Shown in pieces: positions 1 to 41,005 of a stretch of 41,005 bases of DNA (positions are counted from its first letter, which is position 1; each line of letters starts with the position of its first letter). The notes below the pieces were generated by a model. The model was not told the origin of the DNA and did no database searches. It worked only from the letters and a program-made list of their open reading frames with translations. The DNA lies in the NCBI GenBank assembly GCA_021826685.1, contig JAKAYT010000001.1:78789-119793 (forward strand), read 5' to 3'. The DNA is from Thermoplasmata archaeon. Lineage in GTDB: Archaea > Thermoplasmatota > Thermoplasmata > Lutacidiplasmatales > UBA184. A program made the position numbers and the translations under genes.

Positions 1-51
1 GCGCGCGTGCGGGCGTTCAGAGCGGCCGGTCCGCGAACGTCCGCCCCTACG

Positions 52-59
52 GTTATCTA
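52..59 (+). promoter_or_regulatory. TATA-like element upstream of topA
   Basis: TTATCTAG is the only AT-rich stretch upstream of the topA ATG at 85. Its spacing of about 26-33 bases fits an archaeal TATA box driving a leaderless or very short-leader transcript. Confidence 0.4.
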
Positions 60-84
60 GCTGACCCGGCCATGTAACGCGGAC

Positions 85-2580
85 ATGGCTCCGATTCGAA
101 CGCTCGTGGTGGCAGAGAAGTTCAACACCGCTCTCCGCATCGCCATCGTGCTCTCCGACGGCCACATGCAACGCTCGCGCGTGGCGGGGACGAACGTCTT
201 CCGGTTCGAGCGGCCCGAAGGTCCGTACGCGGTGGTGGGCCTCCGCGGCCACATCGTCGAGCTCGATTATCCCGAGGAGCTGGCCGGCTGGGAACTCGAC
301 ATCCTTCCCCAGCTCCTGGACGCACCTCCCATCAAGCGGGTCACCGAGAGCGGAATCGTCGGGACGCTCCAGTCGATCGTGCGCGAGTTCGACCGCGTGG
401 TCCTCGCTACCGACTTCGACCGGGAAGGGGAGCTGATCGGGCTTGAGTGCCTCGAGCTTCTCCAGAAGGTTCATCCGACGATCGAGGTCAAGCGCGCGCG
501 CTACAGCGCCCTCACGCGGGAAGCCATCGAGCAGAGCTTCGAACACCTCGAGTCGCTCGACCGCGCACTGGCGATGGCCGCCGAAGCTCGCCAGGAGATC
601 GACCTCGTATGGGGCGCAGTCCTCACCCGCTTCCTATCGATCACTGCGGAACAGCGGGGCCGTAGCTTCCTCTCCGTAGGGCGCGTCCAAACCCCGACCC
701 TCGCGCTCCTGGTGGAGCGGGACCAGGCGATCAAGGAGTTCGTGCCCACCCCCTACTGGCAGCTTGCCGCAACGGGCGTCGTGGGGGAGGAGAGCTTCGA
801 GCTCAAGCACGCGCATGGGATTTGGGAGGATCACGCCGAGGCCCTGAGGACGTTCGCGAAGGTCGAGGGCGCGAGCGAAGGGATCGTGCAGGAGTTCGCC
901 GAGGAAGAGACACGTCGGCGCCCTCCGGTTCCGTTCTCCACGACCCTCTTCGTCGCGGAAGCGACCCGTCTCGGGCTGGGTGCCGCCAACGCGATGCGCA
1001 TCGCCGAGGATCTATACACGCAGGGTCTGATCAGCTACCCGCGAACGGACAACACGGTCTATCCGCGGGGCGTGGGCCTGAAGACCCTCGCCGAGAAGTT
1101 CCGGGACAGCGTTTTCGCTGAGGCCGCCGCCTACGTGCTCGATCAGCCCACGTTCCGGGCGACGCGCGGCCGCACCGAGACGACAGACCATCCCCCGATC
1201 TACCCCACGGGCGTCGTCGACCCTCGGAAGCTCAAGCCGGACCATGCCAAGGTCTACGAACTCGTGGTTCGACGCTTCCTCGCGACCCTAGCTCCCGATG
1301 CCATCGGCCGCAAGCGCACCGCGAAGGTCGCGATCCGGGAAGAACCGTTCGAGGCAGTCGGACAGACGATCACGGACGCGGGATGGTACCACGTCTATCC
1401 GTACTCGACGCCGGAGGAGGTCCCGATACCGACCCTCACCGTCGGAGCGACGCTCCCGGTCCGAGACGTGCGACTGGTCGAGGAGCAGACGAAGCCTCCG
1501 CGACGCTACACGCAAGGCTCGCTGATCCAGGAGATGGAACGGCTGGGCCTCGGCACGAAGTCGACCCGCCACGATGTCCTCCAGAAGCTTTTCGACCGCC
1601 GGTACGTCGGCCAGCGCGGGCTCGAGCCCACCGGCACCGGCATCGCGGTGACGGAGGCGCTCCGGGCCTACGCTCCGGTGATCACCCGCCCGGAGATGAC
1701 GCACCGACTCGAGGACGATATGGAGCTCGTCGCCGAGTCGAGGAAGCCGAAGGAGGAAGTGCTGAACGAATCCCGCGAGATGCTGCGGGAGGCCTATGGG
1801 CTCCTCTCCAAGAACGTCGAGGGCGTCCGCGCTACGATTCGGAGCGCGCTCGATCGCCAGCGCTTCGTCGGGCCGTGCGCGAAGTGCGGCGGAGCCCTGC
1901 GCATCGAGCGCAGCCCGCGCGGGATGCGGTGGATCCAGTGCTCCAACAATCCGGCCTCCTGCTCGGTCAGCTTCCCCCTCCCGGCGGCGGGCTTCATCGA
2001 ACCCGCACCGGAATTTCTCTGCGCGAAGTGTGGGATGCCGCGGGTCAAGATCGTCTTTCGTGGACAGCGGCCCGAGCTCTTTTGCATGAACCCCGAGTGC
2101 GAGGAGCACCACAGGGCGTTCCGCGCGGGTACCTGCCCCACCTGCGGTAAGCCGCTAGAGATCCGCTACTCGTTCCTCGGCAAGCGCTTCGTGGGATGCT
2201 CGGGCTATCCCGAGTGCCGTACGACGTACCCCCTGCCCCAGCGCGGAAAGCTCGAGCGTTCGCCCGAGCCGTGCCCGGTATGCCACGCCCCGGTCGTCAC
2301 CGCCATCGAAGCCGGCCGGCCCCCCTGGACCTTGTGCATCAACCCGAACTGCCCCACCCGTGCGCCGTCGGAGAAGCGCGAGAAGAAGGCGAAGGCTCGG
2401 ACCATCGCGAAGCCTCGGGCCCGTCGAAGCTCCTCGCCGGCTTCGGCCGCGCGGAAAGCCGCCGAACCAAAACGCCGCACCCGGGCGGTAGCCGCGGTAC
2501 GAACCCGCCCGCGCCGGGCTCCCGCCGTCACCGCCGAGCCGGTCCCGCCGGAGGCGGGGCCGGCGGATCCGGTCCCTTGA
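85..2580 (+). CDS. topA: DNA topoisomerase I (type IA) with four C-terminal zinc ribbons
   Basis: Relaxes negatively supercoiled DNA by passing strands through a transient single-strand break. The 831-residue protein opens with a TOPRIM domain: Glu11 in VVAEKF and the acidic DFDREGE motif (D110, D112, E114). The type IA core follows, with the catalytic tyrosine at Y318 in LISYPRTDN and the conserved SVGRVQTPTLALL. From C598 there are four CxxC-type zinc ribbons, then a Lys/Arg/Ala/Pro-rich tail of about 70 residues that probably binds DNA non-specifically. There is no helicase domain, so it is not reverse gyrase. The ATG at 85 is preceded by a TATA-like element, so the mRNA is probably leaderless. 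It is followed on the same strand by the creatininase gene, which has its own promoter. Confidence 0.95.
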   Translation: MAPIRTLVVAEKFNTALRIAIVLSDGHMQRSRVAGTNVFRFERPEGPYAVVGLRGHIVELDYPEELAGWELDILPQLLDAPPIKRVTESGIVGTLQSIVREFDRVVLATDFDREGELIGLECLELLQKVHPTIEVKRARYSALTREAIEQSFEHLESLDRALAMAAEARQEIDLVWGAVLTRFLSITAEQRGRSFLSVGRVQTPTLALLVERDQAIKEFVPTPYWQLAATGVVGEESFELKHAHGIWEDHAEALRTFAKVEGASEGIVQEFAEEETRRRPPVPFSTTLFVAEATRLGLGAANAMRIAEDLYTQGLISYPRTDNTVYPRGVGLKTLAEKFRDSVFAEAAAYVLDQPTFRATRGRTETTDHPPIYPTGVVDPRKLKPDHAKVYELVVRRFLATLAPDAIGRKRTAKVAIREEPFEAVGQTITDAGWYHVYPYSTPEEVPIPTLTVGATLPVRDVRLVEEQTKPPRRYTQGSLIQEMERLGLGTKSTRHDVLQKLFDRRYVGQRGLEPTGTGIAVTEALRAYAPVITRPEMTHRLEDDMELVAESRKPKEEVLNESREMLREAYGLLSKNVEGVRATIRSALDRQRFVGPCAKCGGALRIERSPRGMRWIQCSNNPASCSVSFPLPAAGFIEPAPEFLCAKCGMPRVKIVFRGQRPELFCMNPECEEHHRAFRAGTCPTCGKPLEIRYSFLGKRFVGCSGYPECRTTYPLPQRGKLERSPEPCPVCHAPVVTAIEAGRPPWTLCINPNCPTRAPSEKREKKAKARTIAKPRARRSSSPASAARKAAEPKRRTRAVAAVRTRPRRAPAVTAEPVPPEAGPADPVP

Positions 2581-2624
2581 ACCGGGCGGTACTGGCAGGG
2601 CGTTACGTTCCCTCCCGTTGCGCC

Positions 2625-2632
2625 TTAAATAG
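2625..2632 (+). promoter_or_regulatory. TATA box of the creatininase-family gene
   Basis: TTAAATAG lies in GC-rich DNA 25-32 bases upstream of the ATG at 2657. This is the spacing expected for a leaderless archaeal mRNA. Confidence 0.6.
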
Positions 2633-2656
2633 CGTCACCGACTTGGATACGGGAGA

Positions 2657-3379
2657 ATGGGGACTGCGACGTACCTTTTGAACCTCGACTCGAGATCGTG
2701 GGAGGCTCGCCTCGCTTCGAATCCGCTTGTGATCGTGCCGGTGGGCGCTCTCGAGGCCCACGGGCCCCACCTTCCGCTGGGAGCCGACCAGATCCAGGCC
2801 GAGGTGACCTCCCGGATGCTCGCCGAGCGTATCGATGCGGTCATCGCCCCGACGCTGCCCTACGGAGTAGCTCCGGAAGCGAGCCGCTTCGCCGGCACCG
2901 TCTCCCTCCCCATGCACGACCTGGACCGGTACGCGGCGGGAGTCCTGGGAGAGCTCGCCCGGATGGGGGTGCGGCGTATGCTCGTGATCTCGGGTCACGC
3001 CCAGCGGAGCCACATGGCGGCTCTGCGGGAGGCCGCCGACTATACCATGCGTAGCTACCCGGGGACGCGGATCGTGGTCCTATCGGACTACGAATTCGTC
3101 TACGAGCTCCGGGGGGAGGTGGCGCCTGCAACCGACGGTCACGCCGGTCTCCTCGAGACCTCTCGGGTCCTCGCGCTGGCTCCCCAGACGGTCGGCCCGG
3201 TGCGACCGGTGATCGCGACCCGCGGCAGCGGCTTCGTCCCCGGACCGCTCGGACCCGAGGCATGGCCGGAGAGCGTCATCGGCGACACGCGGCCCGCGAG
3301 CGCTCAGATCGGACTGAAGATCCAAGACCACGTGCTGCGACGCCTGGAAGAGACCGTTCGGGAGCTGCTCCCGGCGTGA
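2657..3379 (+). CDS. Creatininase/ArfB-family metal-dependent amidohydrolase
   Basis: A 240-residue member of the creatininase family, which includes creatininase, the mycofactocin protein MftE and the archaeal FAPy-nucleotide deformylase ArfB of riboflavin/F420 synthesis. The metal-binding block GALEAHGPHLPLGADQ is intact; E33, H35 and D44 correspond to creatininase E34, H36 and D45. A second His/acid patch follows (DGHAGLLETS). The usual NGHGGN or NGHYEN motif is altered to SGHAQRSH, keeping the His (H114) but replacing the second-metal Glu position with Gln. In an archaeon an ArfB-like deformylase role is the most natural guess, but no riboflavin gene lies nearby. The stop codon abuts uvrA, so the two may be co-transcribed. 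Family assignment is secure; substrate is not. Confidence 0.85.
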   Translation: MGTATYLLNLDSRSWEARLASNPLVIVPVGALEAHGPHLPLGADQIQAEVTSRMLAERIDAVIAPTLPYGVAPEASRFAGTVSLPMHDLDRYAAGVLGELARMGVRRMLVISGHAQRSHMAALREAADYTMRSYPGTRIVVLSDYEFVYELRGEVAPATDGHAGLLETSRVLALAPQTVGPVRPVIATRGSGFVPGPLGPEAWPESVIGDTRPASAQIGLKIQDHVLRRLEETVRELLPA

Positions 3380-6244
3380 GTGGGGAGCGACGACCCTGTG
3401 CCCGAACTCCCCGACGCCATCCGCGTTCGCGGCGCGCGACAGCACAACCTGAAGAACATCTCGCTCGACCTGCCCCGCAACCGGTTTATCGTGATCACCG
3501 GGGTCAGTGGCTCCGGTAAGTCCTCCCTCGCGTTCGACACGCTCTACGCCGAGGGACAACGCCGGTACATCGAGAGCCTCTCCGCCTACGCTCGTCAGTT
3601 CCTCGGGCAGATGGACAAGCCCGACGTCGACGCGATCGACGGGCTGTCTCCCGCCATCGCGATCGAGCAGAGAGCCGGGAGCCGTAACCCGCGCTCCACG
3701 GTCGGCACGGTCACCGAGATCCACGACTACTTGCGCCTCCTCTTCGCGCGCGTCGGCATCCCGCACTGTCCCAACGACGGGACCGAGATCGTGCCGCAAT
3801 CGGTCGACCGCATCGTGCACACGATCGCCGCCCGCTCGACCGGACAACGGATCGAGATCCTCGCGCCGGTGGTGAGCGCGAAGAAAGGCGAACACCGCGA
3901 GACGCTCGAGAAGCTCCGCGCCGATGGCTATCGACGCCTCGTCATCGATGGCGCCGAAGTGAAGGCGACGGGAACCACGCCGAAGCTCGACAAGAACCGC
4001 CAGCACTCGATCGAGGTCATCGTGGACTCGTTCGTCCTCGACGCGGACGAGACGACACGGCTCGCCGAGGCGGTCGAACTCGGACGCACGCTCGCCGACG
4101 GCCTCGTAATCGTGCGCGGGCCGAAGGGGGAACGCCGCGTCTTCTCCAGTCGGCGCGGCTGCCCGGTATGCGGGTTCTCGATGGACGAGCTCGCGCCGCG
4201 GATGTTCAGCTTCAACAACCCCTTCGGCGCCTGTCCCGAGTGTCTCGGCATCGGCGCCACCCTGCACGCGGATCCGGACCTGATCATCCCGGACCGTGAC
4301 AAGCCGCTCACGAAGGCGATCGCCGTCTGGGGGCTCACGCCGGGCCGGGAGGCGCTCGAACGGTTCGGCGCCCTCTACGGCTACAACCCACGGCGGCCGG
4401 TGCGCGAACTATCGGAGGCCGGCTGGAAGGCGTTGATGCAGGGCTCCGAGAAAAGCCTCGGAGGGAGCCCGCGATGGTCCCGCTGGTGGTGGGGGGGCGC
4501 GTGGCTCGCCGAGGGACTGGTCGCCGCGGTGGAGCGGCGATGGAAGCAGACGAAGTCCGAGAGCGTGAAGGAGTTCTACATGGGCTTCATGGCGTTCCAT
4601 CCGTGCCGAAGCTGCGGGGGCCGGCGGCTGAAACCCGAGAGCCTCGCGGTCACGGTCCGGGACCGTTCGATCGCCGACGTCGTCTCCATGACCGTCGCGG
4701 AGTCGAGCGCGTGGTTCGAAGACCTGCGGCTCGACGACCGGGAAGAGTCCATCGCCGGTCAGGTCGTACGGGAGATCCGCTCGCGGCTGGGTTTCCTTCG
4801 GAACGTGGGCCTCACGTACCTCTCCCTCGACCGCGCGAGCTCCACGCTCAGCGGAGGCGAGGCCGAGCGAATCGCCCTCGCCACCCAGATCGGTAGCGGG
4901 CTCGTCGGCGTGCTGTACATCTTGGACGAACCCTCGATCGGTCTCCACCCCCGGGACAATCGGCGGCTTCTGACGACGTTGAAGGCGCTGCGGGACCTGG
5001 GCAACACGCTGCTCGTGGTCGAGCACGACGAGGAAACGATGCGCGAGTCGGACTGGCTCGTGGACCTCGGCCCCGGGGCCGGCGTCCACGGTGGACAGAT
5101 CCTCTACACCGGGCCCCCGGGAGCTATCGGAGCGGCCCCCGGTTCCCTCACCGGAGATTTCCTCAGCGGTCGACGGTCTATCGCCGTACCCCGCGCGCGA
5201 CGGCGACCGACCGAGCGCGAGCTCGTGATCCACGGACCCCGCGAGAACAATCTCAAGGGCGATGACGTCCGAATCCCACTGGGCCTGTTCGTGGCGCTGT
5301 CCGGGGTATCGGGCAGTGGCAAGTCGACGTTGATGGACGAGATCCTGTACAAGGCCGTGTGCCGACACCTCGGCCTGGGCCGGGATACACCGGGCCGGCA
5401 CGACTACATCGAGGGGATCGACCAGATCGACCGGGTCCTTCTCATCGACCAGTCCCCGATCGGCCGCACGCCCCGCAGCAACCCGGCGACCTACACCGGG
5501 TTGATGACCCCGATCCGGGAGCTGTTCGCGAGCCTCCCCGAGGCGAAGGCGCGCGGCTTCGCTCCCGGACGATTCAGCTTCAACGTTCCGGGAGGGCGCT
5601 GCGAAGCCTGCGACGGCGACGGAGTGATCCGCTACGAGATGCACTTTCTCCCGGATGTCTACGTGGTCTGCGAGGAGTGCCACGGCCAGCGCTTCAACTC
5701 CGAGACGCTCGAGGTCCGCTTCAAGGGAAAGTCGATCGCCGATGTCCTCGCGCTGACGGTCGACGACGCGCTCGGCTTTTTTGCGAACCACCGGCGGATC
5801 GAGTCCCGCCTGCGCCTCTTGAGCGAGGTCGGGCTCGGCTACATCACCCTCGGCCAGAGCGCCACCACCTTGTCCGGAGGCGAAGCGCAACGCATCAAGA
5901 TCGCCTTCGAGCTCGGAAAGCCGCCGACAGGGCGGACCCTCTACCTGCTCGACGAACCGACGACGGGCCTCCACTTCGCGGACGTGGACCGGCTCCTGCA
6001 GGTCCTCTTCCGGCTCCGCGAGGGCGGCAACACCGTGCTGGTCATCGAACACAATCTGGACGTGCTCAAGTCCGCGGATTGGCTCATCGACCTCGGACCG
6101 GAGGGCGGCGCCGAGGGAGGTCACCTCCTCGCGAGCGGAACGCCCGAGGACGTGGCGCAGACGAAAGGTTCGTACACCGCGAAGTTCCTTGCCCCGATGC
6201 TTCCGGCGGCCCGCGCCACCCCCCGCCGACTGCCGGCGCGATGA
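3380..6244 (+). CDS. uvrA: Excinuclease ABC subunit A (UvrA)
   Basis: ATP-dependent damage sensor that loads UvrB in nucleotide excision repair. The 954-residue protein is close to E. coli length and has the double ABC layout. First Walker A GVSGSGKSS lies near residue 40, zinc module 1 (CPVCG...CPEC) near 261-287, a central CRSCGG, and signature LSGGEAER near 490. Second Walker A GVSGSGKST lies near 642, zinc module 2 (CEACDGDG...CEEC) near 741-770, and signature LSGGEAQRIK near 832. The GTG at 3380 directly follows the upstream stop; a second in-frame GTG at 3398, preceded by GGGGAG, is an equally good start. It overlaps uvrC by ATGA. UvrABC genes in archaea are generally regarded as acquired from bacteria. 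No uvrB is in this window. Confidence 0.96.
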   Translation: MGSDDPVPELPDAIRVRGARQHNLKNISLDLPRNRFIVITGVSGSGKSSLAFDTLYAEGQRRYIESLSAYARQFLGQMDKPDVDAIDGLSPAIAIEQRAGSRNPRSTVGTVTEIHDYLRLLFARVGIPHCPNDGTEIVPQSVDRIVHTIAARSTGQRIEILAPVVSAKKGEHRETLEKLRADGYRRLVIDGAEVKATGTTPKLDKNRQHSIEVIVDSFVLDADETTRLAEAVELGRTLADGLVIVRGPKGERRVFSSRRGCPVCGFSMDELAPRMFSFNNPFGACPECLGIGATLHADPDLIIPDRDKPLTKAIAVWGLTPGREALERFGALYGYNPRRPVRELSEAGWKALMQGSEKSLGGSPRWSRWWWGGAWLAEGLVAAVERRWKQTKSESVKEFYMGFMAFHPCRSCGGRRLKPESLAVTVRDRSIADVVSMTVAESSAWFEDLRLDDREESIAGQVVREIRSRLGFLRNVGLTYLSLDRASSTLSGGEAERIALATQIGSGLVGVLYILDEPSIGLHPRDNRRLLTTLKALRDLGNTLLVVEHDEETMRESDWLVDLGPGAGVHGGQILYTGPPGAIGAAPGSLTGDFLSGRRSIAVPRARRRPTERELVIHGPRENNLKGDDVRIPLGLFVALSGVSGSGKSTLMDEILYKAVCRHLGLGRDTPGRHDYIEGIDQIDRVLLIDQSPIGRTPRSNPATYTGLMTPIRELFASLPEAKARGFAPGRFSFNVPGGRCEACDGDGVIRYEMHFLPDVYVVCEECHGQRFNSETLEVRFKGKSIADVLALTVDDALGFFANHRRIESRLRLLSEVGLGYITLGQSATTLSGGEAQRIKIAFELGKPPTGRTLYLLDEPTTGLHFADVDRLLQVLFRLREGGNTVLVIEHNLDVLKSADWLIDLGPEGGAEGGHLLASGTPEDVAQTKGSYTAKFLAPMLPAARATPRRLPAR

Positions 6245-7986
6245 CCGAGCCGCCCCCCGCGCCAATCGAGCCGCCGTCGTTCGTGCCGGCGAGCCAACTC
6301 GCTGCGGCGTCCGGGGAGGGGTTCCGGCGGGGGCCGGACGTCCCCGGCGTCTACCTCTTTCGCTCACCGCAGGGAACGGTCGTCTACGTCGGGAAGGCCC
6401 GGAGCCTCCGGCGCCGGGTGCTGGACCACCTGCGGGCCCGCATCGAGAAGGACGGGTCGATCCTCGCCCAGAGCTCGAGCGTCGAGTTCGTTCCGACCGC
6501 GAGCGAGCGGGAAGCCCTGCTTCTCGAAGCCAGTCTGATCAAGCAGTATCAACCCCCTCTCAACACCCTCCTCAAGGACGACCGGACCTTCCCGTACCTG
6601 GCCCTCACGATGGGCGAAGAGCATCCTCGCCTGCTGTTCGTCCGGCGGCCCCGACGCGGATCGGGAACCCTCCTCTTCGGACCGTACGTCAGCGCCCGCG
6701 AGGCCCGCGGGGTGCAGAAGCTCCTCACGGACACCTTCCAGCTCCGACGTTGCATTCGCCTCCCGCGGGAGGCGTGTCTGTACTACCACCTCGGTGTCTG
6801 CAGCGCGCCGTGCATCGGGGCGATCTCGAACGAGGAGTACCGCCATCGGGCCGAACACGCCGCGCAGATCCTCCGGGGCCATGGGACCGAGATGAAGCCG
6901 GTCCTGGAAGAGCAGATGCGCGCGGCCGCCCGGGCCCAGGAGTACGAGCGGGCCGGCCACCTGCGCGATGCCCTGGAGGGGCTCGGAGCCTTGCTCGACC
7001 GCCAGCATGTCATCGGCCGTGGGTCCGGCCGGGTCGATGTGCTGAGCCTCGCCTATCCGGACGAACCGTCGACGCTCCGGGTGGCGGTGGGCCTCCTTCG
7101 GATAGAGGATGGAGAAGTCCGGGAGACCGAGCCGCACGTGCTCGCGATACCGGCCGACGACGTTCCCGAGCCGGGCGAGGTCCTCCGTCAATTCCTCGCC
7201 CAGTACTACGGGAACCAGGTCGAACTGCCCGAGAGGATCTACGTCGATGCCGCGCGGCCGGCCGGCATCGACTCCACGCTGGACGAGCTGTTTGGCGCGC
7301 GCGGGATCGACGTGCAATTCCGACCCACGGGACGCTACGCCGCCCTCGCTCGGCTCGCCGCGAGCCTCGCGCGCTCGAGCCTCACGCAGGCGGAGCCCCG
7401 GGCGGCCCCCCGCGAGGTGCTCGCCGCGCTTCAGAACCTGCTCGAGCTCCCGACGTTGCCTCGGAGGATCGAAGGGATCGACATCTCGATTTTCCAGGGA
7501 TACGAGGCGGTGGGGTCCGTGGTGGTCTTCGAGAACGGCGCTCCGAAGAAGTCGGAGTACCGGCGCTACCGGATTCGTTCGGTCGAGGGGACGAACGACT
7601 TCGCGATGATCGCCGAGGTGGTACGTCGGCGCTACGCTCGGCGGCTGGCGGACGAGGAGATCCTACCGGACCTCCTGCTCATCGACGGCGGGCCGGGCCA
7701 GCTGGGGAGCGCCCTCTCGAGCCTTGCAGCGCTCGGAGTCGCGGAGAGATTCCCGACCATCGGCCTCGCGAAGCGCGAGGAGGAGATCTACGTCCCCGAC
7801 CGCCGGGAGCCGCGCCGGCCGAACCCCAACGCGGCGCCGATGCTGCTCCTACGGGCGGTGCGCGACGAGGCCCACCGCTTCGCCATTACGTATCATCGCA
7901 CGCGCCGGCGGATACGGCTCCGGAACGAGATGGACGAGGCGGCCTCGCACCGTGCGCGCACGGCCGGTCCCCCCCACCGCGCGTAG
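6241..7986 (+). CDS. uvrC: Excinuclease ABC subunit C (UvrC), short C-terminus
   Basis: Dual-incision nuclease of the UvrABC system. The start is the ATG overlapping the uvrA stop (ATGA), giving 581 residues and translational coupling. Visible parts in order: N-terminal GIY-YIG nuclease (PGVYLFRS...VVYVGKARS); the cysteine cluster CIRLPREACLYYHLGVCSAPC, which fits the UvrC iron-sulphur site; a UVR/UvrB-interacting stretch; and the RNase H-like endonuclease domain (IEGIDISIFQG, LLIDGGPGQL, GLAKREEEIY, RDEAHRFAITYHR). The (HhH)2 module that normally follows the last motif is absent: the protein ends about 30 basic residues later and no other frame encodes a GIGPKR-type hairpin. Both catalytic domains look intact. 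Confidence 0.95.
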   Translation: MTEPPPAPIEPPSFVPASQLAAASGEGFRRGPDVPGVYLFRSPQGTVVYVGKARSLRRRVLDHLRARIEKDGSILAQSSSVEFVPTASEREALLLEASLIKQYQPPLNTLLKDDRTFPYLALTMGEEHPRLLFVRRPRRGSGTLLFGPYVSAREARGVQKLLTDTFQLRRCIRLPREACLYYHLGVCSAPCIGAISNEEYRHRAEHAAQILRGHGTEMKPVLEEQMRAAARAQEYERAGHLRDALEGLGALLDRQHVIGRGSGRVDVLSLAYPDEPSTLRVAVGLLRIEDGEVRETEPHVLAIPADDVPEPGEVLRQFLAQYYGNQVELPERIYVDAARPAGIDSTLDELFGARGIDVQFRPTGRYAALARLAASLARSSLTQAEPRAAPREVLAALQNLLELPTLPRRIEGIDISIFQGYEAVGSVVVFENGAPKKSEYRRYRIRSVEGTNDFAMIAEVVRRRYARRLADEEILPDLLLIDGGPGQLGSALSSLAALGVAERFPTIGLAKREEEIYVPDRREPRRPNPNAAPMLLLRAVRDEAHRFAITYHRTRRRIRLRNEMDEAASHRARTAGPPHRA

Positions 7987-7996
7987 CGGCGGGTGC

Positions 7997-8767
7997 CTAT
8001 GCTTTGGCGTTCGACTTCCCGCCCGAGCGGTCCGGAGTGCCGATGAACGACATGCCCTGGACGCGGCGGGCGATTTCGGCCGGCGCCAGTCGGTGGAGTT
8101 CGCTCTCCGGCGTCAGGATCGAGACATCGAGCGCTTCCGGCGGGAACGGGGTCGGCGAACCCTCCGCGACCGCCTGGACGGCGAGCTGGAACGCCGCCTC
8201 TTCCGTCCGCTTGTCGGAGATCTTCTCCTCGAGGAAGTCGGCTACGGCCCGTCGGTTTCGGCCGATCGCGTAGGCTTTCCACCCGATCGTCGCGCCGCTC
8301 GGGTCGAGTTCGACGAGGCCGGGGACTCCGTTCGTGAATCCGCCCAGGAGCAGCGAGACGGCGAACGGTCGCGTTCCGCCATACTGGGTGTACTGTTGCA
8401 GGAGGGTCCCGAGGCTGCTGCCGAGAAGCGTGTACGGGGCGACCTCGTTGTAGAGGAGGCGGTGACGCTGCGCTTCGACGCGGAGAAACTCGACGAGAAC
8501 GCGGGAATCCGCGATCAGCCCGGCGGTGACGCACCCGAGGCCCGAGTCGATGGCGAAGCTCTTCTCGATCGATCCGGCATCCGCGAGCGAGCTGACGGGG
8601 AGATTGCGGTAGGCGACGAAGACGATCCCGCCCTCGTAGGTGACGGCGACGGCGGTCCCGCCCATCTGGATCGCTTGGAGGGCGTACTCGACCTGGAACA
8701 GGCGCCCGTCCGGGGAAAAGACCGTGCTCGCCCGGTCGTACGCCATCTGTCCCGGCTGCATCTCCAT
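7997..8767 (-). CDS. psmA: Proteasome subunit alpha
   Basis: Outer-ring, non-catalytic subunit of the archaeal 20S proteasome, whose N-termini gate entry and which docks the ATPase. With the ATG at 8767 the protein has 256 residues. It starts with the diagnostic alpha-type H0 region YDRASTVFSPDGRLFQVEYA, followed by alpha-fold signatures (GGTAVAV, GCVTAGLIADSRVL, YTQYGGTRPFAVSLL). The open frame extends upstream to 9034, but that part overlaps the divergent radical SAM gene and looks non-coding. Upstream lie GGAG about 11 bases before the start and a TATA-like element near 8811-8818. It converges on uvrC with a 10-base gap. No beta subunit is in the window. Confidence 0.96.
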   Translation of the reverse strand: MEMQPGQMAYDRASTVFSPDGRLFQVEYALQAIQMGGTAVAVTYEGGIVFVAYRNLPVSSLADAGSIEKSFAIDSGLGCVTAGLIADSRVLVEFLRVEAQRHRLLYNEVAPYTLLGSSLGTLLQQYTQYGGTRPFAVSLLLGGFTNGVPGLVELDPSGATIGWKAYAIGRNRRAVADFLEEKISDKRTEEAAFQLAVQAVAEGSPTPFPPEALDVSILTPESELHRLAPAEIARRVQGMSFIGTPDRSGGKSNAKA

Positions 8768-8810
8768 CGCTGTTGCGCTCCTTTCGCTGGCCGTGCCAAT
8801 CCGGTAGGGG

Positions 8811-8818
8811 ATTTGAAA
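8811..8818 (-). promoter_or_regulatory. Putative TATA element of psmA
   Basis: Read on the minus strand this is TTTCAAAT, the only AT-rich patch between psmA and the divergent radical SAM gene. It lies about 45-50 bases upstream of the psmA ATG, allowing a short leader. Confidence 0.35.
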
Positions 8819-8924
8819 GTGCCGGAGCCGATGTCGCTCGCACCACCAGCTATCGGAGCTCCTCGAGTCTCGCACCGGCCGTCCTGCGAAACCCTCATCC
8901 TCCCCGGACCCTCGCCGCGGATCG

Positions 8925-10052
8925 ATGGAGAACGAAACGATCGTTCCGCTCCCGATGGCCTCGAGCCACCGCGGCGCGCTCAGCACCGCGTGCGTCCAGT
9001 GCGCGGAGGGACGCAAGATGGTGCTCTTCGTCACGGGCCTGTGCCGGTTCCGTTGCTTTTACTGCCCCGTTTCGCCCACGCGCAACCAAAAGGACGTCAC
9101 GTACGCGAACGAACGGCCTGTGCACGGCGACGAGGATGTGCTCGCGGAGGTGCGCGCGATCGGGGCCAGCGGCACCGGCATCACCGGGGGCGATCCGCTC
9201 GGGTCGATCGACCGGGTGGAACACTACGTCCGCCTGCTGAAAGGGGCGTTCGGGCCCGAGCACCACATCCACCTCTACACGCACGAACCGAACGCCGAGA
9301 AGCTCCGACGCCTCGCTCGGGCGGGGATGGACGAGGTCCGCCTGCACATCCCGCACTACCTCTGGGGATCTCTCGAGGGAGACGGTTCCGCCTTCCGCCA
9401 TGTGCTCGAGGAGGCTCCGGCGTGGGGGATCCGACGCGGCGTGGAGATCCCGGTACTTCCCGAAAAGGAGGCGGAACTGGTCCGTCTCCTTCGCGCGCTA
9501 GATCGCATCGGCGTGGACTTCGTTAACCTCAACGAGCTCGAGTTCTCAGAAACCAACGAAGAAAGGCTCCACGCGCGCGGCTATCGCGTGGACGTGCACA
9601 ACGGCTGGGGGGTGCAAGGAAGCCGCGCGGTCGCCCAGCGGATCGTGCGGACGCCCGGCCTTCGCATCCCAATCCATTACTGCAGCTCGAGGTTCAAGGA
9701 TTCGGTGCAGCTACGCCAGCGCCTGATCCGACGCGCGGAACGCATGGCTCCGTCATTCGCCGCTCGGACCGAGGACGGTACCGTGATCTACGGGATCATC
9801 GAGACCCCTCTTCATGGAAACGTGGCGCGCCTCGCCGAGCGGGTGGCCGCGCTGGCCGGACTGGACCGAGAGACCTATCGCGTCGATTTCGATCGGCGCC
9901 GGGTAGAGTTGTCGGAAGCCGACCTTCGGCGGGTGGCGACGCGCCTGCGCGCTCCCGCCTTCGTCGTCGAGGAATACCCGACGGCCGACGCCCTCGAGGT
10001 CGAGCGAGAACCGGTCAATCGAGCGGCCTTTCCGGGTTTCGGCGGGACGTAG
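8925..10052 (+). CDS. Radical SAM protein, PflA-like archaeal family (COG2108-type)
   Basis: A 375-residue radical SAM enzyme. The [4Fe-4S]/SAM motif is C40-x3-C44-x2-C47 (GLCRFRCFYCPVSP), followed by a GGD-type SAM-binding element (TGITGGDPLGS) and a conserved ETPLHGN late in the protein. An extra CxxC lies just upstream (C23, C26). The layout matches the archaeal group described as related to pyruvate formate-lyase activating enzyme (COG2108, from memory), whose substrate is unknown to me. It is divergent from psmA across about 157 bases. Its last 178 bases overlap, antisense, the small-protein gene 9875-10213. Radical SAM membership is certain; the reaction is not. Confidence 0.88.
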   Translation: MENETIVPLPMASSHRGALSTACVQCAEGRKMVLFVTGLCRFRCFYCPVSPTRNQKDVTYANERPVHGDEDVLAEVRAIGASGTGITGGDPLGSIDRVEHYVRLLKGAFGPEHHIHLYTHEPNAEKLRRLARAGMDEVRLHIPHYLWGSLEGDGSAFRHVLEEAPAWGIRRGVEIPVLPEKEAELVRLLRALDRIGVDFVNLNELEFSETNEERLHARGYRVDVHNGWGVQGSRAVAQRIVRTPGLRIPIHYCSSRFKDSVQLRQRLIRRAERMAPSFAARTEDGTVIYGIIETPLHGNVARLAERVAALAGLDRETYRVDFDRRRVELSEADLRRVATRLRAPAFVVEEYPTADALEVEREPVNRAAFPGFGGT

Positions 10053-10213
10053 CCTTCGTCGCAAACGTGGCCACCCCAGGTCAGATACCGGCGGTCCCCG
10101 CGCCGGTGTTTGATCGAGCAGGGTCCCCATCCCTCGTCTTCCGCGCCGTACCACATCGGGCAGTCTCGACAAACGAGGGGGGGATCCGACGATGGCGGAG
10201 GGGACGGAGTCAA
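9875..10213 (-). CDS. Small four-cysteine protein downstream of folD
   Basis: A putative 112-residue protein of unknown function. Its core has four cysteines in a C-x2-C...C...C arrangement: VCRDCPMWYG, EGWGPCSIKH and GGHVCDEGY, with many aromatics and charged residues, suggesting a small zinc- or FeS-binding fold. The chosen TTG at 10213 overlaps the folD stop as TTGA, which suggests translational coupling; GTG at 10237 is an alternative. The Arg/Ser/Thr-rich C-terminal half overlaps, antisense, the end of the radical SAM gene and looks less protein-like, so the true product may effectively be the first 60 residues. Function unassigned. Confidence 0.55.
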   Translation of the reverse strand: MTPSPPPSSDPPLVCRDCPMWYGAEDEGWGPCSIKHRRGDRRYLTWGGHVCDEGYVPPKPGKAARLTGSRSTSRASAVGYSSTTKAGARRRVATRRRSASDNSTRRRSKSTR

Positions 10214-11097
10214 GCGACATGCTCCTGGCGCGCCCACGCGTCGATGAGATTGCCCATCAGTTCCGCGACGGTCACCGGGCCCACGCCGCCCGGAACGGGC
10301 GTGATCGCGCGCGCCCAGCCCTCCAGCGTCGCCGCATCGGCATCTCCGACCGAGAGCGACCGCCCCGGTCGAGCGGGATCGGGCGCCGAGGAGAGCCCGA
10401 TGTCGATGATGGCCGCCCCCTTCGGAACGTTCGACCGATCGAGCAGCTTGGGATGTCCCACGCAGCTGAAAATCGTGCGTGCGCCCGAGATTGCGCTGGC
10501 GAGGTCCTCCGTCTTGGAGTGGGCGATCGTCACGGTGGCGTCGGTGCCGCGCTCCAAAAGGAGGTGCGCCAGGGGCAATCCCACGGTCTCGCTTCGTCCG
10601 ATCACGGCGACGCGCTCTCCCGCCGGGACGAGACCGTAGTGGCGTGCGATCCGCACGGCCGCTCGCGCCACGGCGGGAACATGGATCGGCCGGCTCGAGA
10701 CCAAGCGCCCCAAGCTGGACGTGGAAAGGCCGTCGACGTCCTTCTCCACCGGCAGCTCGTCGACCGCTCGGTGGAAGTCAAAGGGCGCGGGAAGCGGGTG
10801 CTCGACGATCACTCCGTGCACCGTGGGGTCCGACGCGAGGCTCCGGATCCTCTCGTAGAGCTCGGCGTCGTCCGAGGTGCCGGAAAGAGCCTCGTCCCGA
10901 AAGCGAACGCCCAGCGCTTCGGCGGACTTCTGTTGACGGCGCCGGTAGAGCTCGAACGGACCCGAAACGGGTCGATGAACGCTCGCCAGCGTGGCGGGCC
11001 GAACCCCGGGGCCGGCGCGAGCCAGTAGAGCCGCACACGCACGCGTCCGCTCTTCGGCGATCGACCTTCCTTCAAGGCGGGCCGTCGCGATCGCCAT
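10210..11097 (-). CDS. folD: Bifunctional methylene-THF dehydrogenase/cyclohydrolase FolD
   Basis: Interconverts 5,10-methylene-, methenyl- and 10-formyl-tetrahydrofolate, supplying C1 units. The start is placed at the ATG at 11097, giving 295 residues, the family's normal size; the longer open frame runs into the promoter region. Seen: the catalytic Tyr/Lys segment (FELYRRRQQKSAEALG), the EKDVDGLS substrate loop, the Rossmann NADP motif GRSETVGLPLAHLLL with AHSKT, and the C-terminal signature PVPGGVGPVTVAELM. It shares a 214-base intergenic region with divergent lonB and is probably co-transcribed with the small four-cysteine gene downstream. Confidence 0.95.
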   Translation of the reverse strand: MAIATARLEGRSIAEERTRACAALLARAGPGVRPATLASVHRPVSGPFELYRRRQQKSAEALGVRFRDEALSGTSDDAELYERIRSLASDPTVHGVIVEHPLPAPFDFHRAVDELPVEKDVDGLSTSSLGRLVSSRPIHVPAVARAAVRIARHYGLVPAGERVAVIGRSETVGLPLAHLLLERGTDATVTIAHSKTEDLASAISGARTIFSCVGHPKLLDRSNVPKGAAIIDIGLSSAPDPARPGRSLSVGDADAATLEGWARAITPVPGGVGPVTVAELMGNLIDAWARQEHVA

Positions 11098-11175
11098 CGG
11101 CCTGCGGAGCCGGGCTACGTAGATAACAGAGAGACGCGCCCGGGTCCGCGCGCCCAACTTCAGGTTAGTTAAACC

Positions 11176-11183
11176 ATTTATAG
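11176..11183. promoter_or_regulatory. Shared AT-rich promoter patch between folD and lonB
   Basis: ATTTATAG on the + strand reads CTATAAAT on the minus strand, so a single box could seat TBP for both directions. It would give leaders of roughly 60 bases for folD and 100 for lonB. A weaker TTATCTA near 11120-11126 on the minus strand is better spaced for a leaderless folD transcript. Confidence 0.45.
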
Positions 11184-11311
11184 CGAGGCAGGTTTGTTTT
11201 CTAACGGACCGGCCAACAACATAGGGTCGCGCCGCTTCAGGGGGAACTACGGGAACACCGTCCGAGCGCAGTGGAGGGGACGCGGTCACTGCCGGCTCGA
11301 CCCCGAGCGAT

Positions 11312-13276
11312 TTGGACGAGTGGGGGCGAACACTTCCCTACGCGAACACCTCGCAGGTCGAGGTCCCTCCGCGGCTGCTTGATCAAGTCATCGGGCAGGA
11401 CGACGCGGTCGAGGTCGCCAAGAAGGCGGCCACCCAGCGTCGGCACATGATCCTGATCGGGGAGCCCGGCACGGGAAAGAGCATGATCGCCCGGGCCATG
11501 GTCGACTGCCTTCCGAAGGAACAGCTCCAGGACGTCCTCGCGTACCCGAACGCGGAGGACCCGAACGAGCCCAAGATCCGGGTCGTACCGGCGGGGAAGG
11601 GAAAGGAGATCGTGGCCGCTCAGAAGCTGGAGGCGGCTCAGAAGAAGGAGCAGCGCACGATCCTGTTCGTGGTCGTGGCGATCCTTGTCCTCGGGCTGTC
11701 CATCTACTACACGTACATCACGCGGGATCTCACCGCAATCCTTCTGGGATTCATCTTCGTGGTCGTGCTCTATCTGATCATGCGTTTCTCGGGCAGTCGG
11801 TCGGATCCGGGGGCCCAGGTCGCGAAGCTTCTCGTCACCCACACGCCCGATGAGAAGCCCCCGTTCATCGACGCCACCGGCGCCCATGCGGGAGCTCTGC
11901 TCGGGGACGTCAAGCACGATCCGTTCCAGTCCGGAGGGCTTGAGACCCCTCCGCACGAACGCGTCGAGATCGGGGCCATCCACAAGGCGAACGGCGGAGT
12001 GCTGTTCATCGACGAGATCAACCTGCTGAAGATCGAGAGCCAGCATTCGCTACTGACCGCGCTACAAGAGCGCAAGTTCCCGATCGTCGGTCAGTCCGAG
12101 CGCTCTGCGGGGGCGATGGTCAAGACCGAGCCCGTTCCCGCGGACTTCGTCTTGGTGGCGGCGGGCAACGTCGACAGCATCCAAGCGATGCACCCGGCCC
12201 TGCGCTCGCGCATACGTGGCTACGGCTACGAGCTGTACGTGAAGACCACGATGGCGGACACTCCGGAGAACCGGATGAAGCTCGTCCGATTCGTAGCTCA
12301 GGAGGTCGTGAAGGACAAGAAGATCTCCCATTTTGACATGGCGGCAGTCACCGAGGTCATCCGCGAGGCCCAGCGCCGCGCGGGCCGCTCGGGCCAGCTC
12401 ACGCTCCGCCTGCGCGAGCTTGGGGGCCTCATCCGAGTGGCGGGGGATATCGCAAACTCCGAGGGATCGGCGACCGTACGAGCCGAGCACGTGGTCAAGG
12501 CGAAGCGGGCGAGCCGCTCGCTGGAGCAGCAGATCGCGGACCGCTACATCGAACGCCGCCGGGAATACCGCATGTTCTCCGTCGAAGGAGCCGCCGTCGG
12601 ATCGGTCAACGGACTGGCCGCGATCAACGCCCAGAGCGGGATGTCCGAGTTCTCTGGGATCGTCCTTCCGATCGTGGCCGAGGTCACTCCTGCCCAGACG
12701 CGGGACGGCGGGGTCGTCGTCGCGACCGGGAAGCTGGGCGAGATTGCCAAGGAAGCGGTGCAGAACGTGAGCGCCCTGATCAAGAAGTACACCGGGGCCG
12801 ACATCTCTCATTACGACATCCACATCCAGTTCGTCGGGACGTCGGACGGAGTCGAGGGAGATTCGGCCAGCGTTTCGATTGCCACCGCGGTCATCAGCGC
12901 CCTCGAGGGCGTTCCGGTCGATCAGTCGGTCGCGATGACCGGTTCGCTGAGCGTGCGCGGCAACGTCCTTCCCGTGGGCGGCGTGACCGCGAAGGTAGAG
13001 GCGGCCGCGGACTCGGGGATTCGGCGCGTGCTCATCCCCGAAGACAATGTGAACGACATGGTCCTCGAGCAACGCTATCGGGGACAGATCGAGGTCATCC
13101 CGGTCAGCACGCTGCGGGATGTCCTCAAGTATGCTCTGGTAGGCCAAGGATCGCAGAAGGAGAGCCTCCTCGAGCGCCTCAGCGCGATGGTTCACGCGAC
13201 GGCCCGGACCTCGATCGACGATGCCGCTGCGGCCAACACGTCCGCATCGAGCCGGCCAGCTCCGGGCGGTTCATGA
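11312..13276 (+). CDS. lonB: Membrane-anchored archaeal Lon protease (LonB)
   Basis: ATP-dependent membrane protease that degrades damaged and regulatory proteins. The 654-residue order is typical of archaeal LonB: AAA+ Walker A GEPGTGKS near residue 50; two adjacent membrane segments inserted in the AAA module at about 116-136 and 143-163; Walker [14 protein letters not shown] lid; then the Lon protease domain with catalytic S518 ([10 protein letters not shown]) and K561 ([14 protein letters not shown]). TTG at 11312 is the first start codon after an in-frame stop at 11222 and sits just before the conserved [14 protein letters not shown], so it is the likely start despite being rare. The stop overlaps the next gene as ATGA. 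Confidence 0.96.
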
Positions 13277-13524
13277 AAGGGTCGTTTCAACCCCCCACTC
13301 ACCGGCCTCCCTCCAAGATGCGCTCGCCGGTCCCCGTACTCGAAGAACTCGGGGAAGGGCCGAGCGCCGATCCTTTCGTCAACCGCCCTTGCTACGAGTT
13401 CAACGCCCGTCTCCGCTCGACGGCGAACGACCGCCGCTGCGTGCACTGCCGGCATTACCTGACGCCCCGGTGCCCGGAAATCGACGAGTTCTTGGACGAC
13501 GTCGACGATCTCGGTCCGGAATGA
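13273..13524 (+). CDS. Small cysteine-rich protein between lonB and nadM
   Basis: An 83-residue protein of unknown function. A disordered, proline-rich N-terminus precedes a conserved-looking core ([17 protein letters not shown]) and a C-terminal [18 protein letters not shown], giving four cysteines in C...C-x2-C...C spacing that could hold zinc; the tail is acidic. It overlaps lonB by ATGA at its start and nadM by ATGA at its stop, so it is translationally locked into the operon and very likely real. Context gives no specific role. Confidence 0.75.
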
Positions 13525-14069
13525 GCGACGGGCCCCCTCGCGCGCTCTTCGTAGGTCGCTTCCAGCCCTTCCATCGAGGGCATCTCGAAACGATACGTGC
13601 GATCCGTCGCGGACGACCCGCCGAGGTGGTCCTCATCGGCATCGGAAGCGCACAAGAGTCCTACACCCGCGAAAACCCGTTCACGGCGGGTGAGCGGTTC
13701 GAGATGATCGAACTCTCGCTCCAGGAGGCCCACCTCTCCGACGTGATACCGGTCCCAATCCCGGACATCCACCGCCATGCCCTTTGGGTTCGCTACGTCG
13801 AGGGCCTCCTACCCCCGTTCACCCGCGTCTACACGAACAATCCTCTCACTCGGATCCTGTTCGAGGCGGGGGGATACACGGTCGAGTCCCCCACGCTGTT
13901 CGAGCGAGAGCGCTGGGAGGGAGTGCAGATCCGTGCGGCCCTCGAACGCGGCTCGCCGGTGGACTCGCTCGTTCCGCCCGCGGTCGCCCAATGGCTCGAC
14001 CGCCACCGGGCGTCCGCCCGCCTACGAAGCATCGGTGAGAACGGGGCCACGCCATCGCAGCGGCCGTAG
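13521..14069 (+). CDS. nadM: Nicotinamide-nucleotide adenylyltransferase, archaeal type
   Basis: Joins NMN and ATP to make NAD+. The 182-residue protein begins with the nucleotidyltransferase phosphate-binding motif (ALFVGRFQPFHRGHLETI, with the HxGH variant HRGH), continues with the GIGSAQESYTRENPFTAGER block typical of archaeal NadM, and ends with the WEGVQIRAAL segment that corresponds to the family's xxxIR nucleotide-binding helix. The ATG at 13521 overlaps the preceding stop. The open frame extends further upstream but only as a shadow of the small gene before it. A tRNA gene follows 56 bases later. Confidence 0.94.
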   Translation: MSDGPPRALFVGRFQPFHRGHLETIRAIRRGRPAEVVLIGIGSAQESYTRENPFTAGERFEMIELSLQEAHLSDVIPVPIPDIHRHALWVRYVEGLLPPFTRVYTNNPLTRILFEAGGYTVESPTLFERERWEGVQIRAALERGSPVDSLVPPAVAQWLDRHRASARLRSIGENGATPSQRP

Positions 14070-14125
14070 TTCTCACGCGTGCTCCCGCCACCATTATACC
14101 CCGAACCCCATCGACCCGGGATCGC

Positions 14126-14198
14126 GCCACTGTAGCTCAGTTGGCAGAGCGGCTGATTCGTAATCAGCAGGTCGGGGGTTCAAGTCCCTCCAGTGGCT
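14126..14198 (+). tRNA. tRNA-Thr(CGT)
   Basis: A complete 73-base cloverleaf: acceptor GCCACTG/CAGTGGC with discriminator T, D-stem GCTC/GAGC, anticodon stem GCTGA/TCAGC with loop TTCGTAA (anticodon CGT, Thr), and T-stem GGGGG/CCCTC with loop TTCAAGT. There is no intron and no encoded CCA. Confidence 0.95.
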
Positions 14199-14476
14199 GC
14201 CCTTCGGATTCGGAGCAACGCCCGACGCGGGCATGTGCGCATCACGTAGGGCAACCTATAGCTCGGATGAGGAGCTTCGCTGCGGCGGGATCCTACCCCC
14301 CCGGAAGAGCCGAGTTCGAACCTCACGCGCTCGAACCGACCCGGGTCAGGTCGATGGCCCCAGGCCCTCGCGAGCTCGGTCGAACGTCAATGGCTCGGCG
14401 GGACCGCCGGGAGAGGGAGAAGACCGATACGAATGGTCTCGGAGGGCGGCCACCGTCAACTTCCCTCGCCGCTTGC
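14199..14476. other. Intergenic region without a supported gene
   Basis: This GC-rich stretch lies between tRNA-Thr and the promoter of the B12-type radical SAM gene. Short tRNA-like fragments occur (TAGCTC near 14260, GAGTTCGAACCTC near 14311), but no acceptor stem or full cloverleaf can be built even when introns are allowed. No convincing reading frame was seen. Confidence 0.5.
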
Positions 14477-14484
14477 TTTTTAAG
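14477..14484 (+). promoter_or_regulatory. TATA box of the B12-type radical SAM gene
   Basis: TTTTTAAG in otherwise GC-rich DNA. With usual archaeal spacing transcription would start near 14505-14510, at the downstream edge of the palindrome described next. Confidence 0.5.
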
Positions 14485-14490
14485 CGAATT

Positions 14491-14509
14491 CTCCCTAATA
14501 TTTAGGGAG
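14491..14509. promoter_or_regulatory. Perfect 19-base palindrome, likely repressor operator
   Basis: CTCCCTAA-TAT-TTAGGGAG has two perfect 8-base arms around a 3-base centre, the size and symmetry of a site for a dimeric winged-helix or ribbon-helix-helix regulator. It lies between the TATA box and the expected start site, where bound protein would block RNA polymerase. The bound protein is unknown. Confidence 0.6.
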
Positions 14510-14559
14510 TTAAGTATCTCGGAGAGGAGGGGAGTACGTTTGCGGATAGGCCGGGTCAC

Positions 14560-16176
14560 GTGGTGGTGCTGACCTCGGACCGAGGGAGCTTTTCCGACTA
14601 TTCTCGGTCGAGTGCGTTAGGCTACTTCTGCTGCCTGCCCGCGCGCCTCGTGCCTCGGGTGCTGATGAACCGTCTCTTCAGCCCTCCGGTCGAGCCGGTG
14701 CATGGCGACGAGCCCCTCACCGCCCCGTATGCCCTGCGGAAGGTCGAGGTGTCGCTCTTGGCGAACGGGATCGCCGATGTCGCCGTCGTTCCGCCTGAGC
14801 GCCTCGATCATGCGGTCGGGTCGCGCACGCGCGTCGTGGGCGTCACGGCCCACGACCCCTTCGGCTTTAGCCCCGTCAGCACGAAACTGACGATGCTCTT
14901 CGGAGGAGGGCCGAGTTGGAACGAGGAGTTCTTCCGGGAGCTCGGCGAGCGGATCCAGCGCCTTCGCTACCGAGCGCCCTTCCGGGTCGTTGCCGGCGGG
15001 CCGGGGATCTGGCAGATGACCTACCGGCGGCCGGACTGGATCGACACGGTCTACCAGGGGGAAGCGGAGATCGACTTTCCCCGTATCGTGAAGACCGCGA
15101 TCGAGGGAGGCTTCGTGCCGCTCACGGTCCACGGGACTCCCCCGAAGCTCGAGGAGATACCGACGATCGTCAAGGCGGCACGGATTGGGGAGGTTCAGGT
15201 CACTCGCGGCTGCCCCCGAGGATGCGAGTTCTGTTCCATCACGCCCGACCGGTACCGCACCATTCCCTGGGAATCAATCGAGCGAGAGATCCGGGTCAAC
15301 CGCGCCGCCGGCGAGTTCAACGTCGAGATCGTAACGGACGACATCCTCCTCTATGGGGCCAAGAAGCTGCGTACCAACCACGACGCGGTCGTCGGCCTCA
15401 TGACCAACATCAAGGCCACCGGCGCGGATCAGATTGGATTTGCGCACGTTTCGGCTCCCGCGGTACGCGAGGCTCCCGAGACCATGCTCGAGATGGGCCG
15501 GATCGCGGAGTGGGACAAATACCGCGGCCTCACGCCGGTCGTCGGCCTAGAGACCGGCAGCCTCCGGATCTTCAAGAAATACATGCCGGCGAAGTCCTTC
15601 CCCTACAAACCCGAGCAGTGGCGGGAGACGATCCTGGACGCGACCCGGATCATGAACGACGCGGGCATCGACCCTTGTTACACGATGACCATAGGGTTTC
15701 CGGACGAGACGGATGCGGACGTCGACGAATCGATCTCGATGGTCGACGCGATGATCGCGCAGGGCTTCCGCGCGTTCATCTTCCCCCTCCCGGTCATTCC
15801 GATATCGACGAGCCGCATCCACGGGAATGCCATGCCCCAGTTGGAGACGCTCCCCTCGCGCTACTGGGATCTGCTCCAGATATGCTGGGAGCACGATCTG
15901 CGGCTGTCGCGAGCCATGCTCCCGAGCCTCGTGGGGCGCATGAAGAACCCCTTGGCCCGCCAGATGACGACCCACTTCGTGGAGCGGGTCGCGCCGCACG
16001 TGACCAAGGTCTTCGCGCAGTTCCGCGACACCCACGGACGGTCCGCCTACAAGTATCAAGAGATCGATCTCGGGGGAACGGTGGGGATCCTGAGGTCGGC
16101 GATGTGGCTCCTTCAGGCAACGGTAATGCCCCGTGGCAGTTCGACCGCGCCCCCCACGATGGCGATGCCCAATTAG
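14560..16176 (+). CDS. B12-binding-type radical SAM protein
   Basis: A 538-residue protein. The N-terminal ~170 residues resemble a cobalamin-binding-like Rossmann domain (VVGVTAHDPFG, RVVAGGPGIWQM) and the radical SAM core carries C-x3-C-x2-C in TRGCPRGCEFCSITPD. Later blocks (VVGLETGSLRIFKKYMP, TMTIGFPDETDADV) are typical of COG1032 enzymes. The opening LTSDRGSFSDYSR...GYFCCLPARLVPR recalls a large archaeal family that includes GDGT ring synthases (Grs) and other B12-radical SAM methylases; I cannot place it in a subfamily. GTG at 14560 is first of three in-frame GTGs, chosen because the family's N-terminal block lies immediately after. It is a single-gene unit with an operator-like palindrome in its promoter. 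Confidence 0.85.
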   Translation: MVVLTSDRGSFSDYSRSSALGYFCCLPARLVPRVLMNRLFSPPVEPVHGDEPLTAPYALRKVEVSLLANGIADVAVVPPERLDHAVGSRTRVVGVTAHDPFGFSPVSTKLTMLFGGGPSWNEEFFRELGERIQRLRYRAPFRVVAGGPGIWQMTYRRPDWIDTVYQGEAEIDFPRIVKTAIEGGFVPLTVHGTPPKLEEIPTIVKAARIGEVQVTRGCPRGCEFCSITPDRYRTIPWESIEREIRVNRAAGEFNVEIVTDDILLYGAKKLRTNHDAVVGLMTNIKATGADQIGFAHVSAPAVREAPETMLEMGRIAEWDKYRGLTPVVGLETGSLRIFKKYMPAKSFPYKPEQWRETILDATRIMNDAGIDPCYTMTIGFPDETDADVDESISMVDAMIAQGFRAFIFPLPVIPISTSRIHGNAMPQLETLPSRYWDLLQICWEHDLRLSRAMLPSLVGRMKNPLARQMTTHFVERVAPHVTKVFAQFRDTHGRSAYKYQEIDLGGTVGILRSAMWLLQATVMPRGSSTAPPTMAMPN

Positions 16177-16838
16177 GCCGGCCGCTGCGATTGGGACGCC
16201 GCCTCCAGGACCGCCAGAACCTCCGGCTCCTCGACGGGATCGAACTCCTCGTAGAACTGTCCGACCGCGTAGAAATTCGCGGGGCGGATCAGAACGACCA
16301 GTTCGTCCGCTTCGTGCTCGAGCCGACGGCACGTATCGGGCGGGGCGACGCCCAGCGCGATCACGAGCCGGTGCGCCCCTTGGGCTCGGAGGAGCCGGGC
16401 GGCCATCGTCGCGGTGACGCCGGTGGCCGCGCCATCGTCGACGAGGATCACATCCCGATCCTTCCGTTCGATGGCCGGCAGGACCGCCCGGCAGACCCGG
16501 GTCCGACGCTGCGCCTCCGCCTTCTCTCTCTGAAGGACATCCGAGAGATCGGACTCGGTGTAACCGGCCTCCGCGACGCGCTCGTGGTCGAGCACGTACG
16601 TTCCGTCTTCACCCAACGCACCTAAGCCATACTCCGGGTCCCCCGGAGCGCCGATCTTTCGCGCGATCAGGACGTCGAGCGGGGCGGATAGCTCTCGAGC
16701 GATCTCCGCTCCGACTGGGACCCCTCCTCGGGGAAGGGCGACGACCAACGGGTGCTCGAGGTTCATATGCTTGAGACGCAGGGCGAGCTCGCGGCCGGCT
16801 TCGGTCCGGTCGTGCAGCCTGTTCTGACTTCGCCGCAT
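16173..16838 (-). CDS. Phosphoribosyltransferase-fold protein (COG1926-like)
   Basis: A 221-residue type I PRTase. The PRPP-binding signature VILVDDGAATGVTATMAA is clear, preceded by the conserved VVALPRGGVPVGAEIAREL and LDVLIARKIGAPGDPEYGLG, the pattern of the predicted-phosphoribosyltransferase group COG1926. Members are often near stress or phosphate genes, and their substrate is not established. It converges on the radical SAM gene with a 4-base overlap of the stops. No partner gene on its own strand suggests a pathway. Confidence 0.85.
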   Translation of the reverse strand: MRRSQNRLHDRTEAGRELALRLKHMNLEHPLVVALPRGGVPVGAEIARELSAPLDVLIARKIGAPGDPEYGLGALGEDGTYVLDHERVAEAGYTESDLSDVLQREKAEAQRRTRVCRAVLPAIERKDRDVILVDDGAATGVTATMAARLLRAQGAHRLVIALGVAPPDTCRRLEHEADELVVLIRPANFYAVGQFYEEFDPVEEPEVLAVLEAASQSQRPA

Positions 16839-16875
16839 ATCGCTCCACCGGTATTCCGCTCCCTATCCAGCGTAA

Positions 16876-17103
16876 ATGACTTCAAAGAGACCCCCGACCA
16901 GGCCCGGACTACCCGGATGCCCTTGGCGACGCTATCCCCCGCGCGTACCCGGCGTGTTCCCGCCGTCCAACGCCGTCGAGGTCGCTCGCTGCCTCTCGGT
17001 CGCGAACGTCGACGACGCGTCGTCTCTCTCGAGCCGCCGAAGCGACGGCCCTCGTATGGGCCGAATGGTATTCAAAGAGGGCGGTGCCGTGTGCAGGGAG
17101 TGA
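16876..17103 (+). CDS. Possible small protein, unassigned
   Basis: A 75-residue open frame in an otherwise empty 391-base gap. Its second half (from about 16954, an in-frame GTG) has GC-rich third positions and a plausible composition (NAVEVARCLSVANVDDASS), while the first part is Pro/Arg-rich like non-coding DNA. No family recognised. It could also be the remnant of a decayed gene, because an adjacent frame continues downstream with ITLKSCGVAIDVSW. Confidence 0.25.
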   Translation: MTSKRPPTRPGLPGCPWRRYPPRVPGVFPPSNAVEVARCLSVANVDDASSLSSRRSDGPRMGRMVFKEGGAVCRE

Positions 17104-17229
17104 TCACATTGAAGTCGTGCGGCGTCGCGATCGATGTCTCGTGGACCCCCTCACGCGATTCCCGGGATACCGTCGATCCCCGGGAGGGTGGCGCGGCCTC
17201 GGGCATTCTACGACCGGTCCAGAGGTAAC

Positions 17230-17778
17230 ATGGAGCCTCCGTCGGCGAGCGACCGCCCTCCCAAAGTTCCCGCATACCGCCCGGCTTACGTCACCGATCC
17301 GTTCGCGAGACCGCGGTACCCTTCCCTCGTGACCCGGGTTGCCACCGGGGTGCTCATCTTCCTGGGCGTGTTCGTCGTGCTGGTCGTTCTTCCGCCGTAC
17401 ATCGTCCATCTGCTCAGTTCGAACGGGATTCCCATTTCCTTTTCCGCGGGGGGCCTCGTCTACGCGGGAGTCCTGCTCGCGATCCTCGCCGCCGCTTACT
17501 ACGCCCTTCGGCCCACGATCGCCTACGGCCCGATCGGTATCGCTACCAACATCGTTGAACTGGCCTACCTGTACGCATTCTACCTAGCGTCTCCCTACCG
17601 CTTCTCGCTGAGCGGCCTCGGGGGAAGCGCGAACGAGGCCGTCACCGTCGGACTGGCCGCCGTCCTCCTGATCTTGGCCATAGGTTCCGTGATCGACCTC
17701 GCGAGAAACGCGACGATCACGATCCGGGACCTTCGCCGGCCCGGGGAGCGGTTATGGCGGACCTACCCGGTGCGGTGA
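17230..17778 (+). CDS. Four-helix membrane protein of unknown function
   Basis: A 182-residue protein with a Pro-rich, charged N-terminus and four predicted membrane helices at about 34-60, 72-94, 102-122 and 137-158, ending in a basic cytoplasmic tail (RRPGERLWRTYPVR). The ATG at 17230 is preceded by GAGGT three bases upstream, and it excludes the unlikely upstream extension. No family recognised. Seen: membrane topology only. Neighbours (PRTase divergent, cyclophilin convergent) do not suggest a role. Confidence 0.75.
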   Translation: MEPPSASDRPPKVPAYRPAYVTDPFARPRYPSLVTRVATGVLIFLGVFVVLVVLPPYIVHLLSSNGIPISFSAGGLVYAGVLLAILAAAYYALRPTIAYGPIGIATNIVELAYLYAFYLASPYRFSLSGLGGSANEAVTVGLAAVLLILAIGSVIDLARNATITIRDLRRPGERLWRTYPVR

Positions 17779-17803
17779 GGAGAAGGAGTCTCCGGGCGGC
17801 GGA

Positions 17804-18271
17804 CTAGCCGCTGACCGAGGCCTCGACAATCCGAACGGGTGAGCGGGGGCGGTCCTGGCCGTCCCGAGGAACCGCGGCGATCTTCTCTACCACCGATTGG
17901 CCGGACCGAACCCGTCCGAAGATCGCATGACGGCGGTCCAGCCAGGGGGTAGCGGCGAGCGTGATGAAGAACTGACTGCCCCCGGTGTTGGGGCCTGCAT
18001 TCGCCATCGACAGAACTCCGGGACCATCGTGGCGAAGGTCGGCCCCGAACTCGTCGGGGATGGAGTATCCCGGCCCTCCCGTGCCGTCGCCTTTCGGACA
18101 TCCGCCCTGGATCATGAACCCCGGAATCACTCGATGGAACGTCAGGCCATTGTAGAATCCCTTCCGCACGAGGGCGAGGAAGTTCTCCGCGGTCTTCGGG
18201 GCGCGGTCCACAAAGATCTCGGCTCGGATTTCGCCCTGCGTCGTGCGCAGGAGCACGGTGGGGTTGCTCAT
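17804..18271 (-). CDS. Peptidyl-prolyl cis-trans isomerase, cyclophilin type
   Basis: Catalyses proline isomerisation during protein folding. At 155 residues from ATG 18271 it is a compact single-domain cyclophilin without signal peptide, so cytoplasmic. Active-site blocks are present: [13 protein letters not shown] (catalytic Arg, Phe, Met, Gln), [17 protein letters not shown] and the [12 protein letters not shown] tryptophan segment. The open frame extends to 18343, but that part is not family-like. A short coding-looking segment ends 22 bases upstream, so the two may once have formed an operon. Confidence 0.95.
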
Positions 18272-18293
18272 CAGGTCCCTACGGGACGTGGGG

Positions 18294-18600
18294 CTAGATG
18301 AAGTCGTCGCGCACGAAAACGTAGTGCGCGAGCGCCGCCACATCCACGACCCCCACGCGGATCACCGTGTCCGAGATCGATCCTACCGTGAGGTTCAGCC
18401 CGAGAGGTGACCTCCGCCCGATCTCGCATCGCTCGGAAGGCGGACGAAGAAGCCCCGCCAATGGGCGGAGAAGCGCCGGTGCGCAGCTTGGATCCGATCG
18501 CGAGAACTTCCAAGCCGAGCCCGAACGCCGGCGCCGCTAGAAGAGCGGCCTTGCTCGTCCAAAATGAAGAGGACCTAGACCACGAATAGGCGCGACCCTA
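18294..18600 (-). pseudogene. Possible decayed or frameshifted small gene upstream of the cyclophilin
   Basis: On the minus strand, the frame ending at the stop at 18294-18296 has strongly coding-like codons for its last ~40 residues ([31 protein letters not shown]). An adjacent frame further upstream (about 18470-18565) reads as a hydrophobic, coding-like stretch (LLAAPAFGLGLEVLAIGS). The two would join with one frameshift near 18440-18470. No ATG or GTG is in a convincing place; a TTG at 18461 would give a 55-residue intact product instead. Family not recognised. A sequencing error or a short real gene are both possible. Confidence 0.3.
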
Positions 18601-18781
18601 TCGGGAGGGCCGCGTAAGTCGGAGGATCGCGTCCCCGGAGAATGGCAAGAGTCCCACGACTTCGAACCCGAGTCCGACGATCCTACTCGCGCGCGACGAA
18701 CCCGGGACACTGTTGCCGCCGGAACGCACTCGACGATGCGTAGATGCGAGGCCTCGGAATGCCGGGGGCGCCCGCCGCGGT

Positions 18782-18790
18782 CTCTTATGC
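18782..18790 (+). promoter_or_regulatory. Putative TATA element of rnhA
   Basis: CTCTTATGC lies 23-31 bases before the rnhA ATG at 18813, consistent with a leaderless transcript. Confidence 0.4.
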
Positions 18791-18812
18791 CCGACCGGGA
18801 TGAACGCGGAGC

Positions 18813-19313
18813 ATGGTCGACGACCGTTCGATTCCCCGAGGCGTCGCATCGCTGCCCACCGAGCAGGAGGAGGTGGTCGTGCACTTCGACGGCGCCTGCC
18901 AGCCTCCGCGCGGCGGAGGAATCGCGTCGTATGGCTACACGATCGATGGTGCGGGCGGGCACGTAGAGGGCATGGGACTGGCGGTCCGACCCGGAGTACC
19001 CCATGCTACGAACAACGTGGCGGAATACTCAGCGGCGATCTGCGCGCTCGAACGATTGCTCGCCGATGGGTACCGGGGCCGGGTCGTCCTTCGCGGCGAT
19101 AGTCAACTCATCATCCGTCAGATGTCCGGCGAATACGGAGTGAAATCCGAACATCTGAGGGCCTATTACGAGCGTCTCGCGCAACTGGTACGCGAGTTCC
19201 CGATGGTACGCTTCGAGTGGGTCCCCCGCGAGGAGAACCGGCGGGCTGACGAACTGAGCAAGCTCGCGATCGAGGCCGAGCGAAGTGCGTTTCGCCGCGG
19301 GAGAGACACCTGA
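18813..19313 (+). CDS. rnhA: Ribonuclease HI family protein
   Basis: Degrades RNA in RNA-DNA hybrids. The 166-residue protein has the type 1 RNase H fold with the four acidic residues in order: Asp in VHFDGACQPP, Glu in NNVAEYSAAI, Asp in LRGDSQLII, and Asp in ENRRADELSKLA. It lacks the basic protrusion of E. coli RNase HI, as is common for archaeal and bacterial short forms. The first 20 residues are non-conserved, so a later start is possible, but the TATA spacing supports ATG 18813. The gene stands alone. Confidence 0.92.
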   Translation: MVDDRSIPRGVASLPTEQEEVVVHFDGACQPPRGGGIASYGYTIDGAGGHVEGMGLAVRPGVPHATNNVAEYSAAICALERLLADGYRGRVVLRGDSQLIIRQMSGEYGVKSEHLRAYYERLAQLVREFPMVRFEWVPREENRRADELSKLAIEAERSAFRRGRDT

Positions 19314-19329
19314 CCCTCGGGCTCAGGCC

Positions 19330-19551
19330 TTAAACCCAACGCACGGTATAGACGAAGGTCCGTCCCTCGACCGCGGCGCGAACGCGCGCGGCGTCGACAT
19401 GGGTCGCGTACGCCGCGGCCGCTTCCAACGTCAAACGATGGTGGGGGCGTGGGCCGGTGAAGGGAGGTTCCGGAACGGCAGACGAGGGGAAGCTGCGGGC
19501 GGTCGAGGAAACAGGACCAATCAGCGCCCGGCTCACCGTTCCATCGGACAT
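19330..19551 (-). CDS. Small hypothetical protein
   Basis: A 73-residue frame in the gap between rnhA and the M2 peptidase. The C-terminal half has strongly GC-rich third positions and a sensible amphipathic composition (LTLEAAAAYATHVDAARV, RAAVEGRTFVYTVRWV); the N-terminal half is less convincing. The ATG at 19551 lies about 30 bases from a TATA-like TTGATACAT (19581-19590 read on the minus strand), which favours a real leaderless gene. No family recognised. It converges on rnhA. Confidence 0.45.
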   Translation of the reverse strand: MSDGTVSRALIGPVSSTARSFPSSAVPEPPFTGPRPHHRLTLEAAAAYATHVDAARVRAAVEGRTFVYTVRWV

Positions 19552-19598
19552 CGCGTTGCCCGGTTTCTCTCGCCTCGGGGATGTATCAATCCTGTTCC

Positions 19599-19608
19599 TA
19601 CTTAAAGC
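19599..19608 (+). promoter_or_regulatory. TATA box of the M2 peptidase gene
   Basis: TACTTAAAGC is AT-rich in a GC-rich context. It would start a transcript near 19630 and a leader of about 50 bases to the GTG at 19682. It lies upstream of, and directed away from, the promoter of the small minus-strand gene. Confidence 0.45.
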
Positions 19609-19681
19609 TCGGTCTCCACTTCAGGGCTACGGGTCGGAATCCGGGCGCGCCTTGATATGGCGCGGCCGAATCGCGCGCACC

Positions 19682-21412
19682 GTGCCGGCGAAGGACTCCC
19701 GTTCCGACTCTCGGATCGACGAGGCCGAACAGGAACTGCTCGCGCTCGCGATCGAGGCACAACAGGCCGACTGGGTCTACAACACCTACATCACGAAGGA
19801 CACCGAAGCCCTGAGTTCGCGGGCGAATGCTCGTCTTATCGAACGCACGGTTGCGCTCGCCAAGGAAATCACGGCAACTCCGCCGCCGTCGGACGCGATC
19901 CGGGCTCGCAAGGCGAACCTTCTCCGAGTTTCACTTCCGATCGTGGCGCCGTCCGCCGCGGGAGGGCCCGAGCGCCTCGCTACCCTCGTGGCCCGGATGC
20001 AGGGGATCTACGCGAAGGGAACGTATGCGCCCAAGGGATCCGGGGCACCGGTCGATCTCCAAGCTTTGTCCCGGATCCTATCGGAGAACCGGCACCCCGA
20101 CGTCCTGGAGGATGTATGGACGGGCTGGCACGCGATCGGAAGGTCGATGCGCTCGGACTTCACCGAGTACGTCCAACTTGCCAACTCCGGCGCGCGCGAG
20201 CTCGGGTTCGCCGACACTGGCGCGTTGTGGAGATCGAGATACGACATGCCTGAGGACACGTTCGCCCGCGAGGTGGAGCGACTCTGGTCGGAGGTAGAGC
20301 CGCTTTACCGGTCGCTGCACGCGTATGTCCGGCGGCGCCTGAGGGAGCGCTACGGCGCGTCGATCGTGCCGGACCGCGGACCCATCCCGATCCACCTCCT
20401 CGGGAACATGTGGGCTCAGTCTTGGGAGGCTCTCGCGGCGGAGGTGGCCCCGCCCGGGTCCACTCCGGCCTACGATCTCACCGAGATCCTCCGTAGGCGC
20501 GGGACCGAGCCGGTTGATATGGTTCGATTCGCCGAGCGATTCTTCGTTTCCATGGGGCTCGACCCCCTCCCCCCTTCCTTCTGGGAGCGGTCCATGTTCG
20601 TGCGCCCCCCGGGTCGGGAGGTCGTTTGCCACGCCTCCGCGTGGGACCTCGACTACGTTGCGGACCTGCGGATCAAGATGTGCATCGAGATCACGGCCGA
20701 GGACTTCCGGACGCTGCACCACGAACTCGGTCACAACTACTATCAGCGTGCGTACGCCGGTCAGCCGTTCCTCTTCCGAGACAGCGCTCACGATGGATTC
20801 CACGAGGCGATCGGCGACACCATCGGACTCTCCGTAACCCCGGAGTATTTGGTCCGGGTCGGACTCCTCGCAGAGGCGCCGCCGGTCGAAAACGATCTCG
20901 GGCTCCTCCTGGGCACCGCGCTCGAGAAGATCGCGTTCCTTCCGTTCGGACTGGTGGTCGACCGGTGGCGCTGGCGAGTGTTCTCGGGCGAGATCTCACC
21001 GGAAGAGTACAACCGGACGTGGTGGGAGATGCGCGAGCGATACCAGGGCCTCCGGCCACCGACCCCTCGCGATGAAACGGAGTTCGATCCGGGCGCCAAG
21101 TTCCACGTTCCGGCCAGCGTCCCGTACATGCGCTACTTCCTCGCGCACATCCTCCAGTTCCAGTTCCATCGTGCCCTCGCTCGCACGATCGGGGCCCTGG
21201 GCCCGCTCCATCGCGTTTCGATCTACGGAGATCGACGCGCCGGGGAGAGGCTCGGCGCAATGCTCGCGATGGGATCATCTCGAGACTGGCGGGACGCCCT
21301 GGAGGCGCTGACGGGCGAGCGCGCCATGAGCGCCGCGGGCCTCCTCGAATACTTCCGACCCCTCCAACGCTGGCTCGACGAGCAAAACCGGGGGGAGGAA
21401 CTCGGCTGGTAG
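19682..21412 (+). CDS. M2-family (ACE-like) metallopeptidase, peptidyl-dipeptidase A type
   Basis: Zinc peptidase related to angiotensin-converting enzyme, removing dipeptides from peptide C-termini. GTG 19682 gives 576 residues, matching one ACE catalytic domain, and begins at the family N-terminus (AEQELLALAIEAQQADWVYNT). The zinc site is intact: H347-E348-x-x-H351 (HHELGHNYY) and third ligand E375 in GFHEAIGDTIGLS, with the same 24-residue spacing from the second His as in human ACE (H387 to E411). Other family blocks include LGNMWAQSW and FRDSAHDGFHEA. No signal peptide or membrane segment is seen, so it is cytoplasmic and probably recycles peptides. The longer open frame back to 19457 passes through the promoter and is rejected. 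Confidence 0.93.
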   Translation: MPAKDSRSDSRIDEAEQELLALAIEAQQADWVYNTYITKDTEALSSRANARLIERTVALAKEITATPPPSDAIRARKANLLRVSLPIVAPSAAGGPERLATLVARMQGIYAKGTYAPKGSGAPVDLQALSRILSENRHPDVLEDVWTGWHAIGRSMRSDFTEYVQLANSGARELGFADTGALWRSRYDMPEDTFAREVERLWSEVEPLYRSLHAYVRRRLRERYGASIVPDRGPIPIHLLGNMWAQSWEALAAEVAPPGSTPAYDLTEILRRRGTEPVDMVRFAERFFVSMGLDPLPPSFWERSMFVRPPGREVVCHASAWDLDYVADLRIKMCIEITAEDFRTLHHELGHNYYQRAYAGQPFLFRDSAHDGFHEAIGDTIGLSVTPEYLVRVGLLAEAPPVENDLGLLLGTALEKIAFLPFGLVVDRWRWRVFSGEISPEEYNRTWWEMRERYQGLRPPTPRDETEFDPGAKFHVPASVPYMRYFLAHILQFQFHRALARTIGALGPLHRVSIYGDRRAGERLGAMLAMGSSRDWRDALEALTGERAMSAAGLLEYFRPLQRWLDEQNRGEELGW

Positions 21413-21424
21413 TTCGGCCCCGCT

Positions 21425-22399
21425 CTAATTCTTGCGCGGTACGGATAGGACCGTGGGCTGACCGTCGGCGGTCCGGCGCCCACCGTCCGCCGGTCGGTAC
21501 CCTCCGTAGAACGGAATCCGTCGCGCGACTACGGTTCGGAACGCGTCTCGCAGACCCGCGTCGTCGAGCCCCCGCGTTGGGATCATGTCGTCGCTCCGGT
21601 TGAGGCATCCCTTGAGCTCCCCCCGATGCGTCACCCGAATCCGATGGCAGTTCGCGCAGAACTCGGCGTTTCCCACCGGGTCCACCAGTTCGACTTCCGC
21701 TCCTCGGAAGAGATAGATACGCCGGTGGTGCATCTCCCGCACTACCACCGTCTCGGAATGGGCTTCGAGCCACGAACGCACCGAGTCGATGTCGACCATC
21801 CACTCTCCGTGGTGGACGAGCTCCGGCATGAACTGGATGAGTTGGAGCTTGAGGCCCGCCGAGGCGGCGACGTAGTCGATCATCTCGCTCAACCGGTCGA
21901 CCGTCGATCGGAACACGACCATGTTGAGCTTCACGGGCTTGAGACCGACTCGGAGGGCTTCGCGTACACCCTTCAGCACCGGGGCGAGCGAACCCTGTCG
22001 TATAGAGCGGAACTCCGCCGGTCGAATCGAATCAACCGATACGTTCACGCGTTTGACCCCCGCGTCGCGGAGGCTCTCGGCGCGCGCCGCGAGCATCGAG
22101 CCGTTCGTCGTCAAAGAGACGTCGGGAATCTGGCGTACCGTCCGGTCGACGATCTCTTCGAGATCGCCGCGGATCAGCGGTTCCCCCCCGGTGAACTTCA
22201 CCGACCGGATCCCGAACTCCCGTGCCACCCGGACGATCCGCTCGACTTCGAGGGGGGACACCTCCTCGTCATGCGGATCTCGGGGGCGTCCAGTGGGGCC
22301 TAACCCCTCGTCGTGGCAGTACACGCATCCAAAGTTGCACCGCTTCGTGACGCTGATGCGGACGTCGGTGACCCCACGACCGTAGGCATCGCTCAGCAC
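21425..22399 (-). CDS. moaA: GTP 3',8-cyclase MoaA (molybdenum cofactor synthesis)
   Basis: Radical SAM enzyme for the first step of molybdopterin synthesis. The 324-residue protein starts at GTG 22399. The N-terminal cluster motif is RCNFGCVYCHDEG (C-x3-C-x2-C), followed by KFTGGEPL and the MoaA-typical SLTTNGSML and NVSVDSI. The second cluster appears as FCANCHRIRVT...LKGCLN (C-x2-C-x13-C), specific for MoaA. The expected C-terminal Gly-Gly is not at the very end; the protein instead finishes with a degenerate tail after YGGYRPADGG. No other mo-genes are adjacent. The promoter gives a leaderless mRNA. Confidence 0.93.
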   Translation of the reverse strand: MLSDAYGRGVTDVRISVTKRCNFGCVYCHDEGLGPTGRPRDPHDEEVSPLEVERIVRVAREFGIRSVKFTGGEPLIRGDLEEIVDRTVRQIPDVSLTTNGSMLAARAESLRDAGVKRVNVSVDSIRPAEFRSIRQGSLAPVLKGVREALRVGLKPVKLNMVVFRSTVDRLSEMIDYVAASAGLKLQLIQFMPELVHHGEWMVDIDSVRSWLEAHSETVVVREMHHRRIYLFRGAEVELVDPVGNAEFCANCHRIRVTHRGELKGCLNRSDDMIPTRGLDDAGLRDAFRTVVARRIPFYGGYRPADGGRRTADGQPTVLSVPRKN

Positions 22400-22422
22400 G
22401 CCCGGACGAAGGTCCGCCGGGC
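22400..22422. promoter_or_regulatory. Inverted repeat between TATA box and start of moaA
   Basis: The 23 bases immediately before the moaA GTG read GCCCGG...CCGGGC with an inner GGAC/GTCC, so they can form a hairpin or act as a dimer-binding site overlapping the transcription start. Confidence 0.3.
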
Positions 22423-22430
22423 TATAACCA
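22421..22430 (-). promoter_or_regulatory. TATA box of moaA
   Basis: TGGTTATAGC on the minus strand, centred about 26 bases upstream of the GTG start, fits a leaderless transcript. Confidence 0.5.
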
Positions 22431-22450
22431 TAGATTCGCGCACGGAAAGC

Positions 22451-22912
22451 TCACACCCCCCGGGCCGGCTCACTTGGAAGGTGCCGCAACCGTGCGGCCA
22501 CGACCCCGAGCAGGACGAGGGTGATTCCGAGCCACAGGTACTGGAGCGGCGCCAGAGACGTCGGCACTGTGCCCGTCGCGAAAAGAGAACCGAACGTGGC
22601 CGTAACGATCAGGGCGATGAAGGCTCCGATCGATGGGAGAGTGATCCGGTACGCTCGTGCCGGCGCCATCAAGCTCAGGACCATCAAGGCGAGCACTAAG
22701 AGCACCAGGACTCCCGCGGAGCTGGTGTGAACGAACCCCACGAGGCTGCCGGGATTTGCGAGGCAGGACGGAAAGGCCGGGCACTGGATCGTATCCGAAG
22801 AGCTCCCGAGAGAGACCAGGGCCGCCGTGGCGATCAAGAGAGCGATGGCGATCCATGCGATCCATCGCGCGGCGCGCACCGAGCGAGGCCTGACTTTTTC
22901 CAGGGCTTCCAC
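22451..22912 (-). CDS. Compact CtaA/COX15-like membrane protein (haem A synthase half-size form)
   Basis: A 153-residue protein with four predicted membrane helices (about 17-36, 57-83, 91-112, 120-141). The first outer loop carries a cysteine pair (C44, C50 in QCPAFPSC) and the second helix begins with GFVHTSSAGVL (H62), which fits the paired-cysteine loop and haem-ligand helix of haem A synthases. Archaea such as Aeropyrum have a four-helix compact CtaA. This suggests haem A for a heme-copper oxidase, but no oxidase gene is in the window. GTG start at 22912. Alternatively an unrelated four-helix protein; assignment is moderate. Confidence 0.6.
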   Translation of the reverse strand: MEALEKVRPRSVRAARWIAWIAIALLIATAALVSLGSSSDTIQCPAFPSCLANPGSLVGFVHTSSAGVLVLLVLALMVLSLMAPARAYRITLPSIGAFIALIVTATFGSLFATGTVPTSLAPLQYLWLGITLVLLGVVAARLRHLPSEPARGV

Positions 22913-23020
22913 GAGCTCTCGGAGCCTCGAGGATTCAAGCCTTCGACGTTCGGGGTCCGTAGCCGCCGTGGCCGGAAGACGCGATGCCGGTGAGGGGTCC
23001 CCCGGCCGACTCGAACAACG

Positions 23021-23030
23021 CCTTTATGAG
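23021..23030 (+). promoter_or_regulatory. TATA-like element of the 23058 gene
   Basis: CCTTTATGAG lies 28-37 bases before the chosen ATG at 23058 and is the only AT-rich site in this intergenic region. Confidence 0.4.
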
Positions 23031-23057
23031 AGGGACCGCGGAGTGGACTCGGCAGCA

Positions 23058-23597
23058 ATGGCGGGCTCGGCCAATCTGTTGCTTCCAAGAGAGGCAGAAG
23101 CAGTTCCCCAGCTCCTGCGCGCTGTTTGGGACTCCGACCGAGATCTCGTTGGCGAGGTCCGGGGACGGTGGCGTTGGCGAACGCCCGCGACGACCGTTCC
23201 GGAGATCCGCTGCCTTCTGTCTCGCAAACCGGGCGTCGAGTCCATTTCCGTCGACCCGGACCGGCTCGAGATCATGACCTTGGACGTCAACCGTCCGTCG
23301 GACCAGCCCTGCGAGGTACTGCTGTACCCGGTGCTCCGCGAGGAAAGCGCGTTCAGCACGATCGACCTCGTGCTGTTCTACTCGATGGGCCTACCGAAGA
23401 GCGATCCGAGAGCTGCGGCGTCCGAGCGAGCCTACTTCCGGGTGGTCGAAGCGCTCGATCGATGGCAGGACTATCTCGAGCAAAGGCATCCGGGCCGCGT
23501 CGTTCGAGCGATCGACCTTCCGATGCCCGGGTGGTTGCGAGAGGCCCTTCGACCGACCGCCGAGAACTATTGCCCGTTGATCCACGTTCCATCGTAA
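23058..23597 (+). CDS. Hypothetical protein, 179 residues
   Basis: I do not recognise a family. The protein is soluble, mixed alpha/beta, with no signal peptide or membrane helix. Notable segments are the Trp/Arg-rich WRWRTPATTVPEIRCLL, a probable beta-strand run EVLLYPVLREESAFSTIDLVL, and YFRVVEALDRWQDYLEQRHP. The ATG at 23058 follows a TATA-like element; an in-frame GTG at 23043 is possible. It is followed closely by a broken methyltransferase gene on the same strand, so the pair may once have been co-transcribed. Confidence 0.7.
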   Translation: MAGSANLLLPREAEAVPQLLRAVWDSDRDLVGEVRGRWRWRTPATTVPEIRCLLSRKPGVESISVDPDRLEIMTLDVNRPSDQPCEVLLYPVLREESAFSTIDLVLFYSMGLPKSDPRAAASERAYFRVVEALDRWQDYLEQRHPGRVVRAIDLPMPGWLREALRPTAENYCPLIHVPS

Positions 23598-23639
23598 GGA
23601 CGATCCGCCGACCTCCCAAGGATATTCCGCGCCGCTCGC

Positions 23640-24378
23640 AGGTCGACGCGACGGCCCGGGAACGGCCGTACTCGGCCCCGGCACGGTACTACGACCGCGT
23701 GTACGCATCGAAGGACTACGCGAAGGAGACACGGGAGACCCTTCGGTTCGCACGCACGGGGCGGCCGCCCGATCCGGTCGGTTCTTGACATGGCATGCGG
23801 CACGGGCCACATCTCGCGATGCTTCCCCCTTCGATAACGCGGGCGGGAGGGATCGCAGCCCGGCGATGCTCCGGATCGCGCGGGGGCAGCTCGGACGATC
23901 GGTGTCCCTCTCCCGGGGAGACATGCGCACGGTTCGACTCCGTCGAACCTTCGACGCGGTGTTCTGCCTGTTTAGTGCCGTCGGCTACCTCCTCACCTCG
24001 CGAGACCGGGAGGCTGCCTTCGCCAACCTCTACCGTCACTCGGCCCCGGGCGGTGTCGCGGTCATCGAGGGATGGATAGTTCCTCGAGAATTCCGGCCCA
24101 ACACGGTACACCTACTCGCCTACAACGGCGACGATGCCAAGATCGCCCGGGTAACGACATCGTCACGGGCCGGGACCACATCCGCGTTGCGGATGTACTA
24201 CCTCGCGGCCGAACCCGGGCGACCGATCCGAAGCTTCGAAGAGGTGCATCGCATGGCGCTCGTAGAACCCACCGAGGCCCTTCGGAGCCGCGAACACGTC
24301 GGTTTCCACGCCCGAGCCCGAAAGAGCCCGTCGTACCCGGCCCGGCGGATCCTTATCGCCGTGCGGCCGGGCCTCTGA
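23640..24378 (+). pseudogene. Frameshifted class I SAM-dependent methyltransferase
   Basis: Fragments of one methyltransferase occur in order in different frames. The N-terminus YYDRVYASKDYAKETRETL ends at a stop after 23760. Motif I VLDMACGTGH is in a second frame near 23790-23820. HLAMLPPSITRAGG is in a third, and the remainder (SPAMLRIARGQLG, DAVFCLFSAVGYLL, GGVAVIEGW) runs in frame to the stop at 24378. At least two or three single-base shifts are needed to restore it, and no good start codon precedes the first fragment. The frame from 23785 downstream alone lacks motif I. Either a decaying gene or assembly errors. Confidence 0.75.
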
Positions 24379-24474
24379 GACGCGGCGGGGGTAGGGCCCA
24401 CGTTTGAGAGGCCGCGTTCGGAGGGCTACTTGCAAGGGTCGATGGTACTGGCCGCGTCGCCGGCCCGTGGGGAG

Positions 24475-24546
24475 TGGACACGGGGGGATTTGAACCCCCG
24501 ACCTCTGCTTTGCGAAAGCAGCGATCTTCCGCTGATCTACGTGCCC
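24475..24546 (-). tRNA. tRNA-Ala(CGC)
   Basis: A 72-base cloverleaf on the minus strand: acceptor GGGCACG/CGTGTCC (one G-U pair) with discriminator A, D-stem GATC/GATC typical of archaeal Ala, anticodon stem CTGCT/AGCAG with loop TTCGCAA (anticodon CGC), and T-stem GGGGG/CCCCC with loop TTCAAAT. No intron, no encoded CCA. Confidence 0.95.
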
Positions 24547-24570
24547 AACTCGTGCTCGGCACTGACTGTC

Positions 24571-24586
24571 CCGTTTAATGGTTTAG
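24571..24586. promoter_or_regulatory. AT-rich divergent promoter of tRNA-Ala and menC
   Basis: CGTTTAATGGTTTAG is the only AT-rich site in this gap. On the minus strand CATTAAACG sits 25-34 bases from the tRNA-Ala 5' end; on the + strand it would start transcription near 24600, about 50 bases before menC. Confidence 0.5.
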
Positions 24587-24650
24587 GGCAAATCACGCCC
24601 CGACCCACGCGTCGGCTCCGTGATTACATGGCGCGGGCTCGCCCCTTCCG

Positions 24651-25772
24651 ATGCGGTATCGCTCGCTCACCGTAGAGCAGCTTGAACTTCCGCTCGTCGA
24701 ACCGTTCGAGACCAGCTTCGGGGTCGAGCTTCGTCGGCAGTTCCTCTTGGTATCGGTAGAGTCTTCCGAGGGGCTCGCCGGATGGGGCGAATGCGTGGCG
24801 ACGCGCGACCCGCTCTACAACGAAGAGTCGACCGCCAGTGCGTGGGCGTTCGTTCAGGAGAACGTGGTTCCGCGCTGGCGCCGCCGTCCGCCAACGAGCG
24901 TGGATGGGGTCCGCGAGCTCATGCGGCCCTTTCGCGGGAACCGGATGGCGAAATCCGCGATCGAGCAGGCGGCACTCGACCTGGAGGCTCGAGCGAGCCG
25001 GCGACCGCTCTCCTCCTGGCTTGGGGGCCGACGCCGTCGGATCGAGGTGGGGGTCAGCGTCGGCATCCAGTCGACGCCGACGGCGCTGGCCCGTCGCGTG
25101 GGCGCCTACCTCGAGGAAGGATACCGTCGCATCAAGGTCAAAGTCATGCCCGGATGGGACGCGCGACCCCTGGCCGCGGTCCGGCGAGCCTACCCGGCCA
25201 TCGAGCTCTGGGTCGACGCAAACCAGGGCTACCCTCCCACGGCGGTGACTTCGATACGGGCATGGGCCGAGCGCTACGAGGTCCGGCAGGTGGAGCAGCC
25301 GTTCCCCGAGCGTGCGCTCGCCGCGCACGCAGCCCTCGCCCGGCACGCGTCCTTCCGGGTCTGTCTGGATGAATCGGTCGTGGACGCCGACAGCCTCGAA
25401 GAGGCGATCCGGCTCCGCGCCGTGCAGAGCCTGAACGTCAAGGCCGGGCGGGTCGGTGGGCCTCTCGAAGGGATCGCACTCGCGCGGCAGGCGACCCGCA
25501 GCGGGGCCGTCGCGTGGGTGGGCGGCATGCTGGAGAGCGGGATCGGAAGGGCCCACAGCGTCGCCCTTGCCTCCCACCCGGTCTTCTCGTTGCCGGGGGA
25601 TATCTCGGCCAGCCGCCGATACTATCGCGAGGAGATCCTCGAACGGCCGTTCGTGCTGAACGCCGATGGAACCCTCGACGTCCCCACCGGCGCGGGTATC
25701 GGTGTGGAGCTGGATCGCCGTGCGCACCGGCGGGCGGTCCGCCGGCGAAGGACCTACGCGCTCGCCCCGTGA
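24651..25772 (+). CDS. menC: o-Succinylbenzoate synthase / enolase-superfamily enzyme (MenC-like)
   Basis: A 373-residue enolase-superfamily member of the MLE subgroup, best matching type 2 o-succinylbenzoate synthase, which dehydrates SHCHC to OSB in menaquinone synthesis. Seen: capping-domain start with PFETSFG; first catalytic lysine pair IKVKVMPGWD; metal ligands in VDANQGY, EQPF and CLDESVV; second acid/base lysine in LNVKAGRVGG; and the substrate-loop GGMLESGIGRAH. MenC and N-acylamino-acid racemase share these motifs and some proteins do both, so the biological substrate is inferred. No other men genes are present here. ATG at 24651. Confidence 0.85.
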   Translation: MRYRSLTVEQLELPLVEPFETSFGVELRRQFLLVSVESSEGLAGWGECVATRDPLYNEESTASAWAFVQENVVPRWRRRPPTSVDGVRELMRPFRGNRMAKSAIEQAALDLEARASRRPLSSWLGGRRRRIEVGVSVGIQSTPTALARRVGAYLEEGYRRIKVKVMPGWDARPLAAVRRAYPAIELWVDANQGYPPTAVTSIRAWAERYEVRQVEQPFPERALAAHAALARHASFRVCLDESVVDADSLEEAIRLRAVQSLNVKAGRVGGPLEGIALARQATRSGAVAWVGGMLESGIGRAHSVALASHPVFSLPGDISASRRYYREEILERPFVLNADGTLDVPTGAGIGVELDRRAHRRAVRRRRTYALAP

Positions 25773-25778
25773 GCCCGA

Positions 25779-26360
25779 TCAGGGCGCGGCGGCGGGCCGG
25801 GCGGTCGCCCGGACCTCGCGCGTCAGCCGAACCAACTCGAGGACGAGGGCCTCGAGGAATTTCTTCGCCTCGGGGTCGGTGAGATCGCCCGCGGGGTCGA
25901 ACTTGGTCGTGTTGAACGTCACGAAGACCTCGGGCTTGGTGACCGGCCGGATCCCGAGGAATACGAACGATTGGCGTAGGTGGTACTGTGCGCGACTTCC
26001 GCCGAGGATCCCGACCGAAGAGCTCACGATCGCGGCGGGCTTGCCGGCCCAGACGTTGTCGGCGGGAGGGCGAGACGCCCAGTCGATGGCGTTCTTGAGC
26101 ACCCCCGATACGGAGTAGTTGTACTCGGCGACCGCGAAAAGGACACCGTCCGCGCGCCGAACCTTATCCTTGAACTCTCGCACCGGCGCGGGGAGCTCGT
26201 TCTCCAGGTCCTGGTTGAAGGGGGGGATTTTGCGGATGTCCGCGATCTCGAACGTCACCCCGGGCGGTAGCAAGGTCCCGGCGGCACGCAGCAGCCCCGT
26301 GTTCGTAGACGCGCGTCGCAGGCTCCCAGAGACTCCCAGAAGGTGGAGGGGGTCGGTCAT
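25779..26360 (-). CDS. NADPH-dependent FMN reductase family protein
   Basis: A 193-residue flavodoxin-fold oxidoreductase of the NAD(P)H:FMN reductase/quinone reductase family. The phosphate-binding loop GVSGSLRRASTNTGLL is at the N-terminus, and the flavin-binding EYNYSVSGVLKNAIDWASRP and SSSVGILGGSRAQYHLRQ are as in azoreductase and chromate reductase relatives. Likely a soluble FMN enzyme reducing flavin, quinone or xenobiotic acceptors; substrate unknown. It converges on the MenC-like gene with a 6-base gap, and quinone reduction next to a menaquinone gene is suggestive only. Confidence 0.9.
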   Translation of the reverse strand: MTDPLHLLGVSGSLRRASTNTGLLRAAGTLLPPGVTFEIADIRKIPPFNQDLENELPAPVREFKDKVRRADGVLFAVAEYNYSVSGVLKNAIDWASRPPADNVWAGKPAAIVSSSVGILGGSRAQYHLRQSFVFLGIRPVTKPEVFVTFNTTKFDPAGDLTDPEAKKFLEALVLELVRLTREVRATARPAAAP

Positions 26361-26419
26361 GCCGAACTCACGGCGCTAACCCACTAATCCTTTCGCGGAA
26401 GGGGACGTAACCACGGGGT

Positions 26420-27031
26420 TCAGGCGTTCGCGGAGGCGAGGGGAGCGGACTTCTCCTCAGGGCCGGCGGGGCGAGCGGCGGCCCGCGGGGGGTCGGCTAC
26501 CCCTCGAGACGGCCGAGCGTCGGGGGGAGTTTTCCCAGAGGCGGGAGGCTGCCGCGGAGGTAGGTGGCGGATCGCGGTGACCGTCCGTTCGTCGGCGTCG
26601 TAGCGGAAGAGCTCGGCGTACCGGCCCCAGTTCAGGATGTTCTGGATTACCTCGTTCGACGGGGGCGAAGTGAACTCGATCAGGCGCACGATATCGTCCT
26701 CACCGAGGGTGCGTTCCGGCGCGTTCTCGAGCGCGCGCAGGAGGGTGCGAAAGAGCGTAGTCCGGCTCAACTGGTCGCGGATGATGGATTTTCGCCCACG
26801 GATCGTGGACTTCAGGAAGCGCCGCCCGGCTTCGGTCAGCGTCGCCCTCCCGTCCTCGACCGTCAGCAGGTCGAGCACTTCGGCGTAGTCCACGGACGGC
26901 AATATCTCATCGATCTCGAGGTCGAGATCGTCGGCGAGCCGCGCGATGTCCTCGGAGCCCTTGTGAGCGTCCAAGAGAACCACCAGACCGGTCACCTCGG
27001 ACACGGAGCTTTTGGGAACGATCGTCGGCAT
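26420..27031 (-). CDS. AAA-associated-domain protein (NrtC/SsuB C-terminal-like regulator)
   Basis: A 203-residue protein whose residues ~5-155 match, by recall, the AAA-associated C-terminal domain (PF09821-type) found fused to or beside nitrate/sulfonate-type ABC ATPases. Landmarks are LVVLLDAHKGSEDIARLAD, EILPSVDYAEVLDLL, TLTEAGRRFLKS and the helical end ILNWGRYAELFRYD. The last 45 residues are Pro/Ala-rich and probably disordered. It likely regulates the adjacent transporter. It lies 71 bases downstream of the ATPase gene, with its own TATA-like element (27069-27078). Confidence 0.8.
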   Translation of the reverse strand: MPTIVPKSSVSEVTGLVVLLDAHKGSEDIARLADDLDLEIDEILPSVDYAEVLDLLTVEDGRATLTEAGRRFLKSTIRGRKSIIRDQLSRTTLFRTLLRALENAPERTLGEDDIVRLIEFTSPPSNEVIQNILNWGRYAELFRYDADERTVTAIRHLPPRQPPASGKTPPDARPSRGVADPPRAAARPAGPEEKSAPLASANA

Positions 27032-27068
27032 TCGGATGGCTATACCTCAGCAAGGATAGGTCGGGACG

Positions 27069-27078
27069 GGTTAAAGTA
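27069..27078 (-). promoter_or_regulatory. TATA-like element of the AAA-associated gene
   Basis: TACTTTAACC on the minus strand, 38-47 bases before the ATG at 27031, could give extra expression independent of the transporter genes. Confidence 0.35.
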
Positions 27079-27102
27079 CGTTGTCCGTCACCAGGGACAG
27101 GC

Positions 27103-27897
27103 TTATGTGGACACGCTGCCGGGCGGGCTCGGTTTGACCTGTACCCCCTCCGTGATCAGGGAGTACACGTGGTCCGTCAGCTGGTAGAAGGCATCCGACT
27201 TCCGGTCGCGGGGCCGCGGTAGGTCGACCTTCACGTCCTCTAGGATCCGGGCCGGCCGTCGGGAGAGGACGATCACGCGGTCCGAAAGGGAGATCGCCTC
27301 CTCGATGTTGTGGGTGACCAGAAGAACGCCTTCGGGAGGGAGCGCCGGGTCCTGCCACAGCTGGAGGACCTCCTCACGGAGCCCCTCGGCCGTCAGCGCG
27401 TCGAGCGCGCTGAACGGTTCGTCCATGAGCAGGATCGTAGGGTCGACGGCCAGGGCGCGGGCAAGGCCCACGCGCTGGCGCATGCCTCCCGAAAGCTCCC
27501 GGGGATACGCCTCCTCGAAACCGACGAGACCGGTGACCGAGATGTATCGATCGACCGTGGCGCGGATCTGCTCCGGGGGCTTGTGCAGGGCCTCCAGCCC
27601 GAAGCCAACGTTCTCGCGAACCGTGAGCCACGGGTAGAGGGCGAAGTTCTGGAAGACCATTGCCATCCCGAGGCATACCGTACGGACCGGCTCCCCTCGG
27701 AAGCGAATCTCACCTTCGGTGGGCCGATCGAGGCCCTGGATGAGCCGAAGCAGGGTGGACTTCCCACAGCCGGAAGGTCCGACGATGGAGACGAACTCCG
27801 CATCGTTGACGTGGAACGAGATGTCCTGCATGATGACCATCTGGCCGTGGCGACCGGCGAAGCTCTTCCCCACGCGGTCCAGCTCGATTAGCACCAT
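27103..27897 (-). CDS. ABC transporter ATP-binding protein, nitrate/sulfonate/taurine type
   Basis: A 264-residue ATPase with all ABC motifs: Walker A GPSGCGKSTLL, Q-loop VFQNFALYPWLTV, signature LSGGMRQRVGLARAL, Walker B ILLMDEPFSALDALT and H-loop LLVTHNIEEAISLSDR. The QNFALYPWLTV and RPARI features are of the NrtCD/SsuB/TauB group that drives import of nitrate, sulfonates, taurine or thiamine precursors. It lies 21 bases downstream of the double permease gene and presumably pairs with it. Substrate unassigned. Confidence 0.93.
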   Translation of the reverse strand: MVLIELDRVGKSFAGRHGQMVIMQDISFHVNDAEFVSIVGPSGCGKSTLLRLIQGLDRPTEGEIRFRGEPVRTVCLGMAMVFQNFALYPWLTVRENVGFGLEALHKPPEQIRATVDRYISVTGLVGFEEAYPRELSGGMRQRVGLARALAVDPTILLMDEPFSALDALTAEGLREEVLQLWQDPALPPEGVLLVTHNIEEAISLSDRVIVLSRRPARILEDVKVDLPRPRDRKSDAFYQLTDHVYSLITEGVQVKPSPPGSVST

Positions 27898-27918
27898 CGT
27901 TCGCCTCCGTGGATCCCG

Positions 27919-29748
27919 TCAGTCGTACCGGTACTTCGTCGTCGCTTTGCGATACAAGGGTTTCCATATCACTTCGTTGATGACGACGACGGTGACGACC
28001 AGCGTGAACAGGGCCGTGACCAGCAGAGGTAGCCCGTTCGGCTCGTAGTAGCCGATGTCGATGTATGCCCCGACCCCGAAGAGCTCGAACGTGCGCCCGT
28101 TGAGACTCAGGTACTCCGCGACGATCAGCGTGTTCCATCCGCCCCCGAACGCGGTGATCGCCCCGGTCACGATCGCGGCGAACGCCCCGGGAAGCAGGAC
28201 CTTTCGGAGCGTCTGACGTTGGTCGAGCCCGAACGAGCGCGCCGCTTCTTGCAGATCCGGCGGGACGCTCCGCAATCCCGCTAAGAGGTTGAAAAAGAGG
28301 TACCAGATCATCCCGGTCAGGAGCATCAGAACCGCCGCTCCCTCGGCCGTGATGTACGGCACGAGATCGAAGATGATGATCGGGAAGAAGGCGGTCGCCG
28401 GTATCGACGCGATGACCTCGATGATCGGGAGTCCTACGTGCGCGCCGCGGGACGGGCGCGTGAGGACGAGCGCGAGCGGAAGAGCGATCGCCATGCAGAT
28501 CGCGAAGGCAGCGAGGAGCCGCAGCGTCGAGGCGCCCATCGCGAGCGGAAGTTGGAGCATCTGGGCCTGCACGTTCGGCACGATGCCCTTGCGAAAGACG
28601 CCGTAGACGCCGACCCCGATCTCATACAGTATGAGGCCGACCAGGGCGACGATCGCGCCGATGGCGGTCCATCCGAGGGCGTTGCGTAGGCGCGTGCGTA
28701 CGCGAAGGGGGACTCGCCCACGGCCCGTGTATGCCGCGAGCCGGGTGAGAGGGGTGCTGATGCGGCTCACGCCGACGCGAACCCCGCGTGTGACGTACTC
28801 CGCCGCACGACGCATGCGGACCAGCCGTTCCCCGACCGTCTCCCCGCCCTCCCCGCTGGGAGCCTGGTCGTAGCGGTAGCGCTCGGCGACCCGGCCGAGG
28901 GGCCGCCAGAGGGCGAAGTCCATGACAGCGATCAGCGCGATCAGAACGACGATCCCCACGATGAACGCCGGGGCGTTGCCGTCGCCCGCGGCGTAGGAAA
29001 GGTAGCTCCCGATCCCCTTGAGGGCGACCGAGCTAGTTCCCGTCGTGAAGATCTCGGCCTCGACGAGGAAGAACCAGCCTCCGGTCCACGACAGGATCGA
29101 GTTGTAGACAAGACGGTTGACCGTCGCAGGGTACAGGAGGCGTCGCACTCGCTGCAGCCCACTCGAGCCGAAGGAGTCGGCGGCTTCCCGTAGCTCGGTG
29201 GGGATCGACTTCAGCGACTCGTAAACGCCGAAAACCATGTTCCAGCTCATCGATGTGAAGATCAGGAAGACGCTCGCGAAGTTCGGGCCGAGCCAGCTGA
29301 TGCCGCTTTGATCAAAGATCACGATGAAGACGGCGATGGCCACGGGAAAGAACCCGAGGATCGGGATGGATTGCAGGATGTCAAGCACCGGAATCATCAC
29401 GCGCTCGGCCGGTCGACGGGTCGCCGCGTAGTAGCCGTAGGCGAGCGCGAAGCCGAGACTCATCGCGTAGGCGGCGACCATCCGAGTGAACGAGTAGCCC
29501 AGGTCGAGAGCCGCGACCGGTAGGTCGTTCAGAAAGGAGCTGCCACCCACCCCGAACGTGATGGCGCTCGCCGGGATCACGACGGCGGCGATCGTCATGT
29601 AGACCAGCACGGCCCGGCGGGCCGAGCGGGACCAATCAGCGGGGGTGGGAGAACCGCGCGAACCCATCGAGCCCGGCCCCGAAGGGGCCGACGTGCTCGT
29701 CGGTTCGGCAGTGACCGCAGTGGAGCGCACGGTCGGACCCTCCTCCAT
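27919..29748 (-). CDS. Tandem-duplicated ABC transporter permease (two SsuC/NrtB-type domains)
   Basis: A 609-residue membrane protein made of two permease domains in one chain, each with about six helices and its own EAA loop: ELREAADSFGSSGLQRVRRL in the first half and LQEAARSFGLDQRQTLRKV in the second. One polypeptide can therefore supply both halves of the pore. The ATG at 29748 is preferred over the open-frame start at 29841, because a TATA-like element at 29791-29799 lies between them. No substrate-binding protein is encoded here or nearby. Import direction and NitT/TauT-like family are inferred from the domains. Confidence 0.9.
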   Translation of the reverse strand: MEEGPTVRSTAVTAEPTSTSAPSGPGSMGSRGSPTPADWSRSARRAVLVYMTIAAVVIPASAITFGVGGSSFLNDLPVAALDLGYSFTRMVAAYAMSLGFALAYGYYAATRRPAERVMIPVLDILQSIPILGFFPVAIAVFIVIFDQSGISWLGPNFASVFLIFTSMSWNMVFGVYESLKSIPTELREAADSFGSSGLQRVRRLLYPATVNRLVYNSILSWTGGWFFLVEAEIFTTGTSSVALKGIGSYLSYAAGDGNAPAFIVGIVVLIALIAVMDFALWRPLGRVAERYRYDQAPSGEGGETVGERLVRMRRAAEYVTRGVRVGVSRISTPLTRLAAYTGRGRVPLRVRTRLRNALGWTAIGAIVALVGLILYEIGVGVYGVFRKGIVPNVQAQMLQLPLAMGASTLRLLAAFAICMAIALPLALVLTRPSRGAHVGLPIIEVIASIPATAFFPIIIFDLVPYITAEGAAVLMLLTGMIWYLFFNLLAGLRSVPPDLQEAARSFGLDQRQTLRKVLLPGAFAAIVTGAITAFGGGWNTLIVAEYLSLNGRTFELFGVGAYIDIGYYEPNGLPLLVTALFTLVVTVVVINEVIWKPLYRKATTKYRYD

Positions 29749-29790
29749 GCAGAACGGGGCTGGACATGGCGAAGGTGCGACGCTCCATCC

Positions 29791-29799
29791 TGTATTTGT
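29791..29799 (-). promoter_or_regulatory. TATA-like element of the double permease gene
   Basis: ACAAATACA on the minus strand, about 45 bases upstream of the ATG at 29748. It supports that start and a three-gene transporter unit. Confidence 0.4.
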
Positions 29800-29877
29800 G
29801 TCGAGTGGTCGCGGACCGTCGGGGAGCGATCCCGCCGGCAAAATCGCGGGCTCGCGCGACGGACGGTCGCGGAACCG

Positions 29878-29884
29878 TTATGAA
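29878..29884 (+). promoter_or_regulatory. TATA-like element of the tRNA-Gln/tRNA-Leu pair
   Basis: TTATGAA lies 25-31 bases before the 5' end of tRNA-Gln, the normal spacing for an archaeal tRNA promoter. No comparable site lies in the 27-base gap before tRNA-Leu. Confidence 0.45.
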
Positions 29885-29908
29885 CCGATCCCCGCTCGGC
29901 CGCCGCGT

Positions 29909-30015
29909 AGCCCCGTAGTGTAGTGGCCAATCATGCGAGACTCTGGATCTCGCGACGCAGGTTCGAACGCCGCGCGCGCTACCGTCACCGCGGACCGAAA
30001 TTCCTGCCGGGGCTA
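29909..30015 (+). tRNA. tRNA-Gln(CTG) with a T-loop intron
   Basis: Exons 29909-29967 and 30002-30015 make a 73-base tRNA. The acceptor is AGCCCCG/CGGGGCT with discriminator A, the D-arm is Gln-like with AGTGGCCAA, and the anticodon stem CGAGA/TCTCG has loop CTCTGGA (anticodon CTG). The T-stem GCAGG/CCTGC with loop TTCGAAT forms only when the 34-base insert 29968-30001 is removed. Without excision neither the T-arm nor the acceptor can close. No encoded CCA. Intron position is 59/60 in standard numbering. Confidence 0.9.
29968..30001 (+). other. tRNA-Gln intron, position 59/60, with BHB motif
   Basis: The exon-intron junctions form a bulge-helix-bulge: T-stem GCAGG/CCTGC, 4-bp central helix TTCG/CGAA (29962-29965 with 29996-29999), 3-base bulges AAC (29966-29968) and ATT (30000-30002), and intron helix CCGCG/CGCGG. 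Cutting after the second base of each bulge gives the T-loop TTCGAAT. Confidence 0.85.
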
Positions 30016-30066
30016 CTCTACGGGACAGCGAGAATTCACGATGCGGGGGTGCTCCAGCTCGGCCAA

Positions 30067-30093
30067 ACCGGACCGCGGCCGGTCCGGGGCCTT
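30067..30093 (+). other. tRNA-Leu intron 1, D-loop position 21/22, canonical BHB
   Basis: Textbook hBHBh': outer helix CTC/GAG (30058-30060 with 30095-30097), central helix GGCC/GGCC (30061-30064 with 30088-30091), bulges AAA and TTC of three bases each, and an 8-bp intron hairpin CCGGACCG/CGGTCCGG with a 4-base loop. The GAG used here later pairs with a different CTC in the mature D-stem. Confidence 0.9.
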
Positions 30094-30141
30094 CGAGGCA
30101 GGGCTTAGGACCCTGTTGCCTAGGGCATACGCCGGTTCAAA

Positions 30142-30179
30142 CGGCCCGACGGACGGCTCCCATCCCTCGAGCCGGAAAT
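30142..30179 (+). other. tRNA-Leu intron 2, T-loop position 59/60, relaxed BHB
   Basis: Outer helix GCCGG/CCGGC, central helix TTCA/GGAA (30136-30139 with 30174-30177; three pairs plus an A-G mismatch), bulges AAC and ATT, and a short GGC/GCC intron helix. The bulge sequences and cut positions equal those of the tRNA-Gln intron. Confidence 0.8.
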
Positions 30180-30211
30180 TCCGGCCCCCCGCATCCCCCC
30201 GGAGCTAGCGC

Positions 30212-31156
30212 ATGGCCGCCGCCTCCCCGGCCACTCCCCGGCCCATCGTGCTCGACCCCTCGCAACTCCAACGGCTTTCCGCAGCCGAGGTGGACCGGCT
30301 CCTCGACCAGCTGGAGTCCACGGTCCCGACCACGCGCCCGTGGGTCGATCTCGGGGACACCGGCGCGAGAGAGGCGATCCTCTTCGGGGACACGCACGGG
30401 GATTGGCGCAGTACGGTGAGCGTGGTCCGAACCTTTCTCGCCGGCGCGTCGACGGCTCTGGTCGGGTTGGGGGACTACGTCGATCGGACCCCGGCCGATT
30501 GTCCGAACGGCTCGGTCCTGAACGCACTCTACTTGCTCCAGGTCGCAGCGACGTACGCTCCTCGCGTCGTTCTAATCCGCGGCAACCACGAGACGACAAA
30601 CGCCCTGCCGGTTGCTCCCCGTAGCTTCGAGGACGAGGTCGAGTCCGCCTGGGGTCCTTCTCCGCTTCGCGCCGAACGGATTTCCCGTCTCCTGAACCGA
30701 GGCCCGATCGCCGCCACGAGCCGGTCCGGCGCGTACCTCGCGCACGCCGGCTTTCCGCGAGCCCCCTGGCCGGAGCCTTGGACGAGGGCCCTCGATCCGA
30801 CGGATCGGGCTCGCCTCGCCGAGATCGCATGGGCGGACTGCGCGGCGAGCCGCAACCGCCGCGGGGTGGCCCCCCCTTTCCATGAGTCGGATACCCTCGA
30901 CTTCCTCGCGAAGGCGGGCCTCACGCTGTTTGTTCGCGGACACGACCCAGACCTGACGCGACGCCCGATCTACGATGACCGCTGTCTCACGCTTCACACC
31001 ACGCGCACCTACCAGCGCTACGGGGGGGTGATCCTGGCTCGGCTGCCGCTCGACCGCACCGTTTCGTCGGCCGTGGATCTCGCCCTGGAGGACGTGCCGG
31101 CAGCCCCGGTGGGGAAACCGCCCGCGCGCACCAACGCACCCGGGGATCGCGCCTAA
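30212..31156 (+). CDS. PPP-family serine/threonine phosphatase (metallophosphoesterase)
   Basis: A 314-residue metallophosphoesterase with the PPP signature triad: GDTHGD (residues 59-64), GDYVDR (87-92) and RGNHE (ending at 127), plus downstream metal-binding histidines in YLAHAGFP and VRGHDPD. These are the motifs of PP1/PP2A-type and bacterial PrpE/ApaH-like enzymes. It probably dephosphorylates proteins or nucleotides using two Mn/Fe ions. The N-terminal 50 residues contain a helical region, and the last 30 are disordered. Starting 18 bases after tRNA-Leu, it may share that promoter. Its stop overlaps the convergent phoU stop by four bases. Confidence 0.9.
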   Translation: MAAASPATPRPIVLDPSQLQRLSAAEVDRLLDQLESTVPTTRPWVDLGDTGAREAILFGDTHGDWRSTVSVVRTFLAGASTALVGLGDYVDRTPADCPNGSVLNALYLLQVAATYAPRVVLIRGNHETTNALPVAPRSFEDEVESAWGPSPLRAERISRLLNRGPIAATSRSGAYLAHAGFPRAPWPEPWTRALDPTDRARLAEIAWADCAASRNRRGVAPPFHESDTLDFLAKAGLTLFVRGHDPDLTRRPIYDDRCLTLHTTRTYQRYGGVILARLPLDRTVSSAVDLALEDVPAAPVGKPPARTNAPGDRA

Positions 31157-31935
31157 GCCGATCGGTCGGGCGGCATCGACGGCGATTCGTCCTTCCCGCG
31201 GCCGCCGTTCCCGGGAGGCTGCTCAAGCACGTACGGAAGGTACGGGTGGCGGGGCAGATACTCGCTGGGCCGTTGTCCGGTGAGGCCATAGATCACCTTC
31301 TCGGCGATGCGGCAGGCGTTGTCCGCGATCCGCTCGAAGTGCCGCGCGATCAGGATCTCGTTGCTCGTGCGCTGGCCCGAGAGAGGGTCGAACAGGAGCT
31401 GGCGGACCGCAATGCGATTGGTCTCACGGTGCATCCGGTCGATCTCGTCGTCGCGGTCGAACAGCGAGCGGGCGACTTCGATCTTATCGTGCTCGAGCGC
31501 GTCGAGAACGAGAGCTACCTGAGACTCCGCGAGGATGTCCATGCTCTGTAAGTGGTCCCTCAGCTCAGGGAGATCGGATCGGAGCTCGGGGGTCGTGATC
31601 CGCGCGATGTCGAACCCGAGTCGGCCGATGCGATCCAGGTACGTCGTCGCTTTCAGGAGGCCGACGGCGGTCCGCAGGTCGCCGCCCGCCGGTTTACGGA
31701 GCAGGAGGAACGAGATGGTCTCGTGCTCGATATCCGACTCGTATTGGGATAGGCGCGCATCCCGATCCAGCACGGCTTGGGCCAGCTTCAGATCGGACCG
31801 CTGGAACGCGGTCCACCCATCGTGGACCATCGCCAATGCCCAGTGTCCCATCTCGACGGCATCGGACTTGAGCCGGGCGATCTCTCGGTCGTATCCTCGC
31901 GAGGCGTCGCTGCGGGCCGGGGGCGTTCCGCTCAT
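31153..31935 (-). CDS. phoU: Phosphate-specific transport regulator PhoU
   Basis: A 260-residue all-helical protein with two PhoU repeats; PhoU restrains Pst transport and mediates phosphate signalling. The first repeat ends in TTYLDRIGRLGFDIARI and the second in LIARHFERIADNACRIAEKVIYGLTG, the classic metal-binding E/DxxxD helices. The C-terminal 35 residues are Pro/Gly-rich and disordered. It is the last gene of the pst operon; its ATG overlaps pstB by four bases. It differs from the PhoU-like protein at the operon's head, which has an extra N-terminal domain. Confidence 0.93.
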   Translation of the reverse strand: MSGTPPARSDASRGYDREIARLKSDAVEMGHWALAMVHDGWTAFQRSDLKLAQAVLDRDARLSQYESDIEHETISFLLLRKPAGGDLRTAVGLLKATTYLDRIGRLGFDIARITTPELRSDLPELRDHLQSMDILAESQVALVLDALEHDKIEVARSLFDRDDEIDRMHRETNRIAVRQLLFDPLSGQRTSNEILIARHFERIADNACRIAEKVIYGLTGQRPSEYLPRHPYLPYVLEQPPGNGGRGKDESPSMPPDRSA

Positions 31936-32705
31936 CCAAATCTCCCGGTGATGTACTCCTCGGTGAGTTTCTGAGTGGGTCGCTCGAACAGCACTTCGGT
32001 GGGAGCGACTTCCACGAGGCGGCCCTGGTAGAAGTATGCGGTCCGGTCGGAAACGCGGGCCGCCTGGGCAATGCTATGGGTCACGATGACGATGGCGATT
32101 TCACGCTGGAGCTCCTCTACGGTCTCCTCGACCCGTTGCGTCGAAATCGGGTCGAGGCTACCGGTGGGTTCGTCCATCAGCAGGACGCGAGGCTTGACCG
32201 CGAGCGCGCGCGCGATGCATAGGCGCTGCTGCTGCCCCCCCGATAGTTCGAACGCCGGGCGATCGAGGTTTCCCTGAAGTTCCTTGAGCAGCCCCGCCCG
32301 TTCTAAGGAGTGGCCAACGATTCGATCGAACTCGCTCGGGTCGGTACCGTTGAGGCGCAGACCGAACACGACGTTGTTGTAGATGGACATGGGAAACACG
32401 GCCGGCCGCTGGAACACCATCCCGATGCGTTGGCGCAGGAACACGGGGTTCACGCGCGGATCGTGGATGTCCTGCCCCTGATAGTGGATAGCTCCTTCAA
32501 CGCGCAGGCCCGGGGTCGTCTCGACCATTCGGTTGAGCGTGCGTATGAAGGTGGTCTTGCCGGAACCCGAGGGCCCGATGACCGACGTCACCTGACGGTC
32601 GGGCACGTCCAGCGTAACGTCGTCCAGAATGGTGCGCTCCGGCGTACTCACCCTCAAGTTCCGCACTTCGATGATCGGGGGCCCGACCGGCGCCGGGTCC
32701 GTCAC
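31932..32705 (-). CDS. pstB: Phosphate ABC transporter ATP-binding protein PstB
   Basis: Energises phosphate import. At 257 residues it has Walker A GPSGSGKTTFIRTLNRM (the TLNRM extension is PstB-specific), Q-loop VFQRPAVFPMSIYNNV, signature LSGGQQQRLCIARAL, Walker B VLLMDEPTGSLDPIST and H-loop VTHSIAQAARVSDRTAYFY. The EYITGRFG C-terminus is also family-typical. ATGA-type overlaps with pstA upstream and phoU downstream indicate tight coupling. Confidence 0.96.
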   Translation of the reverse strand: MTDPAPVGPPIIEVRNLRVSTPERTILDDVTLDVPDRQVTSVIGPSGSGKTTFIRTLNRMVETTPGLRVEGAIHYQGQDIHDPRVNPVFLRQRIGMVFQRPAVFPMSIYNNVVFGLRLNGTDPSEFDRIVGHSLERAGLLKELQGNLDRPAFELSGGQQQRLCIARALAVKPRVLLMDEPTGSLDPISTQRVEETVEELQREIAIVIVTHSIAQAARVSDRTAYFYQGRLVEVAPTEVLFERPTQKLTEEYITGRFG

Positions 32706-33601
32706 TGGAACAGCCCCCGCAGGCGGCGCCGGTAGCGGTCCGTGATGACCTGAATGGCGATGTTGACCGTCAGCGAGATCACGATCAGCAGGAAGGCGGC
32801 CTGGAACGCCAGCGTCAGGAACGATCCCTCGGTGCTGGGGAAGTCGTAGAAGTTCCAGATCGCCCCGGTTAGGTAACTGGTCGGCTGGAGGAGACCGGTA
32901 ACCGTAGAGGAACTCCAGCCGGCCGTGTAAACGAGGGGAGCCGTCTCGCCCAGACCGATGGCCATGGCCAGGAAAACGCCGGAGAGCATCGTGGGCAGCG
33001 CGATCGGCAACGCCACCCGCACCAAGTACTGGGACCGCCGCGCTCCGAGCGCCAGCGTCGCCTCGCGTTGGGCCCGGGGAACGGAGGCGAAGCCGATGTC
33101 GGTGGTCCGATAGACGAACGGAACCATGAACACTCCGAGCGCGACCCCTCCGGCGAGCGAGTTGAACCCCCAGTGGGTATAGAGCACGAGAGCGTAGTAG
33201 CCAAAGTACCCGATCACGATGGCCGGAACCCCGGCTAGCACGTTACCGATGACCCGGGCCGAGCGAGCGACCGCCGGGGGCGCGTACTCCGCCGTGTACA
33301 TCCCCGATAGGACCCCGATCCCCACCGCAAATGCGGTAGCGATTCCGATGAGAAACAGCGTCCCGATGATCATCGCGTGAAGGCCTCCACCCAGGCCCAC
33401 CTGATCTTCGGTGAACGTGCCCCAGGTAAAGGCCGGGACCGCCCGCGCGGAGATCCAGTAGACCATGTCGAGGAGGGGGAAGAGAACGGCCGCGAAAGCG
33501 AGGAGGAGGAGCCAGCGTACTGCCCGATCGAGCGCGAGTCGGCGGCGCACGTGCCCCGTCGGATTCAGCAGCGAGTGGTCCTCATCGTGACCAACGACCA
33601 T
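32702..33601 (-). CDS. pstA: Phosphate ABC transporter permease PstA
   Basis: One of the two channel subunits of the Pst importer: 299 residues, six predicted helices, with the permease loop VPRAQREATLALGARRSQYLV (EAA motif) and the PstA-like SGMYTAEYAP and GLGETAPLVYTAG. The cytoplasmic N-terminus is polar. It starts five bases after the pstC stop, so it is co-transcribed. Confidence 0.95.
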   Translation of the reverse strand: MVVGHDEDHSLLNPTGHVRRRLALDRAVRWLLLLAFAAVLFPLLDMVYWISARAVPAFTWGTFTEDQVGLGGGLHAMIIGTLFLIGIATAFAVGIGVLSGMYTAEYAPPAVARSARVIGNVLAGVPAIVIGYFGYYALVLYTHWGFNSLAGGVALGVFMVPFVYRTTDIGFASVPRAQREATLALGARRSQYLVRVALPIALPTMLSGVFLAMAIGLGETAPLVYTAGWSSSTVTGLLQPTSYLTGAIWNFYDFPSTEGSFLTLAFQAAFLLIVISLTVNIAIQVITDRYRRRLRGLFQ

Positions 33602-33606
33602 GGGGC

Positions 33607-34617
33607 TCAGATCCCTCCCGTGGCGGCTGCGATCATGTCGGAGTGGGTCGCTCGCTGCCCCACGACGTTCACGACCACCGCGATGGCGAGGAGGACCAGG
33701 GCGTACTCGACGAGCGCCTGGAGAAGCGACGGATAGGTGAACGCGCTATCGAGCTGATAGAAGATGAAGGAGGCGATCGTGGTGGACCCCCCGTAGAAGG
33801 TCGAGGGGATTTGCACCGACGCCCCGATGACCATCGCGACCGCGACCGCCTCTCCGATGGCTCGGCCGAACCCTAGGAACAAAGCGCCCCAGAGCCCGCC
33901 GCGGGCCACGCTAAAACGGACTCGACGAGTCACCTCCCACTGGGTGGCGCCGAGAGCTAGTCCCGCCTCGACCAGGTCCTTCGGGACGTTGCGGAGCGAC
34001 TCCCGCATGATGGCCGTAGTCAGTGGGATCACCATGATGGTCAGGATGAAGACGGCCAGGAGAAGTCCCGTCCCACCCGCGGTGTCCGCCCGGGTGCCGC
34101 CGAACCCTGGGATGAACCCGATGACATTCTGGAGCGTGGGCTCGAGGGTGGACCCGAAGTACGGCGCGAGGATGACGTAGCCCCAGATGCCGTAGACCAC
34201 GCTCGGGATTCCCGCGAGCAGGTTGGTGAGGATCGTCAGCGGGCGGCTCGCGATCGGAGGGAGATAGACGGTCAGGGATATCGCGATGGCCAGGCTCAGG
34301 GCGCCCGCAAGGATCAGGGCCATGATGGCGGTGATCGCGGTGCCGACGGCAAAGATCCCGACCCCGAACGACCCCGAGTCGGTCAATGGGTCGAAGAGAT
34401 AGTTGAGGCTCCAAAACGACCCACCAAAGTTCCTCAGCTCCGAAGCATACAGGAGCACGATCACGATCGCGGCAACGAGGACGAGCGGAAGCAGAGCGAC
34501 AGGGCTCCCCAACCATGCGCGCCAACCGCTGCCGCGCGGAGGGGGAAGAGCGGGGGAGGGCGTAGCGGCCATGCCCTCCCCGCCCGGAACAGGTTCGTTT
34601 CCGATGGTCGGGTCCAA
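33607..34617 (-). CDS. pstC: Phosphate ABC transporter permease PstC
   Basis: The partner channel subunit: 336 residues, about six helices after a Pro/Gly-rich cytoplasmic N-terminus. Family features include GIPSVVYGIWGYVILAPYF, the EAA loop VPKDLVEAGLALGATQWEVT and GFGRAIGEAVAVAMVIG. It starts 13 bases after the pstS stop. The first ~35 residues are variable and a downstream Met (at about 34572) could also serve as start. Confidence 0.95.
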   Translation of the reverse strand: MDPTIGNEPVPGGEGMAATPSPALPPPRGSGWRAWLGSPVALLPLVLVAAIVIVLLYASELRNFGGSFWSLNYLFDPLTDSGSFGVGIFAVGTAITAIMALILAGALSLAIAISLTVYLPPIASRPLTILTNLLAGIPSVVYGIWGYVILAPYFGSTLEPTLQNVIGFIPGFGGTRADTAGGTGLLLAVFILTIMVIPLTTAIMRESLRNVPKDLVEAGLALGATQWEVTRRVRFSVARGGLWGALFLGFGRAIGEAVAVAMVIGASVQIPSTFYGGSTTIASFIFYQLDSAFTYPSLLQALVEYALVLLAIAVVVNVVGQRATHSDMIAAATGGI

Positions 34618-34630
34618 AGATCGAGACCCC

Positions 34631-35866
34631 CTAGGAGCTCACGCTCACCGCACCGAGGGCCTGGACATCGTAGCCCACTACGGTCGGGGTCAGCGGTAGG
34701 AAGTTCACCTCGGCCGCGTAGGATGCCCCGAACGTCATGGCCCACTCCAGGAAGTTGACGACCCAGGTTTGTTTGCTGGGATTCGCGGGGTGCGTCGAGA
34801 TTAGGATGTACTCGAGGTTGGTGTCGGGGTAGGGCGTCGGGTACTGGGCGGTCGGCAGGGTTCCACCCCCGCCGAGCTTGAGGTCGGTGGCCCCCGGGAC
34901 TCCCCCGAGAATGAGGCTGATTGCCACGCTGGGGGGTTGGAGGTTCTTCAGAGCCAGGTTGGCGTCCTCGCTGATGTTCTGAGCCGAGGGCAAGATGTAG
35001 TTCGCCGGATTGGTCCCGTTGAGGATGGCCGCCTCGTCACCGAGCGCCGCGTACTGCAGGCTCGAGTCTGCTTGGATCTCCGACAGGTAGCTGATGCCGA
35101 TGTAGGCGAGGCCGTACGGGGTCGACTCTAGCCCGGAAACCATTCCGGCGTTGCCCTGGTAGCCCTTCTGGTCGGCCAACCACGAGTACGTGGTTCCGTA
35201 GCCGCCGGTCCAGCCCGACCAGGACATGTACATCATGCTGGTCCACATGAACGTGTCCCCGCTTCCGTCGGAGCGGTGGAGGGGCACGATCGTCTGGTCC
35301 GGGAGAGCGACGCCGGGGTTCGCCGCCTGGATCAACGGGTCGTTCCACTTCGTGATCTTCTCCGAGTAGATCATCGCCAGGACGGTCCCGTTGAGGTTTA
35401 GGTGGACCGTGACCCCCGGGATGTTGTAGACCGCCAGTTGGGCCGAAATCGCGATAGGTACGTTGATCAGGCTGTAGTTGGCCGCGAGACTCGGGAGCAG
35501 ATACGCATCCGTTCCACCCATGTCGACCGTGCCGGCCTCGGCGGAGCTGATCCCGGTGCCGCTACCGGTTCCCTGCGGGGAGATCTGGATGTTCGGATAG
35601 AGGGCCGTAAACTTGGGGCCAAGTATGTTCATGTAGGGAAAGATCAACGTGGATCCCGTTTCCAATAGGGTGTACTTCGTCGCCCCCGAGGAGCCGCCGT
35701 GGCTACTGCCGAGGAGGTAGCCACCTCCCAGCCCGGCGCCGAGCAGGATCACCGCGACCGCGATGGTCACGCCCAGGCCGATCCTACGACTCCCTCGATG
35801 GCGCAACGGTGCCCCTTGCATAATACCGTCATTCGTCGTGGTCGCGCTCCCTGAACCCTCACTCAT
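34631..35866 (-). CDS. pstS: Membrane-anchored phosphate-binding protein PstS
   Basis: Extracytoplasmic phosphate receptor of the Pst importer. From ATG 35866 it has 411 residues: a basic cytoplasmic lead, one membrane anchor at about residues 27-50 (GVTIAVAVILLGAGLGGGYLL), then a Gly/Ser linker and the binding domain. Phosphate-contact motifs are ETGSTLIFP, GTGSGTGISSAEAG, VDMGGTDAYL and HRSDGSGDTF. There is no lipobox Cys, so it is held by the uncleaved anchor, common in archaea. The ATG lies inside the end of the upstream regulator gene (8-base overlap); the longer open frame is rejected for that reason. Confidence 0.94.
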   Translation of the reverse strand: MSEGSGSATTTNDGIMQGAPLRHRGSRRIGLGVTIAVAVILLGAGLGGGYLLGSSHGGSSGATKYTLLETGSTLIFPYMNILGPKFTALYPNIQISPQGTGSGTGISSAEAGTVDMGGTDAYLLPSLAANYSLINVPIAISAQLAVYNIPGVTVHLNLNGTVLAMIYSEKITKWNDPLIQAANPGVALPDQTIVPLHRSDGSGDTFMWTSMMYMSWSGWTGGYGTTYSWLADQKGYQGNAGMVSGLESTPYGLAYIGISYLSEIQADSSLQYAALGDEAAILNGTNPANYILPSAQNISEDANLALKNLQPPSVAISLILGGVPGATDLKLGGGGTLPTAQYPTPYPDTNLEYILISTHPANPSKQTWVVNFLEWAMTFGASYAAEVNFLPLTPTVVGYDVQALGAVSVSS

Positions 35867-36833
35867 GGCTTTCGTTGCCTCCTGTATCGTCCTCGCTGGG
35901 AGGACCGTGCAATGAAGGGCGCGCAGGTTGCGCGGAGTCGAGAGCGATCTCGGCAAGGTCCATGCCATAGGCCACGATGCGATCGAGAGAGTGCAATGCC
36001 CAGCCCAGCGAGACCACCGCCAAGGGGGGCGGAGGGTTGACGGATCGCGCTGCGATTAAGCGGTCTACCAGTGCTCGCCCCGTCTCACGCAGAGCGACCC
36101 CGAGATCCAGCGCGGCGTTGGCGCTGCCGACTCGAGGATCGACCAGCAGGACCAGCGCACCGTCGACGTAGTCCGAGGCCTGGTGATGGAATTCGGTCAG
36201 GAGGCGGCGCTCCGCTTCGGCGGGTTCGGTCTCTATCCAGCGGGCGCCGTGGATCGCGATGAGCACCGCATGGTCCCCGATCCGCTCGAGAGCCCGTGAC
36301 GCTTCGAGCCATCGGATCGGGTTGACCCTTTCGCGAAGACCAGATTCTCGAGGGTCCCGCCAAGCCCGAGTGACCCTCCGCTGCACCTCCCAGGCAAGAG
36401 CGTCAACGAGGTTGTCGCGCTCGTCCCAGTCTTCTTCACGGGCGCTCGAAGCGTTCCCGAACCCGGCATCCCGCAGGAGATCCAGCACGCATTCGCCCAG
36501 ACGGAAGGTGAGTTGGGACAGACGGGGCGGGTTCTGGGGGTCGAGACCATAGAGCACGAGGTCCCCGCGTTCATCATCGAGCCGGGCCCGGGCTCCGAAC
36601 CGCTCCCGGAAAGACGAGACCACGTCCCGGGTGCTGCTTCGGATCCCTCCCTCTTGGTGAACGACGATCCTCGGGGTGGCCGAGACGTACGCTGCGACCA
36701 ACTCCCGGAAGACATGTTCTGCGGGCGCGTCCGACTCCAGCTGGATCAGCCGGGGAGAAACCGACCGCCTACGGGGCAGAGTGTGATCCCGAGCTCCCCC
36801 CGAGACTCGGCCCGTTCCTTGCGCTGCCATCAT
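35859..36833 (-). CDS. PhoU-like phosphate regulator lacking the AbrB DNA-binding domain
   Basis: A 324-residue protein heading the pst operon. Residues ~30-85 (APAEHVFRELVAAYVSAT, STRDVVSSFRERFGA) match the linker domain of archaeal PhoU-family regulators. The remainder resembles PhoU repeats, with ASRALERIGDHAVLIAIHG and HSLDRIVAYGMDLAEIA as the metal-binding helices. Archaeal homologues usually start with a SpoVT/AbrB swapped-hairpin domain; here only ~28 basic residues (including TLPRRRSVSPR) precede the linker. Upstream DNA is promoter, not coding. It probably senses or relays phosphate status for pstSCAB; direct DNA binding is uncertain. Leaderless start at ATG 36833 (or 36830). Confidence 0.75.
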   Translation of the reverse strand: MMAAQGTGRVSGGARDHTLPRRRSVSPRLIQLESDAPAEHVFRELVAAYVSATPRIVVHQEGGIRSSTRDVVSSFRERFGARARLDDERGDLVLYGLDPQNPPRLSQLTFRLGECVLDLLRDAGFGNASSAREEDWDERDNLVDALAWEVQRRVTRAWRDPRESGLRERVNPIRWLEASRALERIGDHAVLIAIHGARWIETEPAEAERRLLTEFHHQASDYVDGALVLLVDPRVGSANAALDLGVALRETGRALVDRLIAARSVNPPPPLAVVSLGWALHSLDRIVAYGMDLAEIALDSAQPARPSLHGPPSEDDTGGNESHE

Positions 36834-36856
36834 CGGTCATGCTGACCGCCCCAGTA

Positions 36857-36866
36857 GGTTTATAGT
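36857..36866 (-). promoter_or_regulatory. TATA box of the phosphate operon
   Basis: ACTATAAACC on the minus strand is centred about 28 bases upstream of the ATG at 36833, giving a leaderless mRNA. It includes the first TATAGT repeat unit, so a protein bound to the array could compete with TBP. Confidence 0.65.
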
Positions 36867-36906
36867 AATCGAATAAAGAATATAGTTTAACCCTTACTAA
36901 TATAGT
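36861..36906. repeat. Three TATAGT boxes spaced exactly 20 bases apart (pho operator candidate)
   Basis: TATAGT occurs at 36861, 36881 and 36901, with a weaker TATATC at 36921, each exactly 20 bases after the last, about two helical turns. The second and third share an extended AATATAGT. The array sits over and upstream of the TATA box of the PhoU-like/pst operon, in DNA much more AT-rich than the rest of the window. Confidence 0.7.
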
Positions 36907-36973
36907 GTGAGCAATAGACCTATATCCCAACGTACACCGGCGCCCCTCTCGCGCCGGACGTTTCGAGGGCAGG

Positions 36974-37537
36974 TTAGCCTACGGGTGAGAACTCGGCTCT
37001 CTCGGCGGCGAGCATCTCGTGGGGCGTCTTCGCACCGCGATAGCGTCGAAAGCGAGACTCATTCACGTGGAAAAACGCCGTGCTCCCGTGGAACGCGTCC
37101 AGCAATTTCCGAGCCGCTGCTTCCTGGCCGGACACGGCCAACGCTGCCGCGAAGGCCTCCGCCGTGTTCAGTTGCCCGACACGTCCGAAGTGCTGAGGGT
37201 TTGTGGCCAATAGAAGGGGTAGCCGGCGGTGGTGGGCCGGCGGAACCGTGGTCCCACCAAGCGACCCTCGCTCCGACAGTCGGTTCCAGGAACAGTCCAC
37301 GACCAGGAAACCGTGCCGTTCTGCGTACAGCCGGTCCTGGGCCGAGAACACGATGGGCGCATACGGATCGAGAACGATGGGAGGACCGGGAGGAGGGTGG
37401 GGCGATCGCCGGACGATCCCGCGCGCCAGAAGTCGGCGGCCCGTGCACGCCTTCGGGTGATCGTCCCCGCGGATCTCCACCCACAGTGGGAACGAGCGGT
37501 CCCTACGGGGGTTGCGCGTAGTCCCGGAAGATCGCAT
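36974..37537 (-). CDS. tsr3: rRNA aminocarboxypropyltransferase Tsr3 (DUF367 family)
   Basis: Transfers the 3-amino-3-carboxypropyl group from SAM to small-subunit rRNA (the m1acp3-psi modification in eukaryotes and archaea). Core motifs of the family are present: GDDHPKACTGRRLL, IVLDPYAPIVFSAQDR, FLVVDCSWNRL, RRLPLLLATNPQHFGR, and LNTAEAFAAALAVSG followed by FHVNESRFRRY. ATG 37537 gives 187 residues and overlaps the aldolase stop by about 35 bases; GTG 37480 (168 residues) is an alternative but removes part of the first strand. Read in the same direction as the aldolase and probably co-transcribed. Confidence 0.9.
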   Translation of the reverse strand: MRSSGTTRNPRRDRSFPLWVEIRGDDHPKACTGRRLLARGIVRRSPHPPPGPPIVLDPYAPIVFSAQDRLYAERHGFLVVDCSWNRLSERGSLGGTTVPPAHHRRLPLLLATNPQHFGRVGQLNTAEAFAAALAVSGQEAAARKLLDAFHGSTAFFHVNESRFRRYRGAKTPHEMLAAERAEFSPVG

Positions 37538-38477
37538 GGAGCTCACGGGCGAGGACGAGCGCTTCGTTGCGGGGTCGCTGCCACATGTTGCGACCGAAGA
37601 TGATCCCGGTCGCGCCGGCGTCCAGCGAGGAACGGACCTTGTGCAAGAGATCGGCATCGGAGATCTTCGCCCCGCCCGAAACGAGCACCATCGCTCGACC
37701 CGCGCTCTGGACGACTTTGTGGAACGATTGCTCAGGGGTAAGGTCGAGGTGGTTGTAGGGCGGCGGCGAATCCACGTCCCTCTCGGAACGGACCGGGTAG
37801 TTCACCTTCACGACGTCCGCCCCGAGCTCGAGGGCGACCCGAGCGGCGTAGTCGACTGCGTACAGGCTCTCCTTGCCTCCCTTTTTGTCGACGAACTCGC
37901 CCCGAGGATAGGCCCAGACAATCAACGGCATCCCGAGGCGGTCGGCCTCGGCGCGTACCTCCTGGAATTGCCGGAAGTCCCGGTCCTGCGCAGGCGACCC
38001 GACGTACACGGTGTAGCCCACCGCGTCCGCGCCAAGACGGACGGCATCCTCGACGGTCCCCGTGAGCGGGCTGAACGCTTCCGCATCCGGCGGGATGTTC
38101 GTCTTCCCGTTGATCTTCAGAATGAGGGGAACCTCACCGGCGTACTCCCCGAAGTACTTCTCGGCGAGCCCGATGTGCAACGCGATCGCGCTGAATCGAC
38201 CGTCGCGCGCAAGCTCGAACTGGTAGTTCGGATCTTGCGCCGCGGGGTTGTCAAAAAAGTCGACCGGACCATGCTCGAGCCCTTGATCGATAGGTAGCGC
38301 GAGCAGGGTGCCCCCGCCCGGACCATGCGTATAGAGCATTCGCTTGAGTCGGGCATACTTCCCCAGCGAAAGCCCCATTTCCGACAGGCGAGGGCGCAGA
38401 GGAGCGCGCGGAGGGCTCTTCGCGGGGGGTGCGGCCGGGTGCGGACCAGTGTGGGTCGAAGAGGAACTTTCGGACAT
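37503..38477 (-). CDS. Class I fructose-bisphosphate aldolase, DhnA/FbaB archaeal type
   Basis: Schiff-base aldolase for fructose-1,6-bisphosphate; DhnA-family relatives also make precursors for aromatic amino acids (ADTH synthase). Start ATG 38477 gives 324 residues and lies about 35 bases from a TATA box; the longer frame is excluded. Seen: the acidic/base LLALPIDQGLEHGP, PLILKINGKT, the Schiff-base lysine in LGADVVKVNYP, and the phosphate-binding ends VLVSGGAKIS and GIIFGRNMWQR. The N-terminal 35 residues are Ser/Pro-rich and disordered, an extension beyond the usual start near MGLSLGKYARL. Function as glycolytic or gluconeogenic aldolase is most likely. Confidence 0.92.
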   Translation of the reverse strand: MSESSSSTHTGPHPAAPPAKSPPRAPLRPRLSEMGLSLGKYARLKRMLYTHGPGGGTLLALPIDQGLEHGPVDFFDNPAAQDPNYQFELARDGRFSAIALHIGLAEKYFGEYAGEVPLILKINGKTNIPPDAEAFSPLTGTVEDAVRLGADAVGYTVYVGSPAQDRDFRQFQEVRAEADRLGMPLIVWAYPRGEFVDKKGGKESLYAVDYAARVALELGADVVKVNYPVRSERDVDSPPPYNHLDLTPEQSFHKVVQSAGRAMVLVSGGAKISDADLLHKVRSSLDAGATGIIFGRNMWQRPRNEALVLARELHAIFRDYAQPP

Positions 38478-38509
38478 GAGAGAACCCGCTCTTCGAAGCC
38501 GGAGGCGCG

Positions 38510-38516
38510 ATTTAAC
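38510..38516 (-). promoter_or_regulatory. TATA box of the aldolase-tsr3 pair
   Basis: GTTAAAT on the minus strand, 33-39 bases before the ATG at 38477, in otherwise GC-rich DNA. It implies a leader of fewer than about 15 bases. Confidence 0.5.
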
Positions 38517-38642
38517 GGTTGGTCCCTGCTCCGATCCGGAGCCGGGCGGGGGACCCGGGCGGGACCGAGAAGGGGCTCGGGCAAGCATCTAAGGCACGGC
38601 ACGTGTTCTCGTTCGACGCTCTCGAGGTGACTTCGTCCCCAG

Positions 38643-39527
38643 ATGCGTCCGCAGGTCGTCATCGTCGCGACCATGGCGATCAACGCCGTGCTGTTCGCGA
38701 TCAACATCCTGGTGGCGGTTCCGAGCGGGAGCCGGGCGGTACTGTCCCAGGCGATCTACTCGATCACCGATCTCGTCGGTGCGTGCCTCATTCTGTGGGG
38801 GTTCTACGCCTCCCAGCGAGCGCCGACCGCGGACCATCCGTTCGGTTTCGGGAAGGAACGCTTCTTCTGGGCGTTCATGGCCTCGTTCATCGCGTTCACT
38901 ATTGCGGGCTTGGTCGTACTCGTGACCGGGCTCGAACGCGTCTACAACCCGACGGCGATATCCGATCCGTTCGGCGGTGTGGTGGTTGTCGGGATCTCTC
39001 TCGCGGCCAGCGTCGGCGGCATCGTGGTCGCGCTCTACGAGCTGCGGCAAGCCCGGGAGACCGTCCAGAGCCTCATGGAGAGCGCTCACTTGGGGGTGAA
39101 GACGATCTTCTTCCAGGACATCGTGTCGATCGGCGCAAGCGCGGTCGCGTTCGTCGGGATCGGCCTCGTCGCGGTCGGGCACGTGAACGTCGCCGACGGC
39201 ATCGCGGCCTGCGTGGTCGGCGGCCTTCTCATTGCCGGCGGGTTCGTGATCAGCGCCGAGAGCCGGGAGCTCCTGATCGGCAAGTCGATCCCGCCGCAGA
39301 TCGCCCGACGGATTCTCGGATTCGTCGAGCGGGATCCGCGCCTCCGTGGAGTGCGCTCCCTTCAGTCGATGATGCTGGGACCCGACGACGCGCTAATCGC
39401 GTTGAGGGTCAACTTCATCGACGGACTTACGACGGATCAAGTCGAGAGAGAGATCGACATGATCTCCGCGGCATTGCGCGCCGAGTTCCCCGCGATCCGC
39501 CACATCATCATAGAGCCCGAGTCGTAG
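38643..39527 (+). CDS. Cation diffusion facilitator transporter (SLC30A9/ZnT9-like subgroup)
   Basis: A 294-residue CDF antiporter with about six helices and a C-terminal cytoplasmic ferredoxin-like domain (from ~residue 205). The loop motif HPFGFGKERFFWAF is characteristic. The canonical metal-site residues are changed: the second helix has SITDLVGA with only one Asp, and the fifth helix has FFQDIVSIGA, with Gln-Asp where zinc exporters have HxxxD. These traits fit the ZnT9-like subgroup rather than zinc exporters such as YiiP. Transported ion uncertain. Its 3' end overlaps the convergent MFS gene by 20 bases. Confidence 0.88.
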   Translation: MRPQVVIVATMAINAVLFAINILVAVPSGSRAVLSQAIYSITDLVGACLILWGFYASQRAPTADHPFGFGKERFFWAFMASFIAFTIAGLVVLVTGLERVYNPTAISDPFGGVVVVGISLAASVGGIVVALYELRQARETVQSLMESAHLGVKTIFFQDIVSIGASAVAFVGIGLVAVGHVNVADGIAACVVGGLLIAGGFVISAESRELLIGKSIPPQIARRILGFVERDPRLRGVRSLQSMMLGPDDALIALRVNFIDGLTTDQVEREIDMISAALRAEFPAIRHIIIEPES

Positions 39528-40782
39528 GGGCCGAAGTCTCGAGCCCGCGGACCACAACGAGAGCGATGAGCGCGGCCGCGAGCAACGCGAAGAACGCGTC
39601 GAGCCCGTGCACGCCCAAGGCGCTGTAGAGCTGCGTCGAGGCAAACAGCCCGATCGTCATTCCGAGCGAGATCGAGAGCGTGTAGACCGCCATCGTGGTG
39701 GCCCGGGAGGTAGCCCGGGTCAGCTCGGCGAGCGCTGCCAGAGCCGCCGGGCCGTACCCGAGCGCTAGGATGGCGCCTACCGCGGTCACCGCGATCCCGA
39801 GGACGGATAGGCCATACGTCGTGATCCACCCCGCGCCGGCGAGGACGGCGACGAACCCGGCGGTGCCGACCACCATTAGGCGGGTTGTCCCAAATCGATC
39901 CGCGAGCGTCCCGAACGCCGGTTGGGTCACGGTCAGGGCGAGCCCACCGGCCGCGATCCCCCCGGCCAGATAGAGCGGAGAGATCCCGACGCTCCCGGCC
40001 GAACTCGCGAGGAATACGAGTACGGTTCCGATGAGCATGTAGATCACCAACCACGGCGCGATCACGACGGCGATCTGCCGCCGGATCCGGGCAGCGCTTA
40101 CGCCCGAGCTCGCGAGGAACACTTCCACATCTTTCCAGGGACCCGGGCTCGTTCCGGATCGGGCGCGCCACGGGGCGGTATGCAACCGGAGCGCGGCGAA
40201 CACGATCGCGACGGCGAGGAGCCCCGTTCCGATGGGAAACACCCAAAAGAGCTGGGGATTCGGAAGCAGCCCGAGAGCGGCAAACCCCACCGCGAAGCCT
40301 ACGATCCACCCGGCGAGGTTGACCGCGTCAAAGCGTCCCATCTCGTGACCGCGCCGGTGCCGGGGAGCGTCGTCGGCGACGACGGCGAGGCTCGCCGCGA
40401 GGATCGCGCCGCTCGCGACGCCGAAACCGAAGTTGAGCGCGCCGAGCGCGATCGGCGAGCGCGTCACCGTGAACCCCAAGGTCGTCGCTGCGGCAAGGAC
40501 CATACCGATCCCGAGAACCGGCCACCGGCCCCAGTGATCGGCCGCCAGCCCCGAGAAGACGACGGTGGAGAACTCCGCTACGCTCGCCATGGCCGTGACC
40601 AGACCGATGACCCCGATCTCGGTCGGTTGGAGGCCCGTGTCGTAGCCCGCGAGATAGCTCGCGAACACCGCGGTCGTGATCCCGAAGGCGAATCGAACGA
40701 AGAACGTCGCCCCGAGGACGGCCGACACCTCGGGGGGTTCGGGTCTCGCTGCCTCGGCCACGGTCACGCTACGCCGAGGCAC
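39508..40782 (-). CDS. Major facilitator superfamily transporter
   Basis: A 424-residue protein with 12 predicted helices and a central cytoplasmic loop. The MFS loop 2-3 motif appears as SGLAADHWGRWPVLGIG and its pseudo-repeat in the second half as GTLADRFGTTRLMVVG. Drug-efflux-like (DHA) overall shape, but the substrate cannot be told. GTG 40782 overlaps the upstream VOC gene stop by 14 bases; an in-frame GTG at 40767 just beyond that stop is an alternative. Translational coupling with the VOC gene is likely. Confidence 0.88.
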   Translation of the reverse strand: MPRRSVTVAEAARPEPPEVSAVLGATFFVRFAFGITTAVFASYLAGYDTGLQPTEIGVIGLVTAMASVAEFSTVVFSGLAADHWGRWPVLGIGMVLAAATTLGFTVTRSPIALGALNFGFGVASGAILAASLAVVADDAPRHRRGHEMGRFDAVNLAGWIVGFAVGFAALGLLPNPQLFWVFPIGTGLLAVAIVFAALRLHTAPWRARSGTSPGPWKDVEVFLASSGVSAARIRRQIAVVIAPWLVIYMLIGTVLVFLASSAGSVGISPLYLAGGIAAGGLALTVTQPAFGTLADRFGTTRLMVVGTAGFVAVLAGAGWITTYGLSVLGIAVTAVGAILALGYGPAALAALAELTRATSRATTMAVYTLSISLGMTIGLFASTQLYSALGVHGLDAFFALLAAALIALVVVRGLETSAPTTRAL

Positions 40783-41005
40783 GGGCGGGTTCGATCAGCT
40801 CGATCCACACCTCGTCCGGATCGATCAGGAATGCGATCCGGCTCGTCCGTCCCTTGAGACGGTACGGTTCCTTGCCCACCCGGGCACCCCGTTCTTTCGC
40901 GCGAGCGAGGACCGCGTCGAGATCCTCGACCTCGAAGGCGATGTGGTCGAGCTGCTCTCCCGGTTCGATGCGGTCCTTCCCATCCCAGTGCGTGAACTCG
41001 ATCCG
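40769..41005 (-). CDS. VOC/glyoxalase-family protein, 5' end outside the window
   Basis: The C-terminal 78 residues of a vicinal-oxygen-chelate protein, resembling lactoylglutathione lyase or methylmalonyl-CoA epimerase. The beta-alpha-beta module shows QLDHIAFEVEDLDAVLARA (metal His) and ends in IAFLIDPDEVWIELIE (metal Glu). The gene continues beyond base 41005, so length, start and exact subfamily cannot be judged. It overlaps the MFS gene by 14 bases and probably forms an operon with it. Confidence 0.8.
   Translation of the reverse strand, partial: RIEFTHWDGKDRIEPGEQLDHIAFEVEDLDAVLARAKERGARVGKEPYRLKGRTSRIAFLIDPDEVWIELIEPARASA

Follow-up and report, generated by a model that had tools for sequence, protein, structure and literature searches.

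A tRNA-Leu gene split by D-loop and T-loop introns, and a genome-wide set of introns mostly in the same loops, in an uncultured Thermoplasmata archaeon

An uncultured soil and mine-drainage archaeon carries a tRNA-Leu gene that is split by two introns at unusual sites. The gene, tRNA-Leu(UAG), occupies positions 30043..30193 on the forward strand of the window (the whole stretch of 41,005 nucleotides analyzed here). We hold with high confidence that it is the genome's functional tRNA-Leu(UAG), the introns of which would be cut by the splicing endonuclease EndA, the exons of which would be joined by the ligase RtcB, and the interruptions of which would belong to an old intron set. Taken singly, the introns belong to a known kind; what is new is the setting, that is, the class, an enzyme of predicted alpha'2 type, and two nearly fixed sites.

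Assignment of the gene draws on its type II fold, its relatives, and its copy number. It comprises three exons and two introns, all on the forward strand, as are the tRNA-Gln and metallophosphoesterase genes described below, and it reads as a tRNA only when both intervening segments are taken out: removal of 30067-30093 (27 nt) and 30142-30179 (38 nt) leaves an 86-nt type II tRNA-Leu. Exon 1 (30043..30066), placed by sequence and alignment, holds the 5' strand of the acceptor stem and the 5' part of the D arm up to position 21; exon 2 (30094..30141) holds the 3' part of the D arm, the anticodon arm, the variable arm, and the 5' strand of the T stem with UUCAAA; and exon 3 (30180..30193) holds U60, the 3' strands of the T and acceptor stems, and A73. 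The anticodon UAG (30106..30108) lies in the loop CUUAGGA on a 5-bp stem, CAGGG/CCCTG. All stems of the spliced form can pair (7 bp in the acceptor, 3 bp in the D stem, and 5 bp in the anticodon and T stems, together with the variable arm), and a 3-bp D stem is normal in leucine tRNAs. The predicted fold has an energy of -44.4 kcal/mol (z -2.9), with the D arm mispaired in the isolated minimum-energy structure. Read from the sequence, the coordinates, intron lengths, splice points, and complete type II product are those of the original prediction, and its expectation that standard scanners would miss the gene was borne out by both ARAGORN and Rfam at the gathering threshold. The only Rfam matches in the window are two tRNAs; a group I intron was rejected for lack of a match to the group I RNA family, and segments of 27 to 38 nt are also far too short for one.

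Intron 1 (27 nt, 30067..30093) interrupts the D loop at 21/22 and was identified by its hBHBh' fold, its central helix in relatives, and covariation. Its bulge-helix-bulge (BHB) motif spans 30058..30097, with an outer helix (30058-30060 with 30095-30097), a central helix (30061-30064 with 30088-30091), bulges at 30065-30067 and 30092-30094, and an intron hairpin (30068-30075 with 30080-30087). Folding of the region to minimum energy gives this hBHBh' arrangement (CUC with GAG, bulge AA/A, a 4-bp helix of GGCC with GGCC, an 8-bp hairpin, and bulge UU/C, slashes marking the predicted cuts), at -23.8 kcal/mol (z = -2.6); it is exactly the perfect canonical BHB, with its GGCC helix and 8-bp hairpin, that had been proposed for this intron. 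The geometry of a 3-nt bulge, a 4-bp helix, and a 3-nt bulge is matched perfectly, and when the intron was randomly reordered, such a BHB with 8 bp or more arose in 10 of 200,000 trials. The 4-bp central helix is paired in all 27 relatives, where it changes from G-C to G-U only, and both partners of the hairpin change repeatedly. The covariation score of the intron was 0.348 versus 0.123 for shuffled data, a value reached by none of the 500 shuffles and by no slid register.

Intron 2 (38 nt, 30142..30179) lies in the T loop at 59/60. Its site is kept in the 27 relatives, its sequence diverges, and its hairpin covaries (0.232 versus 0.125 shuffled, again higher than every one of the 500 shuffles and all slid registers). 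The BHB (30131..30185) uses the T stem as its outer helix (30131-30135 with 30181-30185) and has a central helix of UUC with GAA or GGA (30136-30138 with 30175-30177) followed by an A30139.G30174 mismatch, with bulges at 30140-30142 and 30178-30180 (AA/N and A(U or C)/U). An A57.G mismatch takes the place of the fourth pair in 20 of 20 equal-length introns. Because the central helix consists of 3 bp plus this mismatch, the BHB of intron 2 is relaxed, not perfect, and the mismatched fourth pair therefore leaves the exact cut certain only to about 1 nt. With a cut at 59/60, the spliced tRNA-Leu has the usual U60 and its T loop of 7 nt is intact.

Standard scanners do not recognize the locus and the assembly is incomplete, as might be expected of a pseudogene in decay, or of a remnant that has taken up random insertions, with CUA codons read by another tRNA. 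Conservation of the gene speaks against such decay. The exons total exactly 86 nt in 27 of 27 same-genus genomes, with a mean identity of 98.3%; the introns, at 57% and 62% identity among these relatives, diverge with compensatory changes in their hairpins, covarying as described above; and the locus order of tRNA-Gln, tRNA-Leu, and metallophosphoesterase is kept throughout the 27. Leu(UAG) was single copy in all 12 genomes tested, so that this anticodon arm, always the same with at most one mismatch, is the sole one of its kind in each; an extra match to the Leu anticodon arm in genome G029 reads as a CAG anticodon. In the archaeon's own genome (a 1.39-Mb assembly in 60 contigs, 90% complete), the tRNA-model matches down to E = 10 include no intact Leu(UAG) copy, and thus a count of other tRNA-Leu(TAG) genes, which the original prediction had suggested, found no second one. 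At this completeness and number of contigs, a small chance is left that an intact copy is hidden. A search for the Leu(UAG) pattern in outgroups returned chance matches only. Given 86-nt exons that are 98% identical and a single-copy Leu(UAG), we therefore consider pseudogene status very unlikely. As a separate observation, the near-universal U33 of the anticodon loop is replaced by C in the Leu(UAG) gene of genome G040, which is either real or an assembly error.

The tRNA-Leu(UAG) gene adjoins a tRNA-Gln(CUG) gene (29909..30015) that lies 27 nt upstream, and the intron of this neighbor had been overlooked in the first reading of the sequence. The intron (34 nt, 29968..30001) occupies the same T-loop site, 59/60, as intron 2 of tRNA-Leu, and its BHB is canonical and fully paired (UUCG with CGAA, bulges AA/C and AU/U). 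The spliced form is complete and the gene is conserved in relatives, and ARAGORN mis-bounds it as a decoy cloverleaf at 29908-29983. The tRNA-Leu would be transcribed as a precursor, probably together with this tRNA-Gln. Downstream, a metallophosphoesterase gene (Metallophos, 30212..31156) marks the locus by its synteny across the genus. It is followed at 31153-36833 by genes for PhoU and a solute-binding/ABC transporter, probably a phosphate uptake cluster.

Interrupted genes extend well beyond this locus. tRNA genes were collected with Rfam and with a covariance model covering tRNA positions 1 to 59, and were read by eye and by script. Of 35 tRNA genes identified in this genome, 16 (about 45%) are interrupted, and Rfam at its cutoff recovers 24 of the 35. 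Twelve introns are in the T loop (59/60), in Gln(CUG), Leu(UAG), Lys(UUU), Asn, Arg(UCU), Arg(UCG), Glu(CUC), Ala(GGC), Ser(GGA), Gly(UCC), Asp, and His; four are in the D loop, in Leu(UAG), Lys(UUU), initiator Met, and Arg(GCG); and two are in the anticodon loop, in Tyr and Leu(UAA). Every tRNA with a T-loop intron has exactly 14 nt after A59 in its spliced form. The D-loop introns include those of initiator tRNA-Met (G000:C32:10991-11096, where G000 is this genome), which ARAGORN mis-assigns as tRNA-Sec when introns are allowed, and of tRNA-Arg(GCG) (G000:C22:56936-57028), and tRNA-Lys(UUU) (G000:C14:30441 onward) has both a D-loop and a T-loop intron. Since tRNA-Gln and many other tRNAs of the genome share the T-loop kind of intron, the non-canonical introns are a trait of the lineage, not of one odd gene.

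Relatives show the same distribution. In two good same-genus assemblies (G018 and G029), T-loop introns interrupt the same tRNAs, as far as seen, and additionally Ser(GCU) and Ser(CGA); their D-loop introns are the same ones. Within this GC-rich genus the T-loop intron pattern gave two to nine matches in most genomes, with a control near 0. Matches in outgroups were parsed one by one, since AT-rich outgroups are noisy and several matches were false, and T-loop introns were found in five other families of Thermoplasmata (f3, f4, f9, f14, and f17), where the D or anticodon loop usually holds a second intron. In families f1, f3, and f9, Lys(UUU) is interrupted in both the D loop and the T loop. 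In the outgroup genome G099 (G099:C1:4095100-4095540), the Lys(UUU) gene apparently has three introns, one each in the D, anticodon, and T loops.

How this set arose bears on the interpretation. A recent gain by transposition, with one intron spreading to many tRNAs as proposed for the Thermoproteales, would account for the single insertion site and the similar junction bases common to many tRNAs. However, introns of different tRNAs in this genome resemble one another hardly more than shuffled sequence does, their mean similarity being close to that baseline, and the same tRNAs carry introns across the genus, with the Lys(UUU) pair of introns recurring in three families. We thus regard recent transposition as unlikely, and favor an old D-loop and T-loop intron set that has been inherited mainly vertically, extends over at least a third of all tRNA genes in Lutacidiplasmatales, and occurs in other Thermoplasmata families.

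The T-loop introns differ in how well their central helices pair. In a tabulated, non-random sample of 47, all four pairs form in 26, and the other 21 contain a single mismatch, in most cases the conserved A57.G. Within the genus, intron base -6 is C opposite G57 in 26 of 27 cases; in all 11 tabulated outgroup introns, G57 is paired with C(-6) and the 4-bp helix is perfect, the pattern that retrieved them having fixed positions other than 57 and -6. Opposite A57, base -6 in the genus is mostly G, not U (17/20), giving a conserved A.G mismatch.

The candidate enzyme for removal of these introns is the product of one EndA gene of 354 aa with two fused repeats, which give two PF01974 and two PF02778 matches. 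The genome has no second PF01974 gene or separate beta subunit. The catalytic triad of the C-terminal repeat (Y285, H300, and K331) is invariant in 36 sequences. No CSL or ASL insertion, of the kind present in crenarchaeal and ARMAN enzymes, precedes the LSLIE segment, where the alignment is free of gaps against M. jannaschii EndA (1A79) and among relatives; the loop position was taken from the start points of the A. pernix and ARMAN-2 alignments. An AlphaFold model of a 97% identical orthologue (mean pLDDT 92) has as its best matches the M. kandleri fusion and the A. fulgidus alpha'2 EndA. By these sequence and model comparisons, the protein is classed as an alpha'2-type endonuclease without CSL or ASL loops, and the two-repeat architecture occurs in nearly all relatives in the class that have a match. 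Among the named relatives identified through EndA are Candidatus Lutacidiplasma silvani AcS3-62, UBA184, and bins of mine-drainage type, of which YP1.bin82 is the nearest at 97%. The window is thereby assigned to Lutacidiplasmatales, in agreement with the impression of a Thermoplasmata-like window. A lineage-specific EndA loop was also considered as an explanation of broad specificity; this idea was dropped because what look like insertions in comparison with A. fulgidus are shared with M. jannaschii or with Thermoplasmata generally.

In the pathway that we favor, each tRNA-Leu intron would fold into a BHB beside an intact D or T stem, an alpha'2 EndA homodimer would cut at 30066/30067, 30093/30094, 30141/30142, and 30179/30180 (the last two corresponding to the expected cut at 59/60), and RtcB, of which the genome has one, would ligate the exons into the 86-nt tRNA-Leu. 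For introns with the full 4-bp helix, such as tRNA-Leu intron 1 and the tRNA-Gln intron, a strict alpha'2 enzyme should suffice and the location alone would be unusual; for A57-type introns, such as tRNA-Leu intron 2, EndA would have to accept a relaxed helix. This second case is the point against EndA, as alpha'2 enzymes are described as limited to canonical BHBs (PMC12397907, PMC4090602) and as missing the loop on which relaxed BHBs depend (PMC12397907), yet intron 2 and the other A57-type introns are mismatched next to the bulge. The reported strictness could be reconciled with the mismatch if EndA took canonical BHBs only and the T-loop intron were removed with a further endonuclease subunit, undetected so far and of relaxed specificity. 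Against this, the genome has a single PF01974 gene, nearly all relatives with a match have the same two-repeat gene, and the mismatch amounts to one A.G at the helix end that is itself conserved; we judge this alternative quite improbable. With EndA as the cutting enzyme, it is a serious, if not the favored, possibility that a Thermoplasmata alpha'2 EndA without CSL or ASL took on relaxed A57.G T-loop introns through core residues alone, and the rule that architecture or added loops determine intron repertoire would therefore fail in Thermoplasmata.

Reviews cite the scarcity of tRNA introns in euryarchaea with alpha4 or alpha2 enzymes, and their restriction to 37/38, in support of the view that the type of enzyme dictates the intron repertoire. 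A Thermoplasmata order that combines a predicted alpha'2 enzyme with mostly D-loop and T-loop introns breaks the correlation between enzyme and introns and offers a natural test of it. In addition, the tRNA sets of such genomes are undercounted by common scanners. Integrases commonly recombine in the 3' half of tRNA genes, and the T-loop site sits in this half; therefore, this lineage lends itself to examining the proposal that introns protect tRNA genes against mobile elements.

According to reviews of known systems, fewer than 10% of tRNAs carry introns in euryarchaea with an alpha4 or alpha2 enzyme, one per gene and only at 37/38 (PMC4090602). There are exceptions, among them M. thermautotrophicus, M. 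kandleri, and Korarchaeum, each with multiple introns on record (PMC4033280; see also PMC3218864). The description of Lutacidiplasmatales (TMEG) used tRNAscan-SE and did not mention introns. We found no report of such tRNA introns in Thermoplasmata in the open-licence literature, which is not proof of absence. The Thermoproteales are alike in having BHB introns at 20/21, 59/60, and other sites, several per gene and in a large share of tRNA genes (Sugahara 2008; PMC4090602, PMC4033280). In contrast to the present genome, their sites vary widely whereas nearly all are at two sites here, their endonuclease is of (alpha-beta)2 type and bears a CSL loop instead of being alpha'2-type, and their introns are similar between tRNAs, unlike those described here. 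The original prediction's view that multiple non-anticodon introns are known mainly from this group is somewhat out of date, as abundant multi-intron tRNAs were reported from Asgard archaea in 2024 (PMC11291895). The Asgard Atabeyarchaeia and Freyarchaeia are likewise uncultured, with many non-canonical or multiple introns that tRNAscan-SE partly misses, but they are an unrelated lineage in which 92 to 95% of genes are interrupted, versus about 45% of identified genes here (PMC11291895). Closest on the enzyme side are the alpha'2 EndA proteins of A. fulgidus and T. acidophilum (PDB 2GJW and 2OHC), single two-repeat proteins with the same catalytic triad and fold as predicted for this EndA (TM 0.76-0.79 between the model and the A. 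fulgidus enzyme). The A. fulgidus EndA is described as acting on canonical BHBs only, and few introns, in the anticodon loop, are ascribed to euryarchaea with such enzymes, in contrast to the repertoire found here.
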